From the NCBI GenBank assembly GCA_033439255.1, contig CM065882.1, positions 186,001 to 250,000 on the forward strand: a stretch of DNA of 64,000 nt, in the 5' to 3' direction. The notes under the pieces are model-generated. The model worked only from the letters and a program-made list of their open reading frames with translations. It searched no databases and had not been told where the DNA came from. A program made the position numbers and the translations under genes. The stretch's first letter is position 1. Every line of letters starts with the position of its first letter. The stretch comes from Hericium rajendrae. Lineage: Eukaryota > Basidiomycota > Agaricomycetes > Russulales > Hericiaceae. Shown here one piece after another: positions 1-64,000 of the stretch.

Positions 1-2529
1 TGTCTTGACCTTCTTGTTGCTTCTCAACCATTGAACGTACTTCGCCTGCATGTCAGCTTGGAAGTCGGTGTCGTAGCCCACTGGCTTGAGCAGCAGAACA
101 TTGAGCATCTGTACGAGAATTCTATCAATAAAGTTCGCAGAAAGCAGATATGGGCGAACCTCTTCCCCGGCATCAAGAGCTCTGAGAACATCCTCTTCGC
201 GGAGGCTTGGCAGACACGTGCGCCGATGTTGCAGAATTGTCGTTTCCACTGTCTCGTCATCGAGCGGAAAGCTCATTTTTCGCAGCCATATCCGAGCACG
301 CATGGATGTGTAACATCTCCATTTCTGAGGTCTGAGGATGTCCTTAGCCCATTGCACTCGGACCTGTCACAAGCACATCAGAGAAGTACTTTCGCAGTCT
401 AGAACCAAACTCACCGTGTCAGGAAGCGCCTGGAACTCCTTCCCAGACATAGGCGTATCGCTGAGCGACGCCATGTATTCACCCCGATACTGCCACAGGC
501 TCTCCGTCGGCGCACGCACGAAGATGCTCCACGGCGGTTTCTCCAGAATCTCAAGCCTGTTTGCGATGATCGTGCCCGGTGCGCCGGGTTGCGTCGGCAG
601 GCCTGGATTATTGGCCCATTGCGAGAACACGATGCGGCGCTCGCGCCGGGGCACGTTGCGCGCGGGCGCGATCTGTGCAAGCCAGGTTTGCGGGCACGCG
701 CCATATTGGGAGGAAAGGAAATGGCGGTGGACATAGCCGGGATATCTCTGAGGGCTCGTTGAGGATAAGGTAGGCGGCGCGGGGATTTCAGCTTTGAAGG
801 AGTCGTACGAGGCGACGCGGGCATTGAGTGTAGTGGGGACGTCTTTGATATAGGTAGGCATGTAGAGAACGGGAGGGTTCTTTCTGAATGTCTTGCGGGC
901 GTTACATGATTTCTGCTAAATCGCCACTATGAGTTAGTGGTCTGATGCGAAGGTAAAGATATTCTTACATTTGTCGCAGCAAGAGTCTTCGTCGATGAAG
1001 ACTCAGCTACTGATTGTCGAGGCCTGGGATTTTTTTCCACTGACAGATCTTTCTCTCGGGTGTCGTTTCTAGCTGCATCTGATGAAGACTGTACATTGGT
1101 CTCCTTCTCCTTGCCTTTTCGTGAACGACTTGAGGAATTGTCCTGGATACAAGATTATTCACGATGAAACGGAAGACACTATACTCTGATGATGCTCGAA
1201 CCTCAGTAGGAGAGCGATTTTCCTGTCCTTCAGGCTTCCGCATCTGTATCATGTCCTGAGGCTGAGGTAGTTGCTGTGCGAGACCAATCATTCATTTATC
1301 TAGGTTATAACCTAAGCAGGACTCACATGTTCGTTGACTCTTTTGCCACGGCTATCGGATGTATCCTCGAGTCGCGGACGTTTGGTGTTCACTTTGACAG
1401 GAGCGGGATCCATTGATGGAAATCTACGCTTCTTGGAAGACGCGCCGGCTTGCTGGCGGGAACACGAGTAACAGGTAAGGAACTGTTCGACCATATTAGG
1501 GTGAATGATTACCTGCTGATTGGAAGCAGACGGCGTTGGCAACGGTGTTAGAGGTGCAAAGCCTATACGCACAGAACCTCTCTGCTGATAGAAAGCCAAT
1601 ACTAAATCAAACCTCTAACACTCAAAGAATAGGCATGCGATACTCACGTCAGGGGTGGAGAGCGCAGTCGACGGAGCACCTTGAGTGGGCTTCTTCGAGC
1701 CCAAGGCATTCTGAAATAATTTATGATCGCAAAATTAGCATACACCATTCACGCGTGACTTATAGAAGGCACTGACCATTGAGGATGAGCATCCCGCTAT
1801 GTCTGTCCTGCCATGAGGTCCCGATGACAAGGGGCATTGCGCGCGAACTTGAATAGCGTTCTCATCATCATAACTACTGAGCTCGATGACTGGCTCATTA
1901 CGAGCCGCAGGTGTCTGAAACCAAGCATAAGGTCCATCTGCAGCGAAGGTGGTGATACCACGTACCTGAGCATCCTGCTTCGCACTTTGACCTGGTTTCG
2001 ACTTCTGTCTCCTCTCCTCCTCGACTACCTTATTCCTTGCAGCAGACATCTCGGCTTTCAACTCTGCATTAGCAGCCCGAAGGTCCCTGATCTCCTTCTC
2101 CCGAGCATCGCACCTGTCCCGAAACCGCTCTACATCTTGCTGCCTCTCTGCATATTCCTTTCGCAACCGTTCGAGCTCAGCATTCTTCTCCCGCAACTGC
2201 GCTGCCTCCAAATCTTTCTGCTCTGCTAAGTGCCGAAAGGATTCACGCTCTTGCCGTGCATCCTGGATATCCCTCTCGAAGTTCGCCGCCTGTCTGTTGA
2301 GGTCGACCGTCTGCCGCTCGAAGTCTTCACGATGACGCGTAACTTGGTGTTCCAGGTCGTCAATTCTGCGTCTGGCATCGCGGAGGTCATCCTTGAGGCG
2401 AGAAGAGCGGGCATCTAAAGGATGTGTGGCGTCGACGTTTGATGGCTCCATTGTATGAATGAGGGAAGGACGCGATTGAGTCGCGTTGAATCTGGGATCA
2501 TAATAAGCGCCTGGCGCGTCCTCGGTCAT
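1..2529 (-). CDS. Coiled-coil plus DUF6697-type protein, copy 1 (3' end outside window)
   Basis: Hypothetical protein, function unknown. The first exon (from 2529) gives an Arg/Glu-rich coiled coil of about 130 residues, then an acidic IELSSYDDE stretch. Later exons lead to a C-terminal globular domain read on the minus strand from about 861 down to base 1. That domain contains GLPTQPGAPGT, SLWQYRGEY and a late RIWLRK...GEEV...VGYDTDF block. The same blocks occur in the same order in the neighbouring gene at 2730-5345, so the two are tandem paralogues. I recall this domain as DUF6697 of agaricomycetes, from memory. The frame is still open at base 1, a few residues short of where the paralogue stops. 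Several short introns lie between 861 and 1735 and I did not fix all their borders. An upstream start at 2529 and a later Met (MEPSNVD) are both possible. Confidence 0.65.
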
Positions 2530-2729
2530 CTTTGCGCGGCTAGTATCTGTTCATCGCAACTTGTCAACAAGACGCCAATGTAAAGCCCTACTAATTACAA
2601 CTACAACACAGCGAAAATACAGAACGAAGCACATCTCTACAAGGTACTATACATATGGTACATGGATCGTGATGCATGATGTGCGGAGCGTATGTAGCAT
2701 GAAGCTCAGGCTTATGCTCAAAATATTTA

Positions 2730-5345
2730 TCAATTTCCCTTTTCCTTCGGAACGAAAGTGGCCCATTTTGTCTTCAGATCTGCCAAGAACTCATAGTCAT
2801 ACCCAACACATCGGAGGGTGACGACGTGTAGTGTCTGAAAAGCATATCATTCAGGAGGTGATACAGAGCGGCCTAGGCAAGCACATGCGTACCTCCTCTC
2901 CTACGCACAGGGCATCATGAATATCTTGATTGCTCAGGTCAATGGGTATTTTCTTCGCATCCTTCGCCTTGAATATTTCCATCTGGCGCTGGAAATTGTT
3001 CTCCGTGACTTCTTCCCCGTGTTTCCGGAGCCAGATCCGCACGCGAATATCTGCGTAGACGTCCCATTTCCTATTTTTCAGCGTGTTCCCCCATGCCGTA
3101 ATGGTCTATAGGAATTCATTGTCAGTGCGAAAAATAGAGATGAAGATTCTTGTAACGAACAGAACAAGAGAACTGTCGGGCCTCCGAGACACTAAGCGGC
3201 TGCTCAGCTCTCCGTAATTCGTAATCTCCCATATATCGCCATAGATTCTCTTTTGCGCGGATCTTGACCCACAGCGCGAGCGGACCATTCTCCAAGACAT
3301 CAGACCGATTGCATAGCATGGTGCCAGGCGCACCAGCGCGGACCGGAAGGCCTGGGTTGTTATCTGACCGTGGCAGAATCATGTGTCGGGGCGATCCCGC
3401 GGGCGCATTTTTACCGGGTGCGATCTTGACGAGCATAGGCATGCCAGGAATGCCGTAGACAGCGGTGAGGAAGGCGCGAGAGACATCGACGGACGACGAC
3501 GGGAGATCACCGGAGAAAGAGCCAAAGGACGCCACGCGTGCATTCAAAGAAGGCAGGACTGCAGTGTTGGAGGTGCTCATGACGCTATTCCGTCGTTGAC
3601 GGGTTTGGTGGGCGAAAGACGGGTCTGCGTGAGGGGTTTCAACGTGTGAATCTGTATCATATCGACGAATGAATTGTTTCTTTGCAATTTTCTTGTTCTT
3701 CCTTTTGCGAGAGGGGGAAGGAGCCTAGTGCGAAACGTGTCAGTTATCAGTGGTCGTATGAACAGAAGATTTATTCACGTCGCCATCTTCCGAGTCCTCG
3801 ATATCAGACAATTCGCTGGGCGGGCCGTCTTCAAGCTCAGGTTCCAGGGGTGCAGGTGCCGCGGGACACTACAGAGAGTAAGTAATAAGACATATGGAGA
3901 GGTCTACTGAACGCACGATGGAATGTGCCGCATTCTTTGATGCAGAAGGACATTGATCTCCGGTCTTAGCTATATCATAGACTACCGCGTGAGCTGGTCC
4001 TACACTCTGCTACATAGGAGGAAATGAGCCAGGTTTTTGAAAGAAAACCACACGGAAAGCACGAACAACGTTAGACATCGCTAGATTTCCGATGTTCGAT
4101 TTATCGATGCATGGTGCGGGAGGATCGAATGTAAGCTTACGAACTGAATCGACCTTCGACACAGGCCGTAGAACCAGATCTCAATGACAAAAAAGTGGAC
4201 AAAGATAGCGAAAACAGGTGCATACAGTTTTTGGCGGGGAAGCGTCCGAAGCCTGCTCATCGGATTCCATCTTTCGACGCTTCATCTTCAGGAGTAAGCT
4301 TGCGGCACCAGGATCATGCTTCGGCGAGTCCAGCATCTCTGTCGCTGATCGTTTGATAGGCGTCGTTGGTCCCTAGCGACGAGTCGAGTTTCAGTTGGGC
4401 CACGCGATTTGTGAAGGAGAACCTTACTTCTGGCTTGGCGTGTAGCATGACTTTGACGTTAGGGTTCAAGGTGCTCAAGTCCAACTTCGGCTGCGGAAAA
4501 CGGATCAGAAGACCCTACGACAAGAGTTAGCCTGAAGTTACCTTATATTTCTCCTCCGTGTTGCAATTCTTCAAAGGTTTGGTCCGAGGAGACTGTCGGG
4601 GACGTAAATATGTAGAGATGTCGTCACCGTGATAAGCAGACTAACGCTGTCTGACTTTATCTTCACAACCGGAGAACTTATAACACCGACTGAGAAATTA
4701 TTCAGAGAATTTGAGATGACGGAAAGTGAGCAGAAAATCGTACTGGGCACGTCATCGTCATCGTCACTGCTCAGCTCAATGAGATCGCGAGGCACGATAA
4801 ACGGCTGGAATCACCCGTTAGGTCTTGAAAGGAGCGAGATAGAAAGAATATCTAACCTTAGATGGGCTGGACGTGGGCGAACATCTAGCAGGCACGCGAG
4901 GCGAGTTACCAGCCTGGTCATCGGACACCATCGGCGACGTTGGCAAGCGCCGCGACGGCATCCGACAATTAAGAGCCGTCGTCGATGCAGGCTTTTCTGC
5001 CCGCAGACGGCCCATCTCCGCACGGAGCGTCTCCAGCTCAACGCCCCTCACCCCTGCCAACTTCATAGCTTGCTCGGCCTCCTCAGCGTGCGCAGATGCG
5101 AGTCCACGGTACCTGTTCCGAGCCTCTCGCGTGTCACTCAGGTCAGTTTCTAGGCGTAATATCTGCTGCGCGGAGTTCTCCTTCAGCCTGGATAGCTGGC
5201 GCTCGAAGTCCTCCTGTGCGAAATTTGCCTGGCTTTGGAGCGCGGCGACCTGGCGGAGGGCATCGCGCAGCTCATCCTCGAGCTGGGAGTTCCGGGTCTC
5301 CAAGGCTTGTATATGCGCCATGGTTAAGGATTGTATATGCGCCAT
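2730..5345 (-). CDS. Coiled-coil plus DUF6697-type protein, copy 2
   Basis: Tandem paralogue of the gene at 1-2529. Exon 1 (from 5345) encodes a coiled coil of about 110 residues. The next recognisable exon begins near 4800 with PRDLIELSSDDDDD, the same position as IELSSYDDE in copy 1. The C-terminal domain starts near 3580 (MSTSNTAVLPSLNARVASFG) and carries GLPVRAGAPGTML, NLWRYMGDYE and RIWLRKHGEEV. A last exon after a TTTTCAG acceptor near 2836 reads TLHVVTLRCVGYDYEF and stops at TGA 2730-2732. The acidic patch next to a coiled coil suggests a protein-interaction scaffold, which is inference. The start is ambiguous because a 24 bp duplication gives two MAHIQ starts, 24 bases apart. Middle exons (3650-4570) are small and not individually resolved. 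Confidence 0.65.
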
Positions 5346-5349
5346 GGTT
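5302..5349. repeat. 24 bp tandem duplication over the start codon of DUF6697-type copy 2
   Basis: Two adjacent 24 bp units (5302-5325 and 5326-5349) differ at one base. On the minus strand each contains an ATG, so the predicted N-terminus is an eight-residue repeat beginning MAHIQ. Either ATG could initiate. Confidence 0.8.
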
Positions 5350-5721
5350 TCGACTAGTACGTAGTGTTGTTGTGGTGTTATTGATCACCCTATTGAGGTC
5401 GAGCTTGAGCGAGTCGTCGTCGAACGGGGGCTCACAGTTTGCCGCGCGGCTCTGTAACATGTGGGAATCTCACGATCAAAGAAGAGTCTGCCCTAAATTA
5501 GCGACACTAACATCTCAACAACGAGCGTCTATCATCACTTTCTAGTGCTCTACCTCAGGCGCCGATGAAATACTCAAAATCAATAAGCTGGCCGTTATGC
5601 ATTTGGCTTCAAACCACACATACAAAATGAAATGGCGAGTACTGGCCCTGCAATTCAGGATATCATATCATACCTCCCAAGCCAACATAATCTCCCGTCG
5701 CGCGCACATGATGTCCGTCGT
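5350..5721. other. Intergenic, nothing recognised
   Basis: This holds the upstream region of the gene at 2730-5345 and the 3' flank of the gene at 5722-6945. No convincing ORF, repeat or RNA gene was seen. Confidence 0.5.
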
Positions 5722-6945
5722 CTACGGCCGTCTCCACGCAAGAGGAATATCCTCGATGCCTTGAGTCAAGCACCGCGCCTTCTGCTCAGGCGACAGCACA
5801 GCGGACAAGTGGTCTCTCAAGCGGAGACCGAACTGATGCGTCGCATTATCCTGTGCACGGCCCAAAACACGGCCTGACGCCTGACGGCGGGTCGCGTCAC
5901 TCCCGACCGGCAGATTGATCTGTCCCTTGAGAACACCCCAACATTTAGGCAAGTTGACCGCATCCAGAACTGCCTGTGGGATCGGCAGCCACTGGTCCGG
6001 CTGCAGGCCCATCTTCGCGAGCTCCGCGCTCTGCTCGGCGACTGCGTCTCTGCCCCTCTCGAGCGAGCTGACCAGTCCCGCGAGCGGTGCGTTCTTCCCG
6101 AAGACATGCTCCGGTGCGGCCCAATAGACCGCGCACAAGACACAGACAATCTGCACGATGAAAACTGCATCGACGATGAGCGACCTCGTTCAGTGTAAAG
6201 GAAGAAACAGACGCACTCCGCTCGACGAGGTGCCTGGAGAGATAGAGGTGGTTCTGGATCGGCGCAAACACGGCGTTGCGGATGGAGGCGGGCATCTTGT
6301 CCGTGATCGACAGAGCTGTGTCGTTGACGCGGCGTATGTAGCTCCAAAGGTTCGCGTATCTCTCGTCTCCGAGCTGGGGCATGTGCACTTCGAGGAGGCG
6401 CAGATACATCGTGTTCAGCATGAATGCCCGAGCCTGCCAAAGGATTGGGGACTCGCACTCCAAAGACTGGAGGAACTGGATGTCGGGAGCGAGAAACTCC
6501 TGCGGGTCTAATTGCAGCGCGGAGGTTTTCGCGAATTGTAAGTCATCGAGCGTACAGAGATAGGTTATTGCTTTCATTGCCTCTCTGTGTCGACGTATCA
6601 GTAATAATCGACAAGTAGAGAAAAGTGTTCGTACTTCAGGTTTGAGAATTGAAAGCAGGGACTTCCAAGAATGGGCTGAAGAATGATATCCGTGACCTGA
6701 CGAAAGTGGAACGACGTATGCAGGAGGGGCGAGAGGGGATCCCAGTTCACGTCTAGATCTGGGGTCACTACAAGCTCAAAGAAGGCATCGGCGAGGAAGA
6801 GCAAGATTATCTGGCGCAGAAGCTCAGCGGGGATGGGCAAAAGCGAGCGTGTGACTTGGAGGACGTCATCGTGCAATACTGTTGTGACTTTCTGGTCCTC
6901 TTTGAACAACTTGACGATAGAAGCAGCATATGAGCCTAGAAGCAT
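5722..6945 (-). CDS. F-box-like family protein, copy 1 of 3 in the window
   Basis: Three exons, 6945-6635, 6584-6217 and 6164-5722, splice in frame to 373 codons. Near the N-terminus is IPAELLRQIILLFLAD followed by a DVNWDPLSPLLH block, an F-box-like helix pair as in substrate adaptors of SCF ubiquitin ligases. The rest is a helical domain with SPILWQARAF and MPASIRNAVFAPIQ. Both blocks and both intron positions and phases recur in the genes at 38365-39556 and 62310-63559, which fixed the splice sites here. The biochemical role is unknown; the F-box reading rests only on the short N-terminal motif. The start at 6945 is the first Met of the open frame that places the motif about 35 residues in, as in the other copies. 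Confidence 0.75.
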
Positions 6946-7898
6946 CCTGTAGAGATTCACAGAAACTGAGAAACTGAGTTTCAGATAGAAGAACGGAACT
7001 GAGCAGGAAGAGCTGAGGTCTCTCGAGCGAAATCGAAGTACCGAACGTGATGCCGAGCTGAGCTTGTAGAGCCTTGATCTTGACCGCAGCAAACCTCGAT
7101 GCCACAGGGTCCACAGGAGTGTTGGCGGACAGAGCACGAACAAGCGGGGGTGAAGAGAGGTCAAATCTCAAACTGCGAAGCCGACCAGGCGGGAGTGTCA
7201 GCCACGTTAGCCCAGTCTGACCACAGATGTCAGTCCGCTAAGAAGTGAGACCGAAGACCAGACCAGGATGCTCTTGAATGTAAGACCGCCATACTGGACG
7301 CCAGTGTAGAGTGTTTTGGAAGACTGAGATAATGATATAACTTCCTCACAGCAAGTCGAGATCTATGTACTGTATCATTATGTAGGAATTTTTTGGGCGC
7401 TTGTTGGGCGCCCACGCGACGCGTCTTTTACCACGTGATCGCGTCTTTTCAGGCGCCTAATCTATTTAAGTTCCAGTCAAGCATTGGTCAAGCAGGTCTC
7501 TCACTGTCAAGTCACCCGTCGCACAATATTAATTTCGTTTGAACGACCAGTCATCTACTCGAAGAAGTGGCCAAATTGTGTGATTTTCCCTGAATTTTCT
7601 GGTTGACACGTGTTATTTCGGGCAGCCTACTTTAAGATGTCCTGAAAAAATCATTTTCTGACTTTCTCTCTGTCGACAGTGGACGTTGACGGTACCGATG
7701 AGCTGCCGTGCGTTGACAGGCGTTGACCGACGACTCGAGGAAAACTTGGTGCTTTTGTCTCTGTTATGATGTGAGTGCTCTACAAATATGAACGACGACG
7801 TCACTAATCAACCTTTTTTCGTAGCTACATCTAGACTGGTACGTCGCGCTATGTCCACTCGTCAAATAGGGTCCGCCTTCGATTCGGTCAGCTACCAA
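6946..7898. other. Intergenic, no gene supported
   Basis: Open frames here lack family similarity and consistent coding character. The stretch at 7380-7640 is AT-richer. No RNA gene or repeat was recognised. Confidence 0.45.
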
Positions 7899-8945
7899 TT
7901 AAATGTCGAACACGGCAGGATCCTGAGTGACTTCCTCCTCGTAATACATCCAATGGCGCATGTCGTACCAAACCCCGATGAGCTCATCGTCCTCGGGAAA
8001 TTTCTCTGACTTCTGCCCCGAATAGATCAGGCGCGCGACATCGAACTCTTGTTTTTCGGGGCATAGATGACAACCAAATGGCTGTGAAGTCCCATCTCCA
8101 GAGAAAAAGGACGAGGACTTCCTTTCTTTCATACGAAGATCGAGGTCCGAGGGTCTATAGAGGTATGATCAGCAGTATTTTCTCCAGAGAATGTCATGCG
8201 ACTCCACCGTGTAAGAAGTTTCATCACTTCAGGTGCCTTGTAGGCGTCCACGAAGAACGCTGTAGTGGAGCCAATATCCTCGATCCTAGACCATCTCTTG
8301 CTATCGCGATGGCGCACTAGATCTGTCCATCGACCAGTCAGATAGATGTTCCACAGTCGAGCCCATGCATCCGCCCATTCCTCCGGATCCATTTCGGCAA
8401 TGGTACGCTTAGCGTTCCCCTCGGCGCTTCCATGGCGTGCCCAGTCGTACCGCCCGATCCAGGAGACGCGAGGGTTGTTGTAAATTCCGTAACTGACCTC
8501 ACGAGCAGAGGCAAGAAGAGGGATTGGATCAGAGATGGACGAGTGATAGATGAAGAACCCGGGGGGCTGCTCCTGAGTTGCAGGTGCCGGGTTGAGTCTT
8601 ACGATCTGTCATCGGGGCGACCAGGTAAGCCAGTCTACGCAAGTCGATTAACGACATCCAGCGCACCTTCCATATCCGTGGCTTTGCCACGGCTCGGAAT
8701 CTCCAACCTAACGACACTATGGAGCTTCCAGGTCCATTGCTGTTCTCCTTGGGTTTAGTCACCGGTGCATCGTGTTCTTTGGTCTTCATGCCGGCCACGA
8801 GATCTTCGAGTGCGCCCCACACGAGCTCACTCAACTTCTGTCAGCCTTCCATTGCTAAGAGCGACTGTCCGACACTCACCAGAAGTGATCTCAAACGTGC
8901 CAGACAATTCCGCGACTCGGGCTTTCTCAACAAGTCTCCATTCAT
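7899..8945 (-). CDS. Orphan protein, function unknown
   Basis: Four exons, 8945-8880, 8837-8667, 8605-8208 and 8154-7899, join in frame to 296 codons and all introns are GT-AG. Recognisable stretches are SELVWGALEDLVAG, PPGFFIYHSSISDP, WARHGSAEGN, MDPEEWADAWARLW and a C-terminal DMRHWMYYEEEV. No catalytic motif or domain that I know was found, and no signal peptide or membrane segment. Most of the protein is soluble and mixed in character, with an acidic tail. The 5' end is uncertain: another frame upstream of 8880 also looks coding (RWQPTAEDVKKRND), so the true first exon may differ or a one-base error may be present. Exons 2-4 are the firm part. Confidence 0.6.
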
Positions 8946-9099
8946 CGCGAAACATGTATGCGTCGTTCCGTTTCTTCACGTCCTCTGCTGTGGGCTGCCA
9001 TCGCGGTACAGGTTCCGGCTCAGCTTATCGTGGCTTTGGTCGCCGCTTTGCGGCAGTCTCGCTCGGACATCCTTCAGGCGCTTTTCGCTGAGAATCCAG

Positions 9100-9700
9100 G
9101 ACGGATATCGGATTATGATGCAGGCGTGGATGCCAGTGTTATCAAGTGAGCTGAACGAGTCCAAGTTGGTTCTCCAGACGAAGGTTATGCTTTAATGATC
9201 TCGGCATCCGACGGTGCGTACGAGTTTGATTTGACAAGCATCTCCGGAGCCTTGGTATGCAATACATTAGCTGAAAATATAGACCTTCACGTTTGAATAA
9301 TACCTACCTGCGAAGGTGGGGATGTCGTGAGCATGTATGGTCAAGTATCAGTCGGCGAAATCTGCCAGCTTCCAGGCGATTTAATCGTGCTCGAAACAAC
9401 CTGCATTCGTACGTATTTCTCCCTTCCGGTGATAGATTCGATCGACAACCTTACGTGCGGCTAGGAAGACGTCTTTTGAGCAGGAAAGATCATCCATTCA
9501 TTCAACGGGTAAGTAATATCAATCTAATTCGCTGAAGAACATCGATCCAATGACCAGCTTCAGCCATGGGTGCGAGGAGAACTGCCCTGCAGGCCGAAAT
9601 TCACTGCGCTGATACACGGAACAAGGTATATTTACCTGACACCGTGCCTCAACAGTCGGAGACCCGCCTAGGCAAGGAGTAAGTACAGGCAACTGATCTG
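9100..9700 (+). other. Possible small plus-strand gene, exons unresolved
   Basis: Plus-strand segments look coding: SPDEGYALMISASDGAYEF ending near 9256, then SMYGQVSVGEICQLPGD around 9330, with GT and AG sites near 9258, 9413 and 9506. I could not join them into one frame without a stop. A minus-strand frame overlaps part of the region. It is either a short orphan gene or a relic. Confidence 0.25.
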
Positions 9701-9806
9701 ACTAGCTGTGATCCTGGGGCAACAACAAAGCATCATGTGCCTCTATAAGACGTCTAAGACGAACGTAGAGAACAACAAGAAAAATGATACATCATTACAC
9801 AATACA

Positions 9807-11060
9807 TCATGCATCTGCCATCTGCACATCTCCATCGGCAGAAGCGGTCGTCAGCGCCTCTGCCGCCTTTTTCAATGCCGCGATCTTCTCCCGCATAACC
9901 CTAATGGATTCGATAGGCAGCCTCTCGGGAGCGTACGGCCCCTCCGACTCGACGTGGACTGCACCGAGCACGCGTCAGCATGCATAAACAAAACCAGACA
10001 CAAGAACGCACAGATGAAGTGATCTCGCACACGCGCGAGCTCCACGGACCCCTCGAACTCGGGATGCCGCAGCGCCTCGCGGCTCATGCTCTCGTTCCGG
10101 ACATTGCGCGGGTCGACGCTCACGGCTCCTGTTTTAGGATCGATGCGGATGACGCCTGGTGAGAAGCACTTTTGGAACTTCTCAGCGTGCTGGGGTGTGA
10201 TGGGCTTTTGGGGGTTGAGAATGACGTGGGGCAGCAGGCGGTAGCTCGCCGTAGCTGCCGCATCCGGGCGTAAGTCTCCAGCAGAGATAGGATGAAGATT
10301 CGGAACACGCACCGACGGGGCTGAACTTCGCGTGGTCCTTGCCGACACCCTTGATAGCGTGCATCTCCATCTCGATCTCCTGCCCCGGCCGAAGCTTCAT
10401 CAGCACGATATCGGGGTTCGTCGGCGCGGGCTCCTTCAGCGGCGCGAAGACCGCCGCCTGCTCGCCCTGCGGATCCCACTTGAGGTGGCCGGCGCGGACC
10501 TCCGAGTTGACGAAGCGCACGGCGTCCTCGGTCGCATCGCGCGGGGCGGCCTTGTTCCGCTCGCAGGTGATCGCGAGGCGGAAGACGATGGTGTTGCGGT
10601 CGGTCGCCTGCTCGTGCGGGCCCGCTTTCATGTCGATGAGCGCGGGGTCGACGTTGAGCGGGAGCATGCCCAGTCGCTGCGCGAAGACCTCGTCCGCCAT
10701 GACGGAGGTGTTGTTCCAGACGTAGACGTATTCGATGGCTATGGACGGGACCTCCGCGATGAGTATTCGCCGGACTGCGTTGGCGATGGACGCGTCGACG
10801 CCGACCAGGTCAAACTCTATCGACCGATTCGACAGCCTCTGCACCTTCACCTGCAGTTTCTGCACGCCATGTCGGTTCAGCAGCCTAAATCGAAGAGGCT
10901 GAAGACGCCGTACCTGCTTGAACTTCTGCAGATCCCATGAATGGTCCTCGTCTGGATAGTACCCCGGAAAGTCTGTACTGGAGACATTTGTTACACGCTC
11001 TGCATGCACGCCTACATGTATGCGGGGGTCGAAGCCGGTCGAGGTGGAAGCTGAAGCCAT
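9807..11060 (-). CDS. RPC40: RNA polymerases I and III shared subunit AC40 (RPAC1)
   Basis: This is the alpha-like subunit that pairs with AC19 to nucleate assembly of RNA polymerases I (rRNA) and III (tRNA, 5S) in the nucleus. Four exons, 11060-10914, 10859-10313, 10254-10012 and 9958-9807, give 362 codons, a normal length for the family. Diagnostic features are SSTDFPGYYP near the N-terminus and the dimerisation block NRSIEFDLVGVDASIANAVR leading to RRILIAEVPSIAIE. Also present are ADEVFAQRLGMLPLNVDP and a C-terminal VESEGPYAPERLP. Intron 1 (54 bp) would read through in frame if retained, inserting 18 residues not expected in the family. The start at 11060 gives the expected N-terminal length. 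The gene diverges from the orphan at 11516 across 455 bp. Confidence 0.95.
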
Positions 11061-11454
11061 TTTTCAAGCATTTCCAGGAAATTCCGGGCCGTCGAAAACT
11101 TGGATGTGTCACAGCTGTGACCTCCGAGGCATCGTGACGAGGTTGTCACGTCACCTATATCTCGGGTCCCGACACTTGTGTTTCTTCAGTCTCTGCTCTG
11201 TCCTCCTGATTGTCTTTCATCTCAAGCTTTTCTTTCTCAAATTCCTGAAGGTATTGGACGTAACGTATAGTACAGCATCAGGCCGTGAACTGGAGGAATC
11301 GTGGCAGTGCATGATAGAAATCAAGCCGACGGCTGTCAGTGTCTGTATGCGCGGTGCCGAATCATTGGGCGTCTGTGGGTGACTGCGCTTTTGATGCAGA
11401 CATGCGCAGCAGCGTTTGTCCCACCAGGTCAATATCTCACCGCCCACAAGAGGG

Positions 11455-11460
11455 TATATA
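11455..11460 (+). promoter_or_regulatory. TATA-like element of the gene at 11516
   Basis: TATATA lies 56 bp upstream of the chosen ATG, a usual spacing for a fungal core promoter. Called by sequence only. Confidence 0.45.
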
Positions 11461-11515
11461 GCAGGCTCTGAGCTGCCACACTCTGCTCAAGCCATCTCCC
11501 AACGCCCTTGACACG

Positions 11516-13144
11516 ATGATCATCGACAAGGAACCCCTTCCGGACGACGGCATCCCCACTCCTGCGGAGGCTCCACCTTCATATGCATTTGCGTTGCAGG
11601 GAAGGGACGTTCCCAGCACGCAGAATGTTTCCTACTCGGACACCAAAGGCTCCACGTCAGCTTCCTCATCCCGATCTACCATCCCAATTCGATCTTCGGC
11701 CGGAGGATCCAAAAGACAAAGCAGAGCATCCATCCGATCGCGAGCTACATCATTATTCTCCTTCGGCCTGTCCAAGACCGCGAAGCAAGTACGCACGACT
11801 GTACAAGGGCTCGTTCGTGACCTCGTCAAGCAACCGCCTTCCTCCGAGTTTGCATCCGTCCTCGCAAGCTGTGATGACGCATGCGTCGGGCAAGGACTCA
11901 GCCTCGCGTCGATTCTGCAGGAGCCATTCATAGAGGGCCATCTGCCTGTCTATTGGGCCATCATCAAGCGCCCCGCCGATTCCCTAAAGGCAGATGCACA
12001 AATCCCGAATGCCGAACTCGAGGAGGACGCGCTTATCATGGCTCTCCTCGAGTCATCGTCTCCCCTGTCCGCGACCACGATCGCGGAGGTCCGGCACGCG
12101 TGCGTCGTGAATTCGGACCATGCGCTCTTCCAGCGCATCCGATACCGCTTTAAGGCGTTCGCGCCGATTTCGGGAACGGATGAGATGCTGTTCAGCAGCA
12201 CGGGGGTCGAGCCGAACGGGGCCTGCGACCTGGTCACGATCGAGGAAGTCCGCGGCGACGTGGGTGCCTTTGTTGCGCACCTCGACGTCATTCTCTTCCA
12301 GCGGAGAATGCGGGTGTCGAAGAGCATTAAGATCGAGTTCATTGCGAGAGGTGTGCCTTCATTTCCTCCCAGCTTCGCGCTCATCTGACCGCATATACTC
12401 AGGGCGTATCTGGTACCTCGTCTTCCATACTGCCGCAGAATCATCTATGGCACCACGTGCGGGTTCCTGGCTCGTTACACTTGGACTCGCAGACAACAGT
12501 CCTCCAACTCACCTGGACTCGCGACTCATCATCGTTGACGCCGGTTCATCGCACCCCAGCCCAGCCCACACAGAGTCTCGTGCAATCGTCAGAACCTCCA
12601 GTCCGACCAGTACTGTCACCAATATTCTTTCCTCACTCGCCATGACTGGTGTACCCCGCGGACGAGGCCTGCCTGGATTGCAGGAGCAATTGCAACAGCA
12701 CTTAGCACCTCGCTTCGACCAGCTCCAAAATAACATTGACAAATTAACCGACCGCGTCAGCTCAGCAGCTGACAGCATTGGCTCAAGACATTTGCTTACG
12801 AGTCCTGGGATGCGGATGCCGCCACCGCAACACCCCTCCAGTGGACAGCCGAGCGCGAAGAAGCCACGGCCGACGATTTCTTTGCGGCTCAAGACGGGAT
12901 CGAAGATGCTCTCGCCCCCGGGTGCACAGGAGCTTGTCGATGTTACTGTCCCACTGGAGGAAAGTCTCATGGGGGCTAGCCTTCAGTATGAGTGCGTTTC
13001 TCGTGCTCTATCAATCATGAGATATATAATACTAAATGGCCATGTTGATGTAGGAACTCAGCATACATTGATCCGGCTGGGACATTGAAAGCGAAGCTTG
13101 AGGCCCGTCTAGCGAAGCCGGACACGGAATGTATCATCTGCTAA
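11516..13144 (+). CDS. Orphan protein with a C-terminal CaaX-like box
   Basis: Three exons, 11516-12350, 12403-12991 and 13054-13144, join in frame to 504 codons. The N-terminal 90 residues are Ser/Pro-rich and basic with an APPSYAF motif. The central part (to about residue 300) is a folded-looking domain with LYS-poor helices such as VRDLVKQPPSSEFASVLASCDD and a beta-rich end (IRYRFKAF, IKIEFIARG, RIWYLVFHTA). The C-terminal third is low complexity with a short coiled-coil stretch (LQEQLQQHLAP). The last four residues are CIIC, a plausible farnesylation signal, which suggests membrane attachment; that is inference. I do not recognise the family. The final exon is supported by a clean acceptor at 13053 and by 30 codons ending at TAA. 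Confidence 0.75.
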
Positions 13145-14355
13145 ACTTACATCAACGCCATGTTTATCTTTCATCATTGTGAGCAACATCCGTTCATGAC
13201 TTGCGGTAGTGATTGGACTGATTTTCTTGCTGTAGATACTTGACCTCACACAGGATATCCCATTATATCATATACCGATTTGTTGTTTTTCTCATGCGGA
13301 CACTGTCTTATGAACTGCTTAATTTACGAGGTCAGGGGCTTTGAGCCCGACCTTCTCCGCCTCGTGTTCGCTGCTTCTCATGTACCACCAATCATCCACC
13401 ACCAATCATCCAAAGTCCCAATCAGCCAACCCACGCGGATCCTTACGGAGCCTGTCTAACCCCCGTCATCAGGCTTCATTTGGGTCTATCACTTCTTCAT
13501 CGGTTTGGTCTTCGAAGAAGCCTCAGCCCGACGCACTGGCCTGCATACTTACACTTCACTTGAACTTACAGGACACCGGAGCTAGCAGTGGTTTCGGTCA
13601 CAGGACACTCCCGGGATTCAAAACATGTTTAGCACCCATCCGGAGTCCGGACGAACGGGGAGGTACCTCGACGCGCGGGGATGTCGTCGCATGGTTATCA
13701 GCTATGAATCACCGTTATGAAATCAGGATGAACGATATCGAGCGCCAGGTCATGTCTGTTCTACTTCTCGTTCCTGCCTATGGAGCGCCTGGAGAACTCC
13801 TTCTACTTACCTATAGCACGCCTCGAGTGCTCATTTTGCGTGCTCGATGTCTGCAATGATGCGGGGAATACTCGGGCATGTAGTAAGATCCCACAAATCG
13901 CGGACGAGCGGGGGAACAAAGGTGAAATTGATAGGACAAGTCGGAATCCCAAGTGAGCATTTGCGGAACGAAGTACATTGGCGGAGCAGGAGAAAGCTCG
14001 GCATTTGCCGTATTTGCCGACGACTGCGCCTTCTCTTCTTCGTCCTCGACGTTTACCGCCGTCAGTATGTCTGTATCCTGACCGCCGTGCGTTATCCAGC
14101 ATCCTTGAGTGCCGTGAGTGCTCACCATGTCCGCAACAACAACCCCGCGCCCTCGGGCCACGGGTCGTATCTGCGTCGTCGGACAATATTCGGGCCTTCA
14201 ATCCAGCGTCAGTATAAATCGGGGCCGCTGCATCTCGCGGTCGTCGATAGCGTCGATAAGATTCTCGATTTCGTCGGTGCAAGGGTTTACTGTAAAGGCG
14301 TCAACCGCGCTTGCCGATCGTCAGCGTCGCCCCTCTTCCCCACATTGAGCTGCCA
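13145..14355. other. Intergenic, ambiguous open frames
   Basis: Several moderately long frames overlap on both strands (13341-13859 plus, 13803-14282 minus). None shows a recognisable domain or a consistent splice chain, so no gene is called. A small minus-strand gene around 13800-14300 cannot be excluded. Confidence 0.35.
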
Positions 14356-15525
14356 ATGGTGCACCACATCCTCGTCGCGTCGTATGCCGACGCCGTTTAT
14401 ACCCTTGCCTTTGACCCTGTGCAGCCTTCACTCACGCTCGTGTCGTCGACGACCGTCGGACACCATCCGTCATGGATCACCCCGCACCCCACAGACCCCT
14501 CTGTCGTATTTACAGGCCTTGAGCAGGCCGACGGCCGCGTCGTCGTGCTCAAGTACGACGCGGCCGGCAAAGGGGCCATCATAGGAGCAATCAGCAGCGG
14601 CGGGAAAGACCCCGCGTCGCTCCTCGCCTCCAAAGACACGCTTTTTGTCGGAAACGTGAGTCCGCTTTATATCCGCGCGTTCGCATCCTGACACCCGCGC
14701 AGTACTCCTCCGGCACGATCCTGACGACCCCCCTGTTGCCCACGCCGCCGTACGTCTCGAATTCGCGGAGCGCCCTTGGGCAATTCACGGGCGCCGGCCC
14801 GAACCACGAACGCCAGGAGGCCTCGCACCCGCACCAGGTCGTCCTGATCCCCGAGCGCGAGGAGCTGCTCGTGCCCGACCTCGGCGCGGACCGCACCTGG
14901 CGCTTCAAGCGCGACAACGAGGAGCACGAGTGGACGATGGTCGGCTCCGTGCTGTACGAGCCGGGCGACGGCCCGCGGCACGTCGCGTTCAAGGGTGCGT
15001 TGCGTTGCCCGCCCGCTCTTGCGTCTCCCACCTCATCTCGTCTCACGTGCGGCAGACGACATCCTGTACACGCTCTGCGAGCTCACGAGCCACATCACGA
15101 CGCACCACCTCCCGCCGCTGCCCGCCTCCGCCGTCCCCGTCGCGCGCACGTCGACCCTCGGCGCGCCGCCCGCGCCCCTCGGCGCGATGCTCGGCGCGGA
15201 GGTCTTCCTCGCGCCCGCGGGCGGCGCGTTCGCCCGCCCGCTGCTGTACGCCACGAACCGCAACGACCCGTCGCCGCTCGGGGACAGCATCGCCGTGTTC
15301 TCGCTCGAGCGGCCGGCGCATCCGAGGCTGGTCAATGAGCCGCGCACGGGGCTAAGGCATCTGCGCGGCGCGGCGCTCGGCGGGAAGGACGCGCGGTGGG
15401 TCGTCGCGGGGGGCGCGCAGGGTGGGGGCGTTAAAGTGTTTGAGCGCGTTGAGGGTGGGCGGGATCTGAAGGAGGTTGCGCACGTCGAGCTCGAGGCGCC
15501 GACTGGGTTTTTGTGGTTATCGTGA
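14356..15525 (+). CDS. Seven-bladed beta-propeller lactonase-like protein (6-phosphogluconolactonase-type fold)
   Basis: Three exons, 14356-14655, 14703-14994 and 15056-15525, give 353 codons, typical of the lactonase beta-propeller family (PF10282 type). Family features are ILVASYADAVYTLAFDP at the N-terminus, TTVGHHPSWITPHP, NHERQEASHPHQVVL and LLVPDLGADRTWRF in blade 3-4, GDGPRHVAFK, and LLYATNRND near the end. Bacterial members hydrolyse 6-phosphogluconolactone, and fungal members include muconate-lactonising relatives; the substrate here is unknown. I chose ATG 14356 over an in-frame ATG at 14311 because the blade starts at once. There is no signal peptide, so it is probably cytosolic. 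Exons 2 and 3 are very GC-rich. Confidence 0.8.
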
Positions 15526-16163
15526 GTCCAGGGAAGAGAGGTTGTTGTCGTCTACGTTGCAGTATGTAATAATGTATGGGTGTGAGTTTCCTTGCTGTCT
15601 CGCCGACTCTCAACCTCTCTCAATCAACATTTTTGTCGAGATTGATGCCCTGCGCGTGCGATCCTATAGCATCCTATCCGATCGCGAATATTAGATCACC
15701 CCGCGCCAACCCCACATCTTCCCCGCATCTCGCAGACGCCTGCTCGAGCCTAGGCTCCGATCAACTGCTGACCGCCGTTCCGGAGAGATTCGGCCGATTC
15801 TTCCGTTTGCCACTGACTCTTTCAGACTCTCGCGCAGATGTTCTCATGCAAGACAGTTGCAAGACTTCAAAGCTTCACCTTTTCTTGGTGATGCTTTCAT
15901 AATTCTCGAGCGAGGTCGACGCAGCTTCGGACAGAAGACCGTACGTTATGGGTAATGAGCCGCGCGTGGAGTCATGGACCTTACGCAGCGCGGATGCCCT
16001 TGGAGTTGTTCTTCGCGTGGGCATATACCGACATCGGCGGCCTATAGCCTTGATATAAGTAGGTGCCCACCGCGGAGTCATGCCTCTGAAGATCTGACGT
16101 CTCACGAATTGACAGGCTGTTCCCAGCCATCACTGACTACCAGCACATCATCCACCACACGCC
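15526..16163. other. Intergenic, nothing recognised
   Basis: This is the 3' flank of the lactonase-like gene and the upstream region of the CoA-transferase gene. No supported ORF was found. A weak TATAAG occurs near 16055. Confidence 0.45.
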
Positions 16164-17915
16164 ATGCTCGCCAGGTTTGCTAGGTGGGGCATCTCATCTC
16201 CCATCGGGGCTCCATGCACGCGTATTCGAACACTGTAAGCGCGATTTGGACATGTTGGTGCGGCTCTGACCAGCATGCAGTGCGACGAGGGTACTTGATA
16301 CGCCCACAGACCTTCCTCTGTCAGGCGTTCGAGTGCTTGAGCTCGGCCAGCTCGTGGCCGGGCCCTTCGCCGGGCAACTTCTGGGGTAAGCCTTGATCAA
16401 GTCTTGCTACAGCAATCGACCCTACTGCTTCTATATTACAGACACTTTGGTGCCGAGGTGATCAAGGTCGAACCGCCATCGGGCGGTGACCCACTGCGCG
16501 TCTGGCGCGAGCTCGATGTCGACGGCGTCAGTCCGTGGTTCCGCAGCCTCGGTCGAAACAAGAAAAGCGTCACTATCGACATGAGGAAGGAAGACGGGAG
16601 GGCGTGAGTGCATATATTCCTGAACCAGATCTCTTTCCGACATATGTCCTAGCCTCGTCAAGAAGCTCGCCTTGGAAAGCGACGTCATTATCGAGAACTT
16701 CAAGCCAGGCAGTACGTCCGTCACCCATTTGCATTCGTGTGTCGCATCTCATTGTTGTCTATAGCCCTCGAGAAGTGGGGCCTCGGTCCCGCCGACCTGC
16801 AAGCCCTCAAGCCCTCGCTCATCTTCACCCGCATCTCCGGCTACGGCCAAACTGGTCCCTGGGCGAAGCGACCAGGATACGCTGGCGTGTGCGAGGCCGA
16901 GGCGGGATTCCGTTATATCAACGGCTTCCCGGATCCTGAGACAGGTGCTCTGGCCGGTCCGCCTGTGCGTCCGAATATCAGTCTCGGGGACTCCGTGGCG
17001 GGACTGCATGCTGCATTTGGGACGGTGTGTTGTTTCGCGTTGGTGTTTTTGAGGTGGTAGGGTCTGAATGTAGAATTAGGTTCTAGCTTTGCTTGCGAGA
17101 CGCTCAAAGCAGGATAGTGGACTCCCTGGAGGCTCTACTGTCGATGTCAGCCTAGTGGAGAGGTAGGTTCACGACGTGCTGTCGACTGCGAGATGTATTG
17201 AGCGATCTTTAGTCTCTTAAATCTCATGGAGGGGATCATCCCTGAATACGATCGCAAGGGAAAGGTACGGATATCGAGCCACATGCTCGTATCCTGTTCT
17301 CACACAACAGTGTATGCATAGATCCGCCAACCATCTGGCTCTTCACTGACTGGCATCGTCCCGACCAACGCCTTCCCATGCCTCCCCTCCCCCGAGACTC
17401 CACACAACCCAACATACATCATCATCGGCGGCAACGGCGACACAATCTACGAGCGCCTCATGCGCGCCATCGGGCGCGCAGACCTCACCGGCGCAGACTT
17501 CGCGCGCAACCCGCAGCGCGTCGCGCGGCAGGCAGAGATCGAGGGCGCGATCGCGGACTGGACGCGCACGCGCAGTGCGGAGGACGTCGTGCGCGCGATG
17601 AACGAGGCGGGCGTGCCCGTCGGGCGCGTCGCGACCGTGCGCGACATCGTCGAGGGCGAGCAGGTCAACGCGCGCGGGTTCATCGAGGACGTGTGGGTTC
17701 CTGCGCGGGGCGCCGGTGGGGAGGCTGGGGAGAAAGACGGCTGGAACGTGAAGATGCCGGGCGTGGCGCCGCGCCTGGATAACGTGGACGCACGGACGCG
17801 ATGGGCGGGTCCGGATCTGGGACAGCACAATGCGGAGGTGCTCAGGGGAGAGCTCGGTTTGTCTGAAGAGGAGCTAAGGCGGCTAGTTAACGAGGGAATC
17901 ATCGGCGGCATGTAG
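16164..17915 (+). CDS. CoA-transferase family III (CaiB/BaiF), probably mitochondrial
   Basis: Eight exons join in frame to 461 codons: 16164-16234, 16281-16385, 16442-16603, 16653-16711, 16765-17024, 17080-17162, 17213-17264 and 17322-17915. Family III hallmarks are VRVLELGQLVAGPFAGQLL, FGAEVIKVEPPSGGDPLR, GRNKKSVTIDMRKEDGRALV, SDVIIENFKPGTLEKWGLG, ISGYGQTGPWAKRPGYAG and, at the end, GVPVGRVATVRDIVE. The conserved Asp of the family active site is expected in the N-terminal half; I did not assign it. The N-terminus (MLARFARW then S/R-rich) looks like a mitochondrial presequence. The closest role I know is succinyl-CoA:glutarate CoA-transferase (SUGCT/C7orf10 type), moving CoA between dicarboxylic acids; substrate specificity is inferred. 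Confidence 0.88.
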
Positions 17916-18026
17916 TGGTTTTGATGAACGGTGAGATATCTCAATCCTAGTCGCATTCGTCGCATTCAGCGGACGTGAAGGCATCCCCCAAGGTAATGTA
18001 CAAGTTTGTTCAGTATACCCTCTCCC

Positions 18027-18645
18027 TCAAAAAAATGCGCCACGGTCCGGCCGAGAGGGGAACATGAATCCCTCCAGCCTGCTCTCATTTATCGTCATAA
18101 TGCGACGAGGATCCGGCTGCATGTCGGTGGGCTGCACGTTTGGATCCACCCTGATCCTAAAATTTTATAAAGCAGATCAGCAAAGCAGAACACACTAAAT
18201 CAATGGGCTACTGACATAGCATTCGCCGTAGCGAAGATCCTATGCTGCGTTGTTGGCCTCGGGAAAAACGGCGGGATTGGTGGGCCCCTCACTGGGCAGA
18301 TGACCTGGTAGGACACCCCCACCATCCCCTCACAGCACTATGCGTCAAGACAAGTCAAGGCCTTGATCAGCACGTACGTGGTCTGAAATGAAGGCGTGCA
18401 CCGACCACGGGATCAAAGGGCACATCCACCACGTCCCCAATGATTAGCTTGGACTGCGGTGTCCAACATGCCCTGACCTGCCGCCTAAAGTCGTCTCGCG
18501 TCCATGTCTCATTGTTGATGGTGATGGTGACGTCCTTCGAGACGACGGCGTCGAATATATCATCGAAAGTGGGTTCAGAAGGGGGAGGCGGCGTGTATAT
18601 CTTCGTGAGTCCGCCCTTGACCCAGTCTCGGAGGGAGGTTGTCAT
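18027..18645 (-). CDS. Small SnoaL/NTF2-like protein, copy 1
   Basis: Three exons, 18645-18406, 18337-18216 and 18156-18027, join to 163 codons. It begins MTTSLRDWVKGG and contains VVSKDVTITINNETWTRDDF; the last exon reads DPRRIMTINESRLEGFMF. The gene at 20291-20869 has the same three blocks and the same two intron positions. Both copies use a GTC-type donor for the second intron, which is why I accept a GTCGGT donor here for intron 1. Size and the W-R-D-x-F plus RRIMTI pattern suggest a cone-shaped NTF2-like fold, often a small-molecule binding or enzyme scaffold. That assignment is tentative and no catalytic residues are claimed. Confidence 0.65.
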
Positions 18646-18706
18646 CGCGCTTATCTTTGTCAGGGATGTGGAGTCTATGCTCTGAACTTTCGGTACGCTT
18701 TCCTGC

Positions 18707-18714
18707 ATTATATA
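18707..18714 (-). promoter_or_regulatory. TATA-like element of SnoaL-like copy 1
   Basis: TATATAAT on the minus strand, about 62 bp upstream of ATG 18645. The matching position is TATATAAG in the middle duplicated block (plus-strand TTATATA near 19561) and a CATATAAGG sequence upstream of copy 2. Confidence 0.5.
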
Positions 18715-18789
18715 CGCTCGTCGACCGCTGACATTCGGGTAGGAAGGCAATCGTCGTTCCCTTCGCGAGCCGACTAGACTGGTGAGCGC

Positions 18790-19300
18790 CTCAACTTGAG
18801 ACCAAGCTCTGTCGGAACGTGTGATCGATTTCGTTGATAATCATGTCGTGTGGGAAGGCGACATATCGAACTGGGTTCCGTCCCAATTCCGTGCTTTTAT
18901 TTGGAGCGTTTGTGCGTCGTGTTTGAGGTCCCCGTCGCCATGAGGACTCTGACGCCTGTAATAAGCTTGCGAAGCGCACCAGATCGTTCCCTTCGCAGTG
19001 GAGAACGGTTGCATAGGTATGCACGGGAAGCGAGTAGAAGGCACGCGGGTCCAATGGGAATGTCTCCGCCAGTCGTGCCGCGGTTGGATGGCCACGGCGT
19101 GCGCAGTATTCGATGGGCATTCGAAGGAAGGTATGTTCTGCCACTTAGTCCGTATCTCGGGTGCCTTAGCTCGCTGTTGCGGTATGGGGCCGCGGCCCCT
19201 GCATGCCCTTCATCGCGTGGACGTGGCTGCGTGGACGTGGGGTATATGGTTAGTACCAGTCATCTTCGCTGATCGGTGAGAGCCGTTAGTTGTTCTTTAA
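18790..19300. repeat. Tandem duplication block A (downstream-of-promoter segment)
   Basis: This stretch aligns by eye with 19640-20070 and 21040-21560. Shared anchors include GTCGTGTTTGA followed by a GCC-ATGAGGACTCTGAC-like run, AATAAGC, and a terminal GATCGGTGAGAG-type end. Each block lies upstream of a SnoaL-like gene or its remnant. It is diverged and I see no intact protein in it. Confidence 0.6.
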
Positions 19301-19329
19301 AGGGTTTGTGGCATAATCATCATGTGTCA

Positions 19330-19640
19330 GAAAGCAAGGCATCGGCTTGATGCAAGCGGTGCGTAAGTAGGGAGAAGTCCGGGATTTCCTGAGCGACTGT
19401 TGGAGCGGCTGGTTGGGAAGTGGATCTCAGTGACCACAAGTGGCATCAGTTATGTTCGGCAGTCAGAATCTCGTGATTCGATGAACGCTTGGTCAATGTT
19501 CTTGTGTTTCGTCAGGGATGTAGGTTGTGCTTGCTGAATGTCTCGGTGGATGTTTCGCCCTTATATACGCGCCGCGACTGCTGATTTGGCCGCCGTCACA
19601 CCTCCATCGAACGATCCAGAGCGATATGTGCGACTCCAAC
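19330..19640 (-). pseudogene. Promoter remnant of a lost SnoaL-like gene (middle block)
   Basis: Plus-strand TCGTCAGGGATGTAGG (about 19512) and the TTATATACGC motif (about 19561) match the 5' region of the gene at 18027-18645 (TTTGTCAGGGATGTGG and ATTATATACGC). The ATG position and the whole coding part are absent or unrecognisable here, so this is a promoter without its gene. Confidence 0.5.
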
Positions 19641-20070
19641 TTCTGTCGGGACGCGTTCGTCAATAACCTTGCAGTGTGGGAGTGGCGACTACCAACGTAG
19701 TATGTGTCGCGGTTCTATACGTTCATTCAGAATGTCTGTGCGTCGTGTTTGAACTCGCCTTTGCCTTGAATACTTTAACACCTGCGATAAGCCCGCCTGG
19801 AATGCCAGCTGGCCTCCGGAAATGGTTGCCTGGTCGGACACGGGATACGAGGAGGGAATGTGAAGGTAGTGACGAGCGCAATGCGGTCGTACCAGACGCC
19901 TGCGTCGCGGGTGGGTCCCTACAATGCGCGGACTCGATGGTGTCATTCGAGCGGGCGCGGCTGCCTAGTGAGCCTGTTAGAATCGCTTGGGCGCGCGCCT
20001 TATCGCGGAGATGAAGCTGCATGGACGCGCGGTATACGATTGGGATCATTATAATCAGATGTGCTGATCG
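19640..20070. repeat. Tandem duplication block B
   Basis: Diverged copy of 18790-19300, with a GTGCGTCGTGTTTGA anchor at about 19739, CACCTGCGATAAGCCC, and a GTGCTGATCG end near 20070. Confidence 0.6.
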
Positions 20071-20290
20071 CCGATTTCATAAACTTGGCCTTGGATGGAT
20101 ACGTGCCGGGTCAGAAAAAAGCCTGCGCCTTGCGCAAATGGTGTATAGGACATGCAGTTCGTGTCGTTTGACGCCAGGACGAGAACATGACTCATGTGGT
20201 GGACTGCACACAATCTGATAGGCGTCATAGGTGATGCAGACATCTGTTACAATTGATCTTCCCCTTCCCCTTCTTGCTCAACAGACCTTG

Positions 20291-20869
20291 CTACGCGGGG
20301 TCAAACATATAGCCCTCCAGCCGAGTCTCATCTATCGTCATAATACGACGAGTGTCGGGGGTTGTCACCTTTGAATCTACCGTGATCCTTGTTTATTATG
20401 AATAGGTCAGCGAGGCAAGAGAAACGGCACAAAACAGGCTACAGACTTGAGCATGGCGGTAGCGAAGACCCGATGCTCCGTCGTTTTTGTCGGGCAATCC
20501 TTATCATCCGAGTCCTTCGAGGCGATGACCTCATAGTTTACCACTACCGCATCCCAGGAATGCTATATATGAAGATGTTCAGTCAGCGCGTAAGTGTTTG
20601 AACTGAATGGTCACACTCACATTGGAGCTCGGGCGCACAAAAGCAGAAAGCAAGCTTGCATCTGCAATGTCCCTGATAATCACCTCGGCATTCAGCTTCC
20701 CTAGCTTCTTGACCTTTTCCTTAAAGGTATCTCGTGTCCACGTCTTGCCGTTGATGGTGATCGTCACGTCCTTCGAAACGACGTTATCGAACGATGTAGT
20801 GAAATCTGAGCTGGACGAGTGTAGCGTCTTGAGCCCGCCCGCGACCCAGTCTCGAAGAGAGGTTGTCAT
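20291..20869 (-). CDS. Small SnoaL/NTF2-like protein, copy 2
   Basis: Three exons, 20869-20621, 20562-20447 and 20387-20291, join to 153 codons. It starts MTTSLRDWVAGG and contains VVSKDVTITINGKTWTRD, then HSWDAVVVNYEV and HRVFATAML in exon 2 and DTRRIMTIDETRLEGYMF in exon 3. It is a clear paralogue of the gene at 18027-18645. The first intron has a standard GTGAGT donor; the second uses GTCTGT, conserved in type between copies. The HSWDAVVVNYEV strand and an RVFAT strand fit an NTF2-like beta sheet. Function unknown. Confidence 0.7.
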
Positions 20870-20923
20870 CGCTCGTCTTTTGTCGGGATGTGGACTGTGT
20901 TGTCTGCGTCTCGACGAGACTCT

Positions 20924-20932
20924 CCTTATATG
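20924..20932 (-). promoter_or_regulatory. TATA-like element of SnoaL-like copy 2
   Basis: CATATAAGG on the minus strand, about 55 bp upstream of ATG 20869, at the position equivalent to the TATATAAT of copy 1. Confidence 0.45.
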
Positions 20933-20969
20933 TGTACCCTGATGACTGACGTTCGAGCCAGTATGTAGT

Positions 20970-21560
20970 TCATCGTCATAGATTTAGCAAACGGCCCAGA
21001 CCTTGCGCGTCAACCTGGGTATGACTTCTGGGAAACGTGTATGCTGATGAGTCATTGTGTGGGAGTGGAAAGTACCGAATCGGAAACCATCGCAATCCCA
21101 TACGTTTATTTGGAATGCCTATGCTTCCTGGTTTACCTCGCCTTAGCCATGAGGACTCTGACGCCAATGAGAAGCCCACATAATACGCCATTGGACCTGC
21201 TTTATCATAGAAAATGAGTCAATGTTTGGGCCTGGTGGCCACGGCGCTATGTAGGAGGCCGAATGCAAATGGGCCATAGTCGCGTTACAGATGGGTGCCT
21301 GCAATGTGCTCATATTGTAGGGCGTCGGAATGTTCGAGACCTCCGCCTTCATTCCGTATTACTTGTGTGGTAGGCGTGTATGTCCATGCGTGGCTTGACA
21401 TTGCCATGAGGGGACACTCTTACTTGGGATGTTTCACGTTGATCCTGCTGGAACGGCTCCAGTGCGCCTTAGCGGCGTTGTAGCTGCGTGGATGCGAGGC
21501 CCATGGCCGGACTCAATCATCTGCGTTATCGGTTATCGGTGAGAGTTCGTGCCTAATATT
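20970..21560. repeat. Tandem duplication block C
   Basis: Third copy of the block, upstream of SnoaL-like copy 2. Anchors are GGGAGTGGAAAGTACCGAAT, CCATGAGGACTCTGACGCC and a GGTGAGAGTTC end near 21548. It contains no intact gene. Confidence 0.6.
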
Positions 21561-22549
21561 AGACGTAGTTTTCGGTGCCAGAAAGCTAAGCACAAGGTCT
21601 GTGCAAAGGGCGCATCATGGACCACCGTTCCTGATTGCCTCAACGGGTCCCGGACCGCCGGAGGAGATTTGCCTAGTGCCTTCCGCTTCGAGTATATGAT
21701 TTAACTTGTCGTTGTACCCGTGCAGAGCTGAAGCAAGAGCCATGCTACGATGACGACGTACAAGAGAGAATGTGAAGGATGGAACGACGCGTATGTGCTC
21801 CGCAACCAGTGCAGAACTGCTGAGAAAGCCCGGGTCACGGTGCTAGCCAGCACTTTTCGGACCCCTTCCTATGAATTCAATGGTCGATATTAGCTGGAGA
21901 TCTGACAATGCAGCGTCCACCTCAGACGAGCGTCGGGTACTTATTAGAGAAAGTTGATAAGCGATTTTTCAGGACGCCACAAGCCAGACAACTCACAGAA
22001 AACAGACTTGTCTCCAGAGAGAATCCGACTATCCTTTGTCGTATAATTTCGCCGCCTCTCCCTAGACGTGATGATGGAGGTCGTCAGAGCTCAGAACAAC
22101 ACGTACGACTCGGACATCTACGCCCATCCACACGTTTAGGCGCCAACAGGAGGACGCGGTCACGTGGTGGCAGAGACGTCGCGTCGCGTCCAAGGAAACG
22201 CGTCAAGGGGGCGCCAGTAGGCCTCAGAATGACCTGTCAGATCCAGCAGTTTCAGCCTTTTAACGCGATTACGAGTATTTCGTCTAGATAGACGATTCAA
22301 TGGACACCATTCAACGTAGAAAACATATAACAATTCCATGCATGTGGTTTCCGAGAGACAGAGTACAAAGCGAAAAACATGAGCAAATAAGGATACAATG
22401 CGTGCGGATGTCAGTAACGTGAGTGGGTACAGGAGGCATACAGAAGGGAGGAGGTGTGGTATAGAGGTGGGAAAGCAAGAGACCGCATGGACATCGCGAG
22501 AAAGGGTGATGGAAAAAATATAGAGGGATAAGAAGGCGACGACAAACAC
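21561..22549. other. Intergenic, nothing recognised
   Basis: One 384 bp plus-strand frame (21908-22291) is Arg/Ser-rich without domain features and is not called. No RNA gene was recognised. Confidence 0.45.
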
Positions 22550-23084
22550 TCATGCCCAGAATGAATTGTCACCGCCCAATGTGTCTTCTGCATCATTGTC
22601 TTCCCAATCCATTTCCTCCGTATCGCCTCCTTCGCTGGACTCGTCGCTGTCCAGGTCTGCTTCATCAACAGTGCCCTCGTTGAATTCGACCTCATTGAAT
22701 TCGACCTCATCAAACGTCCCCTGAACAATCTCGATCTCGCCTATAGGCATGGCGAGGAGGGGCTGTTGATGGATCTCCCCCTCGGAGAGAATCACAGCCT
22801 GGTCGAACCCGATGATGTTCTCCGCCATGTCGACGGGAAATGTAAGAACCTCCTAGGGAAGATATCAGAAAATGAAGAAATCGATAATGATCTAAACGTA
22901 CTCCAGGACCTTGCGCGTGCAGCGCCTGTGAAGGGCCTCCTTGAGTAGGTGGCTGTTGGGCCACGAGTGTTGCCTGCAGCTCTGCAATGAACATAGCTAG
23001 TCCGGAATGGTTGCCGGCGGGCGCGCTGCTGGAGAGCTGAGCCCCGGATGGGCTTGCTTGGGGTGTAGCTGTAGCGGACGACAT
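22550..23084 (-). CDS. Small acidic orphan protein
   Basis: Two exons, 23084-22902 and 22852-22550, join in frame to 161 codons. The N-terminal half is Ser/Ala/Gln-rich with one hydrophobic helix (GLAMFIAELQATLVA). The C-terminal half is strongly acidic, with a duplicated five-residue unit (EVEFN EVEFN, a 15 bp DNA duplication) and a run rich in D and E, ending DNSFWA. No domain was recognised. An acidic tail of this kind occurs in transcriptional activators and histone-binding proteins, but nothing else supports such a role. Confidence 0.6.
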
Positions 23085-23206
23085 GGTGCTTTGACTATGA
23101 TACTGTTGAAAATGCGAAGGGACGATGGGGAGAGGGTCAAAGCGGTGACAGGGAGAGAGAACAACAATGGGAGAACGAGGGCCAAAGCGGGAGCGCAGGG
23201 GGCCGG

Positions 23207-23213
23207 TTTTATA
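23207..23213 (-). promoter_or_regulatory. TATA-like element of the acidic orphan
   Basis: TATAAAA on the minus strand, about 123 bp upstream of ATG 23084. Confidence 0.4.
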
Positions 23214-25024
23214 GCAAGCGCAAAGCCGGGGGGGATGCTATATTATCACACGTCGTATGCGCACTTCACCTCGTCAACTGCCGCTTTTAGAAAGTTTGTG
23301 TTTGTGGGCTCACAGCGGCGAGCGCGATCGAGTGGGCGCACGCACCAGCTCTTTCAAGGCCTCATGGCTGAGGCGTGTAAGGCTGTAGATGTCACCGTCA
23401 CAACTGAGACATGGGATAGCCGACACGCAGGTAGATACGCACCGGTCAACACCGATGTCGTAGTACGCCAAAGCGCACGGTCCGAAGAACAAGCGGGCGG
23501 GATGCAGAGCTACTCTCATGAATGATACACCTGGCCCTGACAAACTTGATTTTGAAATAAGCACATGATACAGTCGATGGAACAGCAACAGCGTTGTTAT
23601 TGACACGTAGTTCGAGATTACCTGAGTCACTCTTTCTCCCAAGGGACAATGAGCCTGCGAAGGGCTATATCGAATTGCAGCATTCTAGTAGGTTCTCAGT
23701 GTAGGGCGCCTCGCTTTGCGTCGGGCGATCCTGTGACTGTGACGAAATAGCCAGGGCAGAGTCAGTGCGCCGGAGCCGGAGGTGGACTGCTATTGTCCAT
23801 GCCGCCCTGCTATTGTTCATGCCGCCCTGCCATTGTTGATCGCCAACGGGGGCATGGCGCATTAGCTGCACAGCTGTGTCACAACGACACTTCTCACGGC
23901 GATGCGAAGAAAGCAAATTCTGGGTGTGGACGAGCTGGCCACAATCTGCCACAGTAAAGTTGTTAGGGTATAGCATCAACGAACAAAAGAAAGAAGCTGA
24001 CCCGTAAAATGACCTTGAGCGCAGCATGGCAACAACGACGCAGGACTACTGACCAACGCCAAAGTAGGGAAGCCATACACAACTCTTTGACCCGGGGGGA
24101 GGAAGTTACTGTGTCACCAGTTCGGCTTGACGCCGGCCACAACAATTTATTGGGCATTGAAAAAAGGATGGCGTGCTGCTATGTGAACCCCATTGTTCAC
24201 GAGGCTTGAATAAAGGGTTGCAAGTCGCGACGACAATGGGAGTTATATTTGGCGTGAAGCGTAAGCGCCCACTCATCTAGTGGTGTAGTGCCATGGTAAT
24301 GTCGGTATACTTATGGCGGTTTCATCAACCGAAATGGAGCACGGAATCATAGCCGTTATCTTCGTGGCTGATCTGCAGTCGGATGGGTCTGTATGGGGGG
24401 ACAGGCGCCATGAGGATACTAGCGGAAAGGGAGAAGAGTGACCACAAACGAGATTCAAGATGCTTGCCATTCTGCGCGAGCTGGAAAAGCAGATCGAGCG
24501 AGATGCGGGACTTTGATGCTCGGAGACCTCGCGGAAACCACCACGTCACCGCCGCGGACGCGTCTTTGATCCAAAATGGCTAGTGCCCAGGTACATCCGG
24601 CAGCTATCAACCAGGATCCCAGTTAAAATAGGCAAAAAGTTTCCGACGTGCAGTCGATTGTTCAAAAATCAAAGTTGCATATCCAGCCAGCAAAGCGTGA
24701 CAGTAGCGCGTGATGGACTCTGTGACGCGGTCTTCCATGATCATCGTTCCCGACTTCATCAGCACTTACTCTGCATCTTAGTCTCGTACCAAGACACCAC
24801 GAGATGCCGCGAGAAAGCGGTTTGGAATGAGCCTACTCTGCATCTGGCGAGTTAGACACACCCGCTCAGTCATATGCAAACTGGGAGGTTTCAGTTGCTA
24901 AAGAGATAGCTCTATTTGCTACAGTGCTGAGATGTCAGTGGATACATCTAACGAAATAAGTGCTACAAGATAACTTCCGATCGTTCACTATGTGGATATG
25001 CTTCAACGCCATCGTCACGAACTC
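23214..25024. other. Gene-free stretch
   Basis: About 1.8 kb with only short, non-conserved frames. It contains a small tandem repeat at 23790-23840. It serves as the 3' flank of ELP1 and the upstream region of the acidic orphan. No RNA gene was recognised. Confidence 0.45.
23790..23840. repeat. 20 bp tandem repeat, about 2.5 copies
   Basis: Units starting CTATTGT at 23790 and 23810, with a partial third unit from 23830. Confidence 0.7.
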
Positions 25025-28000
25025 TCACCGATTTGTTCGACCGGCAGAAAGTAGCTTCGCACTCCAATCCTCGGCTCGAAGAGCAGGTTTGGTAATCTGC
25101 TTGATCGCAGTCTCCCGTTCCTTCTCTTTTTTCTCCATCCTTGCTGCCCAACTGTCTTGAGACTCCTCGCCTTCGATCTCTTCCAGACCCCTCGGCCATA
25201 TTTCGTCGAGCGCAGCCTTGAGTTCGGCTTCAAAAGCACCAACTTCGTCCTGCAGGGACTGTGCTTCGGCACGATGGTTGGCAGTAAACTGTAGTAGGTG
25301 AGGGATCAAGTTGGCTGTGTCGTCTAGATCGGTTGTGTGAACAAGGCCGGGATATGCGAAAATGCGAGAAGCAAAAAACTGACCTTGGATGCTGGTGAAC
25401 TTGCCGCCCAATTTTGTGATGGACTTCAGGAGATATTCCTCCTCGTCGACAGTGCCTTTTCTTCCGGAACCGACTTTTCTCTCCATCCTGCGTTTCGATC
25501 GCGAGCTTCGTCTGGCAAGACCGTTAATCTCTATAGCCCTCAGAGTATTGGATTATCTTACTTGGAAGTCCTCGATGCAGTTGACGGCGCAGCAGTATAT
25601 CTGGTGAAAGCGGTAAATTGGGAGACATCCGTCATGACATCGACGTTATGAAGAGCAGCGTCCTCCATCCCATAGAATGCCTCTGAAGTTTTGTGAGTTC
25701 TGAATAAATATGTATTGAGCACGATCGAACTCACCGGGCTCTTCAACCTTTCTGGTGCGTAGTTCGCGCACCCGCTGCAGCTGCTTTTGCAGTTGTTCAT
25801 GCATCTCACTAATGTCCTCAGTGATCTGCGAACGTGCTTCTAGCGTGCCCGGATGCATAATCTCCTCCAAAAGCTCAGAGGAATCATGAAGGGATATCTA
25901 TGTGAGACTTCAGATTCAGCAAGCGTGACGGCGATGCTACAGGAATGATCGCTTACTAGACGCCGGGCTTCGGAAAAATGGCTTCCCTGGACCAACGCAA
26001 TAATGGCTTCACGGACATCTTTGGAGTAGTCCAATAGCACGATACTGGCTTCGGCGTAACGTTTCTTGGAGCTCAGATCCTCTACGAGCGAAGTGTCAAT
26101 CAGAGGAAAACTTGGAAGACCTGATGACATACCTGCTACACGGTAACCCATCTCTACAAGGTCCTCTTCCGATGTCTTCTCTTGCACCGCCAAGTCGAAA
26201 AGTTCTCTCCATTGGAGACCTTTTTCGTAGGCGATCATAGCCTTCGCAGGCTTCTTAGCCTCCACGAATACTGTGCCTAAATTAGAAGAATGTGGTCAAG
26301 CGGCAGAGCGGCTACTTACCCATGGCAGCTTGTCTGAAGTCTCGACGTTCATACAGCCATTCGCCATACAGAGCAAGAATAGCCTAAACGGATGCATGTC
26401 AATCTAGTGTTAAGTGGAAACGAGCTAATCAGACGAACCTCGTATTCGTCAGTATCTCTCCATATTGATAGCGCCGTATCGTAGAGTTGGTGCTTCTCGA
26501 TATATGACAGAGCTTCATCGAGACGTTCAGGGCCTACGACCATGAGAGAATTAGACAGAGAGCAGGCATGCTACGGACGTTTGAATACCTGCTAGTTTGA
26601 GATTATTCAGAGCACTCTGGTACCGCCGAAGATGATCATCTATCCGATAGCGCTGGTAGTGGGTATCCAGGGCACGCAATTCTCTCAAGAATGGGAGGTA
26701 TTCTCGAGGATCCTAAAGAGGGCATCATGTCAAGTGATATCAACGCTGACGTCGGTGAAATACTTACCTTCTGCGCGTGTTGGGCGATCATGAGTACGAG
26801 AGAAAAATCGTACATCCCAAGCGCCAAATCGAACAAAGTATTTGCATCGACAAGGAAAATAATGTATTTGACGGCATCCTCGACCACTGATGGTTCGCTA
26901 TCTGTGTAGGAAGTGAGTGATTCGGCCAAACAGAAAGCAGGCGTTGGCATACCGCGCAACCGCAAGAGCACTTTCAGGCCGGCTTCATGATCTGCAGGGC
27001 GCTTCACCAGGTACGCCGTAAGGATACTGTTCACGTATTTGACCAAATCGCGACGTTCCAATTCTACCCGTATCGCATCGCAGAGCTCCGAGATGACTTC
27101 TGCCGGCTGGATACCATTCCTACGGGTACCCAATGAGTATGAAGATCGCTCCTGCAATCGTGACGTTACTCACCCCAGGCTAGTCAAGAACAAATTAATG
27201 TATTCGACGTCAGACACTTGATCCAAGAATGCTGATAGCCGTTCTCTGAACGCCACGGGGTTATGGTCGACGAGAATGCTGAGGTCGATGCGGTGTTTGC
27301 GGCAGGTCACAAAGGCTTTGAGCCAGTTCCCACTGAAAACCCATCGTCAATTGCCCATAAAAAAACTGAAATATAATTTACGCATCAATATCCTGCCTCA
27401 CTACAGACAGCACCATAGGCCGAGGATTGATGGTCTCCAGATTGCCCCTGGGCATCTGCAACACCAAGCTCATGTTGCTCGGCACGGCAGTGACGATGCG
27501 TGAGCCTCTCTCCACGTTTCGAACCTCGCCTTCAGGTAGCTCCTTGTCCTCGAGAAGGCTGTGAATGGGCAGGAAATGCGCCTGGTGCGCCGTTGTTGTG
27601 TAGATGACGAAGTCCGATGTGACTACAAAAGAATTGACGCCCCGTGCGATAACCCGGGGATTTGAGCCAGGCGTTGCGGAGGTCAACATGTTCCCATTGC
27701 TAGGAGCTAGGCCGATAAAGAGAGGTCTCTTGCCCTCAGTAGCAGATGGCGGGGCTTCCAAGTCAACACGCTCGACTAGAGTACACACTCTTCCGGTGGA
27801 TGCTATCTCAGACAGCGTCGAGATTGATTGATCATCTGCGAGGCGTTCGTTAGCGGCATCCAAGGCAATTTGAACGTGACATACATTCATGGACAGAGCC
27901 GGAGTGATGACATGTAACAACTTCGCTGGATTTGACGAAGCGCCACGCCAACCCCTTCAACTTCGTTGTAGACAATTTCGCGACACCGGTCGGTCCTACT

Positions 28001-30171
28001 TCAAACACGCGCAGGAAATCGGAGCTACTTCGCTCGTTGCCGATTACAGCAATACATGCAACAGCACCTTCCGTCTGAATAACCTTGCTTGATGTAAAGA
28101 GAGCAATTTCTCTGAAGCCTTGTGGTGCCATATCCGTTGTTTGTTCGATTGTGCCGCTCCAGATAGCCTGTGGATCCATCACCTTGCCGCGACCGGGCCC
28201 GAGACGTGTTTGCAAATCCCAGAGTTCAGTGTAGCCCGATTCCCAGAGGATCGCTAGGATGTCGGCGGAGTCGGAGAACGACATGTGGACGGGAACTGAC
28301 TGTCGGGCTAACGCCGGTTGTGAGAGAGAGAGCTTGTAGGATGACATCGGAGGGGGCACGTTTTGAGTCCGGAACGGAGTAAGAAGGACTGAAGCTAAAG
28401 GATGTCCTAGATAAGGAAATGGAGAGAAGAGACCAGTTTAGACTTACTGCCGTCTGCGACTGCTACAGATCCGCTGTCGATGGGCGGCGGCGTGCGCGAA
28501 GCGTATGTCTCCCATTTGAACGTTCGAACGATCACTCCAGCTGTGCGCGATGATAATTCAGCATGGGGACATTTCGACGATATAAATCACGCCTTACTTG
28601 GAATGGTCAATATGAGGCGGAGGTCGGCTTCCGGATGCCAATTTATAGATGTGAACCGGCCAGGCTTTCCAAACTCCGAAGGCGCAGGTATCTCCTGCTT
28701 CAAATACCTGACAAGAGACAAGAATTGGTTTTCTTTTCTATGCGAACTATCTACAGGGATCCGGGAGACGTACCCATGATAATTTCCAGTCGACCACAGT
28801 TGGACTTGGCCAGCCGCGTGAGTCCCACTGTTTCGCCATTAGGTACTGCAGATACACTTACCGATATCCCCTCCGTCGCCTTCGATCCAGGTTGCTAGTA
28901 CGTCCGATCCGGGACTCCAGCATACCTCTCTCACCTTGTACCCAAAGGTACGCTGCCCATGACTTCCATCAGGACTCGCACGCGCCGTCTCGCGGAGCCC
29001 GAATTCGCCATGCCTCAAGCCGTTCCTCTCGAAGAAAACCACATCATGTCTCCCCTCTCTGCCCCGTCCTGCGCCTTTGAATGAGCCAAATCGTTGGGTC
29101 CCGACAATGAGGTTACCGGACGGTCTCCAGGCGAGCACATGTTCCAGCCCGGCGACTGGCTCGGAGGTAGACTGCAGTGCGCCTTCGCGGCTGTATACGC
29201 GTAAGACGCGTCGTCTGAGCGCGTCAGGCGAAGACGGGGTAGGTGTTAGAGCCGACACGACGAAAAACGCGCCGTCGCCGCGCCATGAGATCCTCGGAAG
29301 GGTGTCATCATCGGGCGATGAGCCTATAGAGCTCAGGCTTGACTGAGCTGGTGCTTGGGCGGCCGCTTTCCCGAGAGAGCCGTGGAACTGCGTTTGCTTG
29401 GAGCCCCAGCCGACATTAATGGGTGCATCTGTAAAATGGTTACATATAGCTACGATGTCCCGAGTATATGCGCGATGGTGCCTACCTTCGCCGAAATCTT
29501 CGGTATGAAGTGATGACTCGGAAAGGACATCGAAGGTCGGCGTCATCAGGACTAGCTTTCCTGCGCCTGGAGAGGGGATTTGTACAGGTCAGACAACACA
29601 AGACGAAGGCATACCTGTAATAAGAGCGAGCTGCATATAGTCCGGGCTCCATGCTGCCGAGAGAATACCATCCTCTACTGAACCCACGACATCGAACTAT
29701 GTCATAGCATTAGCACTTACAAGATGTAGAAGGTACCATACGCACTGGTTGGTCGTCGCCTTCCAGTGACATAGTTGCGATGTCACCGCTTCGCGTAATG
29801 ATTACCAGCAGCCGCTCATCCATGACAACGCCCATGGACACTATCTGAGAGACACCATCTGGACAGGTGTGACTTGCGGTCGAAGTGAACATAGCTCCAG
29901 GCTCCGGTCGGGATGCCTGCAATGCTTCATCCATCAGACACACCGGCCACCGCCAATTTAGAAGAAAGGCAAAATCGCAACTCACATCGAGCCCTTCACG
30001 CTCAATTCCAACCAGCAGTTTCTTCCAAAGCTCGACTTCTAGGTCGCCATCTGCATTGAGACGTTCCGAAGCGGCCCAGATGCAGGCCTCATCTATGTCG
30101 ACCGCGGTTGCTGTGATATTACATTGAGGGAGCGGTACAACATAGGAGCACGACAGCGATAGATTCCTCAT
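25025..30171 (-). CDS. ELP1: Elongator complex subunit 1 (ELP1/IKI3)
   Basis: Scaffold of the Elongator complex, which modifies wobble uridines (cm5U and mcm5U type) of cytoplasmic tRNAs. The start MRNLSLS at 30171 matches the family's MRNL beginning. The N-terminal WD40 propellers read across many exons. A family hallmark VGWGSKQTQFHGS lies near 29410-29370, followed by PRISWRGDGAFFVVS and REVCWSPGSDVLATW. The C-terminal TPR region includes AMIAYEKGLQWRELF at about 26220. The tail DSWAARMEKKEKERE ends at TAG 25025-25027, with ALRAEDWSAKLL just before. The gene is broken by many short introns; individual borders are not all listed. The full span fits a protein of about 1,300 residues, as expected. 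It is divergent with EFG1 across 185 bp. Confidence 0.93.
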
Positions 30172-30356
30172 GATGTTGATACAAAGGACATAGACAGAGA
30201 CCGTGAAATGCAAGGACCAATTAGAACGCTCGTTCTACAAAAGTCAAGCAGCAGCAAAAGCTAATCTAGATATCCGCGTTACGTAAACGCGGTAGACTGA
30301 ATCTCGTACTGCGCGCACACTCGTAGATCCCTTCATTTTCTAGCACCATCCTCACC
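30172..30356. promoter_or_regulatory. Short bidirectional promoter region between ELP1 and EFG1
   Basis: Only 185 bp separate the two start codons, so 5' UTRs and promoters must share this segment. A pyrimidine-rich run and CTAATCTAGAT sequence are visible but no clear TATA box. Confidence 0.5.
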
Positions 30357-31659
30357 ATGCCTCCTACACGAACCCGAGATCTTGCCAATGTCGGAGAAGG
30401 CTCAGTTTCAGCCGACGGCGAATCGAAAAGCAACGAAGATGCATCTCCGAAACACTGGCGACGAAAGAAAGACCCGATTCCGGGCGTGTCCAAGCTGAAA
30501 GCAGCCATTCGTCAGACTCGGAGGCTGCTTGCGAAGGTCAGAGCGTTGATTCATCACAGTTTTGATGTACTGACGAAGCCTCTCTCCAGGATAAACTCGC
30601 AGCGGACGTCCGCGTTGAGACCGAGCGGCGGCTGAAGTCGCTGGAGACAGACCTGGCGAAGGCGCAGGTTGCCAAAAAAGAACGGAGTCTTGCTGTCCGA
30701 TACCACAGAGTCAAGTTCTTTGGTGCGTATGTTGACAACTCATGACATATACTTTCGCTAAACTACATCAAGATCGACAAAAGCTCACTCGCAAAATCAA
30801 GCAAACGAAGAAGCAACTGGCCGCGGATGACCTTTCGCGTAAAGGTCGAAAGGCCCTCGAATCAATCTTATTTGAACTACGGGTCGATGCCAACTATGTG
30901 CTGGTTCGTACATCCTCCCCATGTCGACTCTATTCCATCCACGGCTAACGATATATCAACCCTTGGCTGCAGAATTATCCCAAGACAGAAAAATACATTT
31001 CTCTATTTCCGCCTGAAGTGCGGCACACTCCTGGCGCACACCGTGTGCACTCGGCCACGAGCGAAGAAAAGACCATCACAGACGCGAGACGCGAGGAATT
31101 GCGCGACTGGATTCGAGGGAAGATGCAGGCAGGCGGATTAAGTGCGGAGCCAGAGACGCTGCACGCGGACGGTGAGCCGCGGAGCTCGAAGAAGGAAGCG
31201 AATGAGTCGAATGGGAAGGGCAAAGCGAAGAAGGGCGGGGCAAAAGGAAAGGAGGCCATGGAGGACGCGGATGAGAACGAAGACGAAGATCAGGAAGAAG
31301 ATGACTCGAGTAGATCTGAAGATGAGGACGTGGAGATGCAAGATGTGGAGGAGGTTTCAGAATCGGAGCCCGAGCCTGTGCCAGTACAGGTGAAAGTGAA
31401 AGGCAGCAAGAAACGAGATTCTGCGCTTGGAGAGGCCAAACTCAAGATCACGAAACCGCCGAAAGAGCCCTCGAAGATGGAGAAGGTCGCGAAACCTGAG
31501 AAGAGGGCCGCAAAGCCAGAAAAGCAGATCGCGAGGCCCGAGAAGAAGGTCGCGAGGCCCGAGAAGAAGGTCACGAAATCGGAAAAGCAGGCTGCAAAGC
31601 CCGAAAAGAAGATTTCGACGATCGAAGCCGACGATTTCTTTGGTTCGGACAGCGATTAG
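30357..31659 (+). CDS. EFG1: rRNA-processing protein EFG1
   Basis: Nucleolar factor of the small-subunit processome needed for early 18S pre-rRNA maturation. Four exons, 30357-30536, 30590-30722, 30773-30903 and 30973-31659, give 376 codons. The Efg1 domain is clear: VSKLKAAIRQTRRLLAK, ADVRVETERRLKSLETDL, AKKERSLAVRYHRVKFFDRQ, LTRKIKQTKKQL and the ending NYPKTEKYISLFPP. After residue about 215 the protein is highly charged: an acidic run (EDEDQEEDD) followed by Lys-rich repeats of an RPEKKV/KPEKK type, and a final ADDFFGSDSD. The long charged tail is typical of nucleolar proteins. It is paired head to head with ELP1. Confidence 0.92.
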
Positions 31660-32655
31660 GATGTATGCTTTTATTCTGCTGCAGGATGTCCATGGAGGTG
31701 GGTGACTCACTAGGATAGCAACCGTTTCTGAGTTATATCTTCGTCCTCAGGATGCTCATGATCTCGTCATGATTTAGTCATTTACATACCAGGCTTGGGT
31801 CAATTCGTTGAACCCATCATTTACCAGACTCATCTCGAATCGGTTGCCGTATCAGAAATATTATTATTTCGGTACGTGGCATTGTATGACGAGAGATCAT
31901 TCAGGACTTAGAGTGCCTCGTCCACTACGAAGATTGACCTTAGACATTTTTGGCCTTGCTGCCCGCTTGTCTGTTATATAAATAATTCAGTGACCTACCT
32001 CCGATCTCTCGTACGTCCTGTCTAGTTTTCCTTCTGTCATGCCGCGCCGTCGTATCGTTGGCCAGTTCTCAACTTGAAGCGGACAAGCTACGCAGTCGAG
32101 TAAGTCGTCGAGCTCCACCCATCCGCTGGAAGGTTATCTCGCTTTGTCACTTGGACGTCTAATCCTGCCATACCTGCATAGGTATCGAAGCTCATTCTCA
32201 ATCAGGCATCCCAGATCCCGACCACATGCTTGACATGCAGGGAGGTGATGACCCGGATGGTTTCCTAACACTGCATGGTTCATCGAGTCGCACGTTCTCT
32301 TCCTTCTTCTAAAATTATCGTAACGGTCAGACTGTGCCTATCTCGGGTTCTAAAGCATCTTAACTCCAGCAACATACTCCTGATTGTTTTCCCACTGAGA
32401 CAGGATTAGAATTTGTATCTGAACTGAAATCTCGCAAGATGCGGAGGACCCATTGCAAATGATCGCCCGAGTTGCGTCAGTATATGGGTCGCAAGATAAT
32501 CTGATCATGAGAATCAAACTGGTCAGACACCTGAATTCATGCGCGCACTGGCACAGGCTCTGTACGACCGACCCGTAAACCCACGAGTAGTTTTTATAAC
32601 GGCGTTGCTAACTTAATGTCCGTGACTGCCGCCGCTAGGCCTCAGGCCTCATCGT
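31660..32655. other. Intergenic, nothing recognised
   Basis: About 1 kb, relatively AT-rich, with no frame above background. Confidence 0.5.
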
Positions 32656-35017
32656 ATGGGGTTTTTGCAGGATCCGACGGACCCAAATGCCATATATTTG
32701 GCGCATATTTCCAAAACAATAAAGTCACGTGAGCGTGGTTTTAACCGAATTGGAAATGGAAGGATGAGTGGGAGCGGTTCTGCCTCGAAGGGCAAGCCAG
32801 AGATGAATGATAGGTACTACCAACTACCCTCTCTTCCTCCCATCATCCTGGCTTTCTACGCATCCTACGGTTCATGAGCAACGGTTCCTCTACCGCATTT
32901 CTGGTGTGGGCAATATTGGCTACTCTGGTGCGTCGAACATGCTTCTGGCAATGCGGGGGCTAATCTTGGCATTCCCATGGTCCTTCTCCGCTTCTTTTTT
33001 GCTTCACTGCAAACGCACCGCATGGCTTGCATGCTCGACGATCATACCAATCTACCGCGGAACAGTTTCTCCTGTTCTTGATTTACCATCTATGGAGTTA
33101 TGACAAGTTCCAGTGCTTGCGCTGGAATGCGGGGAGGCAGCCGGGGGCGTTCAAGCGGGTTATGACAGTGAGTTCGAGGATCCGCAATATCAGCATTGAT
33201 CTGGCAGTTGACGATCCGCCTTAGTATTCATATCTTATGACATTACCACTATTGGTGGTGTTTAGCATCGGGATATTGACGCTAAAGCTGAAAGAAGGTG
33301 CGTGTCTGGGCAGCACTGCTATAGAACTATGTTTATGTTTCCGTGCGATATCTTAGGATGGATTGTCTTACCTGGCGGCGGTATGGCGGGTTAGCTCTTG
33401 CGTAGGAGCTGGGCTGATACCTGGTCATAGAGGTCTTTCCCAAGCCAGTGCAGTTCTGGAATGTCAGCCATCAACACATTCTGCTGTCTCTATTTTTTGT
33501 CTTCAGCATTGGATGGGCGTTAGAACTGTGCGTAAACAAACATGTGTCGTGAAGCTACAGACTGATGGTACGTCTCCAGCGTGACCCATTTCGAGGGTAA
33601 CGTCCTTCGCGACGATGTCAGGCCTCATCTCAGCTGACTGATTCCTCAGAGTTGGCTTTCTGGCTTTTCGTTCTTGATCAGGGCCCAACGAAACGCGAGT
33701 GGTTCAGCAGCTGGGAGTATCGGATGTGGTATCTTGGTAAGTATAACACCTGCTCACGTCGTATCAAGGATACCGACATAGCCATGCCATTAATTTTTCT
33801 CTAAAGGTTGTGTCGCTGCGATTTTGGGAATGCCGATAACTACTCTGGCAGCCCGGCATGACCTCAACACGGTAAGCAGCATTCGATGCAAGAGAAAGCG
33901 TAAATTAATGGAGGCTGGTCACTACAGATAGATGCGTGGATATTCTTGGTCGGTTCCCTGGGCTCAACGACAACAAATGTTGCCTTTCTATACGTGCTTT
34001 TCCGCTTCCCCTCATTCCTCAAGCATGTGAAAGCAGAGGGCGCCGAGCCAGACGTTGTCGTTCGTCTCACAACATTCTACGAACTGAATGTGCGTATTCC
34101 TTTTTTTTGTGGATTCGGTCAATAGGGCAGATTTTTACTGGCTTTCTCCTAGCTCTTGCGTGTCCTCTTACGATTCGTCGCTGGGATATCTCTGCTTATA
34201 CTTGCAGCGGACGGTATCAGAGGGAGACACGATATCAATCGGAGCTTGTGAGTCACCTTTTCCCACTCTGTAGCAGGCATAGCCTCATCACTATCGCCGA
34301 CGTGCCCGTGAAGATTCTGGTCAGGTAAGGGCTCATACACCCAAGTGGCATCCGGCGCATCCTCACTTCCCATCCAGACCTCCTCCTCGTGCTAGCCGCC
34401 ATCGGCCAGTTCGTCTCATCCGCGATAACCCTCCTCGTACGTCTCACGACCCACTGTGTGCGCCCGACCCACCTCTAACCGTACCCCAGATCTTCTTCCC
34501 CCGCTCCTTCGCTGCCGAATCCGGCTACCACAACAAAGCGCCCTCCACCGACACGCGCTCGATCTCCACCTTCCCGCTCCCGATCTCCCCGATCTCCCCA
34601 AAATCACCTGAGCCCGTCTCTGTGTGCGTGTCCATGGTGCACCCGACGTCCCCCTCCGACGGCGTCATGCACCGACATGCGCATGCGCTGAGCTCGTCCG
34701 ACATCGCGCTCGACGACGCGAGCGATGAGCCCGTGCCCGGCTACCTCGAGGCGCAGTCGACCCCGCCGACGCCCGCGTTCGCCCCCGAGCCGCATCTGCG
34801 CCCGCGCCCGCATTCCGCGATCGTGGTTGTGCCGCGCGGGCCTGGCCCCGAGACGCGCCTCATCTCGACGTCGACGCTGCACCCCTACGTCACGCACTTC
34901 ACCTCGCCGATCGGTAGGTCCCTCCCGTCCTGTCTCCCGTTCCGCACGCGCGCTCACTAGCCGTTTGCAGACCTCATCTCCCTCTCGCCCGACGACTCCA
35001 TATCCAACGGCCCATGA
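32656..35017 (+). CDS. Multi-pass membrane protein of unknown function, probably frameshifted
   Basis: The N-terminal exon reads MGFLQDPTDPNAIYLAHI. Well-supported later exons: 33054-33173 (TAEQFLLFLIYHLW), a membrane segment from 33222 (YSYLMTLPLLVVFSIGIL), QFWNVSHQHILLSLFFVFS to 33527, then 33580-33596 (only 17 nt), 33650-33736, 33807-33870 (AAILGMPITTLAARHDLNT), 33928-34089 (DAWIFLVGSLGSTTTNVAF), 34153-34247 (LLRFVAGISLLILAADGI), 34346-34436, 34490-34913 and 34971-35017. At least six hydrophobic segments and a Ser/Pro-rich cytosolic-looking tail are visible. The pattern matches fungal hypothetical polytopic proteins that I recall without a name. Between 33050 and 33056 the frame shifts by one base with no room for an intron, so the copy may be broken or mis-assembled. 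Exons between 32715 and 32941 are unresolved. Confidence 0.55.
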
Positions 35018-35771
35018 TACCCCATCTCGCTCATCTGCATTGGTTTGTAACGCTGCACTATCTCCTTCACATCTTTCTCATCCTGCTTTGCTATCCGGAT
35101 CCACCCACCCTAATCCCGGCCGCGTCGTGCTTTGGAGGCGCGTGTACGAGTATCTATAGCTATGTCTTGGTTTGTCTGCTGTATGAGTATCGGCGGTGTA
35201 TGAGTAGCCTTGCGGTCTTATATATTTGGTTGACTGCTAGGATGTCCGGCGGGTCAAACTCATATAAATGATGAGCAGTGTATCTAGGTGTGTAGAAATT
35301 CAAGTCGTTTTCGGACTATTCACGGGGCTGATTTCTGCAACATCTCGACGGCGAGCACCATACCGGCGTCTACTAACTTGCCACTTATTTTGCCATCATG
35401 TCTTATTAACTGCGCAAGGCTGTCGTTCTGCCTCCCTATGTGCTGAGATGAAAGTATGTATTGTACGTCTCGACAGGACAACATCTCTCCTGTGCTTTCA
35501 AGTCATGCGGGCAAGATCTGTATGGGCGACCGGAAATCAATTTCAGGGAGGGTTACTTTCCAAACCGGTAAGGCCACGAGGCCGCGAAGGACAGAAGCGG
35601 CATGTCCTGCATGGACTACCAAACAAGTACTTGTCTTCCTCTGCGACTCTGACTAGGCAAGTTCATAGCCAACATGCAGGTCAGGCTCCGCTCTGAACGT
35701 TTGTTTCCAGCCACGCCTATAACAGCCCCCCATCTAAGCCAGGATGTCCGGAAGAGCAAAGAATCCTCGGT
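35018..35771. other. Intergenic, nothing recognised
   Basis: The 3' flank of the membrane-protein gene and the upstream region of the F-box/LRR locus. Overlapping short frames only. Confidence 0.45.
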
Positions 35772-37562
35772 ATGTGGTTGCGATCACTGATACCTACAAT
35801 CTTGTCATCAATAATGTCCAGGGACTTTTGGAACTCCATCGCAGCCTCTCGATTGTCGGATCTAGGCATTTTGTCTCCTTCATTCGACGCGAGCACCGAG
35901 AATATCCACCGCCAGGCTCTCGATGACGAGATCGCCGCGATGTCAGTGGCTATTCAAGGCCTTAAGGAACGGCGCAATACCTTATATCGCAAGCCGAAGT
36001 TCCCACCAGAAGTCCTGGAGCATATATTCGCTTATGCTGCATTAAATGAGATCTCAGGGCAGGGCAGGACGAAGGCCGTGGAAACCCTGGGCTCTGTCGA
36101 TGCTCGTGGTATGGAGTCCAAGATATACGAGATCCTCGGATGGGTCAAGGTCACGTACGTCTGTCGGGCATGGCGTGCCATCGCATTTGCCCACGGGAAT
36201 AGCTGGCTTTGGTCGACCATGGACACGGGCCGTCTGTCTAAGGCAGGCATGCGCGAGATACTGAACCGCTCGCATCACCATCCCATCACACCCAAGATCA
36301 CTTTGTCTATGCATCCTGACGAGACTGATGTGTTCAACATCTTGCTCGAGCCAGAAAATCTGTCTCGCCTTTAATCCTTGCAGATCATAGCCGATGAACT
36401 TGTACATCCCGAGAATAATATTAGAGGATGGGACATGTCTGATCACGCATATGACATCTTTTGTTCGTTGGCTCATGACGATCTACCTGCTCCTGGCCTG
36501 ATGATCGAATCGCTCGCCATTGCGTACAATGATCCCTCGAACTTCGCGTTCCTGCTGCCAGACGGGCTCCTTGCCCCCCATCTCCGTCATCTGACGCTCA
36601 AAGATATGCAGTTCTCGTCGAACGAGGACATCGTGACATACCCCCAGCTTACCCATCTCGATATCACCGTCGATCTTCAGAAGATTGGGAACAACAACAA
36701 CGTCAATGAATTCGTTGAATTCTTGCGAGGATCCCCTAGTTTGCAGGTCCTGCGCCTCATTGGGTCAATCCCAAATATGGTCCACGTCGAACCAGTTAGC
36801 GAAGAAAATATGGAGACACTGCGTGTAGATCTCCTGCATTTGGAGGAGCTTCGGCTGGATGGCACAGATCGCGACTGTGCCCTGTTTGGGCAGTACTTGA
36901 ATATCGCAGACTCCTGCTCAATAACCATCAATGCACTACCGGGAATGACCACGGCCGACCAACCGTATGGCTTTCTGGACCATATCATTCGGAGATGGGC
37001 ACAATCGCCCGTGCGGCTGGACATCCTGACAGACCACCCCGTCATCCGGATTTCGACGTGGAATGCTGCTGCAGGAGCCAACACAGAGGGGTCCGATGAA
37101 AGCAAGAGGACTCCCCACATAGACAGACCTCCACGACTACACCTGACGGCCACGCGCTTTCTCGCGGCTGAGAACCTCGTCGGTGTACACAGTCCATAGT
37201 GGTGGTGGGAGCTTTTCTCAGATGCAAGGACAATGCAGCGCGTGAGCGTTGATGGCGCTGGGGTGGTGAATGCCTTGATATCCGCATTGAACCCTTCTCT
37301 CTCACACCTGTTCGGGCAGCAGCGCGACCAGCCACTCTTTCCTGACTTGAAGACATTGTGCTTGCGCCATTGGAATCCAGCCACGCTGATAGAGGACCAT
37401 ACCCTGCGACGCTGCTTGCAGGCTTGGAGGGACGACGGGCTGGGCACCGTGATGGATATTGAATTCGCGTTCTCAGACGGGACACAACCCGGTGCTGACT
37501 TCGAGGCATCCCTTGCCAAGTTGGAGGGCCTGGCTACGTTCCATATAACAATTGATCAATGA
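35772..37562 (+). pseudogene. F-box/leucine-rich-repeat protein gene with two in-frame stops
   Basis: One continuous frame of 597 codons is interrupted by TAA at 36372-36374 and TAG at 37197-37199. Before the first stop are a short coiled coil (DDEIAAMSVAIQGLKERR), an F-box (FPPEVLEHIFAYAAL) and VCRAWRAIA. After it the frame continues as LRR-like strands: SLQIIADELV, LRHLTLKDMQF, LTHLDITVDL, LQVLRLIGSI, LEELRLDG. After the second stop come FSDARTMQRVSVDG and LKTLCLRHWNP. Each stop is one C-to-T change from a Gln codon. An intron could remove each (about 54 bp ending GCAG at 36384; 39 bp ending CTCAG near 37219), but the bases around both stops read well as protein. Intact members would be substrate receptors of SCF ubiquitin ligases. 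Confidence 0.7.
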
Positions 37563-38364
37563 ATGCACGTACGTACATAAACAGCGCGCACAGCAGTTTG
37601 AATGGGCAGCGTCGGCCGCCGGGGCGAGGTTTCTTCAGTTTTCGTTTCTTCAGTTTCTCGTCCTACCAGAGTAAGCAGATACTAGAAGCCTCACATGTTT
37701 CAAGAAGCATTTCCACTCTCCTGTCGAGATCTTCAGATTCGAAGAGCCGGTGATTCAGGTAGAAGAGGAAAATTCAGCAGAAAAAGTCAAACTGTCGAGC
37801 GCAGCGTTGTAGAAGTGCCGAGAATATCCAGCACAAGATTAGACTGGTGACTGTATCTCTCGAATACAATGACGGACGAATCGAGTATTATGTTGAAAAG
37901 GGCGAAACACGCATCCATCGCCGGTGACCGAGGCCATTCTGCGTAGGAGCCGAAGTCAACCGCATCCCCTGCTACCCCTCGTGCCTCAACGTCCGAACTG
38001 AGCTGGTTCAAAACTTAATTAATTAATCTTGATCAATGCTGCAGGACCTTGACATAGTGCGCACAGATCTACAGTCTTAGGAAATTAGTAAGTGAATGCT
38101 ATAAGTCGACGGTAAAGAACACAGGAGCAAAGAACACAGGAGCACAACACTCGCAACCTGTGCAGACCAGCATTGCCACTCAGACCAACCGCATCTGATC
38201 ATAAATGCACACGAAAGGCTGAAAAATAACATAGATGAGTTGGAAGACCAAAGGCCAAGAGTAATATTGCCAGAGCACACCTGAGACAACAAGATGGTTG
38301 TTACAGAGCAGAGCAGAGCAGAACTCGAGCTGTCTTCCCTGATCAAATTGCGGAGTATCGTACT
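37563..38364. other. Intergenic, nothing recognised
   Basis: Lies between two convergent loci. Contains a short AATTAATTAAT run near 38017. No supported gene. Confidence 0.45.
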
Positions 38365-39556
38365 TCAAGCCAAGCTCGTTGGAGCTACCAGGAAGAGGTC
38401 TCTGAGTGCCCTCAGCTTCAAAGATGGTTCCAATGGCTCCAGAGAGCAGAGCACGAGGTATTCCTCCTTCTGCGCACAAGGCAAACCCGACAGCATGTGG
38501 TCCCTGAGACGGCGGCAACATTCGAGCATCAGATCATCCCCCGGCAGAGGCCTCAAAGACTCCAGCGCCTTCCGGAATTGAATCGCATCCAAGGTCTCCC
38601 GACATATAGACAACCCTTCGACGTCAATGCCAAGGGTCTCCGCGGTGCACAGCGAGTCGTGAAGTAGAGCCGTCCTTAGGTTCGTGCTGCTTTGAATGAG
38701 CCCAGAGACGTCGACTCGCCAATGGTCCATGAAGTCCCAGTAATTCCGTGCACGACGCATGTAGTCCAAAACAAAGTAACTGATGAACCGCAATGTGGCG
38801 ACTTCAAAAGAAGAATTAGCTTGAAGAAACTTAGATTGAGGGTCGAGGGACCACGTACTTTTCTTCGAGAGAACGATCAAAGATAATATATGCTCTTTGG
38901 CGGGACAGAAGAGGGCCACATAGACCGACTCTGACACAACGGCCACGAGGACTGCAGATACAATCACCACCTGTGCCGCGACCACATAGTCGGCATACTG
39001 CGACAGCTTCTGCTGCAGGTCGATGTCCTGTTCGATCGTCGGGCACATTTCGGGGATACGGAGATGCAGTCTTCGCACGACGCATTCGCGGGCGAGCCAT
39101 AGGATTGGGGAATGGCACTGATGGAGGCCCGCGATCGTCGCTGCGAACATGGCGTCGAGCTCGAGAATGACCGTGGGGTCGCCTGTCTCGCCCAGGGTCT
39201 TCAGCCGTTTCAGCTCGGACAGAAACAGCTTGTAAGTCTCCACGGACGTCCTGGACAGAAGTGTTCAGCACGTTCTGCGAAAAGGGTCCGCTCACCGTGC
39301 GGGGTGATCCTTGAATTGTGTCTCGCCAAGAATCTCACCGAGAAAGCTCGTCCGCGATCTCACGAAGCTGGAACGAAGAGTGCAGCCGCGGTGAAAGCGG
39401 GTCCCAGTCCTTGTCCAGCCCAGGCTCGACGGTAAGACTCCAGAACGATGCCGCAAGATGGCTCAGGACAATATTGCGAAGGAGTTCGGCGGGGAGTGAG
39501 CGCGATTGACGAGCACCAGCTTGCGTGAGGACCTTGCTGCGAGAGTTTGGGGCCAT
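38365..39556 (-). CDS. F-box-like family protein, copy 2 of 3
   Basis: Exons 39556-39339, 39250-38859 and 38801-38365 join to 348 codons. The N-terminus has LPAELLRNIVLSHLA then LDKDWDPLSPRLHSS, matching the copies at 5722-6945 and 62310-63559. Exon 2 carries SPILWLARECVV. Exon 3 is the helical C-terminal domain. At the end of exon 1 the ancestral coding block (FLGEILGETQFKDH) is still present downstream of 39339 but is one base out of frame. Splicing from an earlier GTGAGA donor at 39338 skips it and restores the downstream frame, so the gene may still make a shortened protein. The second intron (58858-equivalent position here 38858-38802) is conserved in phase with the other copies. Role unknown. 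Confidence 0.65.
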
Positions 39557-40070
39557 TTGGCGGGATACAAGTACACTGAGAGTTCAGCAGTGAGAGAGAG
39601 GTATGCAAACCCGGAGAGTAGCCTGCGACCTTGCCTGATCTTGTGGATGGGGCGATGTAGTGAAGGTGGTTCTGTCCAAAGTACATGGACGCGTCGGCGC
39701 GTAGACTACCTGGCCAAAATGCATTGCAACTTTCGGCTTTGCTATCATTGTCAAGATTCCATTTGCCAGTTCCATGCACGTATTCAGCGGTAACGAACGT
39801 TTACAAGATCAGTGATCCATATCTCTAGGTATAACACCATATAAGAACCAGTGAATGTCAATGAGTGAGGGTACAGCAAGCAGAAGATACGGAAACGACC
39901 AAACACATGCCATGGTATCAGTACGGTGAGCAATCCAACAACAGATGAGTGAGATCAAAGAGAGATAGTACAACAGCAGCAAAGATGCAAGACAGACGAC
40001 GAGACGCGGGCCCATGCAGATCAGAGTAAAAAGTAAAAATGCAACAAGAGAAATCCAGCACCGTCCAAGA
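39557..40070. other. Intergenic, nothing recognised
   Basis: Promoter side of the F-box-like copy 2 and 3' flank of the RhoGEF gene. No supported ORF. Confidence 0.45.
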
Positions 40071-43051
40071 TTAATCCACGGGGTACAAGAAGCTCGCGAG
40101 CACCCACCCAAGCTCGTCCGTGCGCGCGTCGCGCGCAAGCAGCAGGCAGTCGTCCCCGTCGTCCACATACAGCGGGAGATCATCGTGCGTGCTCGGGTGC
40201 CCCGCCTCCTTCAGGATCGCGAACACGTCGCCGACGCGCAGGCGGAAGAACGGCAGGCCGTAGTACGCGACGCCCTCGGGCGGCTCGCACGCGTGCACGA
40301 CGCGGCACTCGTACAGCGGCTTCGCGCGCCGCCACTTGCTGCTGATCATCTGGTGCACCGGCGGCGGCGGCGGCGAGTACGGCGGCGCGGGGTCGGGGTC
40401 GTGCGCGTAGCCGTCCTTGTCTTTGTGGGGGCCGTGCGGCGACTGCTTGCGCGAGCGCGACGGGCGGCGCGAGAGCGCCGGCCGGAAGCTGTCCATCACG
40501 TTCTGCTTCAGCGACGCGGGCTTGCCCCGCTCGTGGCCGTACTCCGCCTCGTATATCGGCGTGTGCGGCGCGTACCCGTCGAACATCTTCCCGGACGTCG
40601 AGCCCTTGCGCAGCGGCACGGGCATGCTCTTCCGCCGCGGCGGGTTCGGGTTCGGCGGGCGCGAGCTGTCGACCGGGAGATCCTCGAGCCGCGCGCTCTT
40701 CGTCGAGGACTTGGTCGACTTGGCGGAGCGGATCGAGCGCAGGCTCTCGTCGGACGGGCGCCGCGTCACCTGCCGCCGCGATGACGAGGCGGCGTTGCCC
40801 TTGCCCGACATGAACGAGTCCGCGATGGGCGAGAGCGAGAGCTGCGGGTCGTGCACGGGGTCGAGCGCGCCCAGCATCGACGCGACGGTCTCCGTGCGCA
40901 CGGTACCCGTGCCGGAGCGCACCGTGTCCGAGCGCTGCAGCGAGCTTCCCGACGTGGACGCGCGCGGACGCGGCGAAATCCGCGGGGGATGCACGATCGA
41001 GAGGCGCTGCACGTCCTCCTCGATCTCGCCCCAGCGCGCGCGCCACACGCGCTCCGTCTCGTCGTGCCCCGCGTTCATCTCGCCCTCGACGCGCAGCGCG
41101 TCCCAAAGCTCGCCCCACTGCTCGCGCACGTCCGCCCAGAAGCCCGCCTGCCATGTCGCGAGCGCCTCCGTGCTGCGCGCGAGGCCGCGGTGCAGGAGCT
41201 TGATGTACGCCGGGAGCTCCGCGTGCAGCTGTCCGCGGAGCGCGACGTACGCCGTCGATGCCTCGAGAAGCGCGGGCGCGGGACGGCCCTTGGCGACGTT
41301 GTGGTTGAGGAGGGTGTGATGGAACGGCTCGAAGCTGTGCATCGCGTCGAGGAGCAGGATCGGCTGCGTGGTCGAGTCGACGAGGAGTTTGAGCTGCGGG
41401 AGCAGCTGGTCGCGGATGGTGTTCTCCATTTTGTGGCAGAGGTCCAGCAGGCGCGGGTCGACGACGTTCACGAACGCGTCGAAGGCCTCCGAGCCGCCGT
41501 CCACGCCGAGGCCGATCACGTCTCCGAACGCCGTCGCCCAGTCCTTGAGTCCCTCCGTCAGCCGCGCGACCGACTTGGCCCAGTCGACTGCCTCCTTCGC
41601 AAACGCATGCACGAACGCCTCCGCGTCTCGCACCTGCGTCTCCATCGTCGCGACCTGCTCCGCCTCCTCGTTCTCCGCCTTGGACAGCACCGCCCTGCTG
41701 CCCTTCACGCGCCCAAAGTTGACCGACGCCGCGACCGCGACCGTCAGCCCCTTCTTCTTCAGCAGCTCTGCCGCGCTCGGCTTCCCGAGCGCGAGCACCT
41801 CCTTGACGATCTCGCGCCGCCGCTGGCCCTCGTTCACCGCGTGCGACACCCGCTCCATCATCGCCTTCGCCCGGCGCAGGCGCGCCTTGTCCGCGTGCGC
41901 GTCCGGCGTCTCCTCGATGATCGCGTGCAGCAGCAGCGAATACTTCAGCAGGCGCTGCACGGGCTTGATCAGCAGCGACGGCAGGTCCCACGCGTGCGTC
42001 AGCGTCGCCGCCAGCTCGCGCGTGTGCGCCAGGTACGCCTGCAGCGCCGGCGTCTGCGGCAGGTGGTTCAGGTGCTCCAGCGCCGTCGGGTGCCGCGTGA
42101 TGTACGCCTTGTATATCGGCTCCATGCGCGGGATCTGGGCGCACGCGCGTGAGCAGGGCCGCGGGCGATCGGGCGCGCGCGTGCTTACCATCTCGATGAA
42201 CACCTCGCCGACGTGGTCCTCGCCCTTGCCGCCCTCCAGCACCGATCCGAGCGCCGCCTCCAGCCGCTCCGTGAAGCCGTCCGAGAACACCGCGAGCTCG
42301 GCGACGTTGCTGAAGATGATGCGCGTGTCCGCGCGCGTCATGGGCGGGCCGAGGGCCGAGCCCGAGGACGAGCTCGAGGCGGTCGACAGCGTGCGCTCGG
42401 ACGAGGAGGACGACTGCGGGGACGTGATGGGGAAAGGGGTCTGCTCGCCTGCGGAGCCAGATCGGTCAGATAGACGTCGTTGCCAAGGGCGTGCGGCTCA
42501 CCGAGGGCGAGCGGGATATGAATGTCCCTGATCAGGGCCAGATCCGAGGCGTATGCCCGCTCGGAGGACAGCAGCTCGAGCAGGGCGTGCGTGCGTTTTG
42601 AGATGGGCTTCGGGGCGGGCGGGAGGCGGGGCTCGTCGACGAGCGTCGAGCCGCCGATGGACGGGTCGGGTGCGAGTGGCAGCGGCTTCTCGATGAGGTC
42701 GTCCGGTGGAGGCGTGCGCGGCTTGGTGTCGACGGGGTCTCGGGTGACGGGCTCGGAGGCGGGAATAAAGGAGTCGAGGAGGTTCGCGAGCGACCCGAAG
42801 CTGCGGTTGTGCATCATGGGCAGCGGAATGAACGGGGGCTCGTGCGCGGTCGCAGAGTCGGTGGTGTCGCTGTCGCTGCGGGTGGCGGAGGAGGGGGGTG
42901 GACGCAATGGGGAGCGCGGAGGGAGAGGTGGTGAGCGTGGAGGGGAGGCGTGGTCATAAGTGGGAGGAGCGTCGGATGAAAGAACCAAGCCCACGCGGCG
43001 CGAACGAGGTTCGTCAGAAGCTGGCGAGACGAGCACGGGCTCCGGCATCAT
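40071..43051 (-). CDS. Rho guanine nucleotide exchange factor with DH, BAR and SH3-like domains
   Basis: Three exons, 43051-42502, 42448-42189 and 42134-40071, join to 957 codons. Residues 1-150 are Pro/Ser-rich. The DH domain starts at RTHALLELLSSERAYASDL (about 155) and includes IFSNVAELAVFSDGF, PRMEPIYKAYITRHP and the helix SLLIKPVQRLLKYSLLLHAII, the most conserved DH element. A BAR-like helical region follows (NFGRVKGSRAVL, WAKSVARLTEGLKDWATAFGD). After a long Ser/Arg-rich linker the C-terminus (CRVVHACEPPEGV to LGWVLASFLYPVD) resembles an SH3 domain. The DH-BAR order is that of dynamin-binding protein/Tuba and fission yeast Gef1, which activate Cdc42 at sites of polarised growth; Cdc42 as target is inference. 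The coding region is very GC-rich, which creates long shadow frames on the other strand. Confidence 0.9.
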
Positions 43052-44219
43052 GTCTCGCTAGAAGTCAAACTTGCTCGTGCACCGCACGCACCGCACATAC
43101 ACAGACAGCAAGAATACTGATAAATTCTGCGCTGACACGGCGGTGAATAAGCCTGTCAGGCCATGCACAGACGTCAACATGGGAATGAACGCACATGAAC
43201 CGCGACCCTTGTCCCCTCTGACACAACGGACACGTGAAGGCCACAAGGCGCGATAAAAGAGAGGGCGAGGCTGCAGCGCCGACACGCACGACGCTCAAAG
43301 ACCGCAAAGTTCAGAAGCGAGGTCGTTGCTTGCGACTGCCAGCACGTCCTCTTATCAGCTACCAGTCGTTGTGGTCAGTGGTCACAGTCGGCGGACGTGT
43401 CATTCGCCTTCGTTACCTTTTTCGTCCGCTTGCTGTATTTCTGCCTCTCCCTTCCTCAATTTGATTTCTCCAGCCCTGAATGGGTCCCGTGTGCGCTCTC
43501 GGCGGCTCTATATTCAGCGGGGATGGCTGCACCGTTTGGCGGTCAGGTGCCTGTAGCTGCTCGCGTACAAAGGTGAACGCAGTTGATCGCTGGCGACTGA
43601 TGGCTTTGTCGTCAGGGAGGACTTTAGAACTTTGGACAATGGATGGTGGAGTGATATCACTCGTGCCGTCGGAGCGGAGCGGAGCGTTAGACAGACGATC
43701 CTGAGGTACGAGCTGGGAGACTTAAACGGAGCCGTCGGCGAGCGAACCGCAGGCGTGGCACGGTGGGCGTTGATGGACGCAGAAGTTGGGGACGTTTGTT
43801 GAGTGCGGTAGAGGAGGACAGGAGACGGTGGAAGCAGGCGTCGACGTCGACCGGCAACCCTTGTTCGCAGTTCGGAACTTATTCGCAGCTCGGGAGGGCG
43901 CAGGGCCTGGCCGACCGACGCTTCTCGACAACTCGGAACATGTTGTGGGCTCGGGCTCGCAAGCTGAAATGCTGATACGTCGCGAATCTGCCTCATTCAA
44001 TGTCAACTTTGCGATTCCATGCATGATTTGCATCCATTTTTCTGTTGACGACAAACAGCACCTCATTGTCCGATACGCGAGGTTATTTGGCCACTGGAAT
44101 GAGAGAACAGTCCCCGACATTAACTATTCAGCACCGCTACTATTGTCCAACTTGTCCGTCCCGAACGTCCTCAACGAGACTACTAGCAATCTCTAAAATA
44201 TCCAAGGATCCACACGCAT
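43052..44219. other. Intergenic, nothing recognised
   Basis: Upstream region of the RhoGEF gene and 3' flank of the FAD oxidase. Overlapping frames without domains. Confidence 0.45.
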
Positions 44220-46850
44220 CTAAATCAGATTCGCGCCCGCTGGCATCGCAGGCTCGTGCGCCCTCGGATCCAACACCTTCCCCTCGCTATCCAGCGGCCA
44301 GAACGTGTTCCTAAACAGCCCCGCCGGATCATACTGCCTCTTGAGCGCACACAGGCGCTCCCAGTTCGCGCCGAAGCACGCGATGGTGCGCGCCGGGGGC
44401 TCGCAGCGGCCCAGGAACTGCACATGCAATCAGCGATCGGGCACGCGTCTTTAGTTCCGCGCGGGCGCGGACTGGCGGGACTAGTGTAGGAACGGGAGGG
44501 ACTTACAGACGGGAAGGGGCCCCCGGCCGCGACGGGGCGTATCGTGTCCTTCAGCCACTAGCGCAGCGGGTCAGCAGGCGCCTTCGATCACGAGCGAGGG
44601 GGTAGGGGTGCGGAAAGGGAAGGGAAGGGGCGGAGCGTACCTCCTCGGCGGTCTCGACGCAGCGCGGGTCGTCGATGCCCATGTCCCACTGGTGCAGCGC
44701 GGCAATCGTGAACGCGGCGGTGCGCTGCGTCTTGGGCACGCAGGTGTCCTCGAAGTCGCCGATCGCGCCCCCGGCCAGCTCGAAGAGCCACGCTGGGCGT
44801 GCCATTAGTTTCATTTTGTCTGTCGGAGGGAAGGAAGGGGAGGGGTGCTTACTGCAGCCGATGGGCGTGTCCGCGAACTCGAGCACGGTCTTGTTGATCA
44901 CCTCGTCGGGGAGCGACGTGATGAGCGCCGAGCGGATGAACCACTGTCTTCCCGCTACACACCAACACCTCAACCTCGCGCAAACGCACGGACAACCGGA
45001 AGCACGCACCCTTCCCGCGCAGCACCTGCGCGACGCTGTCCTGCTGCGCGAGGAAGCTCTTCTCGTGTACCTCGTTGAGTAGGCAACGCTCGCCCGTCCA
45101 GCTCGCGAGCGCCGCGAGGTGCGCGAGCCCCGCTTCGCGCGGGCCGACGTAGCACATCTGCACCACCACGAGCGAGTCCTTGTCCGCGGGCCCCGCCGTC
45201 AGCAGTACGTTCGCGTACAGCTCGCGCGGCGCGCCCTTCACGCAGTCGCGGAAGTGCTTGATCAGCGACGGAGCGGTGGCCCGGTGGAAGCGGCTGCGCG
45301 AGGGTAGGTGGGCGGGTCAGTGGAAAATGGGGTTAAGGGGGAGGGGTCGCACTAGATGAGGTTTCCGGCGAAGACGACGGGCACGGGGTACGCGAGAGCG
45401 ACGTAGCGCGTCGCGACGCCGAGGGCGGGCCCCGCGCCGCGCAGGCCCCACCACAAGTCTGCAGGAATCAAATAAGCATCTGCGCTGGCGTACCAGGACG
45501 GAAATAAATACCAGGGTAGTCCTTCTCATTGACGACGACGATGCGGCCGTCCGCGAGCACCATCTCCACCTCGACGAGGTTGTCGATGCTGAGGCCGCGC
45601 AGCCTGCTCAAAAAGCCGAAGCCACCGAGCAGCATGACGCTCGAGCCGACGGGGTGCGCCGCACTGCAACACGCACCATAAACAAAGACTCAATAAAGAC
45701 TCAAGCACACCGAAAACAACTCACAAAGGCACATGGAACGGCACGCTGCCCACCGTGCCGTCGACGCCCACCGCGCGCAGCGGCGCGCCCGCCGTGAACA
45801 CGTCCACCTCCTTCTGCGTCACACCCGCGCCGAACGTGACGTACGCGTGTGCATGCAGCGGCGCGAGGCGCTGCCCCGGCACGGGCACGGGCGTGGGCGC
45901 GGCAGCGACAGAATGCGGCGCCCACAGACTCGCGGTGAGACCCGTGCCGAACTGCCCGAAGGACGGCGGGAGCGCGGGCGCGGGTCCGCTTGACTGCATG
46001 TAGCCGAAGGGGTCGGGTGGCGGCGCGGAGCCGGGCGGCGTCGTGCGCGCGGACGACCCCGACGCGAACGTGCTGCTCCCGGCCGCGCTGGACTCCGAGT
46101 CGTTCGACGTCGTGCGCCCGTCTGCGTCGAGCGCGGGCGCGTCGAGCCGCCGCCGGTTCGCGGGCGGCTGGCGCGGCGTCTCGCCTGCGTCATCCGGCGG
46201 GAGCGGCGCGCCGTGCAGGAAGTCTGCGACATTAGCCGATGCCGCATCGTACACGCGTACGGACGTCGGGATGCCCAAGCGCGGGCTCTCGGCGCTGTCG
46301 TCGCGGGGCCGCTTTATGCCCGCGGCATCGTGTGTGGCGCCGGGCGTGCTTTTGCTGCCGGTGTCGCGCAGGCTGGTAAAGCTGCCGTCGGGGCGCGGCG
46401 GCTCGATGTGCGTGTCGTGGATGAGCCCGAGGTCGACGATGATGTCACCGTTGATGGCCCAGCCGGCGGTGCCGAAGCCTCCGGCTTTGATGGACGGCGA
46501 TAGGGCGTGCTTCGTGCAGAACTGAAGGATTCTGGGTGGAGGCGATGGTCAGCGTTACGGAAGGGGGATACGGAAGGGTGCTTACTGGCTTACGTCCTGC
46601 GCGTCGAGCGGGCATACAACGGCCTTGGAAGTGTTCAAAACGTTGCCGTTGAACATCCGCGACCGCTCGAGGAAACTGGCAGGCGCGCAGAATAATGTGA
46701 GGAACTGAACGCGTTTCAGCTAGTCCGTGGCACCCACCGTGCGTCATCTCTACGGTAGACCTTGCCTTTTATAAGCGACGAAAGCTCATCAAACAGCTGC
46801 GACGGCAGGTGGGATGTGACGCTAGGACGGTTAGCTTGTGTTTTCTCCAT
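44220..46850 (-). CDS. FAD-linked oxidase (BBE/PCMH type) with a large disordered insertion
   Basis: Flavin-dependent oxidoreductase of the berberine-bridge type. Exon 1 46850-46738 starts MEKTQANRP. The FAD-binding domain reads MFNGNVLNTSKAVVCP, KAGGFGTAGWAINGD and IIVDLGLI, then after the insertion AYVTFGAGVTQKEVD, HPVGSSVMLLGGFGFLSR and DLWWGLRGAGPALGVAT. The substrate domain contains the C-terminal BBE signature (CFGANWERLCALKRQYDPAGLFRNTFWP). At least nine exons; the last stops at TAG 44220-44222. Between IIVDLGLI and AYVTFGAG (about 45850-46405) lie about 185 residues of Ser/Pro/Ala-rich sequence with KRPRDD and RRR patches and no stop codon, which the family normally lacks. There is no signal peptide, so it is probably intracellular. 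Substrate unknown; the AKR and SDR neighbours suggest redox metabolism but not a defined pathway. Confidence 0.85.
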
Positions 46851-46898
46851 GTTGAAGCGGGGAACAGGAGATGCAGAACGGAGGTGACGCTCCCGGGG

Positions 46899-46906
46899 CT
46901 TTTATA
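46899..46906 (-). promoter_or_regulatory. TATA box of the FAD-linked oxidase gene
   Basis: TATAAAAG on the minus strand, about 49 bp upstream of ATG 46850. Confidence 0.55.
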
Positions 46907-47707
46907 GCAGTGAACACGGTATGGTTTGATCTCGCCGAGTATGCGGTCGACGACAGCGAAGACCTGCCACAGAAGACCGTCACAATACAGCAATGATGTC
47001 CGCTGGTGAGTGAGAATTCAGTTCCTGCGGCAGCGGGCGAGCGCCTTGGAAAAGCGGGCCCAGAAAGGCTGAAATATAGCTATTTGCGTCAATGGAACTA
47101 GATTTTCAGGAACTTCCTTGATGCCAGACGTCGGTGTGCAGCATAGAAGAGCTGAGCAAAGCGCCGTGGGCACCACACGTCGTGGAGAAACCCCTAAAAT
47201 GTACGTGTCCTCCTAACGGCATAACCGTTTATAGCTTTCATAAGCCAATAGAAAGATGGCTGTCACAAGCAGGCTTGTGGGCTGATTATGGTGATGGGTG
47301 CGGAATCAAGCAAACAAGCTTTCGCGAAAGTAGGATGATACGGACGGCCGCGATGTCGGAGTGTTGCTGAGCAGAGAGCACAGCAAAGAAAGATCAACGG
47401 AGTGCTCGGGGGAACTTCGGGGAAGCATGTGACGCGGTAACGTGACGTCGTGATGCCGACATGCTGGTGGGAGCGCGCAGTGCGCTAAGGACATGCGGAC
47501 TTCCTCCTGCCTGCTGCGGGTTAAACACGCTCCAGATAGAGTAGTAGATGTCTATGTCATCGTGGGTACCAGACATTCGCCCGTCCTTTCCATCTCTTTA
47601 TTGAACTTGAATACCCCAGAACGGTTCCAAGGCCCGCCGCGCCGAGGGCGGTCGCGTCAGTTGAGCGAAATGACGGTCCGACGCCGGTCCGTGCAGTGAA
47701 GAGGGGT
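46907..47707. other. Intergenic between divergent FAD oxidase and aldo/keto reductase genes
   Basis: Shared upstream region, about 0.9 kb between the two start codons, with a TATA box near each end. No ORF is supported. No operator-like repeat was identified. Confidence 0.5.
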
Positions 47708-47713
47708 TATAAA
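47708..47713 (+). promoter_or_regulatory. TATA box of the aldo/keto reductase gene
   Basis: TATAAA, 65 bp upstream of ATG 47778. Confidence 0.55.
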
Positions 47714-47777
47714 GTTCTTTCAGATCGGTCCTTGCGCCCTTCCATTAACTCTCTTCATATCCTGCAGGTTATCAACG

Positions 47778-49026
47778 ATGTCTTTCGGAAAAGTTCTCCC
47801 TCTTTCCAACGGCAAGACCATCCCCCAGATCGGCCTGGGGACTTGGCTTTCTGAGCCCAATGAAGTCGAGAATGCGGTACGTGCATTATCGCAAGTGAGT
47901 GATCGATGCAGATCTAAGGATCTGCATGCAGGTCGTCTGGGCTGTTGAGGCTGGTTACCGCCATATCGACTGCGCGATGGTCTACGGCAACCAGGACGAG
48001 GTACGCACGAAATCTGTCTTCAATCCGAACGACTTCCTCAAATCTGCACGCAGGTTGGTCGCGCCCTGAAGAAGGTCATCCCCTCAATTGTGAAGCGCGA
48101 GGACCTGTTCATCACCAGCAAAGTCTGGAACACCTCGCACCACCCCGATGACGTCGAGGTTGAGCTCGACGAGACGCTCAAGCAGCTCGAAACCGACTAC
48201 GTCGACATGTATCGTATGTCCCCCCCTTTTCCACCCCTCACTCACCGACCAATTCCTCACAGTGATCCACTGGCCTGTCTCCTTCCCGCGCGGCGCGAAG
48301 CCCTTCGAGCCGCTGAACCCGGACAAGCCGAACGAGGTCCTGGTCGACCCGAACGGGCCGTCCATAATCGACACGTGGAAGGCGATGATCAAGCTGCTCG
48401 ACACAGGCAAAGTGCGCGGCATCGGTGTGTCGAACTTCACCATCGACCACCTCAAGGCGATCAGCAACGCGACGGGCGTCACGCCCGCTGTGAACCAGAT
48501 CGAGGCACACCCGCTGTTGCCACAGGACGACCTCCGGCTGTACTGCGCGAACAACAATATCCACATCACCGCATACTCGCCGCTAGGCCACAACCGTGCG
48601 TCTTTTCCCCGCAGCGTATGTGCGGACGATGGGCTGATGTCTTGGCAGTGCTCGATAAGCTGAGGGTCATAGACTACCCCGCCGTGAAAGAGGTCGCTAA
48701 GAATCTGAATGCGACGCCCGCGCAGGTACTCATCGCCTGGGGCGTGCACCGCGGCTACTCCGTCATCCCCAAGTCCGTGCACAAAGGTACGTGCTCCTGT
48801 TTTGCAGTCGCCACGGCCCGCTTACACCGCGCCAGAACGCATCATCTCGAACTTCAAGCAGATCGAGCTCAGCGAGGCGGACTACGAGAAGGTCACCGCT
48901 ATTGGGAAGGGTAACCATCTGCGCTACAACACCCCCGCGGCGTACAAGCCGCGCTGGCCGATCAACATCTTTAATGAGGAGGTCGAGGAGCTGCAGCCCG
49001 GCCTATTCCAGGTCAGAGTCACCTGA
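47778..49026 (+). CDS. Aldo/keto reductase (NADPH-dependent, Gcy1/Ypr1-like)
   Basis: Six exons join to 329 codons: 47778-47876, 47932-48000, 48054-48213, 48263-48595, 48649-48786 and 48836-49026. Motifs of the family: GLGTWLSEP, the GYRHIDCAMVYGN block with the catalytic Asp and Tyr, FITSKVW with the catalytic Lys, and LIHWPVS with the active-site His. Also VRGIGVSNFTIDHL, AVNQIEAHPLLPQ and the NADPH-binding IPKSVHKERIISNF. It reduces aldehydes or ketones in the cytosol; fungal relatives include glycerol dehydrogenase and GABA- or xylose-reducing enzymes, so the substrate is open. All catalytic residues are present and the length is normal, so this copy is probably functional. It shares an upstream region with the FAD oxidase gene. 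Confidence 0.93.
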
Positions 49027-49499
49027 GCGCTTGCTTGGCTTCGGACAACTGGAGAGAGACGCAGTTCGTGAACGTGTACGAATGGAAGAAGCCTTAAAAG
49101 CAAGATTATATTCCCCGGTGTCGTATCATTATGATCATTTTGTAGCAGCCAGGGTTGAATGTGAACTCAATGCGACAGTGTCGTAGCGGTGTGATGAACT
49201 GCCCGGGCGAGACTGAGGGTTATAAATTAATGAAATGTCAGTACGCCGCGCGGTCTCCAAACAAGTCGCCAACGCAGCTTTTCTGCAGGGAAGGCACCGG
49301 GGCTAGCACAGATCTGGACATGCGCACATCCGGCGCGGCGGTCTCGGGCAGAATGCTCGGAACACGTACGGAATGCTGTCCTCGGCTCCGCCCTGTATGA
49401 TCGTCGTTACAGCAGAGATCTATCACTTGTGAGTGGATCTCGTCAGTCTCCTTAGTGCGGGCTGACTTCAGTACTTCGTGGTCCTGGAATTCTGTGCAA
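49027..49499. other. Intergenic, nothing recognised
   Basis: The 3' flank of the aldo/keto reductase gene up to the foldback element. Confidence 0.5.
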
Positions 49500-49876
49500 G
49501 TGGGTGACACTGCGGGCAAAGACCCATAAAAACCTAGAATATTTGACGAAGTAATTATGGACATGTGGGCTAAGACTTGTCAAGGACTGCCATGAATATT
49601 TTGAGAAGGACTTTCTAAGAAAGCCACGAAAGAATTCACAAGGGTTGCTGCAGACATTAGAGGAATAAAATAGGAATAAACCATGTGTAAGGATGTATTC
49701 CTCTTTTATTCCTCTAATATCTGCTGCAGCCCTTGTGAATTGTTTTGTGGTTTTACTATAAGGTACTTCTCAAAATATTCACAGCAGTCCTGGAGAAGTC
49801 TTAGACTACATATTCAAAATTACTTCTTCAAATATTCGAGGTTTTTATGGGTCTTTGCCCACAGTGTGACTTTCAC
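49500..49876. mobile_element. Foldback (MITE-like) element: long inverted repeat
   Basis: The left arm (about 49500-49676) and right arm (about 49704-49876) are reverse complements over about 170 bp with scattered mismatches. Matching anchors are GGGCAAAGACCCATAAAAAC, GAATATTTTGAGAAG, AATTCACAAGGG and ATTAGAGGAATAAA. The loop is only about 27 bp. There is no coding capacity. Exact ends and a target-site duplication are not clear by eye. A foldback transposon or a MITE with long terminal inverted repeats fits best. Confidence 0.75.
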
Positions 49877-50185
49877 CTATATTAATGAGCAATGTCATGA
49901 AGGCCTCTTTTCTGCTTGACAGCGATCCCGTAAACCCTCATCGACCAATCGCGTCCGCCCGCTTGAGCCTTATTTGACTCAGTGCTGAGCGAAGTCGCCG
50001 AGGACCAACCAAGGACATACTGGAATACACACTAGGCTGAGGTACAGACAATCAATGTCACTGAATTTCCGTAATAGCAGTAGCGCCAGCGCCACGCCGA
50101 TCATACAGCCCACCGGCACCCACCAACATCCGTCTCGCAGTCGAACTCCACATCCACAACGTCCGACGCAGAACGACAAACCCCT

Positions 50186-51202
50186 CTACCACGGCGCATA
50201 CGCATGATTCGGCACCAGCAGCGCGCCGCCCACCGCATAGTTCGCCCCGGTGACGTACGCGCCCGCCTTCCCCGCAAGATACAGAAACGCGCCGCCGATA
50301 TCGTCCGCCTTCCCCGCGCGCCCGAGCGGGATGTGGCGCACGTTGTCCGCGTGCGTCGGCATCGCGGGGTCCTCGGCGGGGTTCATGGCGCTCGGGCACG
50401 AGCCCGGCTGGATCGAGTCGACGCGCACGCCGTGCACGGCGAGCTTCGCCGCGAGGATGCGCGTGAGCGCGATCAGCCCCGCATTGCTCGTCTGGTACGC
50501 TGCACGCAACCACCCTCAGCAACACATTTCGCATCCATAGCCGTCGGGCGCACCCTGGTTCGGCCAGTACGGGTTCCACACCGTCGCGGCCGTGCTGGCG
50601 ATGTTGAGCACGCTTCCGCGCCCGTCGCCGCGCGCGGCGGCGGCCGCGAGCAGCGGGAGGAACTCGCCCGTGAGCACGCCCGCGGCCCAGTTACTGAGCA
50701 CGTAGATGCGCTCCCATGCCGCGCGGTCGTCCCCGCGAGCGCGGCGCCCATCTTTGCGGCGGACTGCGTCGGCAGCGTGTGCGCGTCGAGCGCGATCGTG
50801 CCCGCGTTGTTCACGCGCGTCGACGGTGGTTTCGCGCGCGGACATGGCGGCGTGCAAGGCCAGAATGCCGGCTTTCGAGAAGAGGTCTGCAGCGGCGCTG
50901 CGTGTGCGCATGAGCGTGGGCGCGCGAGGCCGAGGAAGGGGTGCGTACTAGTTCGCGCTGTGCGGCGAGAGGGCGTTCAGCTTGGCGCAGGCATCCTGGA
51001 GCGTGTCTTCGCGCCGGCTGGATATCCATACTGGAAAGCACGAGTCCAGGATGGGCTGTTATGCGAAGGATGGCGACGTACCGCGTCCACCGGCTTTGAC
51101 CCAGGCTTCTGCCATCCAAAAGCCGAGGCCCGTCCCGCCGCCGATGATGACTGCGACGCGATCTTTCGCGCCGAAAAGCTGCTCGAGGTAATTCAAGCTC
51201 AT
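50186..51202 (-). pseudogene. Short-chain dehydrogenase/reductase, frameshifted and missing the catalytic lysine
   Basis: Exon 1 (51202-51082) gives MSLNYLEQLFGAKDR and the Rossmann motif VIIGGGTGLGFWMAEAW. Exon 2 continues WISSRREDTLQDAC. In the next exon the frame moves by one base just before the conserved VNNAG motif (about 50822) and returns near 50730 (WERIYVLSNWAAG, then GSVLNIAS), so two opposite shifts lie about 90 bp apart. A final intron gives NPYWPNQAYQTSNAGLIALTR, where the family expects Y-x-x-x-K; here the Lys position is Asn (AAT). The C-terminus (YVTGANYAVGGALLV) is normal, stop at 50186. A full-length active enzyme is unlikely. A TATATAAAG sequence lies upstream. Confidence 0.75.
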
Positions 51203-51263
51203 GCTGGTATCAAATGCGGGTGAAGAGGAGGCGGTAATTCCGCGCGGACCGAATCTCTTGTTG

Positions 51264-51272
51264 CTTTATATA
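51264..51272 (-). promoter_or_regulatory. TATA-like element of the SDR locus
   Basis: TATATAAAG on the minus strand, about 62 bp upstream of ATG 51202. Confidence 0.5.
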
Positions 51273-51660
51273 CTTTGAAGCAATCGATGTAAACGCGCTA
51301 GCTTCGTGGACCCGATATGAATCTTTTCAGATTGACTGCGCGTGCGATCAGTATTGTTTTCTCTGTTTCTTAGCCTAGGATATGTAGTGGAGATTCCGCG
51401 GTCGGTAAACCGATTGCGCAGGACACTGGTAGCTAGCTGGCATATCAATCGTTGAACGGCTGCCGGTCGTCAATCATCGATTGTACTCATCTGCTATCAG
51501 GTCAGCGGAATCATTGGCTCTAGAGTCTCCAGTATCATTCGCACCTCACATCCCGAGCTAAGGTATTGCTCTCAAGTCGAAGCAAAGCGACTCGTCAAGT
51601 TGTCTTGTTGGGTTCATCCTGTTGTCGAAATGATGTCCGGGCCGGCGGGCCGCTGGCCTT

Positions 51661-51802
51661 GTCGGACTGAGCCTATAACGAGCCTGCGAGAATAGGCTCA
51701 GGGAGTGCTGACTAAACGAGACGAGTAGGGTGCGGAGCTAGAGTCAGATGGTCCGCACCCTCTTCGTCTCGTATCATCAGCACTCCCGACGCGTTTCTCT
51801 CA
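51661..51802 (+). repeat. Ngaro repeat A1 (142 bp)
   Basis: Identical by eye to A2 at 61757-61898. It contains nested perfect inverted repeats: 51669-51676 with 51692-51699, 51701-51711 with 51777-51787, 51716-51724 with 51764-51772, and 51728-51736 with 51752-51760. Confidence 0.9.
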
Positions 51803-52267
51803 ATTTTGTCTTCGACGTCTTTTACTTTACTATTAAACCTTCTAATCTGCGTAATAATCATGCCCCCCACTACTTCTCATACTTCGAACGACAGTCCCGT
51901 GCAAGGACGATCTAGCCCCTATTTCACCCGCGCGCAAGCTCGTACGGTAGCTGGAAGTGCTCAAGAACAACATGTGTCGTCTTCTCGCGATCATGGATCT
52001 ATCACTGCCGAGTACGTCATCCAACTATTGAAAGAGGAAGAGAGAAAGCGGAAAGTACGAAATCAACGGAGGGCGCAAAGACGGGCAGATGAGGGAGAAG
52101 CGGAGGTTTCGGAAGATGAAGCTGAAGTGCCGGAGGTTCTAGCGACTCTGAGGAATGTTGAAGGACGAGACGTTGAGGAGCAGAATCCGCGGCCACGTAG
52201 TGCTGACCATGATAGGGATTTGACAGCTCGGGGTGAAACGCGCACCTTGGAAGATGACACAGCCTCC

Positions 52268-52272
52268 AATCG
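52268..52272. repeat. Target-site duplication AATCG, left copy
   Basis: AATCG directly before the left LTR; the same five bases follow the right LTR at 57409-57413. Confidence 0.9.
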
Positions 52273-52759
52273 TGTAACGGATGGTTTATCAGTTACTACT
52301 ATAGTCTTCTACTTTCTTACTCTTTTCTACCTGGCTTACTTTTCGAGTTTTGCAGAGTTTCCTTATTAGGATAGCTGAGTTTGAATCATGTACTTAGAGC
52401 GGATTTCCTTATTGGGAATAAGGATCTATCTTGCCAACTCACCACCATCTGTCTGCTTTTGTCTCAGTCTCTGCTTGTTCTCCTCATATCTGAAAGGTTC
52501 TCTTGGGATCCAACCCTCAAAGGAAGGTGTGTGGCCCCCAAAACCCTCATCAGGAGGTCTATATCTGCTGCTGGCCCTCAGAGGAGGTGCCAGCTCATCA
52601 CTCATCTGCTTGGCTGCAGGACTGAGGCATCCTCGGTTCTGTTAGCTCTAGCTTGTGGACTCTCTCTAGGAGGTCTACAACACCTTTATACCCTCCTCAC
52701 TCGCTCGCCTACCTTGGACTTCCCGGGCAGTAGCGGCTCGACCTCTATCGTCCGTTACA
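52273..52759 (+). repeat. Left LTR (487 bp)
   Basis: Near identical to 56922-57408. TG...CA termini with 9 bp inversion. Confidence 0.92.
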
Positions 52760-53689
52760 AAGGTGGATACATCCGGAAGTCCACTTGTCTCTGGCTGGCT
52801 GGTGAGGACTTCACATGTCTCATTCAGTTCCCCTCTCCCTGGACGTGGCATCCATGTCCAGGTTCCTTATCTCAAGTGACGATGTCAAGTCGTCTTATCG
52901 CCATTCGCTGGAGAGCTGCGTTCTCGCTCTTCGGTCTCATTCCTTTGTCGACAGTGATCTTGTCGACAATGGGCTTGGTATCCAAGCCCATCGGTTTCAG
53001 ATCAGGGAGCCCTTGCTCCATTTTGCCTTAGAGGTCATCGAGCGACTTCAATCGTCGCTCGATCAAGTCTGGTTTTGCCTGCCATACCCCCCAAGGTCTG
53101 TCTTCACGGTCGACAGGGATCTCGTTCTCCGTTCCTGTCTCCATGGGTCACCATCTCCCTGGGACGTTCGCTGGGCCTGGCGCACATTGCAGGCACGAGT
53201 CGCCGAAGGTGTCGATATCCTATTCCGGTATGCAGGTGCTCTTCCTCCTGCCATCAAGACTCCTCCTCCTCCTCGAGTTGAGGACCTCAGGGACGTGGAA
53301 TCCATGTCCCTGGCAGTCCCAGGAGCTCCCTACCTTCGCATAGAACATGTCCCATGTGTTCTCCAGCCGCTGTCTGTCGACGCAAGACTCGCTCGGCCAT
53401 TCCAGGCCTCCTCCTCCTCTGGGCAGCTCCCTGCCTCTGGCTCCTCCTTCGGCCCAATTCTGGCTGCTTGGAGGGCCCTATATGCATCTCTAGTCCTCAT
53501 AGAGATGCTTCGCTTCGTTGCCCTATCAACAGGGCCTCGCCTCGAGGAGTCCCATGCCGAGGAGAGGGTTAGGGAGCCTGGTAGTTCACCCCCTCTCTAA
53601 CTCTCTCATTTCTGGATGGATTCCCTCGGTTTCTTTTGTATCCTATTCGCTTTTCAAACGCTTTCCACCTCGCTTCAAGTCCAGGAGGC

Positions 53690-56600
53690 TGGGGGGGCTG
53701 TAGATCGCTGAGATCAGGCTCTGCCAGGCGATGTAGGGAGGTTTTGGACGCAAATCGTGCTTTGTACGTTGCCCCTGCTCCTTGAATCGCTCCATAGTCC
53801 TCTTCTCCTTCTCAAACGCTTTCGAACGAGCCCAAGAACGTCTCAAGCGCTCCAGCGGTTGTCAAGATATCTTCATGCTCTCCTCATCCTCCCTCTGAAG
53901 CGAAATTTCACTGTATTTCCTTCAAATTTTCTTCTATTCCTTCGAAACTTGCTCCGTGGAATCCATGGAGCATTCGTTACACCTTCGCATAACCGCTTTT
54001 ACCCTGGGAGAAGACCCAGCTCATCAAATCTTCGCCATAGCTTATCTCCTATGGCCGGACTATATTGGGGCTCATGAAGTCAGTTCTTCGCCGATCCTTA
54101 TACGGACAGGACGCCTCGATTCGGACCATCCACTTGAATCCAACGAGCCCTTGCACGAGCTGATTGGAGCCCTACTTCCCATTTCATCGGCGATCCTGCT
54201 CTGCCTGGAGGAGAGATCATATTACACTGCTGTATCTCTCCTTTCCCTCTATCGATTTGGAACCGGGTTTTTGCACGTCAATGTGTGCCTTTAGGACCGT
54301 TCCGCTCGCCAGGACGCTTCTCAGAGTGTCCAGCCATCCCCTTGGAATCCGAGGGTATCAAGGACGCTTCCTGGTGCGCTAAGATGGCCACAGCGTGGCG
54401 CCCATGCTAGCTATGACCAAACGGACTTTTGGCCCGAGCCCGCATTGCAAATACGCTTTTAACAAGCCCTCATACGTCCAGATCCGACCACCGGTTCTCA
54501 TTATGCTCGAGGGGCTACTCACCCTGCTGCCCCTCCTGAGTGCCAGCTGGTATCTCCCTTAATACTGGACCGATTTCGAAGCGGTCTTTTGCACTCGACT
54601 CGCATTATTGACCCGGTACTGGAACACCAAAACGATTTGAGGGACGTCCAGCCGTTCCTCCGGAATTGTGTCCATAGTCCAGGGGATTCCCCAGGCAGCC
54701 CCAGCTCCATATCTCCGTGACCAGGGGTGCTATCAACAAGCGGTTTCTTGTCATCTATTCCTTTATTTCACCATATTCATTCGTCTTAAGACCAGGAGGC
54801 TGGGGGGGCTGCCAATGGCCGGACTTGGGCGACCCTGGGCGATGTAGTGGCACTTGGATGAAGCTCTGTGGTATCCACTGGAGCTTCATTCCTCCTGTTC
54901 TTCCTACATTCAGCCTACCCTTTGCAAACGCTTTTCAATAAGCCCAAGATCGTGCTGATTGGTCCAGCCGTTCTCAAGATCGAATCCTCTCCTCTTCCTC
55001 CTCCCTCTGGGGCGAATTTTCCTTGTATCTTCTTCAATTCTCCTCCAATTCTTTCGAAACCTTTCTCGGTGGAATCCACTGGGAATTCGCTTTCGTATTC
55101 CTGCATTTGTTCTGCCCTGAGAGGCCCCTTTTCTTCGCCATCTCTCTGGCCCTGCCTGCTCTTCAGGCCAGACTTATCTCTACACCCAAGGCCGAATATC
55201 CAGCAGATTGTCAAACGGTTTGGACGCCCACATTTGCGTTTCTAATGCGATTCCAACAAGCCCTCATACGACCTGATACGACCAGCCGTTCCCATTCCAC
55301 CTATGGGGCCACAGCCTCTGGGAAGGGCCCAGACTGCATATCCATATCTCTGCTGTCCGTGGACCAATTCCTAAGCAGATTTTTGCATCTGGACCGCAAT
55401 AATTGTCGTATTCTGGGACACCCAGAACATCTCCAGGAGCACCATCGCATTCCGTTGGATTCCAATGGAACAGGTGGCGCTCTTGGGTGCCTTAGAAGGC
55501 TTTTAGCGCTCGATCCACATGCGCTATCGCCGCAAACTCTTCTGTCCCTTAACATGTTCATAAAAGGGATTCGAACAAGCCCCCAATCGTGGTTATCCGC
55601 CCAGCCGTTCCCATTCGACCTTCGCCTGGCCTTTGCAGCTAGCCTTCCTCCCTATCCTGCCACATCTCCTTCATTTCTGGACCGATTTGGATGGGTATTT
55701 TTGCGCTCTGCTCGCATACTCGAACGCTTTTGAATCCCTATATGAGCTCTGGGGTATTCTATGGCTTGGGTAGTCATCCAGCAAGTCACTTGGCGATTTA
55801 GGCCTCTTTTGGCTCGGCCATATCTCGGCATCCAGACCACGGATCAACAAGCGGATTTTTGCATCTCCTCCGCATTGTTCACACCTCCAAGACGCGCCCT
55901 CACACGTCCTAATCCGACACGATCTTGCTCCGCAAATCCCTTCTCTCCATCCTCATCTCCTTCAACATCCTAGGGATGGCATCCATCCCTTTCTGCTTAT
56001 CTGCAACCCTCGCTGCTCTTACGCTCTGTGATCCTCATTCAATCCTGTCTACTCTCAACTCAAATCTCCTGCACCAGTCTGGGGGGGCTCGCACGCCTCA
56101 CTCATTGTCCGTCCTCGACCCCACCATCCACCCATATTTTGGACTTCCATCTAGTTTCTGATGCGGAGTCTGGGGGGGCTTGTGTGACTAGGGCCTGTGG
56201 CACAGTTTTCAGGATTTTGGGACCTTAGAGGTATGGAGGTTTCGCTCCCCCTGTCCATCTACTGGGAGTACCTGCACAGAGCTAGCGATGGGGGGCTATA
56301 GGGATGTATAGGAGGGAGGCTGGAGCCTTGCAGAGCACTGGATCCAGCATTCCTTTGGAGTCAGACCCTTAGGGCTGAGAGCAGCTGGGAGCTGCATAGG
56401 AGCTTGTGAGATCCTGCCTTCCTGCTGTGAGCAGACTGGAGGAGTGGCTGGATGCCTCAGGCCTCAGCCATCCTGAGACCAGCTTGGAGACCTAGGAGCT
56501 GAAGAGATCCTGTCTCTTTGCTGAGAGCAGTCTGGAGTCTGGGTGGCTGAGATAGCCTGTGGCCTTGGCTTAGCATCTTTCATCCTTCCCTTTTGGATGT

Positions 56601-56920
56601 GAAGTGCTGCAGCTGGAGGACTTGTAGCTTGGCTAGGGTTGGAGGCTGCTCTGTTAAGAGAGCTTGGTGCAGTTAAGTCTGGAGCTGCAGAGCTTCACAT
56701 GCAGATTTTCTCTTCAATTTTCTTCTCCAATTTTTCACTCTAATTTTTCACTTTTATCTTGTTTCTACTTTCTTCTCTAGATTTTTCTCTGATTTTTCTA
56801 CTTTAACCCTTTTTCTTCTTTTCTAATTTTGTCTTGTTCCCTTTCTGCTTTGTTCATTCTCAGCTTTGCACTACTCACTTTGTGTTCAGGAGTCTCAAAG
56901 ACCAAGAAAGTGGGGGGGCT
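53690..56920 (+). repeat. Five copies of a G-rich 10-mer inside the LTR element
   Basis: TGGGGGGGCT occurs at 53690-53699, 54801-54810, 56080-56089, 56171-56180 and 56911-56920. The last is at the polypurine-tract position. The first two also share the preceding CCAGGAGGC. Confidence 0.85.
54440..55920 (+). repeat. Degenerate modules of about 320-470 bp in the LTR element interior
   Basis: An AACAAGCCC-type anchor near 54461, 54936 (ATAAGCCC), 55255 and 55574 is followed 20-40 bases later by CCAGCCGTTC or a close variant (about 54489, 54965, 55283, 55600). A further CCAGCCGTTC is at about 54647. The modules are too diverged for exact borders by eye. Confidence 0.55.
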
Positions 56921-56921
56921 C

Positions 56922-57408
56922 TGTAACGGATGGTTTATCAGTTACTACTATAGTCTTCTACTTTCTTACTCTTTTCTACCTGGCTTACTTTTCGAGTTTT
57001 GCAGAGTTTCCTTATTAGGATAGCTGAGTTTGAATCATGTACTTAGAGCGGATTTCCTTATTGGGAATAAGGATCTATCTTGCCAACTCACCACCATCTG
57101 TCTGCTTTTGTCTCAGTCTCTGCTTGTTCTCCTCATATCTGAAAGGTTCTCTTGGGATCCAACCCTCAAAGGAAGGTGTGTGGCCCCCAAAACCCTCATC
57201 AGGAGGTCTATATCTGCTGCTGGCCCTCAGAGGAGGTGCCAGCTCATCACTCATCTGCTTGGCTGCAGGACTGAGGCATCCTCGGTTCTGTTAGCTCTAG
57301 CTCGTGGACTCTCTCTAGGAGGTCTACAACACCTTTATACCCTCCTCACTCGCTCGCCTACCTTGGACTTCCCGGGCAGTAGCGGCTCGACCTCTATCGT
57401 CCGTTACA
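56922..57408 (+). repeat. Right LTR (487 bp)
   Basis: See left LTR at 52273-52759. Confidence 0.92.
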
Positions 57409-57413
57409 AATCG
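57409..57413. repeat. Target-site duplication AATCG, right copy
   Basis: Matches 52268-52272. Confidence 0.9.
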
Positions 57414-58288
57414 GGAGCGGAGCGAGGCTCACGGGGAGCTCGCGCTCTTCAGAACGAATCGCAAGGCCAACGCCGTTGACGATTTACGTTTTGTGGCTTC
57501 TGAGACTATCGGCAATTCCTTCAAGTTGAATGATCATTCTATTCCCCGTGATATCTCTATCCTCGCCCGTTGCGGACGCTCACCTCCTCTCACCCTCTTC
57601 TCTTCGGAGTCTCTCGAGCGGATTCGCACCGGTGTTGGAGTCAAATATACGAAAATGGGTACCGGCACATACGAAAACACGCGCGTCCTCGAGATCTCTG
57701 ACTTCCCTTCCGAAAACACGCTCTCCACGTTCCAATGGATTGCTTGCTATCATACTTTCCTCGACTTCATGGCCTCACATGCTGAACGGGATATTTTTGA
57801 AGGATGGGCCCGCCATTACGATGCAATGATCAATGACACGCACTTCGGCGAATGGTTCCCGGCCTTTCGCGATTTCGATCATGACGTTCGAGCTCAATTT
57901 TTCTCTGCTCCCTTTGTCGTTGACCCTGATGAACCGAATTGGGGGCGCGGACTCGACCTAAAGCGCATGCTCTTTTTGCAGCAATCACAGCGGTCTCCTC
58001 CTGCTCCAACACGATTCCAACCCTATCCACAGCAATCCTCCTTTCAGCGAGGGCCCCGTTCCTTTCGTGAACCCGCGACCGAGCGTATCAGTTTGTGCTT
58101 GCGCTGCGGGCATCGCGACGGCCATGTCGCTGCCCGTTGCACGGCCACCAAGTCCTCTCGCCCTGAACGTCGTATCCTCGTCGACTACCAAGGAGGCAAC
58201 CTCTACCGCTGCACAGACGGGAGACAAGTCTGTCTCCGCTTCAACATTGCGCCGAACTGTTCCATCGTCGCCCCACGTCATCCAATAC

Positions 58289-60243
58289 ATGTCTGTTCCT
58301 TATGCAACGACGAGCACCACGGAGCGCGCGCGTGCACTCGCAACTGAGCGAGCACGCATAATCACTCCTTACATTGCTTCAGCTTGGGAGCAGGCTCTCG
58401 AGCGTGCCGATCTTTCTTCCAAATATCCAACACTCGTTCACGATCTTGTATACGGCGCACCTATTGGCAATCCACCCCCTCTTTCACATACTTTCATCCC
58501 TCCCAACATGCCCAATGCCCTGCAGCATCCTGACTTTATCGAAGAACACATACACGAGGAACTGGCTGCAGGCCGATTTTCCGGACCTTTATCTTTATCG
58601 GACGCATTCCTTTTTTTCGGCGGTCATTTTCGCACAGCTCCTCTCGGTGTTGTCGAGAAAGAGCCTGGTTCGGGCAAGTGGCGTATGATTCGAAATCTAT
58701 CCGCCGATGATGAGTATGGTGAATCGACCAATAGCTGGTTGGATGCGAAGGATTCTGTCATCATGTGGCATACGGTTGCACATTTTGCTGACTTGGTATG
58801 TATCCTCTGGCTTCTTACAATTCCTTTGTTCGACTGCACCGGGCTGGTGCTGCTTGCGCCTGAAACGCGCCGTTTGCGTCCGTCTGACGCTGTCTGCACC
58901 GGGCTGGTGCTGCATGTGCCTGAAAGGCACTGTTTGCGTCCGCCTGACGCTGTCTGCACCGGGCTGGTGCTGTCCATGCCTATTTGCACTATGTTGCGTC
59001 CGTCTGACGCTGAGCGTACATCATTACTCACAGCGTTTTCCGTCGTCAGATTGCTGTCGCTCCACCTGGCACTCAAGCCGCTAGCCTCGATGTTGCCAAA
59101 GCTTACCGTTGCTCTCCCATCACTCCTCAGCATAAATGCTACATTGCGATCCAGTGGAAAGATCAAATTTATGCTGACCATTGCGCACCCTTTGGTATGA
59201 CCACAGCTGGCAATATTCAAGGCCAAGTCGCAGATGCCACGATTGACATCTTCGAACATGCGATGATCACCGCTATCAAGTGGGTCGATGACTTCGACTT
59301 CTTACGCTACCCTATACGGTCTCTCCCACATAATGATGGGACATTCTCTTTCGAGTATGCCTATGATTTGTCTGATATACTCCACATCACGGGTCCTTTG
59401 GGTATTCCGTGGCATGATGTCTCGGAGAAGGGTCACGATTTCTCCTTTTCTACGCAGTACGGTGGCTTTGAGTGGGATTTGCAACATAAACGTGTCGCGT
59501 TATTGGAAAAGAAGCGCCTCAAATATCGCCGCAAGATTAACGACATCCTTTCCGTACCGCAAGGCAAAGTCACTCTACCGATTGTGCAATCAATTCATGG
59601 AACACTTCAACATGCTGCCTTTGTATATCGTGATGGCCGATCCTTTCTTCCCGCGCTTTCCCATTTTAGCAGCTCTTTTCCCAACAAATTTGTCCAATTT
59701 CATCTTCCGTCTCGTGTTCGTAATGATTTGATTTGGTGGCATCATATGCTGTCTATTCATGACTTCTCGCGCTCTCTCTTTCCCCGATCCTCTTACGACC
59801 CTCACATTTTTGTTGATGCCTCTACTTCGTGGGGTATCGCACTCGTTGTTCAAGATCAATGGGCAGCCTGGCGACTTCTACCCAACTGGCGTTCTGACGG
59901 CCGAGATATCGGTTGGCTAGAATTCGTTGCCGTTGAATTAGCAGCCTTGTGGATTTCAACTCAATCGTTTCACGATGCTTTGATCCTCATCCATGGCGAC
60001 AATCAAACCGTGATCGACTCATACATGAAAGGCCGTTCTCGCAATATCGCCCGTAATGCTGTTATCCGCCGTCTCGCCGAGCATCTTATTCCAACCAATG
60101 TAGCCCTTCAGGCAACTTACGTTCCATCTGCATCCAATCCGGCTGATCCCTTCTCTCGCGGCGACCTGGGGTCAGATACGGATCGTCTTCCCATCACGTT
60201 TGAGCTCCCTGTCGAGCTCCACAATGTTCTTCTTTATGTATAA
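58289..60243 (+). CDS. Ngaro reverse transcriptase-RNase H
   Basis: Two exons, 58289-58795 and 59050-60243, join in frame to 650 total codons less the intron (169 + 398 codons, 566 residues). Reverse transcriptase blocks: GKWRMIRNLS, motif A SLDVAKAYRCSPI, motif B FGMTTAGNIQG and motif C WVDDF (the catalytic Asp pair). The RNase H-like domain follows: IFVDASTSWGIALV, then VAVELAALW, HGDNQTVIDSY and PSASNPADPFSRGD. The intron is 254 bp and holds three 60 bp repeats. The start ATG 58289 overlaps ORF1 by 59 bases, and the end overlaps the recombinase ORF by 44 bases, so translation is probably coupled or reinitiated. The frame is intact, so this protein could still be made. Confidence 0.88.
58835..59014 (+). 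repeat. 60 bp minisatellite, three copies, within the RT intron
   Basis: Units 58835-58894, 58895-58954 and 58955-59014, each starting TGCACCGGGCTGGTGCTG and ending with a TCTGACGCTG-type run. The third is the most diverged. Confidence 0.85.
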
Positions 60244-61539
60244 AGTTCACTTACTTGACGCGTCTACACGTGTAGACGCAGCGCGATCCGATGAGAGCAC
60301 CTTCGTCAAGTCCTCTCTGCCGCAATCGGTTCGTCGTTGTCGACCCCGCATCCCTCGCAAAAACAATGCTATCCAACCAAATACACTCCGCCCTTCCGTC
60401 CTTGCGCGTGATCGTTTCGTCAGTTGGAATACGCCGTGGGGCTCAAAATGGCTCACGCAAGTGGGCCGTTCTCTCCCTCCATCGTCCATCGCCAAATTCC
60501 ATCGCGTTATGCTCTCCTCAGTATCTCTCAAGACACGTTCGAATTACGGTGCAGGTTTACTACGCTTCACGCAATTTTGTGACCGTCACCACATTCCTGA
60601 AGATCTCCGCATGCCTGCATCGGACGCCTTGCTCGCCTTTTTTATCTCTGACGAAGGTGCCGAGAAAGTTGGTACCGGGGCAGTTGAAGCTTGGCTACAT
60701 GGTTTACAGCTATGGCATGCCGTCAATGGGGCACCATGGAATGGAGGTCAGATTCTACGGCGCATCAAACGCGGTGTCTTCAATCTCACTCCAGAAATGT
60801 CACGTCTGCCCCCACGTCAACCTGTCATGGCATCTCATATGCACATCCTCCATCGTGCTCTTGATCTATCCAACACCCGAGATGCGTGCATTTGGGCTGC
60901 CGCCCTCGTTGCGTGGCAGGCTTGCTGCCGTTTGGGCGAGCTCCTCACTAGCTCTATGTCCAGTTTCGATTCGAGTCGGTATGTTTTCTCGCCTCGTCAT
61001 CTAGTACCGTCATCCGATAATTCTTCAGTCACGTTTCGCGTGCCTGCCGTACCAAACAGGGCATCGCTCCTAACGGACACCGCTTCCTACAATTTCAGAT
61101 CCCGTGGTCCAAGACCAAACAAGCATCCGGCGAATGGATCACTCTCACAGAATCCTTTGATGATCTCGACTGTTTTTCTGCTTTTCTTCACCATTTCTTT
61201 GTCAATGCTGATGTTCCTGCCTCTGCGCCCCTTTTTTCCTACCGTACGACATCCGGTTGGCAACCTTTATCACGCGCCGCCTTCATGCGACGTTGCAACG
61301 ACATTTGGGCAGATGCCGGCATTTCGTCTTTCACTGGACATAGTTTTCGTATCGGAGGAACTACACATTTGCTTCTTAGTGGTGTTGAACCATGGATTGT
61401 CATGTGTCAAGGTCGTTGGTCCTCGAAGGCTTTTCTGGCATATTGGCGAAAAGTGGAATTTATCTTGCCTCTTTTTCTTGGTGATGCTTATGACAAACTA
61501 CCATCTATTCGTTCTGCTATTACGCAGCTACATGATTAA
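60200..61539 (+). CDS. Ngaro tyrosine recombinase
   Basis: Two exons, 60200-60978 and 61029-61539, join in frame to 429 residues across a 50 bp intron with a GTATGT donor and TTCAG acceptor. The N-terminal part has the core-binding helical region (SLKTRSNYGAGLLRFTQFCD). The catalytic part has the first Arg in CCRLGELL, the H-x-x-R pair in TGHSFRIGGTTHLL, a Trp/His-position in CQGRWSSKAF and the nucleophile Tyr in FLAYWRKVE. It integrates circular or linear cDNA by site-specific strand exchange, replacing the DDE integrase of LTR elements. Without the intron the frame would go wrong before the H-x-x-R motif, which supports splicing. Start at 60200 overlaps the RT ORF by 44 bases. Confidence 0.88.
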
Positions 61540-61632
61540 TTGTATTATTTTCTTCTGTCCATTGTTTGGGGGAGTCGGTTTCTTTGTTAGATGGATCCCT
61601 CCTGACCGCTCTTTTGCATTCGCGGTTTGGAT

Positions 61633-61756
61633 GGGGTAGTAGGCATCCATCTACCTTCGGTTTCTCGCACCCGAAGGACGCGCGATCACGACGGAATCGC
61701 GCCTTTTCCTTTCCCCCATACTTGTCTTGTCCTACGGCAGCTCGAGTCTAGGCAGC
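61633..61756 (+). repeat. Ngaro repeat B1 (124 bp)
   Basis: Identical by eye to B2 at 61928-62051; directly abuts A2. Confidence 0.9.
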
Positions 61757-61898
61757 GTCGGACTGAGCCTATAACGAGCCTGCGAGAATAGGCTCAGGGA
61801 GTGCTGACTAAACGAGACGAGTAGGGTGCGGAGCTAGAGTCAGATGGTCCGCACCCTCTTCGTCTCGTATCATCAGCACTCCCGACGCGTTTCTCTCA
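61757..61898 (+). repeat. Ngaro repeat A2 (142 bp)
   Basis: Identical by eye to A1 at 51661-51802, including the nested inverted repeats. Confidence 0.9.
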
Positions 61899-61927
61899 CC
61901 CACCCACCCACCCGGTGCTTTGATTCC

Positions 61928-62051
61928 GGGGTAGTAGGCATCCATCTACCTTCGGTTTCTCGCACCCGAAGGACGCGCGATCACGACGGAATCGCGCCTT
62001 TTCCTTTCCCCCATACTTGTCTTGTCCTACGGCAGCTCGAGTCTAGGCAGC
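61928..62051 (+). repeat. Ngaro repeat B2 (124 bp)
   Basis: Right end of the element. A 29 bp linker beginning with CACC repeats separates it from A2. Confidence 0.9.
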
Positions 62052-62309
62052 AAACCGCCTGCCGGTCGTCCTCTTCGAACTTGACGGCGTGATGTTTTTG
62101 ACTCGATGAGCAAAACATACCAGTACTCTCTGAACACGTCCATTTCCAGCGAGCAGATCGGTACTCGCATACAGAACTGTGGATAAGGGGTGAGCCGCGG
62201 TGGTATAGTGCAAACTGTGACCGTTTCCTCTCTATTCAGACCCGCTGCGCACCACGGACATCCTGCTTTCACGTTGGCCTAGCCCGAAAGCAAACATCGT
62301 GTGTGGCAG

Positions 62310-63559
62310 ATGAATTCAAGTCAGCCGAAAGTATCAAATACTACACCACCCGCAGCGCTGTTGCTTCCCACTGAACTCCTTCGCGAAATCGTCCTGTATC
62401 GTCTCGCGAATGCGTTCTGGGATCTACTCGTGGAGCCTGATCTCAACAAGGACTGGGATCCTCTTACACCTCTTCTACACGCATCGTCCCAGTTCCGACA
62501 TGTCACGACGAATCTCCTTGGCTACATCATCGGCGAGCCATCGTTAGACGATAATCTGAGGCGAGTACAGTATTATGCTTTCCCGCCCATCTTATCTCTA
62601 ACATCACCCTCCAGACCGACAGTCCAGTACCAAGCTGTTCTTCGCGAAATCAAGCGCCTCAGAAATCTCCTTGCTACCACCGACCCAAACGAGACTGCGG
62701 CCCTGGATGCCTCCATATACCGCCAGATCGTGCCCCACGAGGACTGCAGCTCGCCCATCTTGTGGCACGCGCGCGGAATAGTCACTTTGTCCCTGCATCT
62801 ACGCATACTAGATGCCGCACACGAGTCCAGTGGTTTCGAGGGGTCGTTTCGCGGGTTTATGGGCGCCGCGATGGAGCTTGTTTTCCGGGACGCAAAGATG
62901 CCCATGTCCATCCGCGACGCCGTCTTCGTGCCTCTACACGTACGGTACTTCGCCATGGACACCCTCGCGCAGCGAAGTAAGCATGCATCCCTTCAATCGC
63001 TCCCCGCTTAGCCGCTGACGACTCGCCTGCAGTAATGCTGCTCTCGAAAGCCTGCGGTGCGATCTGCGAGCTGCTACCAGACTTCCTGTGCGTCTCCGAA
63101 GAACAGTTCCAGATCGTCGAGCCCGAGTTCGACAAGTTCCTCAAGCCCCTGTCTCGCCCGCGCGACTTCCGGGAGTACCTCCCCACCGCCGAGTCGCTCC
63201 CCATTCCGCCGCCCACCCTGGAAGCGCTGCAGTTCCACGAGGCGCTCGCGTGTCTGATGCCGCCCGCGGATGTGGAGGAGGGCAGCGCCAAGGTGCGCGT
63301 GTGCCGTCTGGCGCGGGAGGGGCTGTTGTTTACGCTGCCGAGGCAGCAGCGGGCAGCGTTTGACGCGGTGCCGGCGGTTTCGGAGGTGGTGGATGGCGCG
63401 GGGCGGGGGTGCGAAGATCAGGCGGTTGGGCAGGCCGCTGACAGACAGGACTCAGGTGATGAGCGGTGTCGAAATGCGGCAAGCTATGGCAAGTCGTTCT
63501 TCACACCTGGTGCACGCGCCTTCTTACCGCGTCTAGGCTCGACAGAGACGGCCGTATAA
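62310..63559 (+). CDS. F-box-like family protein, copy 3 of 3
   Basis: Exons 62310-62560, 62615-62976 and 63033-63559 join to 379 codons. Family blocks: LLPTELLREIVLYRLANAFW, LNKDWDPLTPLLHASS, SSPILWHARGIV, MPMSIRDAVFVPLHV, and the exon 3 start MLLSKACGAICELLPDF. Intron positions and phases match the copies at 5722-6945 and 38365-39556. By that homology the first intron has a GC donor (GCGAGT) and AG acceptor; it is 54 bp, so retention would add 18 residues in frame. The start could also be 62301, three codons upstream. Role unknown; the N-terminal motif resembles an F-box. The element at 51661-62051 ends 258 bp upstream, so the promoter may be affected. Confidence 0.72.
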
Positions 63560-64000
63560 TCGGGGGGAGGCTGGCGGATCGTTAGGACTATAACACTTGA
63601 TCATCCATATCTGAGATGTTCACTTTCAGTTCTGATGTTCATTATCAGAGGCATTCACCCCGGATTCAAGGACCAATGCCGGGCGGGTTGACATTACTAT
63701 ATCTTTTCGCGATGTGGTTCGACCGGCTGATTTCGAGGTAACTCAGATGTGGTTGTGAAATCATCGCGACGCAGCTGCTTGTCGGAAGCCAGCTTGCTAA
63801 TGGATGAAGGCCGTGATTCTCGTGTTCTGTCTGTTCGGTTCGTAAGATAAGTACTGCTTTCCGCCTATACATTTCATCTGACGAGACATCACGAAGATGT
63901 ATTCATGCATTCACTTTTATACGGAATGTTGCCAGGCCCTCCAACTCGGCAAGGGAAGCCTCGAAGTCAGCGCTGGGTTGTGTCCCGTCTGAGAACGCGA
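63560..64000. other. Window end, nothing recognised
   Basis: No supported gene. Short frames only. Confidence 0.45.

Follow-up and report, generated by a model that had tools for sequence, protein, structure and literature searches.

A Ngaro retroelement with a position-conserved RT intron whose hairpin runs may mark the unspliced RNA

The window, the whole 64,000-nt stretch of Hericium rajendrae DNA analysed here, contains a Ngaro-type retroelement with a predicted intron at a conserved codon of its RT gene, and two non-coding relatives, L056 and L057, carry amplified hairpin runs related to those of this intron. Our preferred reading, to which we give a probability of roughly 0.4, is that RT may be made from spliced RNA, that unspliced RNA may serve as the template and that the intron hairpins may act as a mark on the unspliced RNA. 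Taken by itself, the window element is a Ngaro of the ordinary kind, and a second mobile element accounts for half of the length reported for it. Template choice and intron retention in tyrosine-recombinase retrotransposons are little explored. A position-fixed structured RT intron together with minimal non-coding relatives would provide short, directly testable candidate cis-acting signals, and an intron-borne selection signal would, if true, explain the retention of an intron in a retroelement.

A repeat search of the window revealed two pairs of direct repeats on the plus strand, on which all stranded features described below are also located. The 142-nt repeat A1 at the left terminus (51661-51802, starting GTCGGACTGAG) is 100% identical to A2 (61757-61898). 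The 124-nt repeat B1 (61633-61756) adjoins A2 and is 100% identical to B2 at the right terminus (61928-62051, ending ...AGGCAGC); 28 nt of the 29-nt spacer between A2 and B2 (61899-61927) are 93% identical in L054. Exact repeat pairs this long are not a product of chance, and their coordinates and self-comparison bear out the order A1 ... B1 A2 B2 and the identity of the copies claimed by the first-pass annotation. Between the outer repeats, the frame for RT-RNase H is followed by that for the tyrosine recombinase, and the split direct repeats lie 3' of the recombinase, which supports the Ngaro-type anatomy. The methyltransferase or inverted terminal repeats of PAT/DIRS elements were not found: no methyltransferase domain matched in the RT or recombinase proteins, and positions 50000-64000 of the window contain no inverted repeat pair of at least 25 nt. 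At the level of sequence, this anatomy shows the element to be a tyrosine-recombinase retrotransposon of the Ngaro type, the Gag-like gene of which was split later by an LTR element. The complete 10.4-kb Ngaro that had been described is ruled out, as the nested element interrupts the Gag-like ORF and occupies roughly half of the 10,391 bp first described, leaving ~5.25 kb of Ngaro proper. The insertion is recent in a relative sense only (0 differences in 266 bp of A and B; 1 of 487 between the nested LTRs). The window copy, L054 and L057 showed no target-site duplication longer than 1 nt at their ends, and no empty site was detected in this genome, where the sequences flanking the window copy have no match other than themselves.

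The 5' part of the Gag-like ORF (51860-52272, ATG at 51860) is an open frame truncated by the nested element; it has no Pfam match and is Gag-like by position only. The 3' part (57414-58347), an open frame with nothing above the Pfam cut-off, is 60% identical to L054 in its residues 48-312 and contains two zinc-knuckle-like motifs, CLRCGHRDGHVAARC and CSLCNDEHHGARAC; its predicted fold (mean pLDDT 37.5) was set aside. RT-RNase H exon 1 (58289-58795, ATG at 58289) begins within the last part of the Gag-like ORF, in a different frame, and is followed by the RT intron (58796-59049; 254 nt, phase 0, GTATGT...GTCAG) and exon 2 (59050-60243, stop at 60241-60243). LDVAKAY, WVDD and D-E-D-D in exon 2 are presumably the RT and RNase H motifs, and D183, WVDD 247-250 and D425/E465/D486/D535 are invariant in all five aligned RTs. 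Identification of the RT by Pfam or PDB profile was dropped: the spliced protein gave no RVT_1 match and no convincing PDB profile match, and DNA_pol_viral_C appeared only weakly, in four of the five.

Exon 1 of the tyrosine recombinase (60236-60978) is an open frame with an ATG overlapping the RT stop by 8 nt (ATGTATAA); an equivalent overlap (ATGTATAG) is present in L054 and L055. A 50-nt intron (60979-61028, GTATGT...TTCAG) separates it from exon 2 (61029-61539; HSFR, GRW, Y), and the following 3' UTR (61540-61632) resembles those of L054, L055 and the non-coding L057. As in Ngaro elements, the protein has the R-HxxR-Y residues of a tyrosine recombinase: R232, H352, R355, W378 and Y386 (R-HxxR-W-Y) are invariant in 5/5 aligned sequences. 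The Phage_integrase match is weak and stays below the curated cut-off both for the exon-2 frame (E 0.0016) and for the spliced protein (E 0.0025), and a PDB profile search gave no match. A one-base frameshift in the recombinase was considered and given up in favour of the 50-nt intron: the frame of L055 continues through that codon, the intron being exactly absent, and L054 carries a GT-AG intron of 53 nt there. The presence of this intron in the window copy and L054 and its absence from L055 imply that intron loss or gain is possible in these elements. We infer both introns of the window copy from their GT-AG borders and the open frame; intron borders were placed by eye and the frame was then checked. 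Across these two introns the frames are open after splicing for RT and recombinase, as had been claimed, but not for the split Gag.

A search with the recombinase DNA detected two other copies at about 70%. In a tree of 15 RTs, all from this genome, the window copy groups with L054 and L055 (supports 0.72-0.77), and the long branch L058 joins the base of this group with a support of 0.97. None of the three is an intact autonomous copy: in addition to the split Gag of the window copy, L054 lacks the 5' Gag and has a stop in RT and an insert in the recombinase, and L055 has stops in RT and recombinase, with A not found. L056 and L057 gave no Gag, RT or recombinase match and carry hairpin arrays plus A, L057 additionally the 3' UTR and B.

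The RT intron is found at the identical codon, with GT-AG borders and phase 0, in 9/9 copies showing both exons, two of which (L064 and L066) are nearly one and the same copy; L070, L073 and L074, which do not show both exons, were excluded from the count. Its length ranges from 254 to 583 nt and its position is shared down to 40% protein identity. It is absent at that place in four more distant RTs (L068, L069, L071 and L072). It may be an ordinary old spliceosomal intron that is passively kept, with rare movement or poor splicing causing unspliced RNA to be copied by default and with hairpins that are functionless, drifted minisatellites. The small number of copies, just two others at about 70% in recombinase DNA, is in line with such passive retention; however, close copies differ in the recombinase intron, whereas all nine copies with both exons have the RT intron, and in view of this and of the array data below we regard passive retention as somewhat unlikely.

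Three 60-nt tandem units with hairpins of a 5-bp stem and a 5-nt loop (58834-59013) are located within the window's RT intron. L056 and L057 contain units 68-86% similar to them, with best E values of 1.5e-10 and 7.9e-8. For the intron of the window copy the hairpin signal is modest: the intron as a whole folds unremarkably (z -0.81, 21/100 shuffles as good), the three units gave shuffle fractions of 0.010, 0.010 and 0.155, and a loop of 3 nt also reached the shuffle maximum. The type I and type II array patterns, which like the sister-intron motifs were defined after the sequences had been inspected, match neither this intron nor that of L054. An intron that folds no better than shuffles and is missed by the patterns would suit passive retention. 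In the 46.8 Mb searched, on the other hand, the patterns are limited to this element family: the 20 type I matches all fall within L056, L057 or the intron of L055 and the 24 type II matches all within L056 or L057, with no match of the reversed type I control or of the type II control. The type I stems also pair at 66/81 positions, above the shuffled mean of 53.9 and maximum of 65 (5000 shuffles), and when slid by -1, +1 and +2 they pair at 8, 28 and 38 of 81. Folding z values of other introns are modest (L055 -1.21, L066 -1.42, L067 -1.34), and one exon control reached -2.04. A search of Rfam with seven sources (window and six loci) gave no match.

Slippage on self-complementary units could produce such arrays as well, the pairing then reflecting the spread of units and not selection on the RNA. 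The arrays do consist of tandem units, 60 nt long in the window and with steps of about 20 nt in L057, and covariation is weaker once duplicate units are removed, with 45/60 pairs (maximum 47) for type I and 80/112 (maximum 87) for type II, neither beating all shuffles; type II stems are not above every shuffle even with duplicates (190/232, shuffle maximum 194). Slippage would leave unexplained, however, that array II of L057 holds 81 hairpins with 5-nt loops vs 22.5 in shuffles (maximum 38 of 200), while loops of 3, 4, 6 and 7 nt stay inside the shuffle range, and that type I loop letters are constant while the stems vary across the L055 intron, L056 and L057. We consider slippage distinctly unlikely. 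No excess of 5-nt-loop hairpins was detected in the introns of L054 (3 vs 2.7 in shuffles) and L055 (3 vs 4.0), and in array I of L057 and of L056 they are not above the shuffle maximum.

The introns of the sister clade carry different structures. All six have one common hairpin at a near-fixed place, unlike the window-type hairpins, and four of the six hold 3-4 kink-turn-like hairpins; for the common hairpin, two earlier forms of the search pattern had matched 0 and 1 before the final one. Because the two intron clades hold different structures, a common function is only an inference. Kink-turn-like repeats would suit a host RNA-binding protein, and the hairpins are situated within an intron, both of which would agree with a role not in packaging but in controlling how intron-containing RNA is spliced or leaves the nucleus. 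Unspliced retroelement RNA must be exported, and the Cer1 LTR retrotransposon encodes its own dedicated export protein (PMC10309623). The non-coding relatives fit export and packaging equally, however, and a function in splicing or export in place of packaging appears unlikely to us.

In the preferred reading, with a marked unspliced template, element RNA would be copied to DNA and B2 and A1 would join in a circle, of which B1-A2 would be a ready-made copy of the B2-A1 junction; the recombinase would then insert the circle without target duplication. Copying of RNA to DNA and insertion of a circle by the recombinase without target duplication are general for the Ngaro group. Spliced RNA would be translated into RT-RNase H and unspliced RNA would be the template for copying. 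With unspliced RNA as the template the RT intron would persist, whereas it would be lost if spliced RNA were reverse transcribed. The hairpin runs may be a cis-acting packaging or export signal on the unspliced RNA, perhaps read by the Gag-like zinc knuckles, and the non-coding relatives would keep and amplify this mark. Extended to the whole lineage, the scheme becomes improbable, though the sequence patterns would accommodate it: a genome-selection signal would be hidden in a conserved spliceosomal RT intron, spliced RNA giving the enzyme and remaining uncopied, unspliced hairpin RNA being the template, sister clades placing different RNA modules (5-nt-loop vs kink-turn-like) in the same intron and non-coding parasites carrying amplified arrays.

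The A repeat is predicted to fold as a strong branched hairpin (z -8.66 as DNA and -8.51 as RNA; 0/200 shuffles as good for either), in which three compensatory pair changes are seen. The pair count covers 29 of the 49 predicted pairs; the closing stem, inner loop pairs and variable tip (20 pairs) were excluded, and the closing stem is lost in the second A of L054. B was ruled out as structured RNA (z -0.57 as DNA, -0.68 as RNA). The A hairpin may be an inverted-repeat binding site of the recombinase in double-stranded DNA and not an RNA structure, which we consider plausible at somewhat less than even odds and which is compatible with any reading of the intron. Its arms are long and nearly perfect with few G-U pairs, it is placed at the inferred circle junction and its folding z is similar for DNA and RNA; against this, its long arm of 83 nt exceeds the usual, shorter recombinase core site, and the tip varies among copies yet still tends to fold. 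A covariance model search for distant A repeats in 19 sources, in which sister-locus sequences end before the element ends, gave, apart from the A copies already known and their opposite strands, one match (window 49605-49748, E 0.00014).

Ngaro elements were reportedly founded as a group by Goodwin and Poulter 2004, and Penelope-like elements, which use other enzymes and integration, are said to retain introns through retrotransposition. PMC4157794 defines Ngaro by split direct repeats in the order A1 ... B1 A2 B2 with the internal repeats 3' of the recombinase. PAT elements of the DIRS group share split direct repeats and a tyrosine recombinase with the window element; in contrast to it, they encode a methyltransferase (PMC4157794), which was not found here, where the start of the recombinase and the stop of RT overlap. 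The fungal Ngaro elements of PMC3783388 resemble the window element in their A-pol-B-A-B repeats, RT-RNase H, tyrosine recombinase and lack of a methyltransferase, but the window element has in addition a position-conserved RT intron with hairpin runs and a structured A; in the main text of that paper the strings intron, hairpin and splic do not occur. The main texts of PMC2685390, PMC3266345, PMC4157794 and PMC9210276 do not contain the word intron, and that of PMC8547959 has it twice, once about insertion sites. No report of structured or conserved introns in Ngaro elements was found in the literature searched, which lay outside subscription papers. BARE1/BARE2 (PMC3735527) resemble the proposed scheme in their separate RNA pools for translation and copying and in a parasitic subfamily supplying template RNA; they differ as an LTR element in which splicing favours Gag, whereas the window element's intron interrupts RT. 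Cer1 likewise exports and packages unspliced genomic RNA alongside spliced mRNA, but has its own export protein, and the abstract of PMC10309623 mentions no hairpin-array intron.

The nested element (52273-57408; 5,136 bp) is inserted in the Gag-like ORF with a 5-bp target duplication, AATCG, at 52268-52272 and 57409-57413. Its 487-nt TG...CA left LTR (52273-52759) differs from the right LTR (56922-57408) at 1 of 487 positions, and the internal part (52760-56921) has a PPT-like gaaagtgggggggctc at its right end. We take it to be non-autonomous because no RT was recognised in the internal part; none of its nine stop-to-stop frames of at least 100 aa scored above the Pfam cut-off, and eight had no match at E 0.1. 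LTRs, target duplication, PPT and dispersed copies are those of an LTR retrotransposon. The LTR has at least 40 genomic matches at 99-100%, the element's own two included, with 40 of 104 candidates scored, and 30 full-length copies at 95-100%, including its own, are among 39 matches of the whole element. An exact direct repeat of 300 nt, absent from the first-pass annotation, is part of the two 487-nt LTRs.

A repeat search of the window confirmed the exact positions of the 142-nt and 124-nt repeat pairs proposed by the first-pass annotation, and showed 100% identity within each pair. B1 (61633-61756) adjoins A2 (61757-61898), which is separated by 29 nt from B2 (61928-62051), the right-hand member of the B pair. 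The outer ends of this Ngaro-type element read GTCGGACTGAG... on the left and ...AGGCAGC on the right. The same termini were found in L054, a close relative on contig C2, and, apart from the first base, in the non-coding relative L057; the right end of L055, a close relative on contig C14, is also ...AGGCAGC. No target duplication longer than 1 nt was detected at the ends of the window copy, L054 or L057. In a genome search the flanks of the window copy matched nothing but themselves, so that no empty site is available in this genome. An open frame right of the element (62283-63011) reads like the start of an F-box protein.

The element had been annotated as complete, which does not hold because its Gag-like ORF is split by a separate, previously overlooked LTR element (52273-57408); without this insertion the Ngaro element proper is about 5.25 kb long. 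The nested element has LTRs of 487 nt each with ends TG...CA and a single difference between them (1/487). The 5-bp sequence AATCG is duplicated at its target, and the element contains a G-rich tract resembling a PPT. Its LTR gave at least 40 scored matches at 99-100% in the genome DNA search, its own two among them. Of 39 matches to its internal part, 30 are full length at 95-100% including its own copy; the 29 other full-length copies lie at 95-98%. None of its nine frames of at least 100 aa had a Pfam match over the cut-off. The nested LTR element is present in many copies and has no recognised coding domains.

The RT-RNase H (566 aa) and recombinase (417 aa) frames are open across predicted introns at 58796-59049 and 60979-61028 respectively, in line with the open spliced frames of the first-pass annotation; the intron borders were chosen by eye at GT-AG sites with the frame kept. 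The RT stop and the recombinase start overlap in ATGTATAR, which is common to the window copy, L054 and L055. Alignments of five sequences each for RT-RNase H and recombinase showed invariant catalytic columns, with motifs that we presume to be the catalytic ones of these enzymes. Pfam gave a weak match to the recombinase and none to the RT, and PDB profile searches with both proteins revealed nothing usable.

A DNA search with the recombinase detected two further loci at about 70%. In L054, A1, B1, A2, the spacer and B2 are all present; the 5' part of its Gag-like ORF is missing, its RT contains a stop, and its recombinase gene carries an insert (oriented 4825-6055) with 32-bp inverted ends (97%). 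L055 has stops in both RT and recombinase and one B repeat, and a search for the A repeat in it found none. With these defects and that of the window copy, none of the three is intact. As a DNA query, B matched only its own two copies, yet it is present in L054, L055 and L057 at 71-79%; copy counts based on DNA are therefore lower bounds. The RT protein search revealed further tyrosine-recombinase-type relatives at 36-44%. At C2:4174500-4182500 a 68-nt A fragment (93%) lies beside a much more distant element (24% identity in RT, 27% in recombinase). The genome is rich in retroelements, with 150 scored RVT_1 matches among 294 candidates.

The RT intron was found at the same codon, in phase 0 and with GT-AG ends, in all nine copies showing both exons (window copy, L054, L055 and the sister-clade copies L062-L067, of which L064 and L066 are nearly one copy), with lengths of 254-583 nt. 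Four further RT loci (L068, L069, L071, L072) read straight through. In contrast, the recombinase intron of the window copy has a 53-nt counterpart in L054 and is exactly absent from L055, and L063, L065 and L066 align in one piece across its place. Since reverse transcription of spliced RNA is expected to erase introns, the retention of the RT intron but not of the recombinase intron needs an explanation. The simplest account is a division of labour between two RNAs: unspliced RNA would be the template for copying, spliced RNA would give rise to RT-RNase H, and structures within the RT intron would mark the template RNA. Such structures might act in packaging or export. Separation of copied from translated RNAs has been described for the LTR elements BARE (PMC3735527) and Cer1 (PMC10309623); literature largely outside subscription journals yielded no report of it for a tyrosine-recombinase element.

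The RT intron of the window copy contains three 60-nt units with hairpins of a 5-bp stem and a 5-nt loop. Compared singly with shuffles, these units gave fractions of 0.010, 0.010 and 0.155, and the fold of the intron as a whole does not stand out (z -0.81). Similar units (68-86%) occur in L056 and L057, both of which have A and show no Gag, RT or recombinase matches; L057 additionally carries the 3' UTR and B. Two arrays are present in L056 and L057, one of NNNTC-CTGTY-GANNN (type I) and one of GGYGC-5 nt-GCRCC (type II). In 46.8 Mb, a pattern made of two type I cores in succession gave 20 exact matches (L057 11, L056 7, L055 intron 2; reversed control 0) and the type II pattern gave 24 (L057 23, L056 1; control 0); neither pattern matches the intron of the window copy. 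Among 27 type I units (L057 13, L056 8, L055 5, L054 1), 66 of the 81 positions in the outer stem are paired, compared with 53.9 +/- 2.8 for shuffled right arms (maximum 65 in 5000 shuffles), and the count falls to 8, 28 and 38 when slid by -1, +1 and +2; for the 20 distinct units the count is 45/60, below the shuffle maximum of 47. The 58 type II units (L057 47, L056 7, window 4) showed 190/232 paired positions against 177.4 +/- 3.2 (maximum 194), 80/232 when slid by +1, and 80/112 for the 28 distinct units (maximum 87). Hairpins with 5-nt loops exceeded the shuffle maximum in array II of L057 (81 against 22.5, maximum 38) and of L056 (16 against 6.3, maximum 13), and in the window intron (10 against 3.1, maximum 8, in shuffles that ignore its tandem units), but not in array I of L056 and L057 or in the L054 and L055 introns. 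Judged from pairing and loop counts, the arrays thus make a good case for hairpins and the window copy a modest one. By eye, the arrays (L057 oriented 4880-6220, L056 oriented 4550-5030) seem to be flanked by GTAAG-like donors and TAG acceptors, and may therefore also be intronic.

All six sister-clade introns share one hairpin, GCAUGGUCU-NNN-GGACCCUCUGC, which occupies positions 82-104 of the extracted stretch and whose stem letters show paired changes; it is found in 0/3 introns of the window's clade. The introns of L063, L064, L066 and L067 contain 3-4 hairpins each of the form GAGCGYGRA-stem-GGAGCTC, compatible with a kink-turn fold. A strict kink-turn scan counted 4, 1, 1 and 3 in these introns (shuffle means at most 0.10) and 0 in the other five. 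Intron folding z-scores were -5.05 for L065, -3.49 for L062, -2.47 for L064, -1.84 for L063 and -1.79 for L054, and weaker for the others; exon controls gave values between +0.95 and -2.04.

For the A repeat, a 10-bp hairpin next to a long arm is predicted (DNA z -8.66, RNA z -8.51); the same DNA and RNA shuffle tests revealed no comparable fold for B. Across four A copies, 29 pairs can be aligned (116 cells), and 97.4% of these cells hold standard pairs; in three of the pairs both partners have changed, and 15/500 shuffles were equally good. The predicted fold may play a role as DNA for the recombinase, or as RNA. Outside the element, the covariance model of the A repeat matches weakly at 49605-49748 (21.6 bits, E 0.00014, G+C 0.38).
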